Source: Lachnospiraceae bacterium (GTDB lineage: Bacteria > Bacillota > Clostridia > Lachnospirales > Lachnospiraceae). Taken from it: 64,000 nucleotides of DNA. The stretch lies in NCBI GenBank assembly GCA_017550535.1, contig JAFZOS010000039.1, positions 62,001-126,000 on the forward strand, read 5' to 3'. The first letter of the stretch is position 1, and every line of letters starts with the position of its first letter. The notes beneath the pieces were generated by a model. It saw only the letters and a program-made list of their open reading frames with translations. It ran no database searches and was not told the DNA's origin. Positions 1 through 64,000 of this stretch are shown piece by piece. A program made the position numbers and the translations under genes.

Positions 1-99
1 GAAGGCCTTGTTACCTATAAATACAAGCTCTACGGCAACGGCCACATCGTGGATGATTACGCCACCGGCAGAAAGCAGTTCCACTTTAAGGATCTGTAG
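1..99 (+). CDS. 3' end of an unidentified protein
   Basis: An open frame enters from the left edge and ends at a TAG after 32 codons (ends ...KQFHFKDL). The residues are rich in Tyr, Lys and Gly and resemble the C-terminal tail of a folded domain, but the fragment is too short to assign. It is convergent with the TPM-domain gene that ends 22 bases further on. I see no clear terminator in the gap. Confidence 0.5.
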   Translation, partial: EGLVTYKYKLYGNGHIVDDYATGRKQFHFKDL

Positions 100-121
100 A
101 AGCCGGCGCAGTCGTTTCCTT

Positions 122-1567
122 CTAGAATTTACGTCCGGAACCCGAATGGGTCCTGCCGGATGATCCCGAGTAGCTGCTCGAATAGGACGAGCGGCCCGAT
201 GAACGGCCTGAACTTCCCGATGAAGATGAATCCGATGTAGTCTTCACGGGTCTATATCTTCTTTCGGTACGGCTGTTAATGAACCTGTCCTTACCGGTTA
301 TCTTAAGGCTGTTCGCGACAAGATAGGCATCAGCACTTTCCTTGAGCGCGGGTACAGCCATTTTTTTCTTTGCACCTTTGAGCTTGCCTGCTCCCATGGC
401 CGCTCCGCAGCCCGAACCGAATATCGTGATCCATATCCAGTACCCGACTGATCTTGATACCCTTCCGGTCCTTTCCATGTGCTCGACCTGTGAAAGCCAG
501 TAACTCATCCCTGCAGCTTCCGAACCGCTCGTGGCAAGCCTTACTTTATTATCGGCAATACTGTTTAACCTGTCGTGATTGGTATCCGTAAGCCTGTCAT
601 AACCTGCTCCGGAGAAATAGTTATAATAGAAAGTATTTATGCTGCTGGTGTCACCCTTATTGTATACCATTGTTAACAGTATACCGTCATAATCATCACC
701 CAGGCCGTATCCGTTATATCTGTAGTATTTCTCGGCATATTCCGAAATATCCATTCCGTATGCTGAATTAGAAGTGTGTATAACGACATCTATGCCGTAT
801 TTATCGGTAATAGCCTCTGCCTGATCCGTAAGGCTTTTTATTTCAGCGTCTGTAAGGATCCCGGCCCTGTCATCTATACGCGGGTTTTCCGCATTATGTG
901 TCCTTTCGGGTTCCTCACCCTGATCCGGAAGCCAGTCCGGAGCAAAAGGCCTTCCTTTTATATAAAGAGTATTAAAATTCTCTATCCAGTCCTCAATACC
1001 GGCTGCATAATCGCCTGCTGCCATATATTCATACAGAGCATCGTCCATATCGTTGGCGAATTCCTCAGTGTAGAGCCTCCGGGTTTCGGAACCCGTACAT
1101 GCTACCCACCATCCGCGGTCATTCGGATCCATGCATACGAACAGGCACGCGCCTTCATATTCACTGCCGCATCCGTAACCGTTAAAATCAAAGAAATCCG
1201 CTGCGAGAACGCTCTGTTCCATTCCATATGATGAAACATCCGTGTATATTACCAGGTCCTTATCGATCCCTGAACGTATCTCATTAAGCCTCTGCTCGAT
1301 CCGGGCCTCATCTTCATCCGGAATTATCCCGGCATCATCGACAACCCTTCTGGCATTATCATCATGAAAAGGTACAAATGCCGAAACATCCCCGGGATAC
1401 CATGCAGGAAGCTCCTGTGTTCCGGAAACGACTCCCGTATCTTCAGAGTCATCTTCCATACTGTTTTCTTCATCAAAAATATCCGTTTCATCCGCGTATG
1501 CGTATGAAGGATATGACAGTCCGAGCATCAGCGCGGCTGCAGTTATTATCATCCATCTTTTCTTCAT
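122..1567 (-). CDS. Secreted or membrane-anchored double TPM-domain protein
   Basis: A 481-residue protein with an N-terminal signal peptide (MKKRW, then a hydrophobic stretch ending near AYA at residue 25). Two repeats of a TPM-type domain follow, each opening with a 'D-x-A-G-I-(I/L)' motif (about residues 77-200 and 231-360) and each carrying a '(D/S)xYGM' plus 'NGYG' pattern. TPM domains occur in YgcG-like envelope proteins and in thylakoid photosystem II repair proteins, where phosphatase activity has been proposed; function here is not established. A hydrophobic segment (YWIWITIFGSG...) lies near residue 375, and the C-terminus is a Ser/Gly/Arg low-complexity tail, as in many YgcG-like proteins. 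It is the last gene of a tight minus-strand cluster, 3 bases after the zinc-ribbon gene. Confidence 0.8.
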   Translation of the reverse strand: MKKRWMIITAAALMLGLSYPSYAYADETDIFDEENSMEDDSEDTGVVSGTQELPAWYPGDVSAFVPFHDDNARRVVDDAGIIPDEDEARIEQRLNEIRSGIDKDLVIYTDVSSYGMEQSVLAADFFDFNGYGCGSEYEGACLFVCMDPNDRGWWVACTGSETRRLYTEEFANDMDDALYEYMAAGDYAAGIEDWIENFNTLYIKGRPFAPDWLPDQGEEPERTHNAENPRIDDRAGILTDAEIKSLTDQAEAITDKYGIDVVIHTSNSAYGMDISEYAEKYYRYNGYGLGDDYDGILLTMVYNKGDTSSINTFYYNYFSGAGYDRLTDTNHDRLNSIADNKVRLATSGSEAAGMSYWLSQVEHMERTGRVSRSVGYWIWITIFGSGCGAAMGAGKLKGAKKKMAVPALKESADAYLVANSLKITGKDRFINSRTERRYRPVKTTSDSSSSGSSGRSSGRSSYSSSYSGSSGRTHSGSGRKF

Positions 1568-1570
1568 GAT

Positions 1571-2704
1571 CTACATCCCCAACAGATATTTTGCGATAAA
1601 AAACAACAGGATCCCGGCGAGCAGCGGAACCGCATGCTTAATGTAATACTCAAGGCACACGCTCCTGTCTGTCGGAAGGGTTCCGACTACCTCTCCCGTC
1701 TGTCCGTTTACCGAGAACTCATACTGTTTTCCTCCGAAAGTAAGGGAAAACATATAGACCGGGAGCAGCACATATTTTGCGTTAAGCGAAGCCTTTAAGC
1801 TTCCACCGGCCCTTCTTACATTTGAATAACCCGCTCCGGCTATCGGGCTCACCGCATTGTACGCGGTGGTAAACATCCTCTTCTGTGCCCTTTTCGAAAT
1901 AGTGTCCTTCGCTTCATCGAAACGTTCGGAAGTATATCCGGCAAGATACCGCATATCAAAGGCCTTAACATCTTTCATGTCAAAAGGCTCAAGCGAATCC
2001 ATAAGCGCATCGCTTATCCTTCCGCTCGCGTCAACAGGCACGTTTTCAAAAGACATTGACACATCCCGGTCGAGTGCGTATGTCTTGGTTGTTATTATAT
2101 CGTAGTCGCCCTGGCGGCTCGTATCGGTCTGATCACCGTGAAATACAAGCTTTCCCGATACAGTACCGTTAAATATCCAGAACGGTACATACACGCCGGT
2201 AACCTTGCTCATCGTGCTCTCCGAGAAAAACTTCTTCGGCAGGAGCACCTTATCCTTATAATACCTGTTCATTGCACCGGGAAGCGCTTTCTTGTCTATC
2301 TTAAACGGAATGATCCCATCAGGACGAAGCTTTCCCGATACCTTCTGTGTAAGCACGATATTGCTGTTGCAGTAGGGGCAGGTCATGGATATCTGCTGCG
2401 GAGGTGCAATGAGTTCCGCACCGCATGATTTGCACAGATAGATCGGCAGATCCTCGGCATTTACGTTTGTAGCCTGTTCATTAAGGCTTGCAAAGTCAAA
2501 ACCGGATATCTGCTCCTTCTCTTCTTCTTTTGGCGCTTCTCCTCCTGCCTGCTGTTCAGGCTTTGATTCTATATCAACTGCCGTACCGCAGTAATCGCAC
2601 ACCATTTTACCTGACTTGGGGTCAAAATGCATCGATCCCCCACAGGCCGGGCATTCCATTTCGGTTACGCCTTCATGTGTTCCCGCAACAAAAGGCTTAT
2701 CCAT
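1571..2704 (-). CDS. Zinc-ribbon membrane protein
   Basis: A 377-residue protein with two zinc ribbons: CPACGG...CDYCG near residues 18-40, and CKSCG...CPYCN near residues 90-115. A long soluble region follows and a single C-terminal hydrophobic helix (YIKHAVPLLAGILLFFIAKYLL) would anchor it with a short tail. This resembles the 'TFIIB-type zinc ribbon-containing protein' annotation common in Clostridia; no enzymatic role is known. I chose the ATG at 2704 because GGGAGCAGGA precedes it; a longer reading would start at a TTG 21 bases upstream. Its neighbours (TPM protein, AIM24-like protein, second zinc-ribbon protein) suggest one functional module at the membrane. Confidence 0.75.
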   Translation of the reverse strand: MDKPFVAGTHEGVTEMECPACGGSMHFDPKSGKMVCDYCGTAVDIESKPEQQAGGEAPKEEEKEQISGFDFASLNEQATNVNAEDLPIYLCKSCGAELIAPPQQISMTCPYCNSNIVLTQKVSGKLRPDGIIPFKIDKKALPGAMNRYYKDKVLLPKKFFSESTMSKVTGVYVPFWIFNGTVSGKLVFHGDQTDTSRQGDYDIITTKTYALDRDVSMSFENVPVDASGRISDALMDSLEPFDMKDVKAFDMRYLAGYTSERFDEAKDTISKRAQKRMFTTAYNAVSPIAGAGYSNVRRAGGSLKASLNAKYVLLPVYMFSLTFGGKQYEFSVNGQTGEVVGTLPTDRSVCLEYYIKHAVPLLAGILLFFIAKYLLGM

Positions 2705-2738
2705 TTTCCTGCTCCCTTCTGTCAATAGCTATGTATCT

Positions 2739-3413
2739 TTACTTCTTAGGTAAATACGGAATTATAAGTCCCGCAAGTTTGGCAACCGTCATTGTCTGAA
2801 GGTATACCTTACCGGGGCCTACAAGCACGGTATCAATGAGCCCTTCACCGCCGAGCAGCTGATTCTTAAGTCCCTTTACCATCTGAATATCCATTGTTAC
2901 TGTATCTTCCATAAGTGCGAGCACGCCCGTATCACAAACAACCTTTTCACCGGGAGCAAGATCATATTCCTTGCAGTAACCGTCTATCTCGAAGAATGCA
3001 ATGCCGGGTCCTGTTATCCTCTGCATAAGGAAACCTTCGCCGCCGAAAAGGCCTTTCTTTAAATCCTTGTTTACATGCATGGCCAGCTCAACGCCGTAGC
3101 TTGCGCAAAGGAATGCCTTCTTCTGAGCTATAACACTCTGGCCGGGGCCAAGTTCCATTGCAACGATCCTGCCCGGGAAGCTGCTTGTGAACGCTATCTC
3201 CGCAGGTCCGTTAGCCGTGTAATTGCTCATGAACAGGCTCTCGCCAGTAAGGATCCTTCCCAGTGCTTTTCCAGCACCGCCGTTTGACGATGTTTCGGTA
3301 GTGATGTCGCCCTTTGACCAGGTACGTCCGCCCACCTCGCTTATGAGCTTTTCACCCGGATCAAGTGAAATTATGAGAGCCGGTAAACTCCCGCCTTCGA
3401 TTGAATACTGCAT
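2739..3413 (-). CDS. AIM24 / TIGR00266 family protein
   Basis: A 224-residue protein without signal peptide or membrane segment. The whole length matches the AIM24-type beta-helical fold by pattern: repeated glycine turns such as 'GGEGFLMQRITGPG' and 'GGEGLIDTVLVGPGKVYLQT', and the 'LDPGE' opening typical of TIGR00266 proteins. Mitochondrial AIM24 is linked to inner-membrane organisation; the bacterial role is unknown. AAAGGAGG precedes the ATG. It lies between two zinc-ribbon genes on the same strand, a pairing often seen in Firmicutes. Family assignment is from recognition of motifs, without an alignment. Confidence 0.8.
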   Translation of the reverse strand: MQYSIEGGSLPALIISLDPGEKLISEVGGRTWSKGDITTETSSNGGAGKALGRILTGESLFMSNYTANGPAEIAFTSSFPGRIVAMELGPGQSVIAQKKAFLCASYGVELAMHVNKDLKKGLFGGEGFLMQRITGPGIAFFEIDGYCKEYDLAPGEKVVCDTGVLALMEDTVTMDIQMVKGLKNQLLGGEGLIDTVLVGPGKVYLQTMTVAKLAGLIIPYLPKK

Positions 3414-3467
3414 AAAACTACCTCCTTTACATTGTATATATATTTTGTATTACATTAAAAACAAAGA

Positions 3468-4784
3468 TCATTCATTTGCCCATTTTGACTGTTTCCAGGC
3501 ATAGTAATTTTCATACGGATCTCCGTCCGCAAGACGGATGGATTTAATGAATTCCTGAACGTCTTCATGGTTTTCATCCATTGTAAAACATGCAACATAT
3601 ATATAATGCTTGTCATCAAGATCGGTATACAGATTTACGCTGGTCTGACCTCCGTTCCATGGAAAATGCTCGGTAACCCATGTATAATCACCGATAGTTA
3701 CATCATCAACTATTTCGTATCCGCAGTCTTCACCTTTGTTTTCCGTCCACCATCTGACATCCTCCTCCGCCGCTCCCCGAGCCGAAGGCTTATCCTTTGA
3801 TGCCGTACATATAAACAGCTTTATAACTTCGTCATGATTGTTTTCATTCATAAATTCATTCTCAGTGCCTTCACGTTCGGGAATATAGCCTTCGGGAAGT
3901 GTGGCATAAAACCAGCCCTGATACAGCTGCTCACCACCGGATGAAGTTTCACCCGGGGCTTCATCTTCCGATTCTTCTTTGGATTCCTCTACGTCATATC
4001 CGTAATCCTCATCCACGGTAAAGACATCTCCCTGTCCTTCGGAATATGAATTATCGGCCGCCATTTCGATAAGCTCCTTAAGGGCATTTCCTTTACCCTT
4101 TACATTGGTGCCGCCCATGCCTCCTACAACCTTAACGATCACAAGCGCTAAAACTGCAATAACAATAGCAGCTCCTCCCACGATCCCTATCATAACAGGT
4201 ATCCTGCTGCCTTTTCCCGTTGACTGTTTAACTCTTTTATTTCCGGCAGCTTTCTTTTTAGTCCCACCTGTCTCTGGTACAGGTTCAGCCGGTATTGTAT
4301 AGTTGCCCGTTATCGGAGGTGCATCCATATCAAGGTCTTCCTCCGAATTGTTTTCATACCTGGCATACACAGCCTTGGGCCTTGAAGGCGGAATATATTC
4401 CTGCTCCGGAGCAGTTTCCGGTTCGTTGTATTCAGGTTCCGGCCTGGGCTGTACGTACTCAGGCTCGGGTGCTGTATATTTCGGTACCTCGGGTTTTATG
4501 GGCTCCTGTTGTATCGGGGCTGTATACTGCGGTATTTCCTGCTGCACCGGTGCCGTATACTGCGGTACTTCCTGCTGTATCGGGGCCGTATACTGCGGTA
4601 CTTCCTGCTGTATCGGGGCCGTATACTGCGGTACCTCCTGCTGTATTGGAGCCGTATACTGCGGTACCTCCTGCTGTATTGGAGCCGTATATTGCGGCTG
4701 TACCGTCAACGCGGGTGTGCCGCACACGGGACAGAACTTCATCCCGTCCTGCATCTGATTTCCACAATTAACACAAAATGCCAT
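3468..4784 (-). CDS. Zinc-ribbon protein with 11-residue tandem repeats and a single membrane helix
   Basis: A 438-residue protein. It opens with a zinc ribbon (Cys4, Cys7, Cys18, Cys21), then six copies of an 11-residue repeat (PQYTAPIQQEV, the last ones variant), a Pro/Glu-rich linker, a Lys/Arg cluster, one transmembrane helix (IPVMIGIVGGAAIVIAVLALVIV), an acidic stretch and a C-terminal extracytoplasmic domain of about 150 residues starting near 'YQGWFYATLPEGY'. The topology suggests a cytoplasmic zinc ribbon and an external sensing or binding domain. The ATG at 4784 has AGAGAGGAAG just upstream; a longer frame with eight extra residues lacks such a site. The function is unknown. The zinc ribbon links it to the neighbouring zinc-ribbon and AIM24 genes. 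Confidence 0.75.
   Translation of the reverse strand: MAFCVNCGNQMQDGMKFCPVCGTPALTVQPQYTAPIQQEVPQYTAPIQQEVPQYTAPIQQEVPQYTAPIQQEVPQYTAPVQQEIPQYTAPIQQEPIKPEVPKYTAPEPEYVQPRPEPEYNEPETAPEQEYIPPSRPKAVYARYENNSEEDLDMDAPPITGNYTIPAEPVPETGGTKKKAAGNKRVKQSTGKGSRIPVMIGIVGGAAIVIAVLALVIVKVVGGMGGTNVKGKGNALKELIEMAADNSYSEGQGDVFTVDEDYGYDVEESKEESEDEAPGETSSGGEQLYQGWFYATLPEGYIPEREGTENEFMNENNHDEVIKLFICTASKDKPSARGAAEEDVRWWTENKGEDCGYEIVDDVTIGDYTWVTEHFPWNGGQTSVNLYTDLDDKHYIYVACFTMDENHEDVQEFIKSIRLADGDPYENYYAWKQSKWANE
4503..4700 (-). repeat. Six 33-bp in-frame tandem repeats
   Basis: About 198 bases made of six 33-bp units inside the zinc-ribbon gene, each encoding 11 residues (Q-Y-T-A-P-I-Q-Q-E-V-P register). The middle units are nearly identical at DNA level, differing mostly at third positions (tatcggggcc versus tattggagcc), while the outer units are more diverged. 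This is the pattern expected of recent slippage or unequal recombination. Confidence 0.9.
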
Positions 4785-4825
4785 GATCTTCCTCTCTTTC
4801 ACTGACAAGAATTATTATCTTTCGA

Positions 4826-5767
4826 TCAATACAGTTTATCGGGCATGCTCTCACCCTTAATTTCCTTATACCTGTCATACCCGGGCGGATATTCTCCAAG
4901 GTCATCCCAATCCGCTCCCCATTTCTTAAGATGGATGGTGTAATCCATGGCAAGGTTTCCGCCTTTATCATAATAATGGGCGTCTATCTTCATATAATCC
5001 GAAACCCCTGATTTGCCGGGATCTATTATCCAGTCAGCATGCTCTATCTCGTCGTCAAGGAAGTATCCTCCCTCCGTCGTTATCGCGCCTATGTTCTCAT
5101 CAAGTCCCGCCCTTGACGATACATCAACCTTTGCGATCGGATTATTGTAAGGCATATCATCATCCCACAGTGTCATCACGCCGGTCCCGTCATCATTCAT
5201 CTTAACCTCGGCCATGATGTCGTAACGCTCACCATCCATATTCTTCCAGGAATCATCCCAGGAATCTATTTCAATAAAGCCGTACCAGTCGCCGCCGAAA
5301 TATCCATTGTCTTCGCTGCTTTCAGACCTTCCGGTATTTCCTGTATCCGTCTCTGATGAACCTGTTTCGTCGGATCCGCCTTCAGGTTTATCTCCGGACA
5401 GATCCCTGCTCTTTTCAAAAGTAAGAGTCACGGTTTTATCCGCAAGTACAAGCTTTTTGTCCGATGCACCGTAATTGACGGCTCCCGTATCCTCAAAATC
5501 AAAGCAGCCCTTACCCGGATCGCACTCAAAATCCGCCCTGACGCCGAACAGCATCGCATATCCGGTATTATCATCATCCAATACCACATAAGCACCATCA
5601 AGCCCGTATTCGTCAAGATCATCCTCCTTAACAGCATCACCGTTCTCGGTAAATTCCGTAAGCTTCCAGTATCCGACCGGTGTCTCACCCTTTCCGCAGC
5701 CGGTAAGCGCAGCCAAAAATGCGGCAATACAAAGTATAAGCCCGGTTCTGAAACCTTTTTTTCCCAT
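4826..5767 (-). CDS. Secreted lipoprotein of unknown function
   Basis: A 313-residue protein with a lipoprotein signal: basic start, hydrophobic core and a lipobox LTGC near residue 22-24, so it should be lipid-anchored outside the cell. The mature part starts with a 'VGYWKLTEFTENG' lipocalin-like strand pattern, then a Gly/Ser/Glu-rich linker around residues 135-160, then a second beta-rich part rich in Trp and Asp ('DWYGFIEIDSWDDSW'). This 'lipocalin-like plus WYG domain' layout is frequent in Lachnospiraceae lipoproteins of unknown role. GGGAGG lies 5 bases before the second of two adjacent ATGs, which I chose. It is the first gene of the minus-strand cluster that continues with the zinc-ribbon genes. 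Confidence 0.7.
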   Translation of the reverse strand: MGKKGFRTGLILCIAAFLAALTGCGKGETPVGYWKLTEFTENGDAVKEDDLDEYGLDGAYVVLDDDNTGYAMLFGVRADFECDPGKGCFDFEDTGAVNYGASDKKLVLADKTVTLTFEKSRDLSGDKPEGGSDETGSSETDTGNTGRSESSEDNGYFGGDWYGFIEIDSWDDSWKNMDGERYDIMAEVKMNDDGTGVMTLWDDDMPYNNPIAKVDVSSRAGLDENIGAITTEGGYFLDDEIEHADWIIDPGKSGVSDYMKIDAHYYDKGGNLAMDYTIHLKKWGADWDDLGEYPPGYDRYKEIKGESMPDKLY

Positions 5768-5902
5768 CATGTCCTCCCTTTATATTAAATATATATGAAC
5801 TATCTAATTTTTGTTTTATACATGCAATATCATACCACTCTTATCCGTTCTTAGCCACATATTAAATAATACTGATTCTGATACATTCTCTTCCACCGTT
5901 TA

Positions 5903-5931
5903 GTGACGGGCGATGATTTTTGATGTATAAT
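5903..5931 (+). promoter_or_regulatory. Candidate promoter of the Ig-like surface protein
   Basis: GTGACG and TATAAT are separated by 17 bases, about 75 bases before the ATG at 6006. The -10 is perfect and the -35 is partial. Confidence 0.5.
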
Positions 5932-6005
5932 ATTGCAGCACGGTTTAAATGCTTTTTAGCCGACAACCGTACCTTTAGAATCATTTAAACAGGAGGTTAT
6001 TAACT

Positions 6006-8453
6006 ATGATGAAATTAAACTGGAGAAAAGCTTTGGCTGCTACACTGGCCGCGGCAATGACACTTACTGCCGTTCCGGGAGCTGTTTTTGCCGATGAGAT
6101 TTCCTATGACACTGCGGATGAACTTGTGTCCGTACAATCTATTGATGATCTGGCTGATGTATCCGGCTCTTATGAAAATGTCGATGATATCAGTATTGAT
6201 TCGGTTGCTGATGATATCTCTGATCTTGATGTCATGACTGCTGATGATGTAAAAATCATGGAAGATGATAACATCCCGGAAGGATATTCAGCCGAGGATA
6301 TAGAAAAAACAGGTGATGGAGATGCACCTACAGATCCGCATGCTCCTCTGTCTATCAATCTTGATAATAAACCCCACACGGGAATGTTAACATATGAACA
6401 TGGTGCACATTATTTTATGTTTAATGTTCCCAGGCCCGGAAGGGTTACCCTTAAGGTTTCATCCCAGGAGGGAGTAGGAATAAATATTCTTGATGACGTA
6501 AAGAACGGAGATGACTGGGGTAATTTCAGTGCCGAAGTAAAATGGTACCAAAGTGAAGTGCACGATAAAGAATTTGCAATCGATCTTATTGCAGGCACAT
6601 ATTATATGGATATAGTCCATTATGATGATGCTGATTACACTTTCTGGTTATCCTTTAAGGATGTAACCATTCCACGAGGCGGAATAAGTATTATTGATCC
6701 TGTTATGGGTGGGGCCCGGCTTGAAGGAAAAGATGCTTATGAGATTATGCCGAATACGAAATATGTTTCAATGTTTCCGCAAAGGAAAACTAGCAGCTGC
6801 GAATGGTTTAAGTTCCAGATAGATAAGGATAATACCCCTATTTATCTTACATTAAACAGCCCTCAGATAGGCAGGGTTCAATTCAATATATATTATGATG
6901 GAGTAGGTGCTTCAAATATTATAAATTTTAAGAAACCATATTTTATTGTGTACAGAGGTAACGGTTATTCCGGAGAAAAGCTTATAACATCCGATGTTCC
7001 ATGGCAGACACCAAGATTATTGGAAACCGACAAATTCCCTCATGGTACATATTATCTGGTAATCCGACAAAATGGCGGAGTAAATGATACCGGTTATTAC
7101 AATCTTGAGATAGGTACCAAACAAAAGGCACCTGTAAAAAGTGTAACTTTTAATAAGAATCAGCAAAAGATAGCATTGGGTAAAGGCGGAACCGAGAAAC
7201 TGGTTCCTGTTATAGCGCCTGTAGATGCCGATGAAAAGAGCGTAGTCTGGAGCGTTAATAATCCGCTTATTGCAACTGTTGACGATGAAGGCAACGTTAC
7301 GGGAAAATCAAAAGGCACAACCACAGTAAAGGCAACATCTACGGTCAACAAGGATTTAGTCGCATCATGTGAAGTAGAGGTTGTTGATGTTGTTGTAGAT
7401 AACGTACCCAAGGAGGGCTGCCCCGCAAAAGTTGTAAGGGAAAGGTTTGATACCACAACATCCGAATTTTTCGGAATGAAATATGATAAGTATGAAGTAT
7501 CCAATCCCAAGATAGGTGCTGTTGACAAGAATGGTTTTTTTGTAGCAAAATCAGCTGGCAAAACAGAAGTAAGCGGATTTGTGAAGACAAGCGGAAAATT
7601 GTTCGTTCGTGTCAAAACCTGCGTTATCAACATAGAGCAGCCTCTTGTAAACTACAATGAAAAAGATACTAAGGGAAGGATCTTAAAGTACTTTACCGTT
7701 ACTCATCCGAATTATAAATTCGATGCAGCATCAAAGATAATCAGCGATACCTGCAAGCCGGACAGCTGGGAAATATCTGATAAAAAGGGAATAAGTTTCG
7801 AACTTGAAACCGATTCGGAAGGCAAGCAGACCGGCAAGGTGATATGCAAGGGTAACGGAAAATGTTTAGTTACCGCTGTATACGGCGAAGGTAAAACAGC
7901 AGCAAGGGTATCATTCTTAATTTTAGCTGTAATGCCGAAACTAAATGCTGCAAAGATGAGAGTAGTTCCCGGTCAGGCATTTGCATTAAAGCTTGCAAAC
8001 GCAAAAGAGACCGATGAGATCAGTTGGGAATATGTAGCTTCTACCGCTGATGATCGTGTCATTGATAAATCCGATGCAGGAACGATCGAAGATGCAAGCC
8101 CGAAAAAAACATCCAAACTTGTAAAACGGATCACGGTCAATAAGGCAGTGAACTCAACCATCAAGGTCACAGTAAACGGCGATGTTTTTACCTGTGATGT
8201 TGAAGTCTTGTCACCCGAATTAAATGTTAAGGGCGGTATGATCACACTCAAGGTCGGTAAGGCCGGTAAGGTCGCGGTTAAGAATTCAAAGATATTAACC
8301 AATACCTGGGTGTCTTCCGATCCCACAAAGGTAGAGATAGTCAATTCCGTTAAAGGAGTTGGTGTGATCAAAGCAATTGCGGCGGGTGAAACTACCGTAT
8401 ATACGGAAGTCGCCGGTATGAAGATCGAATGTCCGGTCAAGGTTATCGAATAA
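6006..8453 (+). CDS. Secreted protein with bacterial Ig-like (Big2) domains
   Basis: An 815-residue protein with an N-terminal signal peptide ending near 'VFADE' (residue 30), a very acidic Asp-rich segment (residues 30-105), beta-rich domains around residues 115-375 that look like pre-peptidase C-terminal type modules, and at least one Big2 Ig-like domain starting at 'VKSVTFNKNQQKIALGKG' (about 378-470, with 'SVVWSVNNPLIATVDDEGNVTG'). Two or three more diverged Ig-like repeats follow. No LPXTG or anchoring helix is seen at the C-terminus, so it is probably secreted or held non-covalently. AGGAGG precedes the start. It lies on the lagging strand, unlike its neighbours, and is probably a monocistronic unit. 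Confidence 0.8.
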   Translation: MMKLNWRKALAATLAAAMTLTAVPGAVFADEISYDTADELVSVQSIDDLADVSGSYENVDDISIDSVADDISDLDVMTADDVKIMEDDNIPEGYSAEDIEKTGDGDAPTDPHAPLSINLDNKPHTGMLTYEHGAHYFMFNVPRPGRVTLKVSSQEGVGINILDDVKNGDDWGNFSAEVKWYQSEVHDKEFAIDLIAGTYYMDIVHYDDADYTFWLSFKDVTIPRGGISIIDPVMGGARLEGKDAYEIMPNTKYVSMFPQRKTSSCEWFKFQIDKDNTPIYLTLNSPQIGRVQFNIYYDGVGASNIINFKKPYFIVYRGNGYSGEKLITSDVPWQTPRLLETDKFPHGTYYLVIRQNGGVNDTGYYNLEIGTKQKAPVKSVTFNKNQQKIALGKGGTEKLVPVIAPVDADEKSVVWSVNNPLIATVDDEGNVTGKSKGTTTVKATSTVNKDLVASCEVEVVDVVVDNVPKEGCPAKVVRERFDTTTSEFFGMKYDKYEVSNPKIGAVDKNGFFVAKSAGKTEVSGFVKTSGKLFVRVKTCVINIEQPLVNYNEKDTKGRILKYFTVTHPNYKFDAASKIISDTCKPDSWEISDKKGISFELETDSEGKQTGKVICKGNGKCLVTAVYGEGKTAARVSFLILAVMPKLNAAKMRVVPGQAFALKLANAKETDEISWEYVASTADDRVIDKSDAGTIEDASPKKTSKLVKRITVNKAVNSTIKVTVNGDVFTCDVEVLSPELNVKGGMITLKVGKAGKVAVKNSKILTNTWVSSDPTKVEIVNSVKGVGVIKAIAAGETTVYTEVAGMKIECPVKVIE

Positions 8454-8466
8454 ACGGTTAGATCAT

Positions 8467-8502
8467 AAAAAAACACAGGTGGGGCCACGGGGTCCCACCT
8501 GT
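8467..8502 (-). terminator. Terminator of ddl
   Basis: A 9-bp inverted repeat (ACAGGTGGG 8475-8483 with CCCACCTGT 8494-8502). Read on the minus strand it is followed by seven T. It lies just after the ddl stop and only 14 bases past the end of the convergent gene, so it may slow both transcripts. Confidence 0.8.
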
Positions 8503-8513
8503 ATCTGCATTTC

Positions 8514-9695
8514 TTACAGCTTTCCGCCCTTGGATCCTCCAAAGCTTGCGGAATCAAGAATGTTTGTATCAAATGTGAATGTAAGGCTTTCTTCGGTGCG
8601 CGCACGTTTAAGGCACAATCCGATCATGCGGTCAAGAAGCTCCTTATAAGGTATGCCCACAGGCTCCCATAAATAGAATGACAACGAACCGGGTATAGTG
8701 TTTATCTCATTAAAGTAAAGCTTCCCGTTATCCTCGTCTATCATAAAGTCGATTCGTGCTACCCCGTTGCAGCCGAGAAGTTTAAATGATTTAACGGCCA
8801 TCTCCCTTATCTCATCACGAAGCTTATCGGGAATATCAGCCGGTATCTTTCGTGATACACTCGCCATGCCCTTCGAACCGCCGCTTTTTGAGTTGCTGAC
8901 GTATTTATCCTCATAGCTTAGGATATCTTCGCTGTGCATGGGCTCCTCAACCTCGGATGCGATCGCCTCGTTTTCATCACCCAGAACAGCACAGTTTACT
9001 TCCCTTAAGTTTGATATCGCATGCTCCACGAGAACCTTTGTCGCATACCTGAACGCATCATCTATTGAATCGGCAAGCCCTGTCCTGTCCTTAGCTACCG
9101 AAATGCCGACGCTTGAACCTAAATTGACAGGCTTGACGATCACCGGATATCCGAATGCTTTTTCAACATCATCAAGCAATGCTTCCATTTCGGCATAGTG
9201 GCTTAATGTATAAAGCTTCGCATCAAGTACGGGAACACTCCCTTCCTTAAGCACCGCTTTCATAATGAACTTATCCATTCCTATAGCGGACGCGGTCACG
9301 TCACAGCCGACAAACGGGATCCCCATCGTTTTAAGGTAACCCTGGAACCCGCCGTCCTCAACATTCGTCCCATGTACGACCGGAAAAGCGATATCTATTT
9401 CCTGCTCATGATTCTTACCGAACTTTTTAAGAGGGAACGAAACAAGCTTGACCCGTCCGTCCTCATTTACCATTATGACCCGCTGCGACCTGTCAAGCAG
9501 CCCCTTTATATCCTTGTATGCTTCGATATTTCCGATATCAGCGCCTGTATACATCTCGTTTTTCTTGGTCATATATACGGGAATAACCTCGTATTTATCC
9601 GTATCCATACTCATTATTGCCTGTATACCGGATATAACGGAAACCTCATGTTCCACGCTCTTACCGCCAAATATCATGGCAACCCTTGTCTTCAT
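8514..9695 (-). CDS. ddl: D-alanine--D-alanine ligase
   Basis: A 393-residue ATP-grasp ligase that joins two D-alanines for peptidoglycan precursors. It has the N-terminal 'FGGKSVEHEVSVISG' motif, the 'FPVVHG..VEDGGFQGYL' substrate segment, the ATP-grasp 'PVIVKPVNLGSSVGIS' loop and the metal-binding end 'RIDFMIDED...YFNEINTIPGSLSFYLWE'. I chose the ATG at 9695 because GGAGG lies 7 bases upstream; the open frame extends 21 codons further without a site. Family length is normally 300-370, so this one is slightly long, with an extended C-terminus. It may supply the D-Ala-D-Ala used by the membrane-linked MurF encoded 2.5 kb upstream on the same strand (inference). Confidence 0.95.
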   Translation of the reverse strand: MKTRVAMIFGGKSVEHEVSVISGIQAIMSMDTDKYEVIPVYMTKKNEMYTGADIGNIEAYKDIKGLLDRSQRVIMVNEDGRVKLVSFPLKKFGKNHEQEIDIAFPVVHGTNVEDGGFQGYLKTMGIPFVGCDVTASAIGMDKFIMKAVLKEGSVPVLDAKLYTLSHYAEMEALLDDVEKAFGYPVIVKPVNLGSSVGISVAKDRTGLADSIDDAFRYATKVLVEHAISNLREVNCAVLGDENEAIASEVEEPMHSEDILSYEDKYVSNSKSGGSKGMASVSRKIPADIPDKLRDEIREMAVKSFKLLGCNGVARIDFMIDEDNGKLYFNEINTIPGSLSFYLWEPVGIPYKELLDRMIGLCLKRARTEESLTFTFDTNILDSASFGGSKGGKL

Positions 9696-9919
9696 ATCAC
9701 GCCTCCGGATATTAGTTTTTTGCCGTTTAAACATACCACATATCATGGATTTATACAAATAAAAGGACTACCGTATGATCAGTTTTTGTCCTGTCCCGTA
9801 CCATATTTATCAATTTTTGTTATTTTGCCAAAAGTAATTGAATTATCATAAAAACTGTTCTATATTTTTTTCACATTATCAAAATAACCACAATAAACGT
9901 GATTATGAGGTGTTTGATC

Positions 9920-11272
9920 ATGGGCAGGACTTTTGTAAAAGACATGACACACGGAAACGAACTTAAGCTGCTTGCCGGCTTTTCCGTTCCGATGCTTATC
10001 GGTAATCTGTTCCAGCAGGTTTACAATATGGTGGATTCCATTGTCGTGGGTAAATATGTCGGTGCCGATGCTCTGGCCGCCGTTGGGGCCACTGGATCGC
10101 TCACCTTCCTGTTCTTTTCGCTGTGCATAGGACTTACGGGCGGCATCGGGATAGTCATCTCCCAGCATTTCGGAGCGGGAGACGATACAAACGTCCGCCG
10201 TACGATCTTTAATTCCATCTATATAATACTTACTTCCGGGATCGTTATGTCGCTCCTGGGTGTGCTGCTTGCGCGTCCGGTACTTACATTTTTAAGGACA
10301 CCCGCAAACATCCTTGACGATGCGACCGCCTATATGCAGATCGCAAGCGGCGGGATAATCGCCGTTGCGGCATATAACTGTATCTCTTCCATATTAAGGG
10401 CGCTGGGAGACTCAAAAACCCCGCTTATATTCCTTATATTTGCAAGCCTTGTCAACGTACAGCTTGACCTTGTGCTTGTCATAAACTTCGGCCTTGGCGT
10501 TAAGGGTGTTGCCTATGCGACGATAATAGCGCAGGTATTGTCTGCTGCGGCAAGCCTCACATTTGCCCTGCGCAAGAATCCGTTTTTTGCCATCCACAGG
10601 GAGGAAATGCATTTTGATAAGAAGATAGCCGTTAAATGCATCCGCCTTGGAGTCCCGCTTGCCTTTCAGTCATCGCTTATCGCAGTATCCTGCGTGGCGC
10701 TGCAGAGCGTCGTAAACACCTTCGGTTCAACGGTAGTTGCAGCATTTACGGCAACCTCGAGGATCGAACAGCTTGTACAGCAGCCGTTTAACTCACTCGG
10801 CATGGCGCTTTCAACCTTTACCGGTCAGAACATGGGCGCCGGCAAGCTGGATCGGGTAAAACGCGCTCTTATACGCTGCGTATTTGTGATCGCCGGTTTC
10901 AGCTTAATGATGCTCATACTGTTTTATGCCTTCGGAAACGGGATCATGAAGATATTTGTTTCCGATCCGGACGTTATCTCCTTCGGCACTCAGGCTTTAA
11001 GGATAACTTCCTGGTTTTATTTTTCGCTTGGAATGATCTATATAATAAGGGGACTGTTAAACGGCGCCGGAGATGCGATCTATTCGATGATAAACGGATG
11101 TGTCGAGGTGTTCGGGCGCATAACCTTTTCCAACACACTCGTGCTTATCCCCTCAGTCGGGAAATGGGGCGTATGGCTGTCAACAGCCCTTACCTGGTTC
11201 ATTACCGGCGTTGCCAGTCTCATAAGATATCGGCAGGGTAAGTGGAAGTCGATAAGGGTTGTTGATAAGTAG
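9920..11272 (+). CDS. MATE family efflux transporter
   Basis: A 450-residue polytopic membrane protein with about 12 helices, arranged as two MATE repeats. Visible family features are 'FSVPMLIGNLFQQVYNMVDSIVVGKYVG' in helix 1, 'LAAVGATGSL', and the second-half counterpart 'GVPLAFQSSLIAVSCVALQSVVNTFG'. MATE proteins export cationic drugs or metabolites using Na+ or H+ gradients; the substrate here is unknown. The ATG at 9920 is supported by GAGGTG 7 bases upstream, while the longer frame from 9899 starts on top of that site. It is transcribed divergently from ddl and convergently with the XRE regulator. Confidence 0.9.
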   Translation: MGRTFVKDMTHGNELKLLAGFSVPMLIGNLFQQVYNMVDSIVVGKYVGADALAAVGATGSLTFLFFSLCIGLTGGIGIVISQHFGAGDDTNVRRTIFNSIYIILTSGIVMSLLGVLLARPVLTFLRTPANILDDATAYMQIASGGIIAVAAYNCISSILRALGDSKTPLIFLIFASLVNVQLDLVLVINFGLGVKGVAYATIIAQVLSAAASLTFALRKNPFFAIHREEMHFDKKIAVKCIRLGVPLAFQSSLIAVSCVALQSVVNTFGSTVVAAFTATSRIEQLVQQPFNSLGMALSTFTGQNMGAGKLDRVKRALIRCVFVIAGFSLMMLILFYAFGNGIMKIFVSDPDVISFGTQALRITSWFYFSLGMIYIIRGLLNGAGDAIYSMINGCVEVFGRITFSNTLVLIPSVGKWGVWLSTALTWFITGVASLIRYRQGKWKSIRVVDK

Positions 11273-11287
11273 AGTCATCCTTTAAGG

Positions 11288-11491
11288 TTATGCCTCCTCC
11301 TCCTCCCAAAACAGTTCATCGAGGGTTTTGTTCAAGGTTTTGCATATTGCTATGCACAGGTTTATGGTCGGATTGTAATCGCCCTTTTCTATGGCGCTTA
11401 TGGTCTGCCTTGACACATTGCATTTCTTTGCAAGGTCCTCCTGGGAAAGATCCAGGCCGGCGCGTGCTGCCTTAAGCTTTAAGTTTTTCAT
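11288..11491 (-). CDS. XRE-type helix-turn-helix regulator
   Basis: A 67-residue DNA-binding protein consisting of a single HTH_3 domain: 'RAGLDLSQEDLAKKCNVSRQTISAIEKGDYNPTI', then a short acidic C-terminus (FWEEEEA). These stand-alone Cro/CI-like regulators are usually paired with a membrane protein gene. Here it starts 4 bases after the stop of a four-helix membrane protein with GGAGAGGAG upstream, so the two form an operon. The operon promoter carries a near-perfect sigma-70 sequence and is a plausible autoregulatory target (inference). Confidence 0.9.
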   Translation of the reverse strand: MKNLKLKAARAGLDLSQEDLAKKCNVSRQTISAIEKGDYNPTINLCIAICKTLNKTLDELFWEEEEA

Positions 11492-11495
11492 ACGA

Positions 11496-12020
11496 TCACT
11501 CCTCTCCGCCCTTTTTGTCGATAAGGTCCTTGACGCCTATTTCCACACCTATGACTATGAAAATAAACGCACACAGAAGGTTGGTAAAGGGAGCCTGCAA
11601 TACCCCGTCTATAACAAGGCTGCCGCTTGCTATCGCTGCGATCCCGCTTAAAAGGTTAACAAGTCCTATAAGGATCATACATACGGTAAAGCGCTTTGAG
11701 TTCGTATTAAGTCCCATATATGCATCGTTCCAAACAGAATATGATGCATGAACAAGTGCCGCTATTATTATCCCGGAAAAATGCATTATGAACATATCCG
11801 CATGCAGGTTAAAACTGAACCCTGACAAAATACACATAACCGCTTCATATACAACCAGTGTCCAGAATGCGTACTTATAAGCACGTCCCCTTACAATCTC
11901 CTGCTTTTCATCATACTGTGTCTTAAGCTTTCCGTCCTTGTTCCAGTACTTGAAAAAAACCACACATATTATCAAACCGACAAATAAACCTATTGCCAAT
12001 CCCGCTGATCTTGCATTCAT
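11496..12020 (-). CDS. Polytopic membrane protein paired with the XRE regulator
   Basis: A 174-residue protein with about five hydrophobic helices (residues 8-24, 50-67, 77-95, 108-132, 143-163) and a 'DEKQEIVRGRAYKYAF' motif in the first loop. That motif is recurrent in the small membrane partners of XRE regulators in Clostridia (DUF6773/DUF3796-like). AAAGGTGG precedes the ATG. It forms a two-gene operon with the regulator. Function is unknown; a signalling or stress role is only guessed from the pairing. Confidence 0.65.
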   Translation of the reverse strand: MNARSAGLAIGLFVGLIICVVFFKYWNKDGKLKTQYDEKQEIVRGRAYKYAFWTLVVYEAVMCILSGFSFNLHADMFIMHFSGIIIAALVHASYSVWNDAYMGLNTNSKRFTVCMILIGLVNLLSGIAAIASGSLVIDGVLQAPFTNLLCAFIFIVIGVEIGVKDLIDKKGGEE

Positions 12021-12112
12021 GATATAACCACCTTTCTGTTACCTTTAAAATTTTGTTTTGTGATCTTTGGAAAACAACCCTGTGCACTTGGGTTATCTCC
12101 ATGTCTGAAATG

Positions 12113-12141
12113 ATAATACACCCCGAATAGAAAGATGTCAA
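12113..12141 (-). promoter_or_regulatory. Sigma-70 promoter of the membrane protein/XRE operon
   Basis: On the minus strand TTGACA (12141-12136), a 17-base spacer and TATTAT (12118-12113), about 93 bases before the start of the membrane protein gene. One mismatch to consensus overall. Confidence 0.8.
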
Positions 12142-12202
12142 GTATATTTTACAAAAATCTTTTATGAAATGATTTTAGACTGATTTATCAGTATTATTGT
12201 TG

Positions 12203-13810
12203 TCAATAATTATCAGGCAGATCATTCTCCAAAAGGATATATTTATGACCCTGCCCCTTTATCTCATATGCACAGGAAAGAGCTTCTTGAAGTTTATCAA
12301 ATGCCCTTATCCTATCCTCCGGAAATCCACTGCTCAGGGCTCCGTCAAGGATCGGTTTGGTGCGCTTTTTCCCGACAAGCAGGATGTGGTCGCAGCACTC
12401 CGCCGCATAAGTTCCAAATTTGTAGTTATATTCCTCTTCCTTATCCCCGAGCTCAACCATTCCGGGGGTGATCATTATCCTTATGCCGTCAAACATCTTA
12501 AGAGTTTCAACCGCTGCCCTGCTGCCGACGGGATTTGAATTGAATGCATCGTCTATGATCGTAACAAGCCCGTGCTCCCGAAGCTGCATCCTGTGCTCAA
12601 CGCTCTGAAGCCGCCTTACCGGAACCTTAAGATCCTTTAGCTTAACGCCCAGTTTATTTGCGACCGCAATCGCCCCCGCTACGTTTATCACGTTATGTGC
12701 GCCCAAAAGCTTCATCTGGAAATGTTCTCTCTCTCCGTCAGGCGCGGTAACGGTAAAATCGGTCCCCTGTCCGGATACCCTGATATCTCCTGCCCTATAT
12801 CCGTTTACAGCTATCCCGGACATATCAGATATGTCTTTTTCTTCCGCCGTATCCGATACATCCGTATAATAAAATACCTTATTCTTATATCCCTGCGCTT
12901 TATCCCTTATGTACCCGTTATCCCCGTTAAGGAACAGCATCCCCCCATCCGGCAGGGCATCTGCGAGTTCAAACTTGGTGTTCTTAATATTTTCCATATT
13001 AAAGAAGGTTTCAAGGTGCTGTGGTCCTATCGAAGTGATGATGCCGTGATCCGGATGTACGATATCGCATATCTCCTTTATATCCCCGACATGCCTTGCG
13101 CCCATCTCGCATACGAAGATCTCATGCGTAGCCTTAAGGGATTCCCTTATCGTTTTTACCACGCCCATCGGCGTATTGTAGCTTTCCGGTGTCACCAGCA
13201 CGTTAAAACTGTCCTTAAGCAGTGTCTGTAAATAAAACTTGACGCTTGTCTTGCCGTAGCTTCCCGTAACACCGATAACCGTAAGGCCGGTTGACTCTTT
13301 AAGCATACGTTTTGCATCGTTAATGTAATACTGCCTGACTCCCCATTCGATGGGATGATTGATCGTATTTGCAACAACGTTTAAGATAAGCTGAAGGCTT
13401 ACAAGGATCATAAGCACACCGCTTATCCTTTTAAGATCAAGGAACATAAACGATAGCACAAGCGCAATAAGCGATACTGCCGCTATCGTTGCTATCATCC
13501 TTTTTACCCTTGCGGTATATACGAGCTTTTTCTTTTTGTTGAGCCTGCGCATCGCGTTATACACAAGAATGATGAGCAAAAGGTTTATCCATCCCATGAT
13601 ATCATGCGCAAATGCCGGGAAAACAAGCCTGTTGACACCGTGTACCAACATAAGTATCAGAAGCCACTGCTGTCTTATATTCTTCTTAAGCCATCTTAAA
13701 TGCTCCCCGTTCTTATAACCGTTTAACTGGAACATATGCATGTTATGGCGCATTGTAAGGAACAGAGCGGGAATCGAGATTATAAAAGTGATTATCGTCC
13801 TTATGATCAT
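12203..13810 (-). CDS. Membrane-anchored MurF-type Mur ligase
   Basis: A 535-residue protein. Residues 1-150 hold about five transmembrane helices (2-20, 48-66, 71-88, 105-123, 130-150), and the rest is a Mur ligase catalytic core: ATP P-loop GVTGSYGKTS (180-189), 'FVCEMGARHVGDI', 'GIITSIGPQHLETF', 'LGAHNVINVAGAIAVA', then a C-terminal domain with 'DDAFNSNPVGSRAAVETL' as in MurF. MurF normally adds D-Ala-D-Ala to UDP-MurNAc-tripeptide in the cytoplasm and starts with an about 80-residue UDP-binding domain. Here that domain appears replaced by membrane helices. The start overlaps the stop of the alpha/beta hydrolase gene (ATGA). It is the last gene of a tight operon. A role in adding D-Ala dipeptide to a membrane-linked substrate is inference. 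Confidence 0.85.
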   Translation of the reverse strand: MIIRTIITFIISIPALFLTMRHNMHMFQLNGYKNGEHLRWLKKNIRQQWLLILMLVHGVNRLVFPAFAHDIMGWINLLLIILVYNAMRRLNKKKKLVYTARVKRMIATIAAVSLIALVLSFMFLDLKRISGVLMILVSLQLILNVVANTINHPIEWGVRQYYINDAKRMLKESTGLTVIGVTGSYGKTSVKFYLQTLLKDSFNVLVTPESYNTPMGVVKTIRESLKATHEIFVCEMGARHVGDIKEICDIVHPDHGIITSIGPQHLETFFNMENIKNTKFELADALPDGGMLFLNGDNGYIRDKAQGYKNKVFYYTDVSDTAEEKDISDMSGIAVNGYRAGDIRVSGQGTDFTVTAPDGEREHFQMKLLGAHNVINVAGAIAVANKLGVKLKDLKVPVRRLQSVEHRMQLREHGLVTIIDDAFNSNPVGSRAAVETLKMFDGIRIMITPGMVELGDKEEEYNYKFGTYAAECCDHILLVGKKRTKPILDGALSSGFPEDRIRAFDKLQEALSCAYEIKGQGHKYILLENDLPDNY

Positions 13811-14577
13811 ATATTGAAGAAACTCCTCATTATACTCTTAAATACGGCGGGATTTTCAAGGAATGAAAAATGCCCGCAGCCCGGAAGTACGGCCAGTCCC
13901 GAATTCGGTATCCTTTCTTCCATCAGCCTGCCGTCGCTTATAGGAGTCGCGGTATCCTTATCGCCCCATATAAGCAGCGTATCCTGTTTTATTTTCGGCA
14001 GCAGGTCTGTAAGGTCTTCATTTACCGCCATTACCATGCACTGCCTCATCATCGGGGATGCATTTCTGTAATCGGCCGAGCCCTGTGAACTCCTCCAGTC
14101 ATCGATAAGCTCCGGGAACAGGGCATATATCAGCTTAACGCTGACGATCTTTTTTATGATCTTATATTTCCTTATGTTGAACTTCTGCTTAAATGACCGT
14201 TTCGGCATGACACCTGCGCTGTCAATGAGCACGATGTTCTTTATCTCAAACGGGATGCTTTCCCTTGCCGCTAGCTTTATTATTATCCTTCCGCCATAGG
14301 AATGTCCTATGAGAGTCGCCTTCTTAATGTCAAGGCTCTCCATGAATTTTATGAAAAAATCCGCGTATGCATCGATATTCCAGGGTTCCTTCGGTTCATC
14401 CGAGCCTCCGAAACCGGGTAAGTCAAACTGGATAAACCTGTATTTTTCGTTTATCGCATTTGCCACCGAATCATAGACCCCCAGGTCTGTCCCCCAGCCC
14501 TGAAGCATCACAACGGTCTCGTCACCCGAACCGGTGATCTTATAACATATATTTAATCCGTCTACCGAAATATTCAT
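13807..14577 (-). CDS. Alpha/beta-fold hydrolase
   Basis: A 256-residue soluble hydrolase. The oxyanion region is 'LQGWGTDLGVY', the nucleophile elbow is GHSYGG (Ser93), the acid is in 'LLIWGDKDTATP' and the His in 'GCGHFSFLENP', so all catalytic residues are present. The fold is used by esterases, peptidases and lactonases; the substrate cannot be read from sequence. It lies between the GH9-like lipoprotein gene (3 bases upstream) and the membrane MurF gene (4-base overlap), so it is probably translationally coupled to both. The ATG has no obvious Shine-Dalgarno, in keeping with coupling. I recall hydrolases next to Ddl/MurF pairs in other Clostridia, which I cannot verify here. Confidence 0.85.
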   Translation of the reverse strand: MNISVDGLNICYKITGSGDETVVMLQGWGTDLGVYDSVANAINEKYRFIQFDLPGFGGSDEPKEPWNIDAYADFFIKFMESLDIKKATLIGHSYGGRIIIKLAARESIPFEIKNIVLIDSAGVMPKRSFKQKFNIRKYKIIKKIVSVKLIYALFPELIDDWRSSQGSADYRNASPMMRQCMVMAVNEDLTDLLPKIKQDTLLIWGDKDTATPISDGRLMEERIPNSGLAVLPGCGHFSFLENPAVFKSIMRSFFNI

Positions 14578-14579
14578 TT

Positions 14580-15992
14580 TTATTTTCCCGTTTTCTTATT
14601 CTGCTTACCGGCTGCCGCTTCCGGTTCCCTGTCTTCATAGATATAACTGTCTATAAGTCCCGCAAGTATGAATTCCTGAGGCTCGTTATAGTATACCGAA
14701 TCATCGGCATATGCATAGTCCTTACCCAACTCATTTCTTCCATATAGGTAGGAGAGCTGGTTTTCACCGCATTCAACATAAGCAATACTCTTACTTATGT
14801 AATTACCCAACACTACAAGTCTTGCGTTCTCAAATACCTTGTTCACCGTTTCTTCTTCATTGTTCTTATCCGGTGCGGCGGCAAGGTAATCATCTTCCCG
14901 TGACTGTTTCACCACCGTATTTATATCATTCATCAGGTTTGTTATGAGGATCTCCGCCACATCAAGATCGATCTTATGATAACAGGTAAGATAAGCCACC
15001 GTACCTAGATACCCGCTCGATCCTTCTTCAAAACCCTTCTGAAGTCCGTTGGGATTTGCACCGGCATAGCTCTCCGCAGTCTGTTTATACTGTTCTTCCC
15101 CGGTCAGCTTATACAGCTGGGCCGATGCCCAGAACCGTTTATCGTCACAGGTCTGTGTTGCCGAATACATTCCCTTTTCGTAATTCTGCTCTGCAATATC
15201 GTATACCGCCCCGGCTATCTGTGTGCATTCTGCGGCATATGCATCATCATACTCCTCATAATCATATGCAAACATGGCAAACACCGCTGCATACTGGTAC
15301 TGCCTGCCGGTATCGGAATGAAGGAATGCCCTGGTCATATTATCTTCATCATAATATTCCCTTAATTTATCGATCTGTGCCTTTGCAATAAGCAATGTCT
15401 TCGGGACCGTATCGGACACGACCGGGCTTACCGAATCCGGGAACAATTCCTGTGCGAGCAGCCTGTCCGTTATACACATATAACACTGCCCGATATTATC
15501 CTCGGTTATATCATCCCGGGCCGGCTGATCCGCAAAATGATCTAACCTGCCTGACAGCAGTTCCTTATACAACCCCTTCTTTATGTGAAATACATCCGAC
15601 TGTGTCCCCGTATCCGTTTTGATATAATAACTGCCCTTCTTTTTAAGATCGGTAAAATCACAAACGGCAACTATATCATCTTCTTCATTCCTGTTTCGTT
15701 TATAACGTATCTTTCCGCTGTAAACTACCCTATCCTTTTTGGCGCTTATAACTTCAAATGTCGCATCCCCTTCGGAATTAACTATCATTGCCCGTTTTGA
15801 TCCGGACACCTCATATACTCCCGCTCCTGTTATTATAACCGGCTTAACCTCGGGAACATTGTTGCTCACTGTTATCCCGTCATCATAAACTGGTGCGGGG
15901 ACAGGCATCTGCTCTGCCTTTTTTTTGCAGCCTGTCAGCAATAACATCATCACGGCCGTATATGCAAGGATGAAATATGACCGCTTACTCAT
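14580..15992 (-). CDS. GH9-like lipoprotein with cellulase Ig-like N-terminal domain, probably non-catalytic
   Basis: A 470-residue lipoprotein: signal peptide with lipobox LTGC (about residues 18-21), then an Ig-like domain of the cellulase N-terminal type ('GVYEVSGSKRAMIVNSEG' ... 'DFTDLKKKGSYYIKT'), then an alpha-helical region resembling the (alpha/alpha)6 barrel of family 9 glycoside hydrolases. The family's catalytic block (usually a Gly-Trp-x-Asp-Ala-Gly-Asp motif just after the Ig domain) is absent: the sequence jumps from 'GLYKELLSGRLDHFADQPARD' to later helices. The usual C-terminal Glu motif is also not seen. It may be a binding or scaffold relative. The ATG at 15992 has AAGGAAGGGA upstream; its first codons overlap the end of the membrane protein gene by 8 bases. 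Confidence 0.7.
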   Translation of the reverse strand: MSKRSYFILAYTAVMMLLLTGCKKKAEQMPVPAPVYDDGITVSNNVPEVKPVIITGAGVYEVSGSKRAMIVNSEGDATFEVISAKKDRVVYSGKIRYKRNRNEEDDIVAVCDFTDLKKKGSYYIKTDTGTQSDVFHIKKGLYKELLSGRLDHFADQPARDDITEDNIGQCYMCITDRLLAQELFPDSVSPVVSDTVPKTLLIAKAQIDKLREYYDEDNMTRAFLHSDTGRQYQYAAVFAMFAYDYEEYDDAYAAECTQIAGAVYDIAEQNYEKGMYSATQTCDDKRFWASAQLYKLTGEEQYKQTAESYAGANPNGLQKGFEEGSSGYLGTVAYLTCYHKIDLDVAEILITNLMNDINTVVKQSREDDYLAAAPDKNNEEETVNKVFENARLVVLGNYISKSIAYVECGENQLSYLYGRNELGKDYAYADDSVYYNEPQEFILAGLIDSYIYEDREPEAAAGKQNKKTGK

Positions 15993-17736
15993 TCCCTTCC
16001 TTTCCGGAAGGAACCTCTTTCCTTTTTTTCTGAACAAATACGAACACGACGATCACAAACACCGCCGCAGTAATGCTTAAATATGCCGAAATATGCATAA
16101 GAACGGTCCCATAATAGCTTACCGTAAGCCTGCCTGTGTTCCCGTTTGTATATACTCGGCACATACCGTTACGCCCTTCACCCGTAACATAAAGAGCCGT
16201 TACCTTACCGCTTCCGTCAACGATCCCCGCGCCGTAGCCCAGATAGTATATGAACGGAACATCCACATAGGTCATACTCTCTTTAATATCCGACACTATC
16301 GTATTCTTAACACGGGTAAAGGGAATATCTTTCCCGTTATCGGCGACCATCTTCTCACTGTCATCAACAAGGCTGTCCCTTTCGGTTACCGATACCGGCA
16401 GCCATTCCCCTGCGATGACATTTGCAGTAAACGGTTTATAAGAATAATAATCATCAGAATAATCGTAATATCCCTGAAGTCCTGACTTGTACGCGCCAAA
16501 TGCACTTATGCCGTTAATGACCAGGATCAGTACCAGTGCCATTGCTCCCGCATTTACCGTTCCGGTATAGATATCCTTGACTGATATCCATGTCCTTCCT
16601 CCTTCATCGTCACGGCCTGCGATCAATGCATATATAAGACCCGCCGCCATTGAAAAAAGACTTGATCCCATGATAAAGAACCTCCACGGGAACTGGATGA
16701 ATCCGGCAAACCTTCCCAAACGGTCCCAGGGAAGAAGATCGCAGGCAAGCAGCGTAAACAGGATCCCTGCTGCAATGATCTGGTCCGCATACCCGATAAG
16801 GCTTTCCCTTTTCAATGCCTTTTCCGGATCTTTCTCAGATTTTACCGAACGCTTCTTTATGAATATCCTGGGAATGAGTATGAGGATGCATATGCATCCA
16901 AGGCCCGGAAATGCCGAACCGAACAGATTAACAAACCTTACCGCCTCGTCTTTTGGATCCATCCATGGCGTGCTCACATAAAAGACGGTATTCATGAACT
17001 GTTCAAGCATGGGAAGCCAGTAAAAGCAGGTAAGCAGGAGGGTTAACAGGGTGGAAGACAAAAGCTTTATGATCACCCTTTTATTTGCGAGTATCTTTTT
17101 AAAGCATATGATAAATGCCGCCAGTCCGAATACCGTGCACATGACAAAGGTCGATGTATGACACAGGATCACGCCGGCATAACCCAGAATAAAAAGCTGA
17201 GGCTTATCCATGTTTTCATATATAGTGTTATAGACCGCATATACTATGATGGGAATAAAGATGAATGCAGCGTATTCTCCGACAGCTCCCCTGACATATA
17301 TATCATCCAGATGATACTGGCAGAGTGTAAGGGTCACGGCTGCTGTCATTGCTCCGTAGGATGAACCTGTCATTCCCTTAATGCAGTGATAGGCTGACAG
17401 ATAACAGAGTATTATGCATACCGCAACAAAGGTATGATAGCTTGCGTTAATAGATACACCTATAACCCGGAGCAGTGCCGGTATATACAGCAGAAAATCG
17501 GGATAGAACATCGAACTTGCATATCCCGCACCTCCGAAAAACAGCACGTTTATTTTAAGAAAAGGCTTTCCCATCAGGATCCCTTCCTTAAGGCTTTCTA
17601 TCCTTAACAGGTGATATTCCAGATCATGCCCGTTTACGCAGTATTTAGTCATAAGCGGGGCAAAGGCTATGATCATCGTTATCACAAATACCTGTATGCT
17701 TATCTGATTCTTTCTGTCTTTAAAATATTCCTTCAT
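15985..17736 (-). CDS. Polytopic membrane protein of the PTPS-related (GT-C-like) family
   Basis: A 583-residue integral membrane protein with roughly 11-13 helices. It starts with 'CVNGHDLEYHLLRIESLKEGI', a pattern typical of the '6-pyruvoyl-tetrahydropterin synthase-related' membrane family and reminiscent of GT-C glycosyltransferases, where the first loop carries acidic catalytic residues (here Asp-Glu within HDLEYH). A large extracytoplasmic segment near residues 420-545 is followed by a last helix and a Lys-rich tail. It may transfer or handle lipid-linked sugars, but that is inferred from topology only. Stop and start codons overlap with the lipoprotein gene downstream, and the esterase gene ends 2 bases upstream. 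Confidence 0.7.
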   Translation of the reverse strand: MKEYFKDRKNQISIQVFVITMIIAFAPLMTKYCVNGHDLEYHLLRIESLKEGILMGKPFLKINVLFFGGAGYASSMFYPDFLLYIPALLRVIGVSINASYHTFVAVCIILCYLSAYHCIKGMTGSSYGAMTAAVTLTLCQYHLDDIYVRGAVGEYAAFIFIPIIVYAVYNTIYENMDKPQLFILGYAGVILCHTSTFVMCTVFGLAAFIICFKKILANKRVIIKLLSSTLLTLLLTCFYWLPMLEQFMNTVFYVSTPWMDPKDEAVRFVNLFGSAFPGLGCICILILIPRIFIKKRSVKSEKDPEKALKRESLIGYADQIIAAGILFTLLACDLLPWDRLGRFAGFIQFPWRFFIMGSSLFSMAAGLIYALIAGRDDEGGRTWISVKDIYTGTVNAGAMALVLILVINGISAFGAYKSGLQGYYDYSDDYYSYKPFTANVIAGEWLPVSVTERDSLVDDSEKMVADNGKDIPFTRVKNTIVSDIKESMTYVDVPFIYYLGYGAGIVDGSGKVTALYVTGEGRNGMCRVYTNGNTGRLTVSYYGTVLMHISAYLSITAAVFVIVVFVFVQKKRKEVPSGKEGNE

Positions 17737-17738
17737 CC

Positions 17739-18578
17739 TTACATCTCTTCAAGCATCTTGTAAGCAGTGTCAAGTGTATCTGATTCTTCCCTGGTTTTTA
17801 AGAACACTCCGGAACAGTATGCCGAATGCGTATTCCAGGCATCCTTAACCTCATATATCTTACCCGGTATGCCAAGCTCTAAAGCCTTGTCGCAGAAGGC
17901 CTGTGCCTGATCCCATCCGAGCAGTCCGTCATGCCTGCTGTGGATCATCCCAAGCTTAAAGTTTTCCTTTGCATACAGCATGGAATACGGTTCGCCCTTC
18001 TTCCAGTCTTTTACGTCTTTGCTCCCGAACAGATACTTAAGAAGCGCCTTTTCCGTACCCGTCTTCTCATAATCAAAGCACAGCGGTCCCGCCATTACAA
18101 GCAGTCCGTTAAATTCATCTTCTGATATTCCGTATTTTTCCTGCATTGCCTTATCAAAGCACAATACTGCCGACAGATGCGCGCCGGCTGATGAACCCAT
18201 GAGTATGACCTTGTTATATTTTAGGCCTTTTTCCTTTACGTATGCCTTAATCCCGACATAATCCTTAAAAATATCGTCGATTATATCATCATATCTGTAT
18301 TTCGGTGTCTTACGGTATCCCGGCATGAAACAGTCATAGCCCTGCATTGCTATGTTCTGACCTATGTAAAAGTCCTGTTTGGGGCTGTGCGAATTCCAGC
18401 CTCCTCCGTGAATGTATATGATCAGCTTGTCTTTCTTTACGCCTGCTGCCGGAAAGTACAAAAAGTACTGATCCTTATTACCCCACATTACTTCATCCGT
18501 TTTTATCGTTTTCTTAACCTTAAGCAGTGGGATAATGAACTTCCAGTAGCTTAGGTATTCCCTTGCCGTATCATTCAT
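17739..18578 (-). CDS. Alpha/beta hydrolase of the esterase/lipase (HSL-like) type
   Basis: A 279-residue protein without a signal peptide. It has the oxyanion motif HGGGW (57-61), nucleophile elbow GSSAG (Ser130) and a late 'HSRHDGLLGWDQA' acid region followed by His in 'NTHSAYC'. These match the carboxylesterase family with an HGGG motif. I start it at the ATG at 18578, which overlaps the stop region of the PEGA gene by 8 bases; a longer frame begins at a TTG 36 bases upstream. The substrate is unknown; deacylation of an envelope glycan or lipid intermediate is possible given the neighbours (inference). Confidence 0.8.
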   Translation of the reverse strand: MNDTAREYLSYWKFIIPLLKVKKTIKTDEVMWGNKDQYFLYFPAAGVKKDKLIIYIHGGGWNSHSPKQDFYIGQNIAMQGYDCFMPGYRKTPKYRYDDIIDDIFKDYVGIKAYVKEKGLKYNKVILMGSSAGAHLSAVLCFDKAMQEKYGISEDEFNGLLVMAGPLCFDYEKTGTEKALLKYLFGSKDVKDWKKGEPYSMLYAKENFKLGMIHSRHDGLLGWDQAQAFCDKALELGIPGKIYEVKDAWNTHSAYCSGVFLKTREESDTLDTAYKMLEEM

Positions 18579-19992
18579 CTTTATTCTCAGATCCTTTATC
18601 TTTATCCTCGACAAGTGCCGAGAAACTGAAGGTCACATCATTTCCGTCATTTGCTATGCTTACCGAATAACTCTTCGTTTTACATCCGTCTTTACTCAGA
18701 GTAATGACATGGGCTCCGGTAACCTTCGGCGTGCTTGCCGGTGCTATTCCTATGTAATTACCGTCAAGATATACCTCGGCGCCTGCGGGCTGCTCGATAT
18801 ACAGCTTCTTTTCGCCCGATATGACTGTCTGTGCAGTGCTCGATGACGACGAAGATGTTGTTGTCGTCGAGGCACTGTTCGATGACAGGCTGTTGCCGCT
18901 TACCGTCTGTGTTGAGGATGAGCCTGACGAACTTGACGATGAACTTGATGATGATGAAGAATCATCCGCCTCATCCATCGTGATCTCTATCTCGGCGTAA
19001 TCCGAGCCGACCCTGATGTTTGACTTTATGGTATCATATCCCGCACATTCGACCCTTATGGCATGTACGCCGAATTCAAGCGGCACCCTGTCCGTAAATT
19101 CGGTGATCTCATCATCGACATACAGCCTGGCATAATCCGGCGTAATGGAAAACTTGATATGTCCGATCGCTACCTCTTCTATTTCGATCTTAGATAAGTC
19201 AAGTGACGATTCCTTATCCCTTTTTACCTCCACCTGTTCCTGTCCCGCATAACCGCGGTTTGAAACCTTTACAAGATAACTCCCTTCTCCTACCGGAATG
19301 AGCATCTCCTCGGTGATCGGCTTTATTATCTCCTGGCCTATCTCGATCCAGCCGCCAACGAAATATGTGTCATTCAATACCCTGATATAGCCGTGCCCCT
19401 TATCGACAACAATAGACAAAACCTGCTTATCCTTACCTCTTACTATAAGCGTGTCAAGCTCCGTAACGTCCATGATCTCGGCTTCCCGTCCCTGCGAGAA
19501 TATCTCAAGGCCGTCCGTGAACTTATAAGCCTCATCTCCTATCATCATTACCTTCTTCCGTTCGTCGAACGAAAACTTCGTAACGTCTGAATATGTCCAG
19601 GTTTTATCGGTCACTTTGATACCGGTAAGCTTCTTAAGGCTCTTTGTATAGTCAAGGTCAAATATCTCTCCCGGTGAAAGCTGGGCAAGTGTCATGATAT
19701 CACCGTATTTATTCTCTATCTTAAGTCCTTCTTCATACGGCAGTTCATATATCTTCTCCGAATCGATATCCTTAAATTTCATCGTCCGGATCTTTTCATC
19801 CACCTTAAGCAGAATGCCCTGTATTCCATCATCGGTTTCTGCGGGAAGTTCGGCAGCAGGCTCCTCCTGCATTTCAAGCTCGGCCTGCACCCGGTTGTTT
19901 GCACGCTCCCTTGCATATTCCATTATTATAAGGTAACAGCCTACAAACATTATAAACAATATAACGCATATAGGCACTATCGCTTTCCTCAT
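18571..19992 (-). CDS. Membrane-anchored protein with PEGA domains and a serine-rich hinge
   Basis: A 473-residue protein with one N-terminal membrane anchor (AIVPICVILFIMFVGCYLIIM), a beta-rich region, a PEGA domain around residues 283-340 ('FSITPDYARLYVDDEITEFTDRVPLEFGVHAIRVECAGYDT'), a Ser/Thr-rich low-complexity hinge (about 346-395), and a second PEGA domain ('LYIEQPAGAEVYLDGNYIGIAPASTPKVTGAHVITLSKDG'). PEGA domains are short surface beta modules found in envelope and S-layer-associated proteins. Strand and spacing (18 bases after cca) make it the first of the envelope genes in this run. Its function is unknown; it may act as an assembly or scaffolding partner of the downstream enzymes. 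Confidence 0.8.
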   Translation of the reverse strand: MRKAIVPICVILFIMFVGCYLIIMEYARERANNRVQAELEMQEEPAAELPAETDDGIQGILLKVDEKIRTMKFKDIDSEKIYELPYEEGLKIENKYGDIMTLAQLSPGEIFDLDYTKSLKKLTGIKVTDKTWTYSDVTKFSFDERKKVMMIGDEAYKFTDGLEIFSQGREAEIMDVTELDTLIVRGKDKQVLSIVVDKGHGYIRVLNDTYFVGGWIEIGQEIIKPITEEMLIPVGEGSYLVKVSNRGYAGQEQVEVKRDKESSLDLSKIEIEEVAIGHIKFSITPDYARLYVDDEITEFTDRVPLEFGVHAIRVECAGYDTIKSNIRVGSDYAEIEITMDEADDSSSSSSSSSSSSGSSSTQTVSGNSLSSNSASTTTTSSSSSSTAQTVISGEKKLYIEQPAGAEVYLDGNYIGIAPASTPKVTGAHVITLSKDGCKTKSYSVSIANDGNDVTFSFSALVEDKDKGSENKDE

Positions 19993-20010
19993 TTACTTCT
20001 CTTTCTTCAG

Positions 20011-21363
20011 TTAGGGATTTTTAACCATCTCCATCAGATACTCAGCCGTATTATGCTCGGGAACATCGAGTACTTCATTAAACAGTTCATCCAATATTTC
20101 ACCAAGTTCAGGCCCCGGCTTTATACCTGCCTTTATAAGGTCGTTCCCGGTAACGGCAAGTTCCTTTATCGACAGGCAGTCGCCCCGCTTTATGACCTTT
20201 TCATATATCTGTTCAAACTCATCAATATCCTTAAGTTTGGCTTCCCTCTCCATCATGCTCTGTGCACCTATGTCACAGCGGCGGACAATAAGCCACAGCG
20301 GTATCAGCTCCTTTGATATCTCAACGATCGTCCGCCTGACACGCGGTTCCGTAAGCTTTCTCCTGTGATCATGGTACTTAACCAGCCTGCGCACTTTATT
20401 CATAGTATCGTTATCGTACTTAAGCCGTCTTAAGATATCCGCGGCTATCTTCTCGCTTATAAACGCATGTCCCTTGAAATGATCCCTGCCTGACTCATCG
20501 GTCGTCTTTGCATCGGGTTTTCCGGAATCATGCAGAAGGAGAGTCAGCCGCAGCAGTTTTATATCATTCTCCGAAAGATCATCATCATATTTAACCGAAT
20601 TCTTAAGTGCCTCTATCGTATGGATGCCGACACTGTACATATGATGCGGCGTGTTCTGTCCGGTTTCCATCATCCTGTCAAATTCAGGGAGGATTACCCG
20701 GGATACCCCCGTTTCATACAGGATGAGTACCTTCTCCGGATGCTTTGAAGTTATAAGCTTCTGGAGCTCCGTCCTTATCCTCTCGGCACTTATCGTTTTA
20801 AGGTTTGGCGCAAGCTCCCTTACCGCCTCAAGCGTAACGGGATCTATATCATAATCAAGCTGTGCGGCAAACCTTACTGCACGCAGGATTCTCAGTGCAT
20901 CCTCGTTAAACCTCTCCTTCGGATCGCCCACTGCCCTTATTACCCTTAACTCCATATCCTTAAGGCCGCCGAACAGATCCACAAGGCCGGCTTCATCATT
21001 ATATGCCATGGCATTTATGGTAAAATCACGTCTTTTTAAGTCCTCCTCAAGGCTTTTTGTAAAGGTGACCTGCTTTGGATGCCGGTTATCCTCATATACA
21101 CCGTCTATCCTGTAGGTAGTCACCTCATATCCCACATTACCAAACATGATCGTAACAGTGCCGTGTTGGATGCCTGTATCGATGGTCCTCCTAAACAGCG
21201 CTTTTACCTGCTGTGGCGAGGCGGAAGTGGTTATGTCCCAATCGTTCGGTTCCTTACCCAACAAAGAATCCCGCACGCATCCGCCCACGGCATAGGCCTC
21301 ATAGCCATCATCCGTTAATGTTTTGATGATAAGCTTAACCTTATCCGGTAGTTTGATCTGCAT
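20011..21363 (-). CDS. cca: CCA tRNA nucleotidyltransferase
   Basis: A 450-residue class II enzyme that adds or repairs the 3' CCA of tRNA. The nucleotidyltransferase head has 'YAVGGCVRDSLLGKEPNDWDITT', followed by 'RRDFTINAMAYN', the RNA-binding neck 'RFNEDALRILRAVRFAAQL' and an HD domain ('LLLHDSGKPDAKTTDESGRDHFKGHAFIS'). The HD extension is typical of the bacterial Cca subfamily with phosphohydrolase-like domain. GAGGT precedes the start. Both tRNA genes in this window lack encoded CCA, so this enzyme should be essential. It follows ackA by 20 bases. Confidence 0.95.
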   Translation of the reverse strand: MQIKLPDKVKLIIKTLTDDGYEAYAVGGCVRDSLLGKEPNDWDITTSASPQQVKALFRRTIDTGIQHGTVTIMFGNVGYEVTTYRIDGVYEDNRHPKQVTFTKSLEEDLKRRDFTINAMAYNDEAGLVDLFGGLKDMELRVIRAVGDPKERFNEDALRILRAVRFAAQLDYDIDPVTLEAVRELAPNLKTISAERIRTELQKLITSKHPEKVLILYETGVSRVILPEFDRMMETGQNTPHHMYSVGIHTIEALKNSVKYDDDLSENDIKLLRLTLLLHDSGKPDAKTTDESGRDHFKGHAFISEKIAADILRRLKYDNDTMNKVRRLVKYHDHRRKLTEPRVRRTIVEISKELIPLWLIVRRCDIGAQSMMEREAKLKDIDEFEQIYEKVIKRGDCLSIKELAVTGNDLIKAGIKPGPELGEILDELFNEVLDVPEHNTAEYLMEMVKNP

Positions 21364-21383
21364 ACGGGATACCTCTGTTCGTA

Positions 21384-22577
21384 TTATTTTACGAGCTTAA
21401 CCGTTTCTCTCGCTATTGCCAGTTCCTCGTTTGTCGGAATAACAAGTACGCTTACTTTCGCACCATCGGGCGATATGACTGCCTCTTCGCCCCTTACTTT
21501 ATTCTTATCGGGATCAACTCCTGTACCAAGGTATCCTAAGTATTCACCGATCATCTGCCTTACCTCGATGTTGTTCTCACCGACTCCTGCCGTAAATACG
21601 ATGGCATCAACTCCGTTCATGGCAGCCACATAGGAACCTATATACTTGGCTACCCTGTAGGAATAAGCTTCCAGAGTGGTCTTTGCCTGGTCGTTACCGC
21701 TGTTTGCCGCTTCTCCCAGATCCCTGAAATCACTGGATACACCGGACAGGCCGAGAACTCCCGACTTCTTATTAAGGATGTTGAGCATCTCATCTATCGA
21801 CAGCTCTTCCTTATTGCTTATAAACTGAAGGATGGCAGGATCCAGGTCACCGCTCCTTGTTCCCATGAACAGGCCTTCAAGTGGAGTAAGTCCCATACTT
21901 GTGTCTATGCATTTACCGTTCTTAACTGCACTTATGCTCGCGCCGTTTCCCAAATGACATACGATAACCTTGAAGTTATTAATATCTTTTCCCAGATACT
22001 CGGCCGCTCTTTTTGATACAAATTCATGACTGGTGCCGTGGAATCCGTACCTGCGTACCTTGTACTTCTTATAGTAATCATATGGGATGCCGTAAAGGTA
22101 TGCCTTCTTCGGCATCGTCTGATGGAAAGCCGTATCAAACACCGCAACCATGGGCACGTTCGGCATTATCTTCTGACATGAACGAATACCTATAAGGTTT
22201 GCGGGATTATGCAGCGGCGCAAGGTCATTGCATTCCTCGATCGCCTTTATCACATCCTCATTTATAAGTGTGGCCGACGAGAAGCTTTCGCCGCCATGCA
22301 CTATCCTGTGGCCAACGGCATCTATCTCATCCAGTGAGGATATGACTCCGTTTTCCTTATCCATAAGGCTGTCGATAACAAGCTTTACGGCTGCCGTATG
22401 ATCCGGCATGTCGGCATTCTTCTTTATCTTATCTTTACCTTCGGGCTGGTAAGTCACCATTCCCCCGTCAATACCGATCCTCTCACAAAGTCCCTTCGCC
22501 AGTACCTCCTCAGAATCGGAATCGATAAGCTGGAACTTAAGAGATGAACTTCCGCAGTTTATGACTAAGATCTTCAT
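21384..22577 (-). CDS. ackA: Acetate kinase
   Basis: A 397-residue cytoplasmic kinase that makes ATP and acetate from acetyl phosphate. It begins with 'LVINCGSSSLKFQL', and has 'VGHRIVHGGE', 'VFDTAFHQTMP', 'HLGNGASI.AV..G.....SMGLTPLEGL..GTRSGDLDP' and 'FTAGVGEN', all family landmarks including the catalytic Arg and His regions. Length is standard. The usual partner pta is not adjacent; instead proS lies 20 bases upstream and cca downstream, all on one transcript. Acetate formation fits a fermentative anaerobe. Confidence 0.97.
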   Translation of the reverse strand: MKILVINCGSSSLKFQLIDSDSEEVLAKGLCERIGIDGGMVTYQPEGKDKIKKNADMPDHTAAVKLVIDSLMDKENGVISSLDEIDAVGHRIVHGGESFSSATLINEDVIKAIEECNDLAPLHNPANLIGIRSCQKIMPNVPMVAVFDTAFHQTMPKKAYLYGIPYDYYKKYKVRRYGFHGTSHEFVSKRAAEYLGKDINNFKVIVCHLGNGASISAVKNGKCIDTSMGLTPLEGLFMGTRSGDLDPAILQFISNKEELSIDEMLNILNKKSGVLGLSGVSSDFRDLGEAANSGNDQAKTTLEAYSYRVAKYIGSYVAAMNGVDAIVFTAGVGENNIEVRQMIGEYLGYLGTGVDPDKNKVRGEEAVISPDGAKVSVLVIPTNEELAIARETVKLVK

Positions 22578-22597
22578 TTTATATACCTTCTTCCCTT

Positions 22598-24031
22598 TTA
22601 ATATGCTTTACCCCAGTAAACCATCTTCTTCGCGGGCTTTCCGCAGCATACGCAGGTCTGTGCAAGCTGTTCCTGCTCAAAAGGCATGCACCGGCTCGTA
22701 ACCGCCAGTTCCTCCTTTATGGCATCCTCACATTCCTGGTTCCCGCACCACATGGCCTTTACAAATCCCGTCTCCTCATTGAACAGACGACGGAACTCCT
22801 CCATGTTCGTTGCGACAAATGTATGCTTTTCGCGATGCTCCCTCGCACGCTCAAGCATTTCCTTCTGCATCCTGTCAAGCAGTTCGGTTACCTTTGACTC
22901 TAACTCATCAAATGAAACTTCCGTCTTCTCTCTGGTATCCCTGCGGCAGATAACGCACTTTCCTGCCTCCATATCCTTGGGACCTATCTCGACGCGAAGG
23001 GGAATACCCCTCATCTCCTGCTCGGAGAACTTCCATCCGGGACTCTTGTCCGTTTCATCTATATCTGCCCTGCATATCTTCTTAAGCCTGTCGCACAGTT
23101 CATTTGCCTTTTCAAGCACGCCTTCCTTTTTCTGCTGGATCGGTATCACCATTACCTGTGTGGGCGCGATCTTAGGCGGCAGGCACAAACCCGAATTATC
23201 GCCGTGGACCATGATCACCGCACCGATAAGCCTGGTCGTAGTACCCCACGATGTCTGGTGTACATACTGAAGTTTATTGTTATTATCCGTATACTGGATA
23301 TCGAAGGCTTTCGCAAATCCGTCGCCGAAATTATGGCTGGTGCCGGACTGCAATGCTTTGCCGTCATGCATAAGCGCTTCGATCGTATAAGTCGATTCGG
23401 CACCCGCAAACTTCTCCTTATCGGTCTTGCGGCCTTTTATGACAGGGATCGCAAGCACTTCCTCGCAGAACGAAGCATACACGTTAAGCATCTGAAGTGT
23501 CCTCTCCTCTGCTTCCTCTGCCGTTGCATGTGCAGTATGTCCCTCCTGCCATAAGAATTCACGGCTCCGAAGGAACGGCCTTGTCTCCTTTTCCCAGCGC
23601 ACTACCGAACACCACTGATTGCACACCTGAGGCAGATCCCTGTAAGATTGTACCGTGTTCTTGTAATAATCACAGAACAGCGTCTCGGATGTTGGGCGCA
23701 CGCACAGCCTCTCCTGCAGCGGCTGCAGCCCGCCGTGAGTTACCCATGCAACTTCGGGCGCAAATCCTTCCACATGATCCTTTTCTTTATTTAACAGACT
23801 CTCCGGGATGAACATCGGAAGGTAAACGTTTTTTACACCCGTTGCCTTGAACCTTTCATCCATCTGGGCCTGTATGAGCTCCCATATCGCATAACCTGCG
23901 GGCCTTATGACCATACATCCCTTAACGGAAGTATAATCAAGAAGCTCAGCCTTTTTTACAACGTCCGTATACCACTGCGCGAAATCATCCTCCATCGCCG
24001 TGATCGCTTCTACCAGCTTTTTCTCCGCCAT
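22598..24031 (-). CDS. proS: Proline--tRNA ligase, short archaeal/eukaryal type
   Basis: A 477-residue class II aminoacyl-tRNA synthetase. Motif 2 and 3 regions are visible ('[26 protein letters not shown]', '[17 protein letters not shown]'), and there is no insertion domain, so this is the short ProS type also present in archaea and many Firmicutes. The C-terminal zinc-binding part has '[18 protein letters not shown]' and an earlier Cys. I chose the ATG at 24031 with AGGAGAGG upstream; a longer frame adds nine residues without support. It is the first gene of the proS-ackA-cca run behind a good promoter. Confidence 0.97.
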
Positions 24032-24078
24032 TTTTCCTCTCCTGAAAATGTAATTCAACTATAAATCATCAATATATA

Positions 24079-24107
24079 ATTGTATAAAATCTGCTTCCTT
24101 TATGCAA
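24079..24107 (-). promoter_or_regulatory. Promoter of the proS operon
   Basis: On the minus strand TTGCAT (24107-24102), a 17-base spacer and TACAAT (24084-24079), about 48 bases before the proS start. Confidence 0.65.
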
Positions 24108-24135
24108 GCATTTATAACACCCGGCTTTCATACCG

Positions 24136-24819
24136 TTAATCCGTTTCAGGCTTTATTTCAAATATCATCCTCTCACCGGTGCGCGGATGGATAAAACTTA
24201 AATGATATGCTCTGAGTCCTATCGCGCCTTTCTGCAGGTTTATATCCCGTTTTGCTGCTCCGTACTTAACGTCTCCGGTTATGGGATGTCCGATGTTTGA
24301 TAACTGGGCCCTTATCTGATGGAACCGGCCCGTGATAAGTTCGATATCAAGCAGAGTCACACCTTCCTCTTTATCAATTTTCAGCGTTTTATACTTAAGC
24401 TCCGCCTTTTTTCCCGATAAAGTTCCGTCTCCCGGCTTTACTATCCTTGCGGTATCTTTATCCTTTACAATATGATCGGAAAGCGTTATCCACTCATCTT
24501 TTGTATCAACGATCCCCTCAACCAGCGCCTGATACCTCTTGTTAAACTGACTGCTGTTTAACTGACCGCTTAAGGATGCAGCGGCCTTTTTATCAAGCGC
24601 AAACACAAGGATACCTCCGACCGGCTTATCAAGCCTGTGGATGATCCCAAGATACGGGTCGGGCCTGTTTAAGCTTTTGCTTATGTGATTCTTAAGCACG
24701 CTTACCATATCTTTTTCCGAGATATTCTTTGTCTGGACAGCAAGTCCCGCCGGCTTAACGGCTACCAGTATGTCATTGTCTTCATACAGTAATTCAATAT
24801 CAGATAACTTATTATCCAT
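24136..24819 (-). CDS. RluA-family pseudouridine synthase
   Basis: A 227-residue enzyme that converts specific uridines of rRNA or tRNA to pseudouridine. The catalytic motif is 'GIIHRLDKPVGGILVFA' with the conserved Asp in HRLD. Downstream 'ELITGRFHQIRAQLSNIGHPITGDVKYG' is the family's RNA-binding and fold signature. It lacks an N-terminal S4 domain and is short, like RluA, TruC or the 'RNA pseudouridine synthase' of Clostridia. Which RNA it modifies cannot be told. The divergent DD-carboxypeptidase gene starts 93 bases away. No strong Shine-Dalgarno precedes its start. Confidence 0.9.
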   Translation of the reverse strand: MDNKLSDIELLYEDNDILVAVKPAGLAVQTKNISEKDMVSVLKNHISKSLNRPDPYLGIIHRLDKPVGGILVFALDKKAAASLSGQLNSSQFNKRYQALVEGIVDTKDEWITLSDHIVKDKDTARIVKPGDGTLSGKKAELKYKTLKIDKEEGVTLLDIELITGRFHQIRAQLSNIGHPITGDVKYGAAKRDINLQKGAIGLRAYHLSFIHPRTGERMIFEIKPETD

Positions 24820-24912
24820 TGTTCACATTTCACTCACACTAACCGGACGATTATATGTTATAATACCGTATTATTTAATATGCATACAACAATTATCTGT
24901 TACGGTTAATAT

Positions 24913-26244
24913 ATGAGCAATCTTGAAGAAGAAATACTGCGGCGCAAAAAAGCGGCAAGGATACAGGAAATCAAACGGCAGAAGAAGAATCAGCGTTATA
25001 TGGATATGGGCATAAGGTTCGGTATCCCTGCTGTCATTATTGTCATTGTCATAACGGTCATTGTCTGCCTTGTCCTCAGCCGTTCAAAAAAGCAGGATGA
25101 AAAGGCAGATTTTACCGGTCCCAACATATCTATCGAAAAGAGCGGGGCTGAAAACGAAGATACTTCCGATACCCCGGATACACCCGCACCCCACCTTGTC
25201 TATTCCGCAAGCGACACCGCGGAAACCACATCTCTTCCGGGCGATGTGGTCAGCAGTTACGGTATCCTTGTAGACCTTGCGGATGATACCATACTTGCAC
25301 AGAGGAATGCCCGCACCAGGATAAGCCCGGCATCAATGACAAAGATACTTACCGTCCTTGTTGCGGCCGAAAACATCGATCCCGAACAGCTTGATGATAC
25401 GGTGACGATTACTCTTGAATATACCGATTACAGTTATGCAAATGACTTAAGTGCCGTGGGCTTTGCCGAAAACGAGGTAGTGACCGTACGTGATCTGTTC
25501 TACGGAACGATCCTTCCCTCGGGTGGCGACGCGGCATTGGCACTGGCCTGTTACGTTGCGGGATCCGAGGAGGAATTCGTTAAGCTTATGAACGAACGCC
25601 TTAAGGAGCTTCAGCTTAACGACAGCACTCATTTTACCAATGTTGCGGGAATGTATGATGACGATCATTACAGCACCGTATATGATATGGCAATGATCCT
25701 TCACGCGGCGATAGACAATGACATCTGCCGTACGGTCCTTAATGCCCATACATATACCACATCTTCCACTCAACAGCATCCCGACGGTATCAAGATATCA
25801 AACTGGTTCCTAAGGCGGATCGAAGATAAGGACTGCGGCCTTACCGTTGAATGTGCAAAAACAGGGTTTGTTATGCAGTCAAGGAACTGCGCCGCCAGTT
25901 TTGCGGATGATGAGGACGGACACGGATACATCTGCGTGACTGCCGATTCATCAAGCGGATGGCGATGTATATACGATCATGTATCCATTTATTCGGCTTT
26001 CTCGGGACTTACCGAAAAGCCTCCGATCCCTGATGACAATGAGCTTCCGGACGATGAAACCCTTGACGATGCGGATGGAAATGCTGACGACGGAAGTCTT
26101 ACAGACCTTGATGATATCTCAGGTCCTGACGAATTAAACGAACCTGACGAAGCAGGAACGGAAAGCGCTCCCGATAGGCCTTCAGGCGGAAACAGCACTC
26201 AGAAAAACAAGATCCCCGTGACTAACGAGATCACGGGAAACTGA
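24913..26244 (+). CDS. D-alanyl-D-alanine carboxypeptidase-like protein (PBP5 type), membrane-anchored
   Basis: A 443-residue peptidase S11-like protein with a basic N-terminus and an uncleaved helix (FGIPAVIIVIVITVIVCLVL, residues 36-55). The catalytic triad motifs are SMTK (141-144), SGGD (203-206) in place of the usual SxN, and KTG (316-318). It should cut the terminal D-Ala from peptidoglycan pentapeptides outside the membrane. The C-terminus is an acidic, Asp/Glu/Pro-rich tail of about 70 residues. It lies on the lagging strand, and its ATG has no convincing ribosome site. The missing Asn of motif 2 is unusual relative to the textbook family but may be normal for this subgroup. Confidence 0.85.
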   Translation: MSNLEEEILRRKKAARIQEIKRQKKNQRYMDMGIRFGIPAVIIVIVITVIVCLVLSRSKKQDEKADFTGPNISIEKSGAENEDTSDTPDTPAPHLVYSASDTAETTSLPGDVVSSYGILVDLADDTILAQRNARTRISPASMTKILTVLVAAENIDPEQLDDTVTITLEYTDYSYANDLSAVGFAENEVVTVRDLFYGTILPSGGDAALALACYVAGSEEEFVKLMNERLKELQLNDSTHFTNVAGMYDDDHYSTVYDMAMILHAAIDNDICRTVLNAHTYTTSSTQQHPDGIKISNWFLRRIEDKDCGLTVECAKTGFVMQSRNCAASFADDEDGHGYICVTADSSSGWRCIYDHVSIYSAFSGLTEKPPIPDDNELPDDETLDDADGNADDGSLTDLDDISGPDELNEPDEAGTESAPDRPSGGNSTQKNKIPVTNEITGN

Positions 26245-26245
26245 A

Positions 26246-26461
26246 TCAGTCGCATCCGAAATTGCCTACACTCCCGTCGGCAAAAGGACTCCCGATATCA
26301 CACCTTCCATGATGATGAACATCCCTGACAAAGTCCTCCCTTTCGGTTTCGACCCTGTGCACGCCTATGCGGCTCACACCCGAACCGGTTTTTTGGTCGA
26401 GCATCCTTATGACTTCTTCTATTTCTTCATCCGTAACATTTTTACCTGTTTCAACCGACAT
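26246..26461 (-). CDS. Small 71-residue protein with a His/Cys C-terminal motif
   Basis: A 71-residue protein. The first half is charged and helical (TDEEIEEVIRMLDQKTGSGVSRI), the second half ends with 'VHHHGRCDIGSPFADGSVGNFGCD', rich in His, Gly and two Cys. GGAGGT lies 6 bases before the ATG, and the frame ends 2 bases from the convergent carboxypeptidase gene, so it looks real. I recall similar short proteins in Lachnospiraceae but know no function. A metal-binding role (HHH and Cys) or a ribosomally made peptide precursor are possible; neither is shown, and no maturase gene is adjacent. Confidence 0.65.
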   Translation of the reverse strand: MSVETGKNVTDEEIEEVIRMLDQKTGSGVSRIGVHRVETEREDFVRDVHHHGRCDIGSPFADGSVGNFGCD

Positions 26462-26511
26462 GATATACCTCCGAAAATGCCATTTATCCTCCTTTTGAAT
26501 GATACATCAAT

Positions 26512-26540
26512 TTGATTTTTTTTTCATTAGAAATTATACT
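26512..26540 (+). promoter_or_regulatory. Promoter next to the acyltransferase start (leaderless transcript likely)
   Basis: TTGATT (26512-26517), a 17-base spacer and TATACT (26535-26540), followed after only 7 bases by the ATG at 26548. Transcription starting about 7 bases after the -10 would begin at or next to the start codon. Confidence 0.55.
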
Positions 26541-26547
26541 TTTGCTG

Positions 26548-27672
26548 ATGGATAAGAAGAGCCGCGTCGTGTATTTTGATATAGCAAAGGGGATCGGTAT
26601 GGTTCTGGTGCTTTTAGGGCACCTTCAGAACGATACGATATTTTCGTATTCCCCGCATATCTTAAAGCTGTGTGCCTGGATATTTTCATTCCATATGCCG
26701 CTTTTCTTTATCATTTCGGGAATGCTCATATGTTATAAGGAGGAAAACCGGTCTGACATCCGTACCTTTATCGGAAAAAGGTTCCGTTCGATAATGATAC
26801 CGTATTTCTGGTTCAGCCTTATCTATCTTTTTATCGTACTGTACTCATTGCTCATTACCAAAGTCATACTGTTAAAGACCCTGCTCATCCAGCTGTGGTA
26901 TGTGCTCGGGATGTACGGAATGAACGTGCTGTGGTTCCTCCCTGCACTGTTCGCCGCAGAAGTTATGTTCGTGTTTATTACCCAACGTTTTAAGAACCAA
27001 AAATCGTTGATCGCCATCGTATCTCTGTTGGCTGTAGCAATTATCATAAATCATTTAAGGAAATACCTACCCAACGATCTTGAAATATATGAGCGGATCA
27101 ATGAATTTCTGGTCACTGTGATACGGCCTGTTTTTGCCTGCTCATTTATCTTTATAGGATATTATCTTTTCAGGTTGATCGGGATAATCAAAACAAAAAC
27201 AAACAGGACCCGGCTCATCACTCTTTTAAGCCTTCCTGTCCTGCTTGCGATAAACATCCTTATAAACTTTAAAAACATTCCTGTTGATTTCAGGTCTTTG
27301 GTATTTAACAACTACTTCTTTTACTACTTAAGTTCAACCTGCGGCTCGCTGTTTATCATACTTTCATCAATCCTTCTGTCAAAAATACGGATCGGAAGCC
27401 TGATAAATAAGGATAACGCCTTCCCCCTCCTTAAGTTCTACGGCGTCAATTCCCTCGTTTTTATGGCGGTGCATAACAACTCCTCCATCATGGCCCTTTC
27501 ACTTAAACTTGCCATGTATGCAAATCAGTATTTAACCAGGGCAAGGGGTTATATCTGCTATGCCCTGGTGATATTAACTTACCTTATATACATAGCCCTG
27601 ACCATCCTGGTCATTAACCGGCTCTTTCCGTTCATTACCGGAAAACCCTTCAGGTCAGATCGTAAGCGATAA
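26548..27672 (+). CDS. Acyltransferase-3 family membrane protein
   Basis: A 374-residue polytopic protein with about ten helices. It starts with 'YFDIAKGIGMVLVLLGHL', the acyltransferase-3 signature with the conserved His after the first helix, and has 'FSFHMPLFFIISGMLI' and 'RFRSIMIPYFWFSLIYL' as in OafA/WecH-like and O-acetyltransferase proteins. These enzymes acetylate or succinylate glycans, with the acyl donor on the cytoplasmic side. The in-frame TTG at 26512 would overlap the -35 element, so I start at the ATG at 26548. There is no Shine-Dalgarno upstream. It overlaps the convergent TSCPD gene by 18 bases. Confidence 0.85.
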   Translation: MDKKSRVVYFDIAKGIGMVLVLLGHLQNDTIFSYSPHILKLCAWIFSFHMPLFFIISGMLICYKEENRSDIRTFIGKRFRSIMIPYFWFSLIYLFIVLYSLLITKVILLKTLLIQLWYVLGMYGMNVLWFLPALFAAEVMFVFITQRFKNQKSLIAIVSLLAVAIIINHLRKYLPNDLEIYERINEFLVTVIRPVFACSFIFIGYYLFRLIGIIKTKTNRTRLITLLSLPVLLAINILINFKNIPVDFRSLVFNNYFFYYLSSTCGSLFIILSSILLSKIRIGSLINKDNAFPLLKFYGVNSLVFMAVHNNSSIMALSLKLAMYANQYLTRARGYICYALVILTYLIYIALTILVINRLFPFITGKPFRSDRKR

Positions 27673-27915
27673 CGCCTCTTCTATCGACCTTGCCAGCTGG
27701 TCGGCACAGGACGTTCCCTTGCCTCCGCAGTCATTACCCCTAAGAGTCCTTGCCGCATCCGCAGCGCTCCCTCCTTCAAGCAGCAGTCCTATCGCCTTAA
27801 GGTTTCCGTTGCATCCTCCCGTAAACTTAAGGTTATGGATGCTTCCGCTATCGTCAATATCATAATCGATCTGTCTCGCGCAAACTCCCTTCGGGGTATA
27901 GGTATAATGCTTCAT
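27655..27915 (-). CDS. TSCPD-domain protein (TIGR03905 type)
   Basis: An 86-residue protein with the pattern 'YTPKGVCARQIDYDIDDSG.IHNLKFTGGCNGNLKAIGLLLEG', and Cys residues near the C-terminus (GNDCGGKGTSCADQLA). TSCPD domains are found at the C-terminus of B12-dependent ribonucleotide reductases and as stand-alone proteins of unknown role; they may bind metal or a cofactor via Cys. AAAGGAGG precedes the ATG at 27915, and the start overlaps the trmB stop (ATGA), so the two are cotranscribed. Confidence 0.85.
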   Translation of the reverse strand: MKHYTYTPKGVCARQIDYDIDDSGSIHNLKFTGGCNGNLKAIGLLLEGGSAADAARTLRGNDCGGKGTSCADQLARSIEEALSLTI

Positions 27916-28574
27916 TTTTTGTCCTCCTTTTCGCCCTGTCTGATGATATATTTGCATATCGGGTTGCCCATTTTGGAAAACCTCTCTTCGTATTCAGTCA
28001 TTATATTCCCCTTTAACATATACTCATCATTATGAAGATCATAGGTTTTTTTAAGTATCTCCCAGCCTGCTGCCGGCGCTTCCAAAAGCGCATAATCAAA
28101 CAGTTCCCTGTTGTCCGTCTTAAATTCAACGACCCCGTCCTTTTTGATTATATCCCTGTATCTGTCAAGGAAATTCCCGGACATGAGCCTTCTCTTTGCA
28201 TGCCTGTCCTTGGGCCAGGGATCGGAAAAATTAAGGTATATCCTGTCTACTTCGTCCCTGTCAAAAACATCGGTGATATACTCGGCATCCATCCTGATAA
28301 AAACAAGGTTTTTAAGTTCATTTGCTTCCATCTTCTGTACGGCACGAAGCAACACGCTTGAGTATTTCTCGATCCCCACAAAATTTATATCCGGGTTTTG
28401 TTCCGCAAGCTGTGTTATAAACCTGCCCTTGCCCATGCCTATCTCGATATGTATGGGGGCATCGTTTCCAAAAACCTGCTTTTTCCAGTTACCCTTTTGC
28501 TTTTCGGGCTCATGGATAACATATACGCTCTCGGCGATGACTTCCCTTGATCCCGTAATGTTCTTAAGTCTCAT
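27912..28574 (-). CDS. trmB: tRNA (guanine-N7-)-methyltransferase
   Basis: A 220-residue Rossmann-fold methyltransferase that forms m7G46 in tRNA. The SAM-binding motif is 'IHIEIGMGKGRFI', followed by 'VGIEKYSSVLLRAVQKM' and the family signature 'INLNFSDPWPKDRHAKRRL' form (here YLNFSDPWPKDRHAKRRL), then 'FKTDNRELFDYAL'. Length is typical. GGGAGATAAAGA lies before the ATG. It heads a two-gene operon with the TSCPD protein. Confidence 0.96.
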   Translation of the reverse strand: MRLKNITGSREVIAESVYVIHEPEKQKGNWKKQVFGNDAPIHIEIGMGKGRFITQLAEQNPDINFVGIEKYSSVLLRAVQKMEANELKNLVFIRMDAEYITDVFDRDEVDRIYLNFSDPWPKDRHAKRRLMSGNFLDRYRDIIKKDGVVEFKTDNRELFDYALLEAPAAGWEILKKTYDLHNDEYMLKGNIMTEYEERFSKMGNPICKYIIRQGEKEDKK

Positions 28575-28680
28575 TCTTTATCTCCCTGAGTATTGATTAT
28601 ATCATGGTATGAGGCTTAAAACCACCTGTAACGCGATCTCGCATCTTCAATAATCGCTCCGTTTATAGTATTATATTTTC

Positions 28681-30117
28681 ATGAAACATTTAAAACGAGT
28701 GATCCTTCCTTTATTAATCATATCCTGCGTCCTTTTTGATGCAATACCGGCTTATGCGGTAAGCACCGTTCCCACCGCCGAACAGAAGGCTGCCGCAGAG
28801 GAACGCAAGCTCTTAACTGTTGAGAGCAACGAATGGAACGGCTGGCCCGAAGGTCCTGTGCTCGGAGCCGAATCCGCTATTCTTATGGATTTCAGTACAG
28901 GGACCATACTGTATTCAAAGAACATCCATGAACAGCTGTATCCCGCAAGTACCACCAAGATGATGACTGCACTGCTTACCATTGAGAACACATCGATGGA
29001 TGAGATAGTGACTTTTTCCCATGATGCCATACATAATATCGATTCAGATTCAAGCCGCATAGGAATAGACGTGGGCGAACAGCTGACTGTTGAACAGTGT
29101 CTTTACGGACTGATGCTCGGTTCGGCCAATGAGGTTGCTTACGCACTTGCCGAACATGTGGCGGGCAGCCTTGAAGCCTTTGTTGATATGATGAACGAAC
29201 GTGCCGCAGCGCTTGGATGCAACAACACACACTTTATAAATGCCAACGGTCTTCCCGACGAGCAGCATTATTCCTGTGCTTACGATCTTGCCCTGATCGC
29301 CGCGGAATGCTATAAAAACGAAGCTTTTGCCAACATTTCGGGAACCAGGACATATACCATCCCCGCTACCAATATCCAGTCAGAGGAAAGGATAATGGAC
29401 AATCATCATTTAATGGTGCAGGGGTACAAATACCAGTACGACGGCTTTATCGGCGGAAAGACGGGTTATACCAAGGCAGCCAGGCAGACTCTTGTAAGCT
29501 GCGCAGAGCGCGGCGGCCTGAGGCTCATATGTGTGATAATGAAAGAGGAGGCTCCCGATCAGTTCATAGACACGCAAAAGCTTTTCGACTATGGTTTTGA
29601 CGGTTTTCAGCAGATAAACATAAAGGACAACGAAACCCGCTATACACTGAACAGTTCCACCTTCTTTAAAACAGACCTTGATATAATGGGCAGTTCAAAG
29701 CAGGCCCTTGATCTTAACGATTCCGGCTATGTTATCCTTCCGAAAACAGCCGACTTTTTTGATGCACAGGCCGAACTTACTTACCTGGAAGATGATTCTG
29801 ACCATGTTGCAACCATTGATTACTATTTTTCCGGAAATCACGTTGGATCGACTACTCTTGACTACGCCAGGTCTTCTGCCGATTCTTTTGAATTCTCAAA
29901 TATACTGCGTGATACTTCCGGCAAGGAACCCACCGCTTTAAAACGTTCGAAGAAAACGGTTTTTGTCAATGTAAGGCGGATCATCCTGATCCTTGCACTT
30001 GCTCTTGTATCTATCATCATCTTACTGTTCCTTAAATCATTCATATCAAGCTATTCTTATTCCGACCGCCACCTTCGGAACCTTAAACGGAACAGATATA
30101 AAAAAAGAAAGGGTTGA
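28681..30117 (+). CDS. D-alanyl-D-alanine carboxypeptidase (PBP5/DacF type)
   Basis: A 478-residue peptidase S11 with a signal peptide (cleavage near AYA, residue 26). All three active-site motifs are intact: STTK (90-93), SAN (148-150) and KTG (260-262). It removes terminal D-Ala from peptidoglycan stem peptides. A C-terminal membrane helix (IILILALALVSIIILLFL) and a basic tail anchor it, instead of the amphipathic helix of classic PBP5. No Shine-Dalgarno precedes the ATG; a -10-like TATTAT (28669-28674) ends 6 bases upstream, so the message may be leaderless. It is on the lagging strand and convergent with the exonuclease gene. Confidence 0.93.
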   Translation: MKHLKRVILPLLIISCVLFDAIPAYAVSTVPTAEQKAAAEERKLLTVESNEWNGWPEGPVLGAESAILMDFSTGTILYSKNIHEQLYPASTTKMMTALLTIENTSMDEIVTFSHDAIHNIDSDSSRIGIDVGEQLTVEQCLYGLMLGSANEVAYALAEHVAGSLEAFVDMMNERAAALGCNNTHFINANGLPDEQHYSCAYDLALIAAECYKNEAFANISGTRTYTIPATNIQSEERIMDNHHLMVQGYKYQYDGFIGGKTGYTKAARQTLVSCAERGGLRLICVIMKEEAPDQFIDTQKLFDYGFDGFQQINIKDNETRYTLNSSTFFKTDLDIMGSSKQALDLNDSGYVILPKTADFFDAQAELTYLEDDSDHVATIDYYFSGNHVGSTTLDYARSSADSFEFSNILRDTSGKEPTALKRSKKTVFVNVRRIILILALALVSIIILLFLKSFISSYSYSDRHLRNLKRNRYKKRKG

Positions 30118-30143
30118 TCAACTCAGTTCTCCCTTTCTTTTTT
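30101..30143. terminator. Bidirectional terminator within both gene ends
   Basis: A perfect 13-bp inverted repeat, AAAAAAGAAAGGG (30101-30113) with CCCTTTCTTTTTT (30131-30143). The loop holds the stop region of the carboxypeptidase, and the right arm lies in the last codons of the exonuclease. Either strand presents a stem followed by a T run, so it can serve both convergent genes. Confidence 0.8.
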
Positions 30144-31091
30144 AAGATGCCTCTTCTCCATCCGCTGAAGCCTTAACTTATCCTGTTTTTCCCGTATCTG
30201 CAGTGCTACGTCATCGCCCACGAGCTTTAATGTTTTTATCACGTATACCTTACCGTCGTCCGCCTTTTTCATCCGGACCTTACCCTTAAGGTAACCGTGT
30301 TTCTTGCAATATGCCAGACAGAAGTAATGTTTACCGTTTACCGAAAACCATTTTATGAGTTTCTTTGCATTCCTTCCGCATAAATAGCATTTGGTTGAAT
30401 TTACCGCTTTGTCTTCTATAGCCGCATTTTTATCATCGAATTCCCTCGAAATATATTTTGAATACGTTTTAAAGTTAACATGTACCTCCTGTCTTTTATT
30501 CTGCGGTACCATGAAAACATCGTAAGAAACGTATTTTTCTATTTCAGGTTTATAGTCGTCTATTATCTTAAATACTTTTGCGGTATAATATGCATCCGAA
30601 TATGCCCGGTGGAACGGGATATCCTTATCTATGTTAAGGTAGTCAACCGCCCATTCAAGGGCCCTGCGGGTTTTGCCGTCTTCATAGGTCATACTGAAAA
30701 ACTTCTGTATATCAAAGTACATAAGTGGGCCGGATGACAGCTCATCCATTCCGTAATAAACCATGTTTCTCTGCAGTTCGGTAAGGTCAAGCGTACCCCA
30801 TATACAGAAAACATAATCTTTTCCGCACCATTTAAGGAAGTCTTCCATTACTTCCGGAAAAGGACGACCTTTCTTTAAGTCCTCCTTATCCATATTTATG
30901 ATCTTTGTAGTTATATAATGTATCGTATGGTAGATCTGCGGTTTGATGATCTCATCGAAATTATCAACGACCTTCATTTTTCTGTTAAGCTTTACCGCAC
31001 CGATCTCCAATATCTCAAAGGGAAGTCCAAAATCCCGGTTATGTTTATCCGAGGCCTGGTTCCATTCAAGATCCAGTACTATGTAATTCAT
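30123..31091 (-). CDS. DEDDh 3'-5' exonuclease with C-terminal zinc-binding segment
   Basis: A 322-residue protein. The N-terminal exonuclease has 'YIVLDLEWNQ' (Asp and Glu), 'FCIWGTLDLTEL' (second Asp) and 'HRAYSDAYYTAKVF' (His and Asp), so all DEDDh residues are present. This matches the KapD/ERI-1-like inhibitor exonuclease group. The C-terminal 100 residues contain a Cys4 cluster (CYLCG ... CLAYCKKHG), a putative zinc site, and a highly basic end. It may trim RNA 3' ends; the substrate is unknown. GCGGAGGG precedes the ATG. Confidence 0.85.
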   Translation of the reverse strand: MNYIVLDLEWNQASDKHNRDFGLPFEILEIGAVKLNRKMKVVDNFDEIIKPQIYHTIHYITTKIINMDKEDLKKGRPFPEVMEDFLKWCGKDYVFCIWGTLDLTELQRNMVYYGMDELSSGPLMYFDIQKFFSMTYEDGKTRRALEWAVDYLNIDKDIPFHRAYSDAYYTAKVFKIIDDYKPEIEKYVSYDVFMVPQNKRQEVHVNFKTYSKYISREFDDKNAAIEDKAVNSTKCYLCGRNAKKLIKWFSVNGKHYFCLAYCKKHGYLKGKVRMKKADDGKVYVIKTLKLVGDDVALQIREKQDKLRLQRMEKRHLKKEREN

Positions 31092-31141
31092 AAAACCCTC
31101 CGCGTTAATGGGCTTGTACCATTATACTATCACATCGGGCT

Positions 31142-32173
31142 TTATTCAATGACTTTTAAAGGTGTCTCTTTCCCTGATATATTACCTTCCGCATATCTGT
31201 TAAGGATCGTCTCGCAGGCAGTGCATGCTGCAAATCCCGGATCCCTTTTGCACCTTTCCTTAACCCTTTCGTACAGCAGGAATCCTCCGTTTTTCTTAAG
31301 ATTACCCGCCGTATTAAGACTGCTGATAAGCGGGAGGATATCAAGATCCATCCCGGCATAATCGATCGTTTCAGGGGTGTACTTAGCCTTATACATAATA
31401 TGCCATTTTACCGATTCCCTAAACGGTTCTATCGGCAGTGCGCCCAGATCATTTAATATCATTATGTTTGATACGATCTCTTTATAATCATCTTCCTTAT
31501 CCGGATCTTTACCCAGCAAAAGCACTTCTTCTTTTATACTGCCGTATAACTTCTCTTTTGATCCGTCAAGGATACCATACTTAATGCCGGTGATCATCTC
31601 ATCCACCGTCAGTTTTTCAATATTTAATTCATAATCGCTTTTTTGTGGGATACACACCCGATGTGTCATCATGTAAAGAAGATTTTTATCGCTTAAGCTT
31701 ATATCAGGATCGTTATAGTAGCCGGATAACAGCTTTGGACTGAAGGTAAACTTTTCGCGGTTCTGTATACATATACTGAGCATTGCCAGCAGCCTGCTTT
31801 TTATCAGCATCCTTATGATCTGCCCCTTGTCATAGTTCATGCCGTGCAATAGCAGGAACTCAAACAATTCCTTGTTAAACCCGCATGTTAAGTTTCCGTC
31901 TTTTATCTGCTGATATCCCCTTACCACAAACGCAATGTTGTTCAGTTCATCGATCATCTCATACTCGATCCTGCCTTTATCATCCGTTCGTTTGTAACAG
32001 TAGTGAACTGAATTTATGATATCCAGCATAATACTGTGTAAGGTATCGGGATCTGTCGGAAAATCACATATTCTTTTATGCCGGTAAAGATCCGTGAGGC
32101 TTCTTACTACCCGTTTTTCTCCGCCTGATTTGTACTTATATGTTCCGTGATATGTGCCCTTATTCTCATTCAT
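31142..32173 (-). CDS. Unidentified 343-residue protein
   Basis: I do not recognise a family. The protein is soluble, without signal peptide, mostly alpha-helical, and has scattered Cys, including a 'CTACETIL' near the C-terminus. The ATG at 32173 is preceded by GGAGGAGGGG; a longer frame adds 20 residues lacking a site. It stands alone between the exonuclease gene and the O-acylation locus, about 200 bases from the microprotein gene. No regulatory or enzymatic motif was noticed. Confidence 0.6.
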   Translation of the reverse strand: MNENKGTYHGTYKYKSGGEKRVVRSLTDLYRHKRICDFPTDPDTLHSIMLDIINSVHYCYKRTDDKGRIEYEMIDELNNIAFVVRGYQQIKDGNLTCGFNKELFEFLLLHGMNYDKGQIIRMLIKSRLLAMLSICIQNREKFTFSPKLLSGYYNDPDISLSDKNLLYMMTHRVCIPQKSDYELNIEKLTVDEMITGIKYGILDGSKEKLYGSIKEEVLLLGKDPDKEDDYKEIVSNIMILNDLGALPIEPFRESVKWHIMYKAKYTPETIDYAGMDLDILPLISSLNTAGNLKKNGGFLLYERVKERCKRDPGFAACTACETILNRYAEGNISGKETPLKVIE

Positions 32174-32372
32174 TTTCCCCTCCTCCGTGATCATAAAACA
32201 GATATGAAATGCGTAACGAGTACAAGGTAACATAACATTTTGCCTTTAGCAATACCTTTTTATAAACTTTCTTTGCGCTTTTGTTATTTTGTATACTTAA
32301 CCAAATTCACCTTACTGTTTTAAGTAACTTTTACCAAAAATCCGTCAATACAGCCCTCTTTTCACTGTTTAT

Positions 32373-32495
32373 TTAGAATCCCTGATACAGTATCGTCAGA
32401 TTTGATGCCTGAAAAACAGCATAGATCACAACCGCTGTCTTTAACCCCATCCATATGATCTTTAATACGTCTTTAAAACAAAACTTTTCATCCAT
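32373..32495 (-). CDS. DltX-like 40-residue membrane microprotein
   Basis: A 40-codon gene with GGAGG eight bases before its ATG, 38 bases downstream of the MBOAT stop on the same strand. The product has a short charged head (MDEKFCFKD), one hydrophobic helix (about residues 10-29) and ends '...TILYQGF'. Known DltX microproteins have the same plan: one helix and a C-terminal FIYNEF motif whose Tyr carries the acyl group between DltB and the acceptor. Here the last residues fit x-(I/L)-Tyr-x-x-Phe exactly (ILYQGF against FIYNEF). DltX normally lies before dltA; here it follows the MBOAT gene. Role in the locus is inferred from motif and position. Confidence 0.72.
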   Translation of the reverse strand: MDEKFCFKDVLKIIWMGLKTAVVIYAVFQASNLTILYQGF

Positions 32496-32533
32496 TTCTT
32501 ATTCCTCCGGAACAGAATAACTGCTGCTTTACT

Positions 32534-33748
32534 CTATCGGTTTATAAACAGAGACATCACCGGATATCCGGTAAAAGTAAACGTCAGGCAGATATATCCC
32601 CATGTTATGATGCGCGTAACTGTGATAACCGCCATATTGTTTTCATACTTTTTGTTCTTTTCCTTTCCAAGCCATTTTTTCCTTTTTGTTTTCCAAAGGG
32701 ATGCAACTACTATGCCAAGTCCCTGAAAAAAACCATACATTACATAATCGATAGTGGTCCCATGCCAGATCCCGGCAACCAGAAAAGTAACAAACAGTGC
32801 AACAGACTGCGATAAAATGATTTTTTTCTTAAAGGGTACTGAAAGGAGCCATTTGTAAAACGGCGTAAAGATATAATCCCTGATCCATTCGGATAATGTG
32901 ATATGGTGTCTGTTCCAAAACTCCACCACATTCCTTGAAAGATATGGCTTGTTAAAGTTTTCATGGATCTTCATACCGGAAAGACCCGCGGCGCCGATAA
33001 CAATATCGCAATAGCCTGAAAAGTTAAAATATATATACCAGCAATTCAGAAAAGCAAAAATGCAAAATGCAGCTGCCGCTTTTATAAAACCCGAATGATC
33101 CCTCAATCCGTCAAACCAGTATTTTGCCCATGAATCCAGGATAGCTGATATAACATAAACCTTAACATATCCGTTGATCACCCTGTTAATATGATCAAAC
33201 ATTTCCTTTTTTGTTATCGGTATATAACCCGCCTCATCCCCATATCTGTAAAAATCATCCACAAATTCCCTGTACCTTAATATGGGGCCGGCCATCAGGG
33301 TATAGAAATTCAATACATAATTAAGATAATCTGTCAGGTTCAGGGAATAGCCTTCTTCCTTAAGGCTTGAATACTGCATGATATAATCTATCTCTCTGAA
33401 CAGGAAATAGGACAATCCAAGGATCTTAAACAGAAATAACTCCGGAAGGTGCAGCAGGGAAAAGACAAAACCGTATTTGGCAAGATATATATAGACAATA
33501 ACCATGCCGGTTATCATAACCGGCTTCAGGTTTTCCCGATCGCCCAAAAAGTGCATCAGAACAAATGGCAGCACTACCCATAAAGCCGTAATGATCCATT
33601 GCAAAACCGAACGGGAAGCGACCGTAATGACCAGTATGTTCATAACAAGAAATACTTCCTGTCTTATTCGCGACCTATATCTTAAAAGAAACGGCGCCAT
33701 AATGATCATACAGGCAAAAAACAATGATTTAGTCGACAGTTCGATCAT
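32534..33748 (-). CDS. MBOAT O-acyltransferase (DltB-like)
   Basis: A 404-residue polytopic membrane protein with about eleven helices. The MBOAT marks are present: 'NRHHITLSEWIRDYIFTPFY' and the catalytic-His motif 'VAGIWHGTTIDYVMYGFFQGLG'. MBOAT proteins such as DltB move an acyl group from a carrier protein across the membrane to a cell-surface acceptor. It starts 1 base after the acyl carrier protein stop, with AAGGGAAA upstream. Neighbouring carrier, SGNH and microprotein genes suggest a Dlt-type D-alanylation or similar O-acylation unit. DltA-like activating enzyme is not in the locus but one starts at 62.6 kb. Confidence 0.88.
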   Translation of the reverse strand: MIELSTKSLFFACMIIMAPFLLRYRSRIRQEVFLVMNILVITVASRSVLQWIITALWVVLPFVLMHFLGDRENLKPVMITGMVIVYIYLAKYGFVFSLLHLPELFLFKILGLSYFLFREIDYIMQYSSLKEEGYSLNLTDYLNYVLNFYTLMAGPILRYREFVDDFYRYGDEAGYIPITKKEMFDHINRVINGYVKVYVISAILDSWAKYWFDGLRDHSGFIKAAAAFCIFAFLNCWYIYFNFSGYCDIVIGAAGLSGMKIHENFNKPYLSRNVVEFWNRHHITLSEWIRDYIFTPFYKWLLSVPFKKKIILSQSVALFVTFLVAGIWHGTTIDYVMYGFFQGLGIVVASLWKTKRKKWLGKEKNKKYENNMAVITVTRIITWGYICLTFTFTGYPVMSLFINR

Positions 33749-33749
33749 T

Positions 33750-33989
33750 TTATTTCCCTTCGATCTTATTATCTATAAGTTTTATAAAATCCCCAACATT
33801 TTTAAGGGCACTTGTTTCCACTATGGAAAACTTAATATCAAACTCATCCTGGACAGCCACAATAAGTGCCACATGAGACAAAGAATCCCAGCCTTCGATA
33901 TCGTCAGCCGTTGTTTCATTCCCTATGATTATCTCTTCATCATCAAACACATCTCTAAAAACTTCCTGTAATCTTTCCTGCGTACTCAT
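33750..33989 (-). CDS. Acyl carrier protein of the O-acylation locus
   Basis: A 79-residue acidic helical protein with the phosphopantetheine site 'GWDSLSHV' (Ser36). It resembles a general acyl or D-Ala carrier protein; the 'WDSLSH' context is closer to carrier proteins of MBOAT/SGNH clusters than to classical DltC. ATGGAGGATATAA precedes the ATG, and its first codons overlap the end of the SGNH gene by 35 bases, so the genes are coupled. It would present the thioester substrate to the MBOAT protein at the inner face of the membrane. Confidence 0.88.
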   Translation of the reverse strand: MSTQERLQEVFRDVFDDEEIIIGNETTADDIEGWDSLSHVALIVAVQDEFDIKFSIVETSALKNVGDFIKLIDNKIEGK

Positions 33990-35052
33990 TTATATCCTCC
34001 ATAATCCTGTTTGTGTATTCTATGCCCGCATCATATCCAAGGTGCACTCCGTCAGCATATTGATCCTGCTCAAAATCGTTCCTGTAATCCACATAACTTA
34101 TCCCGCTTTCATTCAGGAATGGGATAAGCCTGTTGTCCACATAATCCTTATATTCACATCCAAATTCAGTATTATCAAGGTTTGGCGGCATGGGCGACAA
34201 TTCAACGACAAGATGATAATTCTTGTTTATATCCTTTATAAGGTTTTCCATTATGCCTTTCATGTCTTCCGATATATTGAGCGACCCCTCAACAGCCTCC
34301 GGATTGTAATAGTTATTTCGAAAATTACCCGGAATGATAAGGCTGTCATACTTTCCATTCGCAGTGACCCCGAACTGTGCCGCCCTTTCTGTAAGACCGA
34401 TCCCATGACTCTTCCCCGGTACCTGATCTTTATAATCCATAAGAAGATCCCAGGCATTCTGGATCCTTATCAGATATGTATTAAATACATATAGAGGAGT
34501 CAGTATCCCGGACCCTTTTTCTATAATGATCCGTCCCTGTGAACCATTCTCATCTGCCACATGATATTTACCCCATTTATCAAGTATCGTTTCGGTGATA
34601 GTTACGGATGGATCGCGAAATGTGGAAAAGGATATCTCCAGTTTAATGATATCCGAATCCCCTATGAGGTTTTCCTCGGATAATAATTGATACAGTATCT
34701 GATCCGATCTGTAGCATCCGTTTCCGCATGTCATAAAACGATATGCATAAGAATCATCCTTCACTGCGACCTCATCATGGAACGGAACAACACATACCGA
34801 AGAACCTATGGATATCACACTTTTTTCATCCTCTTTTATCCGCGACATTTCCTTAATAAACCGGTTGTCAACAATATGATATCCCGTGTCATACCACGGT
34901 GAGGATACGCCTGTTGCATTTTCTTTGTAAAGATCAAGATAAACGGCGTTCAAATGATCTGTCAGATATATGGATAACTGTCCCGCCAGAATGATAAATA
35001 ATATCGCCAGGCCCAAAACAGCTAAAATAACCGCAAATACTTTTTTCATCAT
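33955..35052 (-). CDS. SGNH-type membrane protein (DltD-like)
   Basis: A 365-residue protein with an N-terminal membrane helix (VFAVILAVLGLAILFIILAG) and a large outer domain. The nucleophile block is 'VISIGSSVCVVPF' (GSS), and the C-terminal catalytic pair is in 'DQYADGVHLGYDAG' (Asp-x-x-His), so the SGNH triad appears intact. The pairing of a one-helix SGNH protein with an MBOAT partner is the same logic as DltD/DltB or AlgX-J type systems. It is the first gene of the locus. No good Shine-Dalgarno precedes the two adjacent ATGs. The terminator of tRNA-Arg lies just upstream. Confidence 0.8.
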   Translation of the reverse strand: MMKKVFAVILAVLGLAILFIILAGQLSIYLTDHLNAVYLDLYKENATGVSSPWYDTGYHIVDNRFIKEMSRIKEDEKSVISIGSSVCVVPFHDEVAVKDDSYAYRFMTCGNGCYRSDQILYQLLSEENLIGDSDIIKLEISFSTFRDPSVTITETILDKWGKYHVADENGSQGRIIIEKGSGILTPLYVFNTYLIRIQNAWDLLMDYKDQVPGKSHGIGLTERAAQFGVTANGKYDSLIIPGNFRNNYYNPEAVEGSLNISEDMKGIMENLIKDINKNYHLVVELSPMPPNLDNTEFGCEYKDYVDNRLIPFLNESGISYVDYRNDFEQDQYADGVHLGYDAGIEYTNRIMEDINEYAGKITGSF

Positions 35053-35088
35053 ATTTTCTGTTCATTGATTTTATATTATTAACAGAAA

Positions 35089-35112
35089 GGATGGTATCAA
35101 ATAATACCATCC
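35089..35112 (-). terminator. Terminator after tRNA-Arg
   Basis: A 9-bp stem (GGATGGTAT 35089-35097 with ATACCATCC 35104-35112), loop of six bases, followed on the minus strand by a pyrimidine-rich TTTCTGTT. It separates the tRNA gene from the SGNH gene. Confidence 0.6.
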
Positions 35113-35127
35113 CTTCCTTATAATTCC

Positions 35128-35201
35128 CGTCCACGAGAGGATTCGAACCTCCGACCTTTCGCTTAGGAGGCGAACGCTCTATCCTGCTGAGCTACGTAGA
35201 C
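35128..35201 (-). tRNA. tRNA-Arg (anticodon CCT)
   Basis: A 74-base cloverleaf: acceptor GTCTACG pairing with CGTGGAC (one G-U), D arm GCTC...GAGC, anticodon loop CTCCTAA (anticodon CCT, reads AGG), T arm GGAGG-TTCGAAT-CCTCT and discriminator G. CCA is not encoded. AGG is used often for arginine in these genes. Confidence 0.95.
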
Positions 35202-35218
35202 GTACAAACACAAGAAAG

Positions 35219-35247
35219 ATTATATATTCTTTTTCCTGAATTGGCAA
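35219..35247 (-). promoter_or_regulatory. Promoter of tRNA-Arg
   Basis: On the minus strand TTGCCA (35247-35242), 17-base spacer, TATAAT (35224-35219), ending 17 bases before the tRNA 5' end. It sits immediately past the oppC stop. Confidence 0.75.
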
Positions 35248-35253
35248 GCTATT

Positions 35254-36273
35254 TTACTCCGTTGCCTTCTTAAGTCCCTCCGCAACCATATGGCATCCAA
35301 CCATAAGAAGGATCATTATGATCGCAGCGGGAAGCAGTTTATATGGATGAAGCATCGCATTTGAAAATCCATCCGAAAGCAGCGTTCCGAGCGAACAGGT
35401 TCCTGCAGGCATTCCCAGTCCGACAAAGCTTAAAAACGCCTCAAGAAACACAGCCGCTGGTATGCTCAACATTATCTGAGTAACAAGCTTTCCCACTATG
35501 TTCGGTACAATATCCTTAAAGATGATATGCATATGACCTGCACCCATGGTCCTTGCAGCCTGCACATATTCAAGCTCCTTTACCTTAAGCACCTCCGACC
35601 TTGAAATAAGGCTCATTTCGATCCAGCCGGAAAGCATAAGAGCAAATATGATCGAACCCATCCCGGGTTTTAACACCAGCATGAGAAGAGTCACAACTAC
35701 AAGTGTCGGAATGGAACCTATAACATCTATGATCCTCTGCATCAATATATCTGTCATTCCTCCGAAGTACCCGGAAATGATTCCATAGTTCATGCCGATC
35801 ACAAGGTTTATTGCTGTTGCCGCAAGCGCGATGATAAGCGATATTCTTAGTCCCATAAAGCACCTGGCAAACATATCGCGGCCAAGATTATCCGTACCGA
35901 ATATATAATATGTATCCGTGACTCCCAGTTCTTCATATCTGTTTCTCCTGACCGCGCCATCTGTTTTTGGAACAGTTTCCGTTCCGTCAAAGATACCCAG
36001 TGATGCAAGTCCGGGAACTCGGGGTGCCAAGTTTGCCATGGAAAGATTCTGTTGATCATAGGCATGACCCGAAATATGAGGTCCGATGAGTCCAAGCAGG
36101 ATAAGTACGATAAGGATCACCATTCCCGTTACACTCGTTTTATAGGCAAAAAAGCGTTTAAGCATCTCATGCCTTACTCCGCCTGCCGCTTCCTGTACTG
36201 CATTTTCCGTATACTCTGCGGGCGCGGGAACAAAATCTTCCTTAACAGGCACATAAACATTTGCTGCTGACAT
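35254..36273 (-). CDS. oppC: Oligopeptide ABC transporter permease (OppC type)
   Basis: A 339-residue membrane protein with one N-terminal helix (VTGMVILIVLILLGLIGPH) and five more after a periplasmic-type loop. It contains the family's loop 'YIFGTDNLGRDMFARCFMGLRISL' and the permease EAA region 'EYVQAARTMGAGHMHIIFKDIVPN', through which it contacts the ATPases. The last gene of the five-gene opp operon, 19 bases after oppB. GGGTGAGTGG precedes the ATG. Confidence 0.93.
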   Translation of the reverse strand: MSAANVYVPVKEDFVPAPAEYTENAVQEAAGGVRHEMLKRFFAYKTSVTGMVILIVLILLGLIGPHISGHAYDQQNLSMANLAPRVPGLASLGIFDGTETVPKTDGAVRRNRYEELGVTDTYYIFGTDNLGRDMFARCFMGLRISLIIALAATAINLVIGMNYGIISGYFGGMTDILMQRIIDVIGSIPTLVVVTLLMLVLKPGMGSIIFALMLSGWIEMSLISRSEVLKVKELEYVQAARTMGAGHMHIIFKDIVPNIVGKLVTQIMLSIPAAVFLEAFLSFVGLGMPAGTCSLGTLLSDGFSNAMLHPYKLLPAAIIMILLMVGCHMVAEGLKKATE

Positions 36274-36292
36274 TTTCCACTCACCCCTTTCC

Positions 36293-37228
36293 CTATTCCG
36301 GTTTTCCGCCCAGGCGGACCCTCGGATCTATAAGGCAATACAATAAATCCAGTATAAGCATTACTACCACATATAAAAGCGAATAAATAAAACTCAATGC
36401 TATAACCACGCTGTAATCATTTGCACTTATGGCATTGGTCAACAGAGAGCCGACTCCCGGCACCGAAAACATCTCCTCGATAACAAGCGAACCCGTCAGC
36501 AGTCCCACCAACAGACCGGCCATTACAGTAATAACAGGCATAAGTGAGTTTTTAAGGATATACTTAAGGATAATGGTACTGTTGTTTAGTCCCTGACATT
36601 TGGCAAACTGAACATAATCCGACTTCATAACCTCCGAGGCTTCAGCTTTTGCAAACCGGGCTATGACTGCCATCACCCCCAGGCTCATTGCCGCAACCGG
36701 CATCACCTGTGTTATTCCTGCTGCCCTGAAATCATACAATAGCGGGAACAGCTTCAATTTGTAACCCAATACGTAGGAAAAACCCATTGCAAACAGGTAT
36801 GAAGGAACCGCTATCCCAAGAAGCGTCAGCAAATTGTAAATAAATGTCAAAATGCGGTTTCCGAAAAAAGCTGTCAGAAAACCAAGGATCAATCCGAACA
36901 GTGTTCCCGCCATCATGCTTGCAAATCCCATCTTTATCGTAACCGGAAATCGATTTTTCAAAAGGTCGGTAATGGGTGTATTCGGTGAAAGTGAATAACT
37001 GACGCCCAGATCGCCGCGGACCATATTTCCCAGATATCTGAAAAACTGCACTATTACAGGTTTATCAAGTCCGTATTTCTGTTTGAGGACCGCAACCTGT
37101 TCAACGGATAGTTTTTCATCATTAAACGGAGACCCGGGCATAAACTGGAGCAGTAAAAACAATATAAGCAATATGAACAAAAGTGTGACCACGGAGATCA
37201 TCAGTCTTTTTCCCAAATATCCGGCCAT
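36293..37228 (-). CDS. oppB: Oligopeptide ABC transporter permease (OppB type)
   Basis: A 311-residue membrane protein with six helices. It opens with 'YLGKRLMISVVTLLFILLILFLLLQFMPG', followed by 'LKQKYGLDKPVIVQFFRYLGNMVRGDLGVSY', the typical OppB/DppB loop, and the EAA region 'QFAKCQGLNNSTIILKYILKNSL'. The ATG at 37228 overlaps the oppA TGA by one base (TGATG), with AAAGGAGG upstream; a GTG one codon earlier is the alternative. It pairs with OppC to make the channel. Confidence 0.93.
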   Translation of the reverse strand: MAGYLGKRLMISVVTLLFILLILFLLLQFMPGSPFNDEKLSVEQVAVLKQKYGLDKPVIVQFFRYLGNMVRGDLGVSYSLSPNTPITDLLKNRFPVTIKMGFASMMAGTLFGLILGFLTAFFGNRILTFIYNLLTLLGIAVPSYLFAMGFSYVLGYKLKLFPLLYDFRAAGITQVMPVAAMSLGVMAVIARFAKAEASEVMKSDYVQFAKCQGLNNSTIILKYILKNSLMPVITVMAGLLVGLLTGSLVIEEMFSVPGVGSLLTNAISANDYSVVIALSFIYSLLYVVVMLILDLLYCLIDPRVRLGGKPE

Positions 37229-38850
37229 CACTTCACCTCCTTTGATAAACTCCTCAGCACAAGCCCGATACCTGTCGGCGGCTGCTGAAATCCTTTTATA
37301 TCATCATGTATAAGAAAGGTGTTTCCCTTAGTAAACACCGGAATAAGTGCCGCATCTTCCATAAGCATATCTTCCGCTTTATGCATCATATCATCACGTG
37401 CCGCTGTATTGCCCACAAATTCCACACCCTGGATCCTTTCACAAATCTTATCATATTCGGGATTGTTATATTCGCCATCATGTGCGGAAGAAATAAACTG
37501 ATCCAAGAAAGCTGTCGGGTCCGCATAGTCGGCAACCCATCCAAGAAACAACATATCATAATTTCCCGACATGCGTCTTTGTATTAACTCTTTACCCTGT
37601 ACCGGCTTAAGTTCAATATCAAGTCCCGGAAGGTTTTTTTCCATCTGTGCCTTAACTGCTTCACAAAAGCTGCTCTGGCTGCTATTGTATATCATCGTTA
37701 ATGACACCCTTGAAACTCCCAGCTCACTAAGCCCCTGCTCCCAAAGTTTTTGTGCCTTAACCGTATCGTACGCCATATATTCATCATAGCGTTCTCTGTC
37801 CTCTGCAAAATCCGTTCCGTCTCCCTGAATATAAAAATCAGAAGGAATGGCCCTTGTCATAGATGTATAACCTGATTTAAGCAGGTTATTTACAAGATCT
37901 TCACGATCCAGGCTCTTATTAAGCGCCATCCTTATGTTTCTGTTCATAAGGGCGGGACAGTTTATCTGGTTTAATTCAAAAAAGAATAAAGATGCCTGCG
38001 GGAATACAAACAGTTCGGGATCTCCTTCGGCAAGCTCGACCAGTTCACCTGATATGGATATAATATCTACCGTATCCGATTCGTAGCACATCAACGCCTG
38101 TTGTTGATTGGCAACTACCTGAAGATTTATACCCGGTATCGTTATCTTGTCGGCATCCATATAATACGGATTTTTCTTAAAGTGTATCTGCATAGCCAAA
38201 GGCTCATATCTGTCAATGATATATGGTCCGCTGCTTAAAAGGTTTTCGGCGCTGTTTGCATAGTTTTTTCCGGTCGAATGATAAAAATCCTCATTGCATG
38301 GAGAAAATGTCACTGCTGAAACAAGAGCGCAAAAATACGGACATGGCTGTGTAAGTTCCACAACAAATGTATCATCATCCGGAGAAGACACTCCAAGTTC
38401 ATTCACTGGTTTCGTCCCCAAAGATACTTCTTTCGCATTTTTAATACTACAGCAGTCAGTAATAAAGTATACCGAATTGCTGCCCGTATCGGGATCGGCA
38501 AGTCTTTGAAGTGCAAAAACAAAATCTTCTGCCGTAAGCGGCCTTCCGTCACTCCACTTAAGTCCCTTTTTTAAATGAAAGGTATATGTCAGTCCGTCAT
38601 CAGATATATCACAGCTTTGCGCAAGACACGGAACAAGTTCCCTGTTTTCGTTGTATTCATATAATGTAGATGTAAAACAATCGGCAACAAACACGGAATT
38701 GGTTTCAGCTACAAGCTGTGGATCCACAGTATCCGGCGTACTGGGGATCGTAATACTGATTTCTTTGTTTTCGTTCCTTGATTTTCCGCATCCGGACAAT
38801 ACTGCTGCAAGGAACAGGCATATAAAGAACACTGAATATCTTTTCTTCAT
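37228..38850 (-). CDS. oppA: Oligopeptide-binding lipoprotein (OppA, SBP family 5)
   Basis: A 540-residue lipoprotein with lipobox 'LSGC' (around residue 21), then family 5 solute-binding landmarks: 'TPDTVDPQLVAETNS', 'LAQSCDISDDGLTYTFHLKKGLKWSDGRPLTAEDFVFALQRL', and 'NIRMALNKSLDREDLVNNLL'. It captures peptides outside the cell for OppB/C. The ATG at 38850 has GGAGGGAAGG upstream and overlaps the oppF stop (ATGA). In Lachnospiraceae the same family also binds nickel or sugars, so peptide specificity is a family-based guess. Confidence 0.93.
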   Translation of the reverse strand: MKKRYSVFFICLFLAAVLSGCGKSRNENKEISITIPSTPDTVDPQLVAETNSVFVADCFTSTLYEYNENRELVPCLAQSCDISDDGLTYTFHLKKGLKWSDGRPLTAEDFVFALQRLADPDTGSNSVYFITDCCSIKNAKEVSLGTKPVNELGVSSPDDDTFVVELTQPCPYFCALVSAVTFSPCNEDFYHSTGKNYANSAENLLSSGPYIIDRYEPLAMQIHFKKNPYYMDADKITIPGINLQVVANQQQALMCYESDTVDIISISGELVELAEGDPELFVFPQASLFFFELNQINCPALMNRNIRMALNKSLDREDLVNNLLKSGYTSMTRAIPSDFYIQGDGTDFAEDRERYDEYMAYDTVKAQKLWEQGLSELGVSRVSLTMIYNSSQSSFCEAVKAQMEKNLPGLDIELKPVQGKELIQRRMSGNYDMLFLGWVADYADPTAFLDQFISSAHDGEYNNPEYDKICERIQGVEFVGNTAARDDMMHKAEDMLMEDAALIPVFTKGNTFLIHDDIKGFQQPPTGIGLVLRSLSKEVK

Positions 38851-39785
38851 TTTCCTTCCCTCCACAGTTCATATTCGGCATCCGTACACCATACCCTGTG
38901 TGTTTCAGATATATCATGCCATGAACCCAGCCCGTAATCGATGCCTGATGTCCCATAATCATACGGCCTTGTTTTATCGGGTTGAACCACGGGATTTAAA
39001 TGCGGGATCGCTTCAAGAAGGCTCCTTGTATAAGGATGCAGCGGTTTTTCAAATATCTCATCAGAGGTTCCCGTTTCAAGAAGATACCCAAGGTGCAGTA
39101 CACCTATGCGCTCGGATAAATACCGAACCATTGTAAGATCGTGGGAAATAAACAAAAACGACGTTTTCGTTTCTTCCTTTATGCGCCTTAACATGTTTAC
39201 GATCTGAGCCTGAACGGAAGCATCCAATGCGGCGATACATTCATCGGCTATGATGAGCTTCGGATTTACAACCAGTGCTCTTGCAATACCGATACGCTGT
39301 CGCTGCCCGCCCGAAAAATCCTTTGGATAGCGGTTCCTGTATTCCACGGGAATACCTACTTTTTTAAGTATCTGCATAACCATCTTATCCTGTTCATCCC
39401 TTGATCGTCCGATACCCTGTATGACCAGGGCTTCCCGGATTATCTCACCAACCTGTTTTCTGGGATTTAAGGATGACATCGGATCCTGGAATATCATCTG
39501 TATATCTTTTAACTTTTCCATGTATTCCTTACGGCTTTTTATCCCGGTTAATTCCTGTCCCTCAAAAACTATGCTCCCGCTTGTTGCCTTGTTTAAACCT
39601 ATGATACATTTTCCGATGGTTGATTTACCGCTCCCGGATTCACCAACAAGACCGAAGGTCTCTCCCTTACGGATATCAAAACTGATATGTTCGGAAGCCT
39701 TAATACGCTTTCCGTTCACATCAAAATACATACACAGATCATCAACCGACAACAGGGTGGTTTTATCATTCTTCGTTTTTGACAT
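38847..39785 (-). CDS. oppF: Oligopeptide ABC transporter ATPase (OppF type)
   Basis: A 312-residue ATPase: Walker A 'GLVGESGSGKST', signature 'FSGGQRQRIGIARAL', Walker B 'LIIADECIAALD' and H-loop 'SFLFISHDLTM'. The C-terminal extension 'HPYTRSLLEAIPHLNP' is the OppF/DppF oligopeptide segment. It begins within the last codons of oppD (20-base overlap) and its ATG has GGAGGGCAGGG upstream. In Walker B the usual 'DEPVSALD' is 'DECIAALD', with Cys at the Pro position, a harmless-looking change. Confidence 0.95.
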   Translation of the reverse strand: MSKTKNDKTTLLSVDDLCMYFDVNGKRIKASEHISFDIRKGETFGLVGESGSGKSTIGKCIIGLNKATSGSIVFEGQELTGIKSRKEYMEKLKDIQMIFQDPMSSLNPRKQVGEIIREALVIQGIGRSRDEQDKMVMQILKKVGIPVEYRNRYPKDFSGGQRQRIGIARALVVNPKLIIADECIAALDASVQAQIVNMLRRIKEETKTSFLFISHDLTMVRYLSERIGVLHLGYLLETGTSDEIFEKPLHPYTRSLLEAIPHLNPVVQPDKTRPYDYGTSGIDYGLGSWHDISETHRVWCTDAEYELWREGK

Positions 39786-40848
39786 AATCCCTGCCCTCCT
39801 GTTTCATGCGTTCTATCCGTTCCCTAAGTGCTGCGGGCATTTCCGTTTTTGGTGCCCTGTCATCCAAGAGCCAGGTTGCGGCATAGTGTGTATCTGATAT
39901 CTTAAATGCCGGAGCCTCCGCCTTAAAATCAACCGTCATCGCGTAAGGGTTCCTGGGTGCAAAGGCATCGCCTTTTATTTCCTCTGCAAGGTTTGGCGGT
40001 GTTCCCGGAATGGAATAAAGATCGCTTTTATCATCGCTTCCTTCAGGAATGGCTGAAAGAAGTCCCCATGTATATGGATGCTTTGGATCATAAAAAATAT
40101 CAAATACGGTTCCGTATTCAACTATCTTTCCTGCATACATGACTCCCACATAATCGGCTATCTTTGTCACAACACCTAAGTTATGGGTAATGAATATGAC
40201 AGATATCCCTCGTGATCGTTGAATGTTCTGAATAAGATCAAGTATCCTGTTCTGTATGGTCACATCAAGTGCTGTTGTCGGCTCATCACAGATAAGTATC
40301 CTTGGATTGCATGATAAGGCAATAGCAATGACTATCCTCTGCCTCATCCCTCCCGAAAGCTGATGAGGATACTGTTCCATTGTACGTTCGGGATCCGTAA
40401 TGCCTACTTCCTGCAAAAGTTCGACAGATCGGGCATAAGATTCCATTTTCCCAACCTTCTCGTGATCGCGGATAGCCGTTATCAACTGCGCGCCTATTGT
40501 CATGGTGGGATTGAGTGAAGTCATGGGATCCTGAAAAACCATAGAGATATTGGAACCGTTTATATTTTTCTGTCTCCATGAAAAATGCTTTTTTAGAAGA
40601 TCTGTCTCTTTGCCGTTTTCGTGATAAATAACCTCTCCCGAATTGATAACTGCATTTTCCGGAAGGATTCCCATTATGGTTTTAACCGTAATACTTTTAC
40701 CGCATCCGGATTCACCGACCAAAGCAAGCACTTCGTTTTTTCTCAGACAAAAATCGACTCCCCGTATGGCATGGACATCCCCTGTCGCCATTTTGAATGT
40801 GATATCCAGATCCTTTATCTCGATCATCAGTTCGGCATTATCAACCAT
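39766..40848 (-). CDS. oppD: Oligopeptide ABC transporter ATPase (OppD type)
   Basis: A 360-residue ATPase: Walker A 'ALVGESGCGKSITVKTIMG', signature 'LSGGMRQRIVIAIAL', Walker B 'LICDEPTTALD' and 'VIFITHNLGVV'. The C-terminal 'HPYTWGLLSAIP' and a Cys-less oligopeptide extension ('GTPPNLAEEIKGDAFAPRNPYAM') fit OppD/DppD, where this part often binds an iron-sulfur cluster; here the region lacks the Cys cluster. First gene of the operon, with AAGGAGG 5 bases before the ATG. Confidence 0.95.
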   Translation of the reverse strand: MVDNAELMIEIKDLDITFKMATGDVHAIRGVDFCLRKNEVLALVGESGCGKSITVKTIMGILPENAVINSGEVIYHENGKETDLLKKHFSWRQKNINGSNISMVFQDPMTSLNPTMTIGAQLITAIRDHEKVGKMESYARSVELLQEVGITDPERTMEQYPHQLSGGMRQRIVIAIALSCNPRILICDEPTTALDVTIQNRILDLIQNIQRSRGISVIFITHNLGVVTKIADYVGVMYAGKIVEYGTVFDIFYDPKHPYTWGLLSAIPEGSDDKSDLYSIPGTPPNLAEEIKGDAFAPRNPYAMTVDFKAEAPAFKISDTHYAATWLLDDRAPKTEMPAALRERIERMKQEGRDYVKNEE

Positions 40849-40868
40849 AAATCCTCCTTAAGTTGACA

Positions 40869-40899
40869 AATGAACACCCCCTTTAAAGAGGTGTTCATT
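40869..40899. terminator. Hairpin between DUF3881 gene and oppD
   Basis: AATGAACACC (40869-40878) pairs with GGTGTTCATT (40890-40899), with CTTTAAAG in the loop. No strong T run follows on either strand, so it may be a weak terminator of the upstream gene or a leader structure of the opp operon. Confidence 0.45.
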
Positions 40900-40912
40900 C
40901 TCATTTATCATT

Positions 40913-41794
40913 TCAGCTAAAATCGACCTTACCCTGCATCAACACAGTTCCCTTAAACCTTCGTCCAGCCAAAGGTTCGCCAAGCAGATCTTTTTTGTTG
41001 ATGCTTATGTTCATTGCCATCCCGTTATAGTCAAGAGTCAGGATATACAGTTCCTCATCGGTGCTTAAGTTTTTTTCCGTCGTAAAATCAGTGATCTCAC
41101 CCATTATGGAATAAAGGTTGCATTCCACACCGTAGGGCATGAAGTATGATTCTACGAGAGTATAAACATCTTCGTTTCTTATCTTCTTTGACAGCTGGGC
41201 ATAAGTATCTATATCATCAAGAGTAAGGCTTTCGATCGCATTTTCATCACCGTTCCTTGCCGCCATCAAAAGCTTGTTCCGGTTGCTCGCGTTCTTTTCG
41301 GTCTTTAGCTTTTCTTTCTTATCCTTCTTTATGGGAAGCATTATCATTCCGCTTACTGACAATCCCGAAAAGCTGACCGTCATCTTCTCCTCGGTTTCTT
41401 TTTTCTCCTGTGCCATCCGTTTCATGACATCAACCGAGTTACAGATGTCAAAGATAAGCGTAACTCCTATCCTCGGATCGTCGCATACACCCGCAAAATA
41501 CTCATGAGCCGAATACCGTTCCACACTGACGTATTCGTTGGTACTTACATTATATGCCCTGCACACCGGATAATAAAAATCCAGAGTCAGTTCATTGCTG
41601 TCATCATATTCACCCCTTACCGCAATACCGGTAGTGGGAGAGAAGTACCTGACATATTCACATATTATGCTGTTTCTGTCCGTTTCAATAAAACTCTTTT
41701 CCGAAGGTTCCAGGATAACCTGCCTTACAAGCTCCATAAGATCCTTCTTCGTTTTTATATTACTGAATCCGGCCGCACTTAAATACTGATGCAA
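40913..41794 (-). CDS. DUF3881 family protein
   Basis: A 293-residue soluble protein starting 'MHQYLSAAGFS', which matches the N-terminus of the Lachnospiraceae DUF3881 family as I recall it. A charged Lys-rich stretch lies near residues 165-185 and the C-terminus is a beta-rich domain ('TLDYNGMAMNISINKKDLLGEPLAGRRFKGTVLMQGKVDFS'). The start codon is TTG with GAGGT 8 bases upstream. The function is unknown. It lies beside the DUF4446, parB and parA genes, as in related genomes. Confidence 0.7.
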   Translation of the reverse strand: MHQYLSAAGFSNIKTKKDLMELVRQVILEPSEKSFIETDRNSIICEYVRYFSPTTGIAVRGEYDDSNELTLDFYYPVCRAYNVSTNEYVSVERYSAHEYFAGVCDDPRIGVTLIFDICNSVDVMKRMAQEKKETEEKMTVSFSGLSVSGMIMLPIKKDKKEKLKTEKNASNRNKLLMAARNGDENAIESLTLDDIDTYAQLSKKIRNEDVYTLVESYFMPYGVECNLYSIMGEITDFTTEKNLSTDEELYILTLDYNGMAMNISINKKDLLGEPLAGRRFKGTVLMQGKVDFS

Positions 41795-41814
41795 TATGAT
41801 CTACCTCAAATAAG

Positions 41815-42339
41815 TCAATTATACCTTGTACTGTCACCCTGAAGTGCAAGCATAAGTGCTTTCTTTTCTTCGTCGCCAAGCGATATGGGTGATTCTCCGT
41901 CTATTATCTCCTTGGTATAGACATAGCAGCCGTCCGAACTGTGAACGGAATTTAATATGAACCCCGTCCTGTTATCATTAAGGAGAGCGATGCTGAAGGA
42001 AAGTTTTCCGCCCATTTCCTTGAAAGCATCATATTTGACTATGCCTACCCTCTGATAAGTTTCTCTTAAATCTTCTATGATAAGTCCGATATCCTTCTTA
42101 TTTTTTTCTGCCGTAACCTTAAGAAGGGTGATGTCATCAAACAGGCTTTTGATCTCCTCTTCCATGCTTGCGGGACCGCGGCCTTTCATAAAAACATCGT
42201 AGCTTGTCTTAAGCCGGCTGTACTTCATAAGAAGCGAGACAAATGCCGCAAAAAGGATGATCAAAAAAACAAAAAGCAGGATAAACATTACTCCCGGATC
42301 GATATCAAGTCCCATTGAATTAAAAAGCTTACTGTTCAT
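41815..42339 (-). CDS. DUF4446 family membrane protein
   Basis: A 174-residue protein with one N-terminal helix (VMFILLFVFLIILFAAFVSLL), a coiled-coil region (residues 40-90) and a C-terminal domain with 'VGIVKYDAFKEMGGKLSFSIALLNDNRTGFILNSVHSSDGC'. That last segment is the DUF4446 hallmark. The family often lies next to parB in Clostridia, which is the case here (9 bases downstream of parB), and a link to chromosome segregation has been suggested by context only. Confidence 0.85.
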   Translation of the reverse strand: MNSKLFNSMGLDIDPGVMFILLFVFLIILFAAFVSLLMKYSRLKTSYDVFMKGRGPASMEEEIKSLFDDITLLKVTAEKNKKDIGLIIEDLRETYQRVGIVKYDAFKEMGGKLSFSIALLNDNRTGFILNSVHSSDGCYVYTKEIIDGESPISLGDEEKKALMLALQGDSTRYN

Positions 42340-42348
42340 ATATATTCC

Positions 42349-43245
42349 CTATTCGGTAACCGCAGAACTTATTATCTGCTCAGCGATCCTTTCAAAATCA
42401 TTTGCTGTATAATACTCAATCTCTATTTTGCCTTTTTTATTATCCTTGGGTTTAATTGTAACCTTGGTACCCAGAGCATTTTTGATCTTCTCTTCGAAAT
42501 CCCTGTAGATAAAATCATTGTCGAGTTTTAATTCCGTTTTCTGTTTTGCTGGCTTGCCAAGTGACTTGATAAGCTTTTCAACTTCCCGCACAGACATATT
42601 GTTATCAAAAACCTGCTGTGCGATACTGTATTGCTGCTCCTTGTCCTCGATAGCAAGCAGTGCCCTGGCGTGTCCCTGAGTAAGCATTTCATTTATAAGC
42701 ATCTGCTGAACTTCGTCGCAGAGATTCAAAAGCCTGATGGAATTGGTAATGGTCGTCCTGCTCTTTGATACTATCTCGGCAACCTCGTCCTGCTTAAGAT
42801 CATACTTTTCAAGCAGCGTCTTATATGCCATTGCTTCTTCGATCGGATTTAAGTCTTCCCTCTGGATGTTTTCGATAAGGGATATCTCTGCCTTTTCCTG
42901 TTCGGTAAAATTCCTTATGAGTACGGGTACTTCCTTAAGACCCGCCTTCATCGCAGCCCGCCACCTGCGCTCACCGGCAACTATCTCATAATGATCTTTC
43001 CCAGCCTGGACTATGATAGGCTCAATGATACCGTATTTTTTGATAGAATCAGCAAGCTCCTGAAGCTTATCCTCATTAAAGTTCTTCCTTGGCTGATCCT
43101 TCCTTGGTTCTATTTTTGATATCTTTACCATCTCATCCGGTGTTGATGTCTTTTTATTTACATCTATCTCGGGTTTTACATCAAGCTCATCAAGCGGGAT
43201 GAGAGCACCAAGACCCTTTCCGAGGCCTTTTGTTTTTGCTGCCAT
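42349..43245 (-). CDS. parB: Chromosome partitioning protein ParB/Spo0J
   Basis: A 298-residue parS-binding CTPase. The N-terminal ParB domain has 'DQPRKNFNEDKLQELADSIKKYGIIEPIIV' and the CTP-binding 'AGERRWRAAMKAGL'; next is a helix-turn-helix 'YDLKQDEVAEIVSKSRTTITNSIRLLNL' and 'ALLAIEDKEQQ'; the C-terminal dimer domain follows. It spreads from parS near the origin and loads condensin. GAAGGAGG precedes the ATG. Adjacent parA and two perfect parS sites complete the system. Confidence 0.96.
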   Translation of the reverse strand: MAAKTKGLGKGLGALIPLDELDVKPEIDVNKKTSTPDEMVKISKIEPRKDQPRKNFNEDKLQELADSIKKYGIIEPIIVQAGKDHYEIVAGERRWRAAMKAGLKEVPVLIRNFTEQEKAEISLIENIQREDLNPIEEAMAYKTLLEKYDLKQDEVAEIVSKSRTTITNSIRLLNLCDEVQQMLINEMLTQGHARALLAIEDKEQQYSIAQQVFDNNMSVREVEKLIKSLGKPAKQKTELKLDNDFIYRDFEEKIKNALGTKVTIKPKDNKKGKIEIEYYTANDFERIAEQIISSAVTE

Positions 43246-43257
43246 ATATTCCTCCTT

Positions 43258-44034
43258 CTAACAGAATTTGTCATGAGCGATAAATTCTGCTGCCAGTTCC
43301 GCATACTTTTCCGCGCCTACAGATTTAGGATCATACTGATCGATAGACTGTCCATGACTGGGAGCCTCGGCCAAACGTATGTTCCGTGGTATGACGGTAT
43401 CGTAAACGTAGTAACTTACATTATCTTTAACGTTATCTACAACCTGCTGTGACAGATTCGTCCTAGAATCAAACATCGTAAATACGATCCCATTTACTTC
43501 AAGATTGGGATTGATCCTGTTTTTTACCATATTGATCGTTTTGACAAGTTGGCTTAACCCTTCGAGAGCATAGTATTCACACTGGATCGGAACCAGGATA
43601 GAATCAGCTGTTGTCATGGAATTGACGGTCAGTATATTAAGGGAAGGCAGACAGTCGATTATGATAAAGTCATACTTATCCTTTATCCAGTCCACTTCCT
43701 TCTTTAAGATCATCCAATTCTTTTCGATACCGATAAGTTCGATCTCTGCTCCGGCAAGCTCAGCGTTTGCGGGAATGACCGAAAGGTTCTTTACAACATC
43801 TTTTATGATACAGTCGTTGATGTCATCAACTTCTCCTATCATAAGCTGATAGATAGTGTTTAAATCTTCCTTATTCTTATCAATGCCAAATCCGCTGGTA
43901 GCATTTCCCTGCGGATCACAGTCAATAAGTAATACTTTTCTTCCCTTTTTGGCCAGGGCGGCAGACAGATTGATGGCGGTGGTTGTTTTACCAACACCAC
44001 CTTTTTGATTTGCTATTGCAACAACTCTTCCCAT
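43258..44034 (-). CDS. parA: Chromosome partitioning ATPase ParA/Soj
   Basis: A 258-residue ATPase with the deviant Walker A 'NQKGGVGKTTTAINL', 'LLIDCDPQGNATSGFG', and 'FIIIDCLPSLNILTVN'. It forms an ATP-dependent dimer on DNA and moves ParB-parS complexes; in Bacillus Soj also regulates DnaA. GAAGAGGAG precedes the ATG. It precedes parB by 12 bases. Confidence 0.96.
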   Translation of the reverse strand: MGRVVAIANQKGGVGKTTTAINLSAALAKKGRKVLLIDCDPQGNATSGFGIDKNKEDLNTIYQLMIGEVDDINDCIIKDVVKNLSVIPANAELAGAEIELIGIEKNWMILKKEVDWIKDKYDFIIIDCLPSLNILTVNSMTTADSILVPIQCEYYALEGLSQLVKTINMVKNRINPNLEVNGIVFTMFDSRTNLSQQVVDNVKDNVSYYVYDTVIPRNIRLAEAPSHGQSIDQYDPKSVGAEKYAELAAEFIAHDKFC

Positions 44035-44195
44035 AGTTCTCCTCTTCTAAATAAATATACTTTATCATCCGGTCAGTAATCTAGTATAGCCCATCATGTA
44101 TTTATTTTCAATGACTTCTATAACGCTTATTTGTTTCACGGATTGTTGATGATAACATGTTTCACAGGGTAAAAACACAATATATGGATAGATGA

Positions 44196-44211
44196 TGTTT
44201 CACGTGAAACA
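44196..44211. promoter_or_regulatory. parS site 1
   Basis: Perfect 16-base palindrome TGTTTCACGTGAAACA, the Firmicute parS consensus bound by ParB/Spo0J, in the non-coding stretch upstream of parA. Confidence 0.95.
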
Positions 44212-44243
44212 TGATATGGTGTTTTACAAATCCGTATGGATAA

Positions 44244-44259
44244 TGTTTCACGTGAAACA
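44244..44259. promoter_or_regulatory. parS site 2
   Basis: Second perfect TGTTTCACGTGAAACA, 48 bases from site 1 in the same orientation-neutral palindrome. Two half-site-like TGTTTCAC words at 44134-44141 and 44160-44166 lie nearby. Confidence 0.95.
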
Positions 44260-44270
44260 TGATTGAATTT

Positions 44271-44846
44271 TTATTTCATGGATTCCAAAAGTCGTTTCAA
44301 AGATCTGTTAATACTTTTTATTTCATTCTTTGCGCGGTCACTGTCGTTGTCTAAAATCTTAAGGCAAACTTCCAATTTATGCATGATTCCCGACAACTTA
44401 TCCCTGACTTTGTCAAAATCATAATTGAGGCTTAAGTTATAAACCACATCCTCGTTCATATGCTCGTTAATAAATTTTTCCGTTGCTTCTACCGCATCTG
44501 CCGCAGCATCACTTTCTTCATTATTTTCCTTTATCACAAACGGCTTCAATTTATTGCAATAGTCATTATAATACGAATACTTTTTTCTGTATTCTTCCAG
44601 CATGAGCTCCAGCTCTTCCTGCTGGGCTTCAAGTTCATCCACCGAATCGACTTTTCTTTTATCTAACTCCCTGGGAGAAAACAGCTTGGATTCGTCCTCA
44701 ATGTTTTCGCTGTATTCAATCCTTCTCCTTATTATCTCTTTTTCTGTTTCATAATTATCGATCTCTATCTTGTATTCGTTTCTCTTTTTCAGGAAATCAT
44801 CATACAGTTCTTTAAGTACTTTATCGAAGTCGTTGTTGCTTTTCAA
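44271..44846 (-). CDS. Coiled-coil protein next to parS
   Basis: A 191-residue protein, very rich in Glu, Lys, Asp and Tyr, with long coiled-coil helices (about residues 5-45, 60-95 and 135-190). It has no membrane segment or known motif. I choose a TTG start at 44846, because AAAGGTGGTG lies 7 bases upstream; the ATG pair seven codons earlier overlaps that site and lacks its own. The TTG sits 18 bases past the rsmG stop. It separates rsmG from the parS-parAB region. A DegS-like sensory or structural role is conceivable but not shown. Confidence 0.65.
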   Translation of the reverse strand: MKSNNDFDKVLKELYDDFLKKRNEYKIEIDNYETEKEIIRRRIEYSENIEDESKLFSPRELDKRKVDSVDELEAQQEELELMLEEYRKKYSYYNDYCNKLKPFVIKENNEESDAAADAVEATEKFINEHMNEDVVYNLSLNYDFDKVRDKLSGIMHKLEVCLKILDNDSDRAKNEIKSINRSLKRLLESMK

Positions 44847-44863
44847 AAAGACACCACCTTTCA

Positions 44864-45583
44864 TCATAACGGAGACTTTAACGGAACACCTGCTTTACGA
44901 GGATACTTTCCGTCAACCGGTTCAATGTTCTCAATTATAACAAACTTTCTTGTTATATCGCTGTGGGGCAGCTCAATATCTTTCACAGATATGATCTTCG
45001 ACCCAAGCATCTTTATTGCTTTCTTTGAAGAATTTATTTCATCCTCCGCCTTATCGGATTTATATGAAATAAACTTTCCACCCGGTTTTAAAAACGGAAT
45101 GCTGTATTCACTTAATGTACTTAAGTTGGCAACCGCTCTTGAAACTGAATAATCAAAACATCCCCTGTATTTTGTTTCACGTGCAACATCTTCCGCACGT
45201 CCGTGCAAACATTGTATGTTTTTCAGTCCCAAAACTCCTATTACTTCCTCAAGGAATCTAACACGTTTATTTAATGAATCCAATAATACAATCCTGCATT
45301 TCGGATTTAGTATCTTAATGGGAATTCCCGGAAAACCCGCTCCCGTTCCTATATCAACAATAGAAACTTCCTTATTAAAATCAATTTCTTTACATATAAG
45401 GATACTGTCTACAAAATGCTTTATTATAACTTCATCACGTTCGGTTATTGCCGTAAGGTTGATATTTGAATTCCGGTCTATAAGCAGATCGTAATAAGTT
45501 TTGAACATTTCTATATGATCGTCATTATATTCAATTTTCAATTCATCAAGTGAATCCCGAAGCAGATTATAACCGTCGTTCAT
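44864..45583 (-). CDS. rsmG: 16S rRNA (guanine527-N7)-methyltransferase
   Basis: A 239-residue SAM-dependent enzyme (GidB). The SAM motif is 'VSIVDIGTGAGFPGIPIKIL', with 'NINLTAITERDEVIIKHFVDSI' before it and 'FDYSVSRAVANLSTLSEYSIPFLKPGG' after it, all typical of RsmG. It methylates G527 of 16S rRNA. Its ATG follows the mnmG stop directly. It carries an apparent parS-like site in its coding sequence. Confidence 0.96.
   Translation of the reverse strand: MNDGYNLLRDSLDELKIEYNDDHIEMFKTYYDLLIDRNSNINLTAITERDEVIIKHFVDSILICKEIDFNKEVSIVDIGTGAGFPGIPIKILNPKCRIVLLDSLNKRVRFLEEVIGVLGLKNIQCLHGRAEDVARETKYRGCFDYSVSRAVANLSTLSEYSIPFLKPGGKFISYKSDKAEDEINSSKKAIKMLGSKIISVKDIELPHSDITRKFVIIENIEPVDGKYPRKAGVPLKSPL
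45173..45188. promoter_or_regulatory. parS-like site inside rsmG
   Basis: TGTTTCACGTGCAACA differs from the consensus at one position (A to C in the right half). It lies in coding sequence about 0.9 kb from the two perfect sites, on the origin side. Confidence 0.7.
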
Positions 45584-47458
45584 TTATGATCTTGTTTTTC
45601 CTTTTAAATATACCAACAGAACAGATATATCGGCAGGACTCACTCCCGAAATCCTTGATGCCTGGCCTATTGATACCGGATTGTAGGCTTTAAGCTTCTG
45701 TCTTGCTTCATTTCTTAATCCGGACACTTTATCATAATCCATATCATCCGGTATCTTCTTACTCTCAAGTTTTTTGAATCCTTCAACCTGTTTTATCTGC
45801 TTTTCTATATAACCGGCATATTTTATATTGATGTTTACCTGTTCCTTTATATCTTCATCAAGTTCACGCCTGTTATCATCGATCGGTTCGATCATATAAT
45901 AATCAAGTTCCGGCCTGCTGATAAGTTCATATAAAGAACTTCCCGATTTAAGCTCGGTACTACCCATTGAATTCAGAAAATCAGATACTTTTTTACCGGA
46001 TCCTACATATGTATTTCTTAGCCTGTCAATTTCTTCATCGATGAGCTTCTGTTTCCTTACTACTTTTTCATAATCTTCTTTTGATACCAGTCCTACTTCA
46101 TATCCTATTTTTCTCAAACGTATATCCGCATTATCCTGCCTTAACAACAGTCTGTACTCAGCCCTCGATGTCATCATTCTGTAAGGTTCATGGTTTTCTT
46201 TTGTTACAAGATCATCGATGAGTACTCCTATATATGCCTGAGATCTGTCGAGGGTTATTTTTTCCCTGTTAAGTACTGACATAGCTGCATTAATACCGGC
46301 TATTATCCCCTGTGCTGCTGCCTCTTCATAACCCGAACTTCCGTTAAACTGACCTCCTGCAAAAAGATTATGTATCTTTTTAAATTCCAGAGTAGGGTAT
46401 AACTGCACCGGATTAATGCAATCATATTCTATCGCATAAGCATTCCTTACTATCTTACAGTTTTCAAGTCCGGGAACTGTTCTGTACATCTCAAGCTGTA
46501 CGTCCTCGGGAAGAGAAGATGACATACCTCCTATATATACTTCATTTGTTGATAAGCCTTCCGGTTCTACGAATATCTGATGTTTATCCTTATCTGCAAA
46601 CCTTACTACTTTATCTTCTATTGAAGGACAATATCTCGGACCCGTTCCTTCTATAACGCCCGCATATAAAGGAGATCTGTCAAGGTTGTTCCTTATTATC
46701 TCATGTGTTTTTTCATTGGTATATGTAAGGTAGCATTTTACCTGTTCTTTTTGTATGCTTTCAGGATCGGTTGAAAATGAAAAAGGGATTATCCTTTCAT
46801 CTCCTGACTGTTCTATCATTTTTGAATAATCGACCGTACGTCCGTCCATCCTGGCAGGAGTTCCCGTTTTAAAACGGACAAGCTCTATACCGGCCTTTTC
46901 AAGCGATGCAGTCAAATGATTTGCTGCCTGTAGTCCGTTTGGCCCGGTATTGGTTATCGCTTCCCCGCACAGACACCTTGCCCTCAGATAAGTACCGGTA
47001 CATAATATTACCGCTTTTGCATGATATATCCCGCCTGTACATATCTTAACCCCGGTAACAGTATTATCATTGATTATCAAATCCGATACCTCGGATTGTT
47101 TTATCGTGAGATGCTCCTGGTTTTCAAGGACCTGCCTCATTGACCTTGAATACTCGGCCTTATCTGCCTGGGCGCGCAGCGAATGTACCGCCGGCCCTTT
47201 GCTTTTGTTAAGCATCTTTGACTGGATAAAAGTCTTATCAATGTTTTTACCCATTTCACCGCCGAGTGCATCAACTTCACGTACAAGATGCCCTTTTGAA
47301 CTGCCACCCACATTGGGATTGCAGGGCATAAGAGCAATACTGTTCACACTTACCGTAAATATGATTGTTTCAAGGTTAAGCCTGGCGCAGGCAAGAGCTG
47401 CTTCACATCCGGCATGTCCCGCACCGACCACTACGACATCATAATTCTCTTCAAACAT
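45584..47458 (-). CDS. mnmG: tRNA uridine-34 carboxymethylaminomethyl synthesis enzyme MnmG
   Basis: A 624-residue FAD protein (GidA): '[22 protein letters not shown]' at the N-terminus, '[27 protein letters not shown]', and the C-terminal '[23 protein letters not shown]'. With MnmE it installs cmnm5 at U34 of certain tRNAs. It lies between mnmE and rsmG. AGGAAA precedes the ATG. Confidence 0.97.
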
Positions 47459-47582
47459 TTTGATTTCCTAAAACCGCTTATTTAATAACATATTTGTATA
47501 ACTGTAAGGATTGCCTTTAAATCGGCTTTCTTTAATAAAATAACATAGTTGAATAACATATTTGAATAATGTATGTTATTTA
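47459..47582. repeat. AT-rich spacer with AATAACAT-type repeats
   Basis: A 124-base non-coding gap between mnmE and mnmG with four imperfect copies of (T/A)AATAACATA(T/G)TTG, plus a reverse copy ATGTTATT at its right end. A similar word recurs between dnaN and the S4 gene. Confidence 0.5.
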
Positions 47583-48959
47583 TCACTTGCCCATGCAAAA
47601 CTTAGAGAATATCTCATCAATTATATCATCACCTGTCTGTTCGCCTGTAATGGTACCCAGGTATTCATATGCATTTTTCAGATCTATCGATACAAAATCT
47701 TCCGGCATTTCTGCACTTATACTATTTTTTACCTCTTCAAGACTTTGTATGGAGTTTTCTATCAGGTATAAATGTCTTTCGTTTGTCAGTATAACCTCAT
47801 CATTATAATCAATCGTTCCTTTTAAAAACATCTCATTTATTTTAGCTTTAAATTCTTCAATTCCGGTTTCATCCTTTGCAGAAATGGACATTATACATTT
47901 CTGAGTAAATTTTTTAACATCATTCTCGCTTACTTTCTGTTTAAGGTCACTTTTATTTAATAGAATGATCGCATTTTTATCCTTTATGAAATCGAATATC
48001 TTTATATCAGTTTCATCTATTTCTTCTGAGGAATCTATCATCATCAATATAAGATCAGCATCTTTAGCCGATTCCAGAGCTTTATCAACACCTATCTTTT
48101 CTATGATATCATCAGTCTCACGGATCCCGGCCGTATCGGTTATCTTAAGTGATAACCCGTTCATGACTATATCCTGTTTAAGCGCATCTCTTGTTGTTCC
48201 GGCGATATCAGTCACTATCGCTGTTTCTTCACCTGTCAGTAAATTTAAAAGCGATGATTTACCTACATTTGGCTTACCCAGTATTACCGTATTTATTCCT
48301 TCAGATATTATCCTTCCTTCATTAAATGATTTTTTTAGTGACACTAACTCATCACATATTTCATCTGTTACATTACTAAGCCTTAAATAATATCCGCTTA
48401 AGTCATAATGCTCCGGATCATCAAGGGCTGATTCTATATATGCTATCTCATATTTTATCTTATCTCTTAATAACCTTATCTTTTCCGTAAGCTTTCCAGT
48501 TAACTGTTTTATAGAATTGTTAAGAGCATACTCATTACTTGAATTAATAACATCTGTTACTGCCTCAGCTTCGGAAAGATCCATCCTTCCGTTCAAAAAA
48601 GCTCTTTTTGTGAATTCGCCGGGCTCAGCAAGCCTGGCACCCTTACTTAAGATTATCTTAAGTATCCTTCTCATCACAAGGTTTCCACCGTGACAGTCAA
48701 TTTCTATCGTGTCCTCCGTGGTATAACTTTTTGGAGATCTAAGTGCGATAAGCAGAACCTCATCAACCGTTTTTCCATCATCTGTTATAAAGCCATAATA
48801 AACCCTGTGTGATTCAAACGTATTCACGGATTTACCTGAACTTAAACGGAAAATAGCAGAAGCTATCTTAAACGATCCTTCTCCGCTTATCCTTATTATC
48901 CCTATTCCGGCATTATTCATTCCGGTTGAAATTGCAGTTATAGTGTCGGATAGATACAT
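47583..48959 (-). CDS. mnmE: tRNA modification GTPase MnmE
   Basis: A 458-residue GTPase (TrmE/ThdF). N-terminal 'DTITAISTGMNNAGIGIIRISG' and 'FTKRAFLNGRMDLSEAEAVTDVINS', G domain P-loop 'VILGKPNVGKSSLLN', 'DTAGIRETDD', 'LLNKSDL', and C-terminal Cys in FCMGK. It is the partner of MnmG. I start it at the ATG at 48959, with GAGGTG 5 bases before it; the longer frame begins 33 bases upstream. The preceding terminator separates it from jag. Confidence 0.97.
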   Translation of the reverse strand: MYLSDTITAISTGMNNAGIGIIRISGEGSFKIASAIFRLSSGKSVNTFESHRVYYGFITDDGKTVDEVLLIALRSPKSYTTEDTIEIDCHGGNLVMRRILKIILSKGARLAEPGEFTKRAFLNGRMDLSEAEAVTDVINSSNEYALNNSIKQLTGKLTEKIRLLRDKIKYEIAYIESALDDPEHYDLSGYYLRLSNVTDEICDELVSLKKSFNEGRIISEGINTVILGKPNVGKSSLLNLLTGEETAIVTDIAGTTRDALKQDIVMNGLSLKITDTAGIRETDDIIEKIGVDKALESAKDADLILMMIDSSEEIDETDIKIFDFIKDKNAIILLNKSDLKQKVSENDVKKFTQKCIMSISAKDETGIEEFKAKINEMFLKGTIDYNDEVILTNERHLYLIENSIQSLEEVKNSISAEMPEDFVSIDLKNAYEYLGTITGEQTGDDIIDEIFSKFCMGK

Positions 48960-49010
48960 GAACACCTCATTTGCCGCCTTACGCTGGCACATTTTTATCT
49001 TTATTATATT

Positions 49011-49044
49011 AAAGGCTCAAAATGCACCTGCACTTTGAGCCTTT
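49011..49044 (-). terminator. Terminator after jag
   Basis: A 16-bp inverted repeat with one G-U pair: AAAGGCTCAAAATGCA (49011-49026) and TGCACTTTGAGCCTTT (49029-49044), which ends the rpmH-jag transcript. The T-rich arm is inside the stem. An AT-rich TATAAT follows on the minus strand and might start the mnmE transcript. Confidence 0.75.
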
Positions 49045-49052
49045 AATTAATC

Positions 49053-49781
49053 TTATTTATTTAAAGTTATAACAACTCTCCTGAACGGCTCATCACCTTC
49101 GCTGTGTGTACTTACATACTTATCATTCTGTAATGCCGAATGTATTACCCTTCTTTCATAAGGATTCATAGGTTCAAGGCTTACAGGCCTCTTCGTTCTC
49201 TTTACCTTATATGCCAGGTTCTTAGCAAGATTCTCAAGTGTATCCTTTCTTCTCTTTCTGTAATTCTCCGTATCTACTTTTACTCTTATATACTCACTGC
49301 TTCCTTTATTGACAACAAGGCTTGTAAGGTACTGAAGAGAATCAAGTGTCTGGCCTCTTTTACCTATAAGAACACCCATTTCGTCTCCGGATAACTCAAT
49401 ATTCATATCATTATTGATAAGTTCAACCTTGACATCTACCTTAAGACCCATTGCAGAAAATACCTTATCAAGGAATTCCTTCGGATCATTGTTTAATACT
49501 ATTTCGGATGCATTGCCTTCCTTCGCCTTTACGGACTCGGATTTATCATTCTTTTCAGCTGATTCTTCCTTACTTTCCTTTACTTCCCTTACAGGCCTTT
49601 CTTCATTTTCACCCAAAGCCCTTGCCTTTATAACCGCAGCCTTTGTTCCTATTCCAAGGAATCCCGAAGAACCCTTTTCTATGATCTCATAATCAAGCCT
49701 GTCACTTGTTACAGTAAATTTCGTACAAGCTTCCGTTATAGCATCTTCGACAGTTTTACCTGTAAACTCTTCATATTCCAT
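49053..49781 (-). CDS. jag: RNA-binding protein Jag/KhpB
   Basis: A 242-residue protein: N-terminal Jag domain ('EEFTGKTVEDAITEACTKFTVTSDRLDYEIIEKGSSGFLGIGTKAAVI'), a charged linker, a KH domain ('GVLIGKRGQTLDSLQYLTSLVVN') and a C-terminal R3H domain ('PMNPYERRVIHSALQNDKYVSTHSEGDEPFRRVVI'). With KhpA it binds RNA and affects cell elongation in Gram-positives. AGGAGG precedes the ATG; it is cotranscribed behind yidC. Confidence 0.95.
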   Translation of the reverse strand: MEYEEFTGKTVEDAITEACTKFTVTSDRLDYEIIEKGSSGFLGIGTKAAVIKARALGENEERPVREVKESKEESAEKNDKSESVKAKEGNASEIVLNNDPKEFLDKVFSAMGLKVDVKVELINNDMNIELSGDEMGVLIGKRGQTLDSLQYLTSLVVNKGSSEYIRVKVDTENYRKRRKDTLENLAKNLAYKVKRTKRPVSLEPMNPYERRVIHSALQNDKYVSTHSEGDEPFRRVVITLNK

Positions 49782-49793
49782 TACATTGTCCTC

Positions 49794-51101
49794 CTATTTA
49801 TTCTCGTTATAATTTTTGACCATGTTAGCCCTTGCTGCTATACTTCCGGGCTTATGGCCGTTATTATTCTCATTTGATACTGTATTTACATCTTCCTTTT
49901 TATCAATATCATCATTATTTACAATAGCTTTAGTACTTAACCTTGCATTACTTGAAAGCCCCGAGGCTTCACGTATCTGCTTCATCTTATCAGTTTTAAC
50001 CTTGGCTTTTTCCGCATTTTTTTCGATGATCTCATCCATATTCATCTTATCAAGATGCTTGTTTATAACCACCTGCTGGATACTCCTTACAACAGCACCC
50101 GCTATCCAGTATATACCCATACCTACCGGCAGGCTGAAACAGAAGAACATTGACATAATCGGCATCATTATATTCATTGATTTCATTGATGCCGCCATTG
50201 TATCCTGCTGAGAGTTTCCTCCGCTGTTTTCAGGCTGAGGCATCAGTTTTGTATTTAGCCATTGTGTAAGTGCCGATAAACCCGGTATCAGAAGTGCTCC
50301 CAAAACTAAAAGATAATGATGTCCCGATATTCCTTCCTTAAAATAATAAGAAGGAGAATTGGCAATATTAAGTCCCAAAAAGTTATTATACTTTTCGAAT
50401 ATATCCAGGGCACCGTTATGTGAAGCGTTTGTAATAAGATCCTTTAACCCTGCAAACTGACTCTGAGCATAGATATTATGCCATTCCGAAGTCGTTGCCT
50501 TATTGAGTACATCAATAAACGTATTCCTTACGTAGTCCTTATCACCGTTTATAAACAGATCATTTGCAAATTGCTTTGAAAACCTGGCAACTGCTGCGAA
50601 GTTTTCTTTATTCTGTATGAATTCCTTACTTCCTTCTATTTCTATAAACTGGTTTACAAAAGGTATAAATCCTTCCTTTACCTTTGTTACATATGCCGGA
50701 ATATTATCTATCACACGATAAAGTGCAAATAATATAGGCATCTGGATTACGAGCTGTACACAGCTTCCTGTAGGAGAAGTGCCGTATTTTGCATATACTG
50801 CCTTTGTCTCCTCATTCATTCTCATCATCGATTCATTATCTTTTTTACCTTTATACTTTTCCTGAATTGCCTGTATCTCAGGATTCATTTTTGCTGAAAG
50901 CTTTGAAAATTTCTGCTGCCTTATTGTAAGGGGCATAAGTATAAGATAAATAACGATGGTAAACAGAATGATGGCAAGTCCTATATTTGGAATTCCTATT
51001 TTATCAAGCGCAATGAATATTGCGTTCATAAGGTAACCTAAAATCTTGGCAACAGGACCCAATATAGCACCGCCGTATTGTGTAAGAATCACACTGTACA
51101 A
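49794..51101 (-). CDS. yidC: Membrane protein insertase YidC/Oxa1
   Basis: A 435-residue polytopic insertase. Core features are 'LMNAIFIALDKIGIPNIGLAIILFTIVIYLILMPLTIRQQKFSAKM' type TM1 and basic loop, 'PTGSCVQLVIQMPILFALYRVI', and the last helices 'MNIMMPIMSMFFCFSLPVGMGIYWIAGAVVRSIQQVVI'. It has an extra about 100-residue loop, as in Lachnospiraceae homologues. The start codon appears to be TTG with AAGGAGG eight bases upstream. Confidence 0.95.
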   Translation of the reverse strand: MYSVILTQYGGAILGPVAKILGYLMNAIFIALDKIGIPNIGLAIILFTIVIYLILMPLTIRQQKFSKLSAKMNPEIQAIQEKYKGKKDNESMMRMNEETKAVYAKYGTSPTGSCVQLVIQMPILFALYRVIDNIPAYVTKVKEGFIPFVNQFIEIEGSKEFIQNKENFAAVARFSKQFANDLFINGDKDYVRNTFIDVLNKATTSEWHNIYAQSQFAGLKDLITNASHNGALDIFEKYNNFLGLNIANSPSYYFKEGISGHHYLLVLGALLIPGLSALTQWLNTKLMPQPENSGGNSQQDTMAASMKSMNIMMPIMSMFFCFSLPVGMGIYWIAGAVVRSIQQVVINKHLDKMNMDEIIEKNAEKAKVKTDKMKQIREASGLSSNARLSTKAIVNNDDIDKKEDVNTVSNENNNGHKPGSIAARANMVKNYNENK

Positions 51102-51125
51102 TTATACTTCCTCCTTGATTTTTGA

Positions 51126-51335
51126 TCACGGAACAGGATCATATCCACCTCTTGAAAACGGATTACACCTTAATATTCTCCAACCGGCAAGTAAACTTCC
51201 CTTTAAGGCTCCATACTTTTCAATGGCTTCAATACCATACTGTGAACATGAAGGGATATAAGGACACTTTGTCCTTTTAAGACATGAAATATATTTTTGA
51301 TAAAACCTGATCATATATATAAGCAAATTCTTCAT
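51126..51335 (-). CDS. yidD: Membrane insertion efficiency factor YidD
   Basis: A 69-residue protein: '[65 protein letters not shown]', the full YidD pattern with Cys residues and the C-terminal GGYDPVP. I start it at the ATG at 51335, since family members begin directly with this segment; an upstream TTG adds eight residues. Confidence 0.93.
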
Positions 51336-51369
51336 ATCTATGCAAAATAATCTTATCAATTATATAAAA

Positions 51370-51714
51370 TCAAAAACCTTCATTAAAAACCTTATGAAGC
51401 TTTAAAAGATGCAGCAATGCCGATTCTACATATTTAAAACTTAAATCAGCCGCACCACTGCGGGCTATGACTACAATGTCCAAACCACTATTGAACATTT
51501 TTTCATGCAGTCTGTAGCTTTCCTTAACAAGTCTTTTTATCCTGTGTCTTTCTACACTGTTTCCTGTTTTTTTACTTACCGATATACCGATCCTGTTATA
51601 TTCCTTACTGTTTTCCAATACATACACAACAAAATATCTGTTTGCTTTCGATTTTCCTTTTGAATATACGTTTTTAAAATCAGTATTTTTCTTTAATGAA
51701 TATGTAAAGATCAT
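51370..51714 (-). CDS. rnpA: Ribonuclease P protein component
   Basis: A 114-residue basic protein that helps RNase P RNA mature tRNA 5' ends. It has 'YSLKKNTDFKNVYSKGKSKANRYFVVYV' and 'RIGISVSKKTGNSVERHRIKRLVKESYRL', the family RNR loop with His in place of Asn, a variant common in Clostridia. It follows rpmH. Confidence 0.95.
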   Translation of the reverse strand: MIFTYSLKKNTDFKNVYSKGKSKANRYFVVYVLENSKEYNRIGISVSKKTGNSVERHRIKRLVKESYRLHEKMFNSGLDIVVIARSGAADLSFKYVESALLHLLKLHKVFNEGF

Positions 51715-51730
51715 TCAAACTACCGTCATA

Positions 51731-51768
51731 CATCAAAAAGAGAAATAGACCACATTTCTGCGGTCTAT
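51731..51768 (-). terminator. Terminator/attenuator after rpmH
   Basis: ATAGACCAC (51745-51753) pairs with GCGGTCTAT (51760-51768) with one mismatch, followed on the minus strand by TTCTCTTTTT. It overlaps the rpmH stop and probably reduces read-through into rnpA. Confidence 0.7.
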
Positions 51769-51899
51769 GCTGATAATCTTTTTCTTCCCTTTAATCTTCT
51801 GGAAGCCAAAACTTTTCTTCCGCCCGGAGTACTCATTCTACTTCTGAAACCATGAACCTTGGCTCTTTGCCTTTTCTTAGGTTGAAATGTCATTTTCAT
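51765..51899 (-). CDS. rpmH: 50S ribosomal protein L34
   Basis: A 44-residue basic protein: starts [18 protein letters not shown] and ends with [17 protein letters not shown], the L34 pattern. GGAGGTGA lies 7 bases before the ATG. It is the first gene left of the origin. It is short and easily missed by gene callers. Confidence 0.97.
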
Positions 51900-51959
51900 G
51901 ATCCGGTCACCTCCTTCTATATAAAATAATGATATATGCTATCGGAAAACATCGTTACA

Positions 51960-51988
51960 ATTATATTAGAAACAAAATAACCAGTCAA
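51960..51988 (-). promoter_or_regulatory. Promoter of the rpmH operon
   Basis: On the minus strand TTGACT (51988-51983), 17-base spacer, TATAAT (51965-51960), about 60 bases before rpmH. Confidence 0.85.
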
Positions 51989-52016
51989 GGCGTAAACTAT
52001 CAAATTTACATAATAT

Positions 52017-52112
52017 TTTTCCACATATTGTTAATAGTTATCAACAACCTTGTTGATAACTTACATAAATAACTGTTTTATTAATAAAATTCTGTTGATA
52101 ATGTTATCCACA
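52017..52112. other. oriC: oriC: DnaA-box cluster
   Basis: In the rpmH-dnaA gap (51900-52236) five DnaA boxes lie within 96 bases: TTTTCCACA (52017), TTATCAACA (52038), reverse TTATCAACA (52051-52059 and 52093-52101) and the perfect TTATCCACA (52104-52112). Boxes 2 and 3 form an inverted pair, TTATCAACAA-CC-TTGTTGATAA. The whole gap is very AT-rich, as is the dnaA-dnaN gap, where the unwinding element may lie. Flanking rpmH and dnaA confirm the assignment. Confidence 0.9.
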
Positions 52113-52139
52113 GGCAATATCTTTATGATATAGATTTAT

Positions 52140-52173
52140 TTGCCAATTTAACATATTTGGTTTAATATATAAT
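52140..52173 (+). promoter_or_regulatory. Candidate dnaA promoter
   Basis: TTGCCA (52140-52145), 17-base spacer, TAATAT (52163-52168); a second -10-like TATAAT overlaps at 52168-52173. About 64-69 bases before dnaA, next to the DnaA boxes, which allows autoregulation. Confidence 0.5.
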
Positions 52174-52236
52174 AGATTGTTTTTAACGTAAGCAGCCCTT
52201 AAATTGATTTAAGGGTATCGCACGAGGTATATCCCG

Positions 52237-53592
52237 ATGGAAGAATTAATTAATAAATGGGAAGAGATTAAAACATCCATTCAAAAGGAATATTCTCTTA
52301 CCGACATTTCATTTAAGACATGGATACAGCCTCTGGATATCTATGAAGTAAAGGATGATACCGTAACCATCCTTATACCGTCAGATAAGGCCCAGTCTAT
52401 AAATTATATAAGTAATAAGTACTATCTTCCTATTAAAGTAAGTATATCCGAAGCACTCAAAAAAGAATGTGATGTAAAATTCGTACTTGAGAAAGATATA
52501 GATATCAATTCAGGTATATCTTCATCATCTTCATCAAATAATATATTATACGAAAATTCGAAGCTTGAACCAAAGTATAATTTTGACACCTTTGTCGTAG
52601 GAAATAATAACAGTCTTGCTCATTCTGCAGCTTTAGCAGTTGCCGAAACTCCGGGTGAAGTATATAATCCTCTTTTTCTTTATGGAGGAGTTGGTCTCGG
52701 AAAAACTCATCTTATGCACGCAATAGGTAATTTTATAATAAATAATAATCCTTCATCAAAGGTAATGTATGTTCCCAGTGAGCAATTCACAAATGAACTT
52801 ATAGAAGCTATAAGGATAGGTAAGAATTCACCGGCAGCAATAAATAAATTCAGGGAAAAATACAGAAATATAGATGTTCTTCTTATCGATGACATACAGT
52901 TTATAATAGGTAAGGAAAGTACACAGCTTGAATTTTTCAATACATTTGAAAAACTCTATCAGGAAAAAAAGCAGATAGTAATATCTTCTGATAAACCTCC
53001 AAAAGATATGTATATACTTGAAGAAAGGCTTAAATCAAGGTTTGGATGGGGACTTACAATTGATATACAGTCTCCTGATTATGAAACAAGGGTTGCCATT
53101 CTTAAAAAGAAAAAGGATCTTGGAGGATATAAAATAAGTGATGAAGTAATCGAATATGTTGCCAGGAACGTTAACTCAAATATAAGGGAACTTGAAGGAT
53201 CCCTCAATAAACTCAATGCATATTATATATTGGGAGATAAAAGGGAAATAACTGTTGAAAAGGCAAAGGATGCCCTTAAAGATATTATTTCACCAAATAC
53301 TCCAAATAAAATTACCCCACAACACATCATGGATGTGGTATGTGAACATTTAAACATAAAACCGGATGATATAAAGTCAAAAAAGAGAAACGAGGAAATA
53401 GTAAGGCCAAGGCAGATAGTAATGTATCTCTGCAATAAATATACAGACTGTTCATCTACAAAAATAGGTGATTTTCTAGGTAAGGATCATTCAACGGTAT
53501 TACACGGAGTACAAAAACTTGAAGCCGACATTGAAAATGATATAGATCTTAAAAACAAAGTAGATATTATAATAAAGAAGCTTAACCTTTGA
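52237..53592 (+). CDS. dnaA: Chromosomal replication initiator DnaA
   Basis: A 451-residue AAA+ initiator: N-terminal domain ('SLTDISFKTWIQPL'), a short Ser-rich linker (SSSSSSNN), Walker A 'GGVGLGKTHLMHA', Walker B 'DVLLIDDIQF', sensor region 'FGWGLTIDIQSPDYETR' and DNA-binding domain ending 'KIGDFLGKDHSTVLHGVQKLE'. GAGGT precedes the ATG. It opens the origin at the boxes just upstream. Confidence 0.98.
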   Translation: MEELINKWEEIKTSIQKEYSLTDISFKTWIQPLDIYEVKDDTVTILIPSDKAQSINYISNKYYLPIKVSISEALKKECDVKFVLEKDIDINSGISSSSSSNNILYENSKLEPKYNFDTFVVGNNNSLAHSAALAVAETPGEVYNPLFLYGGVGLGKTHLMHAIGNFIINNNPSSKVMYVPSEQFTNELIEAIRIGKNSPAAINKFREKYRNIDVLLIDDIQFIIGKESTQLEFFNTFEKLYQEKKQIVISSDKPPKDMYILEERLKSRFGWGLTIDIQSPDYETRVAILKKKKDLGGYKISDEVIEYVARNVNSNIRELEGSLNKLNAYYILGDKREITVEKAKDALKDIISPNTPNKITPQHIMDVVCEHLNIKPDDIKSKKRNEEIVRPRQIVMYLCNKYTDCSSTKIGDFLGKDHSTVLHGVQKLEADIENDIDLKNKVDIIIKKLNL

Positions 53593-53821
53593 TAACTGTT
53601 TATAAATATATTTATAAAACTGTTCATAATTATATATGATAAATATCTGATAATGATTTATAAACATTATCTCTCATATATTTTAAAATTTTAAACATAT
53701 TTATTATTTGTGTTTTTACTTTATATATAAGGTTTTTAACCTGATTTAACATTTTAACAGCTATTATTATATATTATTAGAATAATAAATTTATATATCT
53801 ATATAAGAAAGGAAAAACGAA
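53593..53821. other. AT-rich dnaA-dnaN spacer, possible unwinding region
   Basis: A 229-base stretch of almost only A and T with inverted repeats (GTTTATAAATATATTTATAAAAC). No DnaA box of good quality was seen. It could be a second origin element, or hold the dnaN promoter. Confidence 0.4.
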
Positions 53822-54925
53822 ATGAAGATAAGCTGTTCAAAAAATAATCTTCTAAATGGTGTACAGATAGTTTATAAAGCAGTTCCGAGTAAAACTACCA
53901 TGACAATACTCGAATGTATACTTATAGAAGCTTTTAACGGAAGGATAAAGCTTACAGCAAATGATACGGAACTTGGTATAGAAACTTATATTGAAGGAAA
54001 TATATCAGAAGAAGGAGATATATGTATAGATGCCAGGATGCTTCAGGATATGGTAAGAAAGCTTCCTGATAATGATATTAAAATAGAAACTGATGAAAAA
54101 AACACTGCCTTTATAACCTGTGAGAAATCAAGATGCAATATATCGGGTAAATCATCTGAAGAGTTTTCTTATCTTCCCGATCTTGAAAAGGATAATCCTC
54201 TTATAATATCTCAATATAATTTAAAGGAAGTAGTAAGGCAGACTATATTTTCAACAGCTCCCGAAACAGAACCAAATAAGATGATGACAGGAGAGTTGTT
54301 TGAAATAAAAGGTAACAGGTTAAGGGTGGCTGCTCTTGACGGACACAGGCTTTCAATAAGAAATATAGAATTACGTAATGTTTATGATGATAAAAGGGTT
54401 ATAGTACCGGGAAAGGTACTTAATGAAATAAGTAAAATATTATCCGGTGATACGGATAAGGATGTAAGTATATATTTTACAAAGAATCATATATTATTTG
54501 AATTTGATGAAACAGTTGTGGTATCAAGGCTTCTGGAAGGCAAATATTTTAATATAGATCAAATGCTTACCAGTGATTATGAAACAAAATTCAATATAAA
54601 CAAAAAAGAATTTATTGATTGTATTGACAGATCCATGCTTTTTGTAAAGGAAGGAGATAAAAAACCCCTTTCAATAGATGTTACGGATAATAACATTGCG
54701 GTAAGCATATCATCGTCAATAGGTAATTTTGATGAAGATATAGATATAAATAAATCAGGTAAAGATGTAAAGATGGGATTTAATCCCAAATTCATACTTG
54801 ATGCATTAAGAGCAATAGATGAAGAAAATGTTGATTTTTATATAGTAAATGCAAAAGCTCCATGTTTTATAAGGGATGAAAAAGAAAACTACATTTATCT
54901 GGTATTACCTGTCAACACTAGATAA
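53822..54925 (+). CDS. dnaN: DNA polymerase III sliding clamp (beta subunit)
   Basis: A 367-residue protein with three clamp domains: 'AVPSKTTMTILECILIEAFNGRIKLTANDTELGIET', 'ALDGHRLSIR', 'KPLSIDVTDNNIAVSISS', and a C-terminal 'YIYLVLPVNTR' in place of the usual MPMR. AAAGGAAAAACGAA precedes the ATG. Confidence 0.97.
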   Translation: MKISCSKNNLLNGVQIVYKAVPSKTTMTILECILIEAFNGRIKLTANDTELGIETYIEGNISEEGDICIDARMLQDMVRKLPDNDIKIETDEKNTAFITCEKSRCNISGKSSEEFSYLPDLEKDNPLIISQYNLKEVVRQTIFSTAPETEPNKMMTGELFEIKGNRLRVAALDGHRLSIRNIELRNVYDDKRVIVPGKVLNEISKILSGDTDKDVSIYFTKNHILFEFDETVVVSRLLEGKYFNIDQMLTSDYETKFNINKKEFIDCIDRSMLFVKEGDKKPLSIDVTDNNIAVSISSSIGNFDEDIDINKSGKDVKMGFNPKFILDALRAIDEENVDFYIVNAKAPCFIRDEKENYIYLVLPVNTR

Positions 54926-55007
54926 TATGCGATTTAAATTAAATAACACTATAAAATAACATATTAAAATAACACTAAAATATAAATTAAATAACATATT
55001 ATATATT
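54926..55007. repeat. AAATAACA-rich spacer before the S4 gene
   Basis: An 82-base gap with at least four copies of TAAATAACA(C/T)-like words in direct order, resembling the mnmE-mnmG spacer. Confidence 0.45.
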
Positions 55008-55214
55008 ATGATAGAAATAAATATAAGGGATGAGTTTATTAAACTTGGCCAGCTCCTTAAACTTGCTTCTTTAGTAGGATCAGGATTGGGAGCAAAGGTT
55101 GAGATAATAAACGGTAATGTAAAATTAAACGGAAATACCGAATTACAACGGGGAAAAAAGGTATATCCCGGTGATATTGTTGAATTTAAGGGAGAAAAAA
55201 TAAAGGTATTATAA
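55008..55214 (+). CDS. S4-domain RNA-binding protein YaaA/RlbA
   Basis: A 68-residue S4 protein: 'FIKLGQLLKLASLVGSGLGAKVEIINGNVKLNGNTELQRGKKVYPGDIVEF'. Located between dnaN and recF in most Firmicutes. Its RNA target is probably ribosomal (by family). The ATG has no strong Shine-Dalgarno. Confidence 0.93.
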   Translation: MIEINIRDEFIKLGQLLKLASLVGSGLGAKVEIINGNVKLNGNTELQRGKKVYPGDIVEFKGEKIKVL

Positions 55215-55215
55215 T

Positions 55216-58235
<3,020 letters not shown>

Positions 58236-58245
58236 AGGTGTAATG

Positions 58246-60864
58246 ATGGATGACAAAATATTCGACAAAATCCATGAGGTCGATCTGAAAAAAACAATGG
58301 AAGGCTCTTATATCGATTACGCGATGAGCGTTATCGCAGCCAGGGCACTTCCGGATGTAAGGGACGGAATGAAACCGGTGCAGCGCCGCATTCTTTATGC
58401 AATGTCCGAGCTTGGTAACTATCCCGACAAACCGCACAGAAAATGTGCACGTATTGTCGGCGATACGATGGGTAAATATCATCCTCACGGCGACAGTTCA
58501 ATATACGGAGCACTGGTAAACATGGCTCAGGACTGGTCGATGAGGTGTACCCTTATTGACGGTCACGGCAATTTCGGTTCTGTCGACGGCGACGGCGCAG
58601 CAGCAATGCGATACACCGAAGCAAGGCTTTCTAAGATCTCGATGGAAATGCTTGCCGACATAAACAAGGATACGGTTGATTTTATCCCTAACTTTGACGA
58701 AACGGAAAAAGAACCTACCGTACTTCCGAGCCGCTTTCCAAATCTCCTTGTAAACGGTACTACCGGTATAGCGGTAGGCATGGCCACAAATATTCCTCCT
58801 CATAATCTAGGTGAAATAATAGCAGCTGTTGTTAAAATGATCGATAACAGGATCGAAGAAGGCAGGGATACCGATATCGACGAACTTCTCCCTATTGTTA
58901 AGGGTCCTGATTTTCCGACCGGAGGAGTTATTTTGGGAACCAGGGGAGTTGAGGAAGCCTATCGTACAGGAAGGGGTAAGATAAGGGTTCGCGGCGTTAC
59001 CGATATTGAGACCATGCCTAATGGAAAGAGCCGCATCATAATCACCGAACTTCCATACCTTGTAAACAAGGCCAAGCTTATCGAAAAGATAGCCGAGCTT
59101 GTTAAGGATAAAAAGATAGACGGGATCACCGACCTAAGGGATGAATCAGACCGTGACGGTATGAGGGTCGTTGTTGAACTCAGAAGAGACGTAAACGCCA
59201 ACATAATACTTAATCAGTTATATAAGCATACCCAGCTTCAGGATACCTTCGGTGTGATAATGCTGGCTCTCGTAAACAATGAACCGAAGGTAATGAACCT
59301 TATCCAGATCCTGGGACAGTACTTAAAGCATCAGGAAGATGTAGTAACCAGGCGCACAAAGTTTGATCTAAACAAGGCCGAAGAGAGAGCGCATATATTG
59401 GAAGGATTACTCATCGCACTTGATAATATCGATGAAGTGATCAAGATAATCAGGGGAAGCAAAACGGTTGCCGATGCGAAGGCACAGCTTATTGAAAGGT
59501 TTGCTCTTACGGATGCGCAGGCGCAGGCGATCGTTGATATGAGGCTGCGTGCACTGACAGGTCTTGAACGCGAGAAGCTTGAAGAAGAATACGCGGAACT
59601 CCAGAGAAAGATCGCGGAATACAAGGCGATACTTGCCGATGAGAAGCTGCTCCTCGGCGTTATAAGGAAGGAGATCCTTATAATTTCCGACAAGTATAAC
59701 GACGAAAGGCGTACGAAGATAGGCTTCGATGAATACGATATCACAATGGAAGACCTTGTTCCCAAGGAGAATACGGTCATTGCCATGACTTCGCTCGGTT
59801 ATATAAAGAGGATGACAGTAGATAACTTCAAGTCACAGCATCGAGGCGGCAAGGGCATAAAGGGAATGTCAACGATAGAGGATGATTACATCGAGGATCT
59901 TCTTATGACCATGAGCCACGATTATATCATGTTCTTTACCGACAAGGGCCGTGTATACAGGCTTAAGGCTTATGAGATCCCCGAAGCCGGCAGGACTTCG
60001 AGGGGTGTTGCCATCATTAATCTTCTGCAGCTTATGCCGGGTGAAAAGATAAGCGCCATCATCCCTATAAAGGAATATGATGAGAACCGAAACCTGTTCA
60101 TGGTAACAAAGAAGGGCATAGTCAAGAAGACCAATATTATGGAATACGTAAACATACGTAAGAACGGACTTATCGCGATAAACTTAAAAGACGATGACGA
60201 GCTTATCGAGGTTAAATCGACCGATGCCAATACCCATATATTCTTAGTAACCAAAAACGGTATCTGCATAAGGTTTAAGGAAACAGATGTAAGGTGTACC
60301 GGAAGGTCGTCAATGGGTGTAAGGGGCATGAACCTTGTCGACGGTGATGAGATAGTAGGCATGCAGCTTGACCATCAGGGTGAAACACTTCTTATAGCAT
60401 CCGAGAAGGGCTACGGCAAGCGTACGAAGATAGATGAGTTTACGGTACAGCACCGCGGCGGTAAGGGTATCAAGTGCTATAAGATAATGGATAAAACAGG
60501 ATATGTGGTCGGCGTCAAGGGTGTTAATGAGAATCACGAGATCATGATGATAACCACGGAAGGCACGATAATACAGATACCGATGAAGGATGTATCGATA
60601 CTCGGAAGGAACACATCCGGTGTTAAGCTCATAAACCTTGATGATAAGGTAAGGGTTGCCAAGATAGCCAAGGTACGTGAAAAGGTATCAGACGGCGTAA
60701 ATGAGACAGAGGATGATGATATACAGGATATCGTTGATGATACCGACAGGGAAGCTGTAGATCCTGCACTTGTGATAGTTCACGATGAGGTTGATATCCC
60801 GGATGATCTTGACGATGAAGATGGTTTCGAAGAAGCGGAAGAAACCTCTGAAGAAGACGAGTAA
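58246..60864 (+). CDS. gyrA: DNA gyrase subunit A
   Basis: An 872-residue protein. N-terminal '[21 protein letters not shown]', QRDR segment [17 protein letters not shown], catalytic Tyr region '[13 protein letters not shown]', and the GyrA-box '[10 protein letters not shown]'. The C-terminus is an acidic tail (ending EETSEEDE). Two ATGs occur in tandem; AGAGGTG fits the second (58246) better. It starts 7-10 bases after gyrB. Confidence 0.98.
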
Positions 60865-60895
60865 TTTACTCGTAAATGTATAATATACTGTTTTT

Positions 60896-60931
60896 AAGGG
60901 GTAAATTCAGGCATTTACCCCTTATAGTTTT
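60896..60931 (+). terminator. Terminator after gyrA
   Basis: An 11-bp stem (AAGGGGTAAAT 60896-60906 with ATTTACCCCTT 60913-60923) followed by ATAGTTTT, ending the dnaA-gyrA transcript. Confidence 0.85.
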
Positions 60932-60945
60932 AAAGGAATAATCAT

Positions 60946-61788
60946 ATGAGGGAACTTAACGTAAGCGTCATAACCGATAATCTTAAGGATATGTGCATCG
61001 AAGCAGCACATTATCTTACGGATGATATGAAGGACTGTCTGAACAGTGCGGAAAAATGTGAAGAATCACCCCTGGGAAGACAGATCCTTGAACAGCTTAA
61101 GGAGAACCTTGATATAGCGGGAAAGGATATGATCCCGATATGTCAGGATACAGGAATGGCGGTAGTGTTTGCTGAGATAGGGCAGGATGTGCATTTTACC
61201 GGCGGATCACTAGAAGAAGCGATCAATGAAGGAGTAAGAAGGGGATATGTTGACGGATATCTGCGAAAATCCGTAGTTTCCGATCCAATAATCAGGGAAA
61301 ACACAAAGGATAATACTCCTGCTGTTATACACTACGATATTGTTCCCGGTGATAAAGTTAGGCTTACAATAGCTCCAAAGGGTTTTGGAAGCGAAAATAT
61401 GAGCAGGATCTATATGTTAAAACCGGCAGACGGGATAGATGGGGTAAAGGAAGCGATCCTTAATGCCGTATCAGAAGCGGGACCTAATGCCTGTCCGCCC
61501 ATGGTCGTGGGAGTAGGTATAGGCGGAACCTTCGAAAAGTGTGCGATCCTTGCAAAAAAGGCGCTGACGAGGCCAGTTAATAAACGCTCAGATGTTGGGT
61601 ATATAGCAGAACTTGAAGAAGAAATGCTTGAAAAGATCAATAATTTAGGAATAGGACCTGGCGGTCTCGGTGGTTCTACCACGGCTTTTGCCGTAAATAT
61701 CGAAACCTATGCCACACATATAGCAGGCCTGCCGGTAGCCGTTAACATCTGCTGCCATGTCAACCGCCATTCAGTCCGTATTATCTGA
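60946..61788 (+). CDS. fumA: Fumarate hydratase class I, alpha subunit
   Basis: A 280-residue iron-sulfur enzyme subunit: 'IPICQDTGMAVVFAEIG', 'HYDIVPGDKVRLTIAPKGFGSENMSRIYML', 'PPMVVGVGIGGTFEKCAILAKKAL', with Cys residues for the cluster. It interconverts malate and fumarate (or is L-tartrate dehydratase, the close relative). Starts 23 bases after the gyrA terminator stem. Confidence 0.93.
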   Translation: MRELNVSVITDNLKDMCIEAAHYLTDDMKDCLNSAEKCEESPLGRQILEQLKENLDIAGKDMIPICQDTGMAVVFAEIGQDVHFTGGSLEEAINEGVRRGYVDGYLRKSVVSDPIIRENTKDNTPAVIHYDIVPGDKVRLTIAPKGFGSENMSRIYMLKPADGIDGVKEAILNAVSEAGPNACPPMVVGVGIGGTFEKCAILAKKALTRPVNKRSDVGYIAELEEEMLEKINNLGIGPGGLGGSTTAFAVNIETYATHIAGLPVAVNICCHVNRHSVRII

Positions 61789-61858
61789 TCAGGTATCTAA
61801 ACAGGAGTAACCCTTCCCATTAAGGGTGGTCCCCGTAGGGAAAGGTGAGGTGCTAATA

Positions 61859-62410
61859 ATGAATAAAACCATATCCACACCACTAAATGACAGTATAATA
61901 AACGATCTTCACTCCAGCGACTATGTATACATAACAGGAACTATATATACGGCAAGAGATGCCGCACATAAGAGGATGTACGAAGCCATTGAAAATGGTG
62001 AAGAACTGCCATTTGATGTTAAGGACAATATCATTTATTACATGGGGCCGTCTCCTGCAAGGGAAGGCCGCCCTATAGGCTCAGCAGGACCCACTACCGC
62101 CACCAGGATGGATAAATACGCACCGGCGCTGCTTGACTTAGGGCTTAAAGGTATGATAGGCAAGGGAAAACGCAGGAAGGATGTTAAAGATTCCATGATA
62201 AAGAACAATGCGGTTTATTTTGCTGCTGTAGGCGGTGCGGGAGCAATCTTAAGCAAGTGCATTGAGGAATCCGAAGTGATTGCTTATGACGACCTTGGGA
62301 CAGAAGCGATAAGGAAGCTTAAGGTAAAGGATTTTCCGGTGATCGTAGTCATTGACCGGGAGGGAAATGACCTTTACGAAACCGCGGCACTTAAGTATAA
62401 AAAGGACTGA
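61859..62410 (+). CDS. fumB: Fumarate hydratase class I, beta subunit
   Basis: A 183-residue subunit: 'LHSSDYVYITGTIYTARDAAHKRM', 'YMGPSPAREGRPIGSAGPTTATRMDKYAPALLDLGLKGMIGKG', 'YFAAVGGAGAILSKCIEESEVIAYDDLGTEAIRKL'. It completes the active site with the alpha subunit. I chose the ATG at 61859 with GGTGAGGTG upstream; an earlier in-frame start at 61826 adds 11 residues and is poorly placed. A GC-rich inverted repeat (ACCCTTCCC...GGGAAAGG) lies in the gap. Confidence 0.93.
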   Translation: MNKTISTPLNDSIINDLHSSDYVYITGTIYTARDAAHKRMYEAIENGEELPFDVKDNIIYYMGPSPAREGRPIGSAGPTTATRMDKYAPALLDLGLKGMIGKGKRRKDVKDSMIKNNAVYFAAVGGAGAILSKCIEESEVIAYDDLGTEAIRKLKVKDFPVIVVIDREGNDLYETAALKYKKD

Positions 62411-62421
62411 AAAGTGGTTTG

Positions 62422-62450
62422 TTGACAAAGAATGGAGCCTTTAGTATAAT
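62422..62450 (+). promoter_or_regulatory. Consensus promoter of tRNA-Ser
   Basis: TTGACA (62422-62427), exactly 17 bases, TATAAT (62445-62450); a perfect sigma-70 promoter 18 bases before the tRNA. Confidence 0.92.
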
Positions 62451-62468
62451 CTTACTGTTCAGCGGTAC

Positions 62469-62556
62469 GGAGAAATACTCAAGAGGCTGAAGAGGCGCCC
62501 CTGCTAAGGGTGTAGGTCGGGCAACCGGCGCGAGGGTTCAAATCCCTCTTTCTCCG
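62469..62556 (+). tRNA. tRNA-Ser (anticodon GCT)
   Basis: An 88-base class II tRNA: acceptor GGAGAAA with TTTCTCC, anticodon loop CTGCTAA (GCT, reads AGC/AGU), long variable arm, T arm GAGGG-TTCAAAT-CCCTC, discriminator G. CCA is not encoded. Confidence 0.95.
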
Positions 62557-62561
62557 CGAAG

Positions 62562-62602
62562 GCTTCATCTTGGATCTTTAAGATCACGGATGAAGCTTTT
62601 TT
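62562..62602 (+). terminator. Terminator after tRNA-Ser
   Basis: Stem GCTTCATC (62562-62569) with GATGAAGC (62589-62596), six T following; the loop holds a GATCTTTAAGATC palindrome. Confidence 0.88.
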
Positions 62603-62641
62603 ATACGATATGATCTGAAACAGGGCAGATACGGAGTATAT

Positions 62642-64000
62642 ATGATAAACATACTAGATATGCTTGAAAAAGCAGCAGAAAAATACGGCGAGAAAACGGC
62701 ATATTCGGATCCGGATAATAAGATAAGCTTTAAGGATCTTGAAATTAAAGCAAAAAAAACAGCATCCCGATTGCTTGAAAATCCGGATATTAATGTTTTT
62801 GAACCCGAAAGCGCGGCAGTATTTTATATGGAAAAAAGCGTGGATGCGCTTACAGTAATGTTTGCCGCAATGTATCTTGGTTCATTTTACAGCTTTATTG
62901 ATATAAGACAGACAAAAAACAGGGCAGAAAGCATAATAAACGTGCTCGAACCGGCTTATATAATCACTGACGAAGCAAACAGGGATGCACTCTATACATT
63001 TGATATTGATAATAAGTTTAAGGAAAGGATCTTTGATATACATAAACTTCTCAGGGATGCAGAAAATGCGGTTATTAATGAAGATGCTCTGCTTAAGTTA
63101 AGGACCGGATTCTATGACAAAATGCCGCTGTATGTTAATTTTACCAGCGGAAGTACAGGAGTTCCCAAGGGCGTTGCGGTAGGGCACGCTTCTGTTATTG
63201 AGTTTATACGTGAATTTACCGGGGTTTTTGACATTACATCGGATGATGTGATCGCAAACCAGGCACCGTTTGATTTTGACGTATCAGTCAAGGATATCTA
63301 CAGCGGACTTTATACCGGAGCAGGGACAGTCCTTATACCGAGGGAGTATTTTTCGAATCCGTCGGTATTAATGGGCTATCTTACGGATAACAAGGTAACC
63401 ACGCTTATCTGGGCAGTGTCGGCTATGTGTTTTGTCTCTATCATGAACGGACTTGAGTATAAAACACCGAAAACCATAAGAAAAGTAATGTTTTCGGGAG
63501 AATTGATGCCGGTAAAACAGCTTAATAAGTGGAAAAAGTTCCTTCCCGATGCAATGTATGTAAATCTTTACGGACCTACCGAGATAACCTGTAACTGTAC
63601 TTATCATATACTTGACCGGGAATATGAAAAGGACGAAGTCATCCCTATAGGAATTCCGTTCAGAAACGAGAAAGTCTTTCTTCTTGATGAGAACGACAGG
63701 GAAATAAAGAAAGCCGGGATCGAGGGAGAGATCTGTGTTTCGGGTTCCTGCCTGGCCCTCGGATATTATAGGGAGCCTGACAAGACAGCTGAGGTTTTTG
63801 TGCAGAATCCACTCAATTCAAGGTTTTCAGAACAGATATACAGGACAGGAGATCTTGGAAAATATGATGAGAGCGGTCTTTTGTATTATACTTCACGCAA
63901 AGATTTCCAGATAAAGCACATGGGACAAAGGATTGAGTTATCGGATATAGATGTTTCCGCAATGTCTATTGACGGAGTATCACGTGCACTCAGCATTTAT
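62642..64000 (+). CDS. dltA: DltA-like amino-acid adenylation enzyme, truncated by window end
   Basis: 453 codons run to the right edge without a stop. Motifs: 'FTSGSTGVPKGVAVGH' (P-loop-like A3), 'GPTEITCNCTYH' (A5), 'YRTGDLGKYDESG' (A7) and 'RKDFQIKHMGQRIEL' (A8). These are the core motifs of AMP-forming adenylation domains, with the DltA-type 'DFQIK.xG.RiEL' end. DltA activates D-Ala and loads it on the carrier DltC. Two Cys in 'TCNC' near the substrate pocket are unusual. GGAG lies 6 bases before the ATG. It could head a second dlt operon to the right or serve the locus at 32-35 kb. Confidence 0.75.
   Translation, partial: MINILDMLEKAAEKYGEKTAYSDPDNKISFKDLEIKAKKTASRLLENPDINVFEPESAAVFYMEKSVDALTVMFAAMYLGSFYSFIDIRQTKNRAESIINVLEPAYIITDEANRDALYTFDIDNKFKERIFDIHKLLRDAENAVINEDALLKLRTGFYDKMPLYVNFTSGSTGVPKGVAVGHASVIEFIREFTGVFDITSDDVIANQAPFDFDVSVKDIYSGLYTGAGTVLIPREYFSNPSVLMGYLTDNKVTTLIWAVSAMCFVSIMNGLEYKTPKTIRKVMFSGELMPVKQLNKWKKFLPDAMYVNLYGPTEITCNCTYHILDREYEKDEVIPIGIPFRNEKVFLLDENDREIKKAGIEGEICVSGSCLALGYYREPDKTAEVFVQNPLNSRFSEQIYRTGDLGKYDESGLLYYTSRKDFQIKHMGQRIELSDIDVSAMSIDGVSRALSIY

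Follow-up and report, generated by a model that had tools for sequence, protein, structure and literature searches.

A conserved one-helix microprotein behind an MBOAT gene of Lachnospiraceae is the candidate acyl shuttle of a Dlt-like relay that probably differs from Dlt in its cargo

The window, i.e., the whole analysed stretch of 64,000 nucleotides from a Lachnospiraceae contig, carries on its reverse strand four neighbouring genes encoding an SGNH/DltD-like extracytoplasmic transferase with an N-terminal membrane helix (33955..35052, 365 aa), a stand-alone acyl carrier protein (33750..33989, 79 aa), an MBOAT acyltransferase (32534..33748, 404 aa) and a microprotein (32373..32495, 40 aa). 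The microprotein, MDEKFCFKDVLKIIWMGLKTAVVIYAVFQASNLTILYQGF, has one transmembrane helix and the C-terminal end TILYQGF, and is proposed here to act as an acyl shuttle via Tyr37. Its ORF starts 38 nt past the MBOAT stop, and GGAGG precedes the ATG, as expected from the good ribosome site noted in the preliminary description of the locus. The hydrophobic stretch is single, with no Lys or Arg beyond it; the stretch is also single in all eight microproteins of the family described below, seven of which lack Lys/Arg C-terminal to it. The window contains 533 ORFs with a length of 25-80 codons; three of these end in Y-x-x-F, and only the microprotein ends in [FILV][ILVMFA]Y-x-x-F. A large ORF without a Pfam match (31142-32179) lies between the microprotein and an RNase_T gene, and by eye its place is taken by a lipoprotein-like ORF in one related locus, L051. 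At the other end of the group, a tRNA-Arg (CCT) gene (35127-35202) in the same orientation shortly precedes the SGNH gene, and a promoter-like site before the tRNA gene matches 11/12; promoter-like sites in this region are no more frequent than in shuffles.

GTDB species genomes were scanned with a two-sequence MBOAT alignment and two short peptide patterns, a scan that missed two relatives found later. It returned five related loci, all from Lachnospiraceae MAGs and all with the microprotein directly behind the MBOAT gene; one of them, L052, is the same contig as L018/G052. A profile of six microproteins gave five strong matches in 397 Lachnospiraceae genomes, three already in the profile and two new (G273, E 7.5e-20; G380, E 1.1e-10), both behind an orthologous MBOAT, and among 391 genomes of the class it matched strongly only in the window's own genome. 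The resulting set comprises eight genomes, with the microprotein behind the MBOAT gene in 8/8 orthologous Lachnospiraceae loci and the gene order SGNH-(FkbH)-carrier-MBOAT-microprotein. Weak profile matches (E 0.002-0.009; 5+3) were set aside, as two of their loci (L071, L074) showed no MBOAT by eye and the remaining six were taken as chance on score alone.

Compared with the microprotein of L051, whose MBOAT is 84% identical, 19.0 of 24.2 synonymous and 8.0 of 95.8 nonsynonymous sites differ, and the flanks are unconserved (16/38 and 5/40 identical bases). By this comparison, the microprotein is under strong purifying selection. A spurious ORF, which its mere 40 codons and the lack of any Pfam or NCBIfam match at E up to 1 might suggest, is virtually excluded and can be regarded as refuted by the conservation in all eight loci together with the synonymous/nonsynonymous contrast. 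The sequences thus mark the 40-codon ORF as a real, selected gene, and the description of a genuine single-helix microprotein beside the MBOAT gene is borne out: neither the ORF nor its terminal Tyr is missing from any of the homologous loci. Its profile found nothing useful among solved structures.

All eight microproteins end in T-(I/V)-L-Y-Q-(G/S)-F, and W15, A26, F28, T34, L36, Y37, Q38 and F40 are invariant. A charged residue within the helix is also conserved, as Lys in seven and Glu in one. The published shuttle motif is FxYxxF, and the shuttle was reportedly defined by a 2023 paper. Here, (I/V)LYQ(G/S)F is found in 8/8, i.e., the Tyr and the last Phe are kept and the first Phe is replaced by I/V. 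The earlier proposal to align the last residues of small ORFs behind homologous MBOAT genes hence gave an invariant L-Y-Q-x-F, and the claim that the tail fits the acyl-shuttle pattern holds for xxYxxF but not for FxYxxF. The DltX family PF12459 matched neither the window microprotein (E up to 1) nor four relatives (E up to 10), yet it is insensitive here, matching only one of four scanned Lachnospiraceae DltX, and that one below the cut-off. Aligning the microprotein profile with six Lachnospiraceae DltX by hhalign gave a probability of 0.2% over 7 columns, a comparison of low power given such short profiles. By sequence, the microprotein therefore has no detectable membership of DltX, although by analogy it very probably works like DltX. 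Its place behind the MBOAT gene rather than before dltA had been called unusual, which does not hold for this family: in nine of nine Lachnospiraceae dlt loci (L075-L083), a Y-x-x-F microprotein is the last gene, after dltD. Six of these loci were taken from listed genes and three from reading frames, with dltA and dltD named by eye and dltC listed in six.

The MBOAT is of about DltB length and belongs to PF03062 (1.7e-19; 70.7 bits, cut-off 27), with His281, His282 and His329, the last within WHG, invariant in six aligned sequences. Its best solved relative is DltB (6bug, 3.5e-28), yet it reaches only 187 bits against the DltB equivalog TIGR04091, for which the cut-off is 375, and falls outside DltB by that measure. 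Microprotein-linked MBOATs score 161-192 bits against this model and three DltBs of the family 421-494; as three fused-tail MBOATs score 133-178, the score fails to separate the microprotein-linked group from them. The window MBOAT has no Y-x-x-F tail at its C-terminus. The window genome encodes ten MBOATs, and the other nine all end in Y-x-x-F (the tenth in FIYGRF). In a census of 38 loci (L001-L008 and L017-L046, the window counted twice), 27 hold an MBOAT ending in Y-x-x-F, 26 of them measuring 422-574 aa and the remaining one, close to the end of a contig, 325 aa. The tail is absent from seven DltB-length ORFs and three microprotein-linked MBOATs (the window twice, L018), and one locus is without a complete ORF. 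The microprotein aligns with the final helix and the tail of the long MBOATs in a 42-row alignment, a placement that depends on two rows whose in-frame stops were read through. In a tree built from 45 MBOATs, three groups each occupy one branch, namely the microprotein-linked (8 rows, 100/100), DltB (9 rows, 100/99) and long MBOATs (28 rows, 99/99). The microprotein-linked proteins accordingly form their own clade beside DltB, and with the microproteins set apart from DltX, the preliminary suggestion of a separate branch of MBOAT-partner microproteins is upheld. Identity with canonical DltX/DltB was ruled out on the TIGR04091 score below cut-off, the lack of a DltX profile alignment and the separate MBOAT clade.

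The 365-aa protein at the head of the group has no Pfam or NCBIfam match at E up to 1, and its profile found nothing useful among solved structures. Nevertheless, the GxS and DxxH motifs of SGNH proteins are present as GSS and DGxH, both invariant in 8/8. The only three matches of its predicted model (mean pLDDT 76.9) at E <= 0.001 are DltD crystal structures (TM 0.41-0.42, rmsd 12-13 A), led by 6pfx (E 1.9e-4, TM 0.42, rmsd 13). The model thus points, through a modest match, to a link in fold with DltD and not to orthology.

The carrier protein (PF00550, 1.4e-5) has its Ser in DSL and shares 58-69% identity with the carriers from six FkbH operons, compared to 13-22% with six DltC. An FkbH gene lies between the SGNH and carrier genes in six of the eight loci (L052, L053, L054, L055, L069, L070); in L055, FkbH and carrier form one 720-aa ORF, and L053 has two additional ORFs in between. 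All six operon FkbH proteins exceed the TIGR01686 cut-off (146.65 bits), and the HAD motif DLDNT and the Cys of MSCRVLKR are kept in 7/7 aligned FkbH, four of them from microprotein operons. This Cys is presumably the residue carrying the glyceryl group. No FkbH lies beside the operon in the window or in L051. The window genome (G000) has two FkbH over the cut-off, one beside its own carrier gene on contig C102 and one on C64, where a frame of 1291 aa contains a domain scoring 157 bits, and the genome of L051 (G776) has one, beside a carrier gene. The window carrier is 50% identical to the C102 carrier and 46% to that of G776, and carrier loading in trans is plausible in the window's genome. 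The C102-type FkbH-carrier pair is also present in the same-genus genome G193, where the microprotein profile finds nothing. In three genomes, the window's included, an FkbH-carrier pair lies beside a gene that by eye resembles 6-phosphofructokinase (L073 9167-11259, L092, L093).

While the components recall Dlt, the gene content does not. No DltA exceeds the cut-off (TIGR01734, 560 bits) in the window genome, which encodes several DltA-like adenylation domains (best 290 bits), or in the seven other genomes with the system (258-305 bits for the best domain of each); two control genomes that carry dlt reach 577 and 567 bits. DltB over the cut-off is likewise absent from all eight system genomes and from G193, which says little, since only 6/150 Lachnospiraceae genomes have one. 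For that reason, the idea that the system replaced Dlt, drawn from the absence of DltB in 8/8 genomes, was rejected. With DltA and DltB both below cut-off in all eight genomes, the microprotein is nowhere encoded with dltA, dltB, dltC and dltD. Judged by these profile scores, the operon system is not Dlt, and D-alanine is an unlikely cargo, because dltA is absent and FkbH stands in its place in six of eight relatives. The preliminary description was therefore right about a shuttle-like microprotein but overlooked the absence of dltA and the FkbH genes of the relatives, which are the more novel part of the finding.

In Dlt, DltB moves D-alanine from the carrier to the C-terminal Tyr of DltX, from where it passes to the Ser of DltD, and acyl-Tyr has been shown for PatA and reported for DltX (PMC12148441). 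In analogy, the four genes likely encode a Dlt-like transmembrane acyl relay, probably placing glycerate esters onto a surface polymer; we put the probability of this reading at roughly 0.6, a figure that allows for partial correctness. FkbH would load the carrier with a glyceryl group from 1,3-bisphosphoglycerate, and on the cytoplasmic side the MBOAT would receive the thioester-bound group from the loaded carrier. Assuming acyl-Tyr chemistry, the MBOAT would then transfer this acyl group to Tyr37 on the putatively extracytoplasmic tail of the microprotein. From the tail, the SGNH protein may accept the group on its catalytic Ser and would use it to esterify a surface polymer or glycolipid. 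On these shared roles, each of the four proteins has its counterpart in Dlt: the carrier that of DltC, the MBOAT that of DltB, the microprotein that of DltX and the SGNH protein that of DltD. It is highly likely that the microprotein supplies the tail missing from its MBOAT and serves as the shuttle; that the cargo is glyceryl is somewhat favoured. In a tetronate pathway, the formation of glyceryl-ACP is attributed to FkbH-like enzymes as their likely function, and FkbH products in other pathways can undergo further oxidation (PMC7489565). Glycerate is a known acyl group on gellan gum, going by a 1986 title cited in PMC4432689. In six loci, the next downstream gene is, by eye, sugar nucleotidyltransferase-like, which hints at a glycan or glycolipid acceptor; this is not so in the window or in L051.

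The same relay could instead carry an amino acid or other acid, loaded in the manner of DltA and D-alanine by an adenylating enzyme whose gene lies elsewhere. The DltA-like domains of the window genome (the best at 290 bits, and one only 30 kb away on the same contig) would fit such a source, as would the window operon being without an adjoining FkbH. Yet neither this genome nor the seven others reach the DltA cut-off of 560 bits, the domain 30 kb away has a different carrier gene and a fused-tail MBOAT in its vicinity, and the window carrier is of the type found in FkbH operons, leaving another cargo rather unlikely. A diverged true Dlt system, in which D-alanylating DltX, DltB, DltC and DltD were retained and dltA had moved, would account for the component-by-component correspondence and for DltB being the nearest solved relative of the MBOAT. 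It is nonetheless highly improbable, as DltA exceeds the cut-off in 0/8 genomes against 577 and 567 bits in the controls, the MBOATs score 161-192 bits against 421-494 for DltBs of the family, and the carrier is only 13-22% identical to DltC; DltB over cut-off in 0/8 genomes weighs little here, given its presence in 6/150 Lachnospiraceae.

Apart from the cargo, the microprotein might be an accessory membrane subunit whose task is to stabilise the MBOAT or bring in the SGNH protein, and its Tyr would then not be an acyl intermediate. The conserved charge within the helix (Lys 7/8, Glu 1) would suit such a packing role, but the tail belongs to the best-conserved parts of the microprotein, makes up for the one that the MBOAT lacks and ends in Y-x-x-F, the motif in which PatA is acylated on Tyr, so that this role too appears improbable.

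Returning to the proposed glycerate relay, it resembles the Dlt pathway in having a carrier donor, a tail-less MBOAT, a separate one-helix microprotein with a C-terminal Tyr and an SGNH partner of DltD fold. It differs in that no DltA exceeds the cut-off, FkbH is present in 6/8 loci, the carrier is distant from DltC, the MBOAT falls short of the DltB cut-off and does not join the DltB clade, the motif starts with I/V and not F, and the gene order is that given above. The PatA/PatB and AlgI/AlgX pairs likewise combine an MBOAT with an SGNH protein and have a Tyr shuttle at a C-terminal Y-x-x-F, but they use acyl-CoA as donor and have the tail fused to the MBOAT, as has been demonstrated for PatA (PMC12148441). 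The glyceryl modules formed by FkbH and ACP in tetronate and methoxymalonyl pathways also consist of FkbH and a stand-alone carrier, and the FkbH proteins here, sharing the HAD motif and the invariant Cys, can be likened to them, yet those modules feed polyketide synthesis (PMC7489565). Closest in the predicted donor module are loci in which FkbH, ACP, a fused-tail MBOAT and AlgX lie together (L102, L131, L133); they differ in the fused tail and the AlgX-type SGNH protein, and no such locus appeared among the open-access literature matches listed. Likewise, the open-access matches listed contained neither a non-Dlt MBOAT microprotein nor FkbH with an MBOAT in envelope acylation; an earlier mention in the 2023 paper that defined the shuttle is possible. 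According to a 2025 MBOAT-SGNH paper (PMC12148441), non-Dlt pathways have neither a carrier protein nor a microprotein like DltX, and the operon family, having both without apparently being Dlt, is contrary to that statement.

FkbH over the cut-off is found in 29/150 Lachnospiraceae genomes. Stretches reaching about 7 kb to each side, shorter at contig ends, were inspected at 28 of 31 places; G052 and two places in G000 were left out, and a split match in G107 was counted as one. An MBOAT is present in 15 of the 28 stretches (L131, L133, L136, L138, L140, L142-L144, L146, L148, L151-L153, L155, L156), each also with a carrier-like ORF, and is lacking in 13, some of them short. For a rough comparison, a genome of 2.74 Mb with ten MBOATs would have about 6% of random positions within 7 kb of one, and the clustering of polysaccharide genes raises the true expectation. 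Four FkbH-linked neighbours were tested for the SGNH partner, giving an AlgX-type protein in L102, L131 and L133 and no match in L143. On a quickly built tree of 59 rows, six changes are required to account for the 16 long MBOATs linked to FkbH, indicating that the FkbH-MBOAT pairing was repeatedly gained or lost, and the 15 stretches are possibly an undescribed class of carrier-fed MBOAT systems. A Y-Q tail occurs in 7/16 FkbH-linked fused MBOATs and 2/26 others, only part of the latter having been checked for a nearby FkbH. All seven (L140, L142, L143, L144, L151, L152, L156) belong to one clade ending in FIYQ(G/R/Q)F, near the (I/V)LYQ(G/S)F of the microprotein; as this is one event, the Y-Q tail was rejected as a signature of FkbH linkage and kept only as a lead.

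With roughly even chances, glyceroylation could be a distinct envelope modification, in which FkbH makes glyceryl-S-ACP from a glycolytic intermediate, the MBOAT/microprotein/SGNH relay esterifies a surface polymer, and FkbH-carrier modules have joined MBOAT systems several times, with the shuttle tail fused or, in this clade, separate. If so, one donor module could be exchanged for another, and Dlt would not be the only pathway built around a separate microprotein. From the linkage with FkbH follows a specific, testable prediction of the cargo; if true, an envelope modification would be tied directly to a glycolytic intermediate, and a new natural case of MBOAT acyl hand-over across membranes would be added.

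A second carrier-type gene group is found in the same genome, at window 62648-64000 and continuing in L048 4642-12783 (G000:C57:120001-137098). It comprises an AMP-binding enzyme (PF00501), a carrier protein, a 334-aa protein and a fused-tail MBOAT ending in SFMYQAF, which suggests carrier-fed fused-tail MBOATs driven by adenylation.
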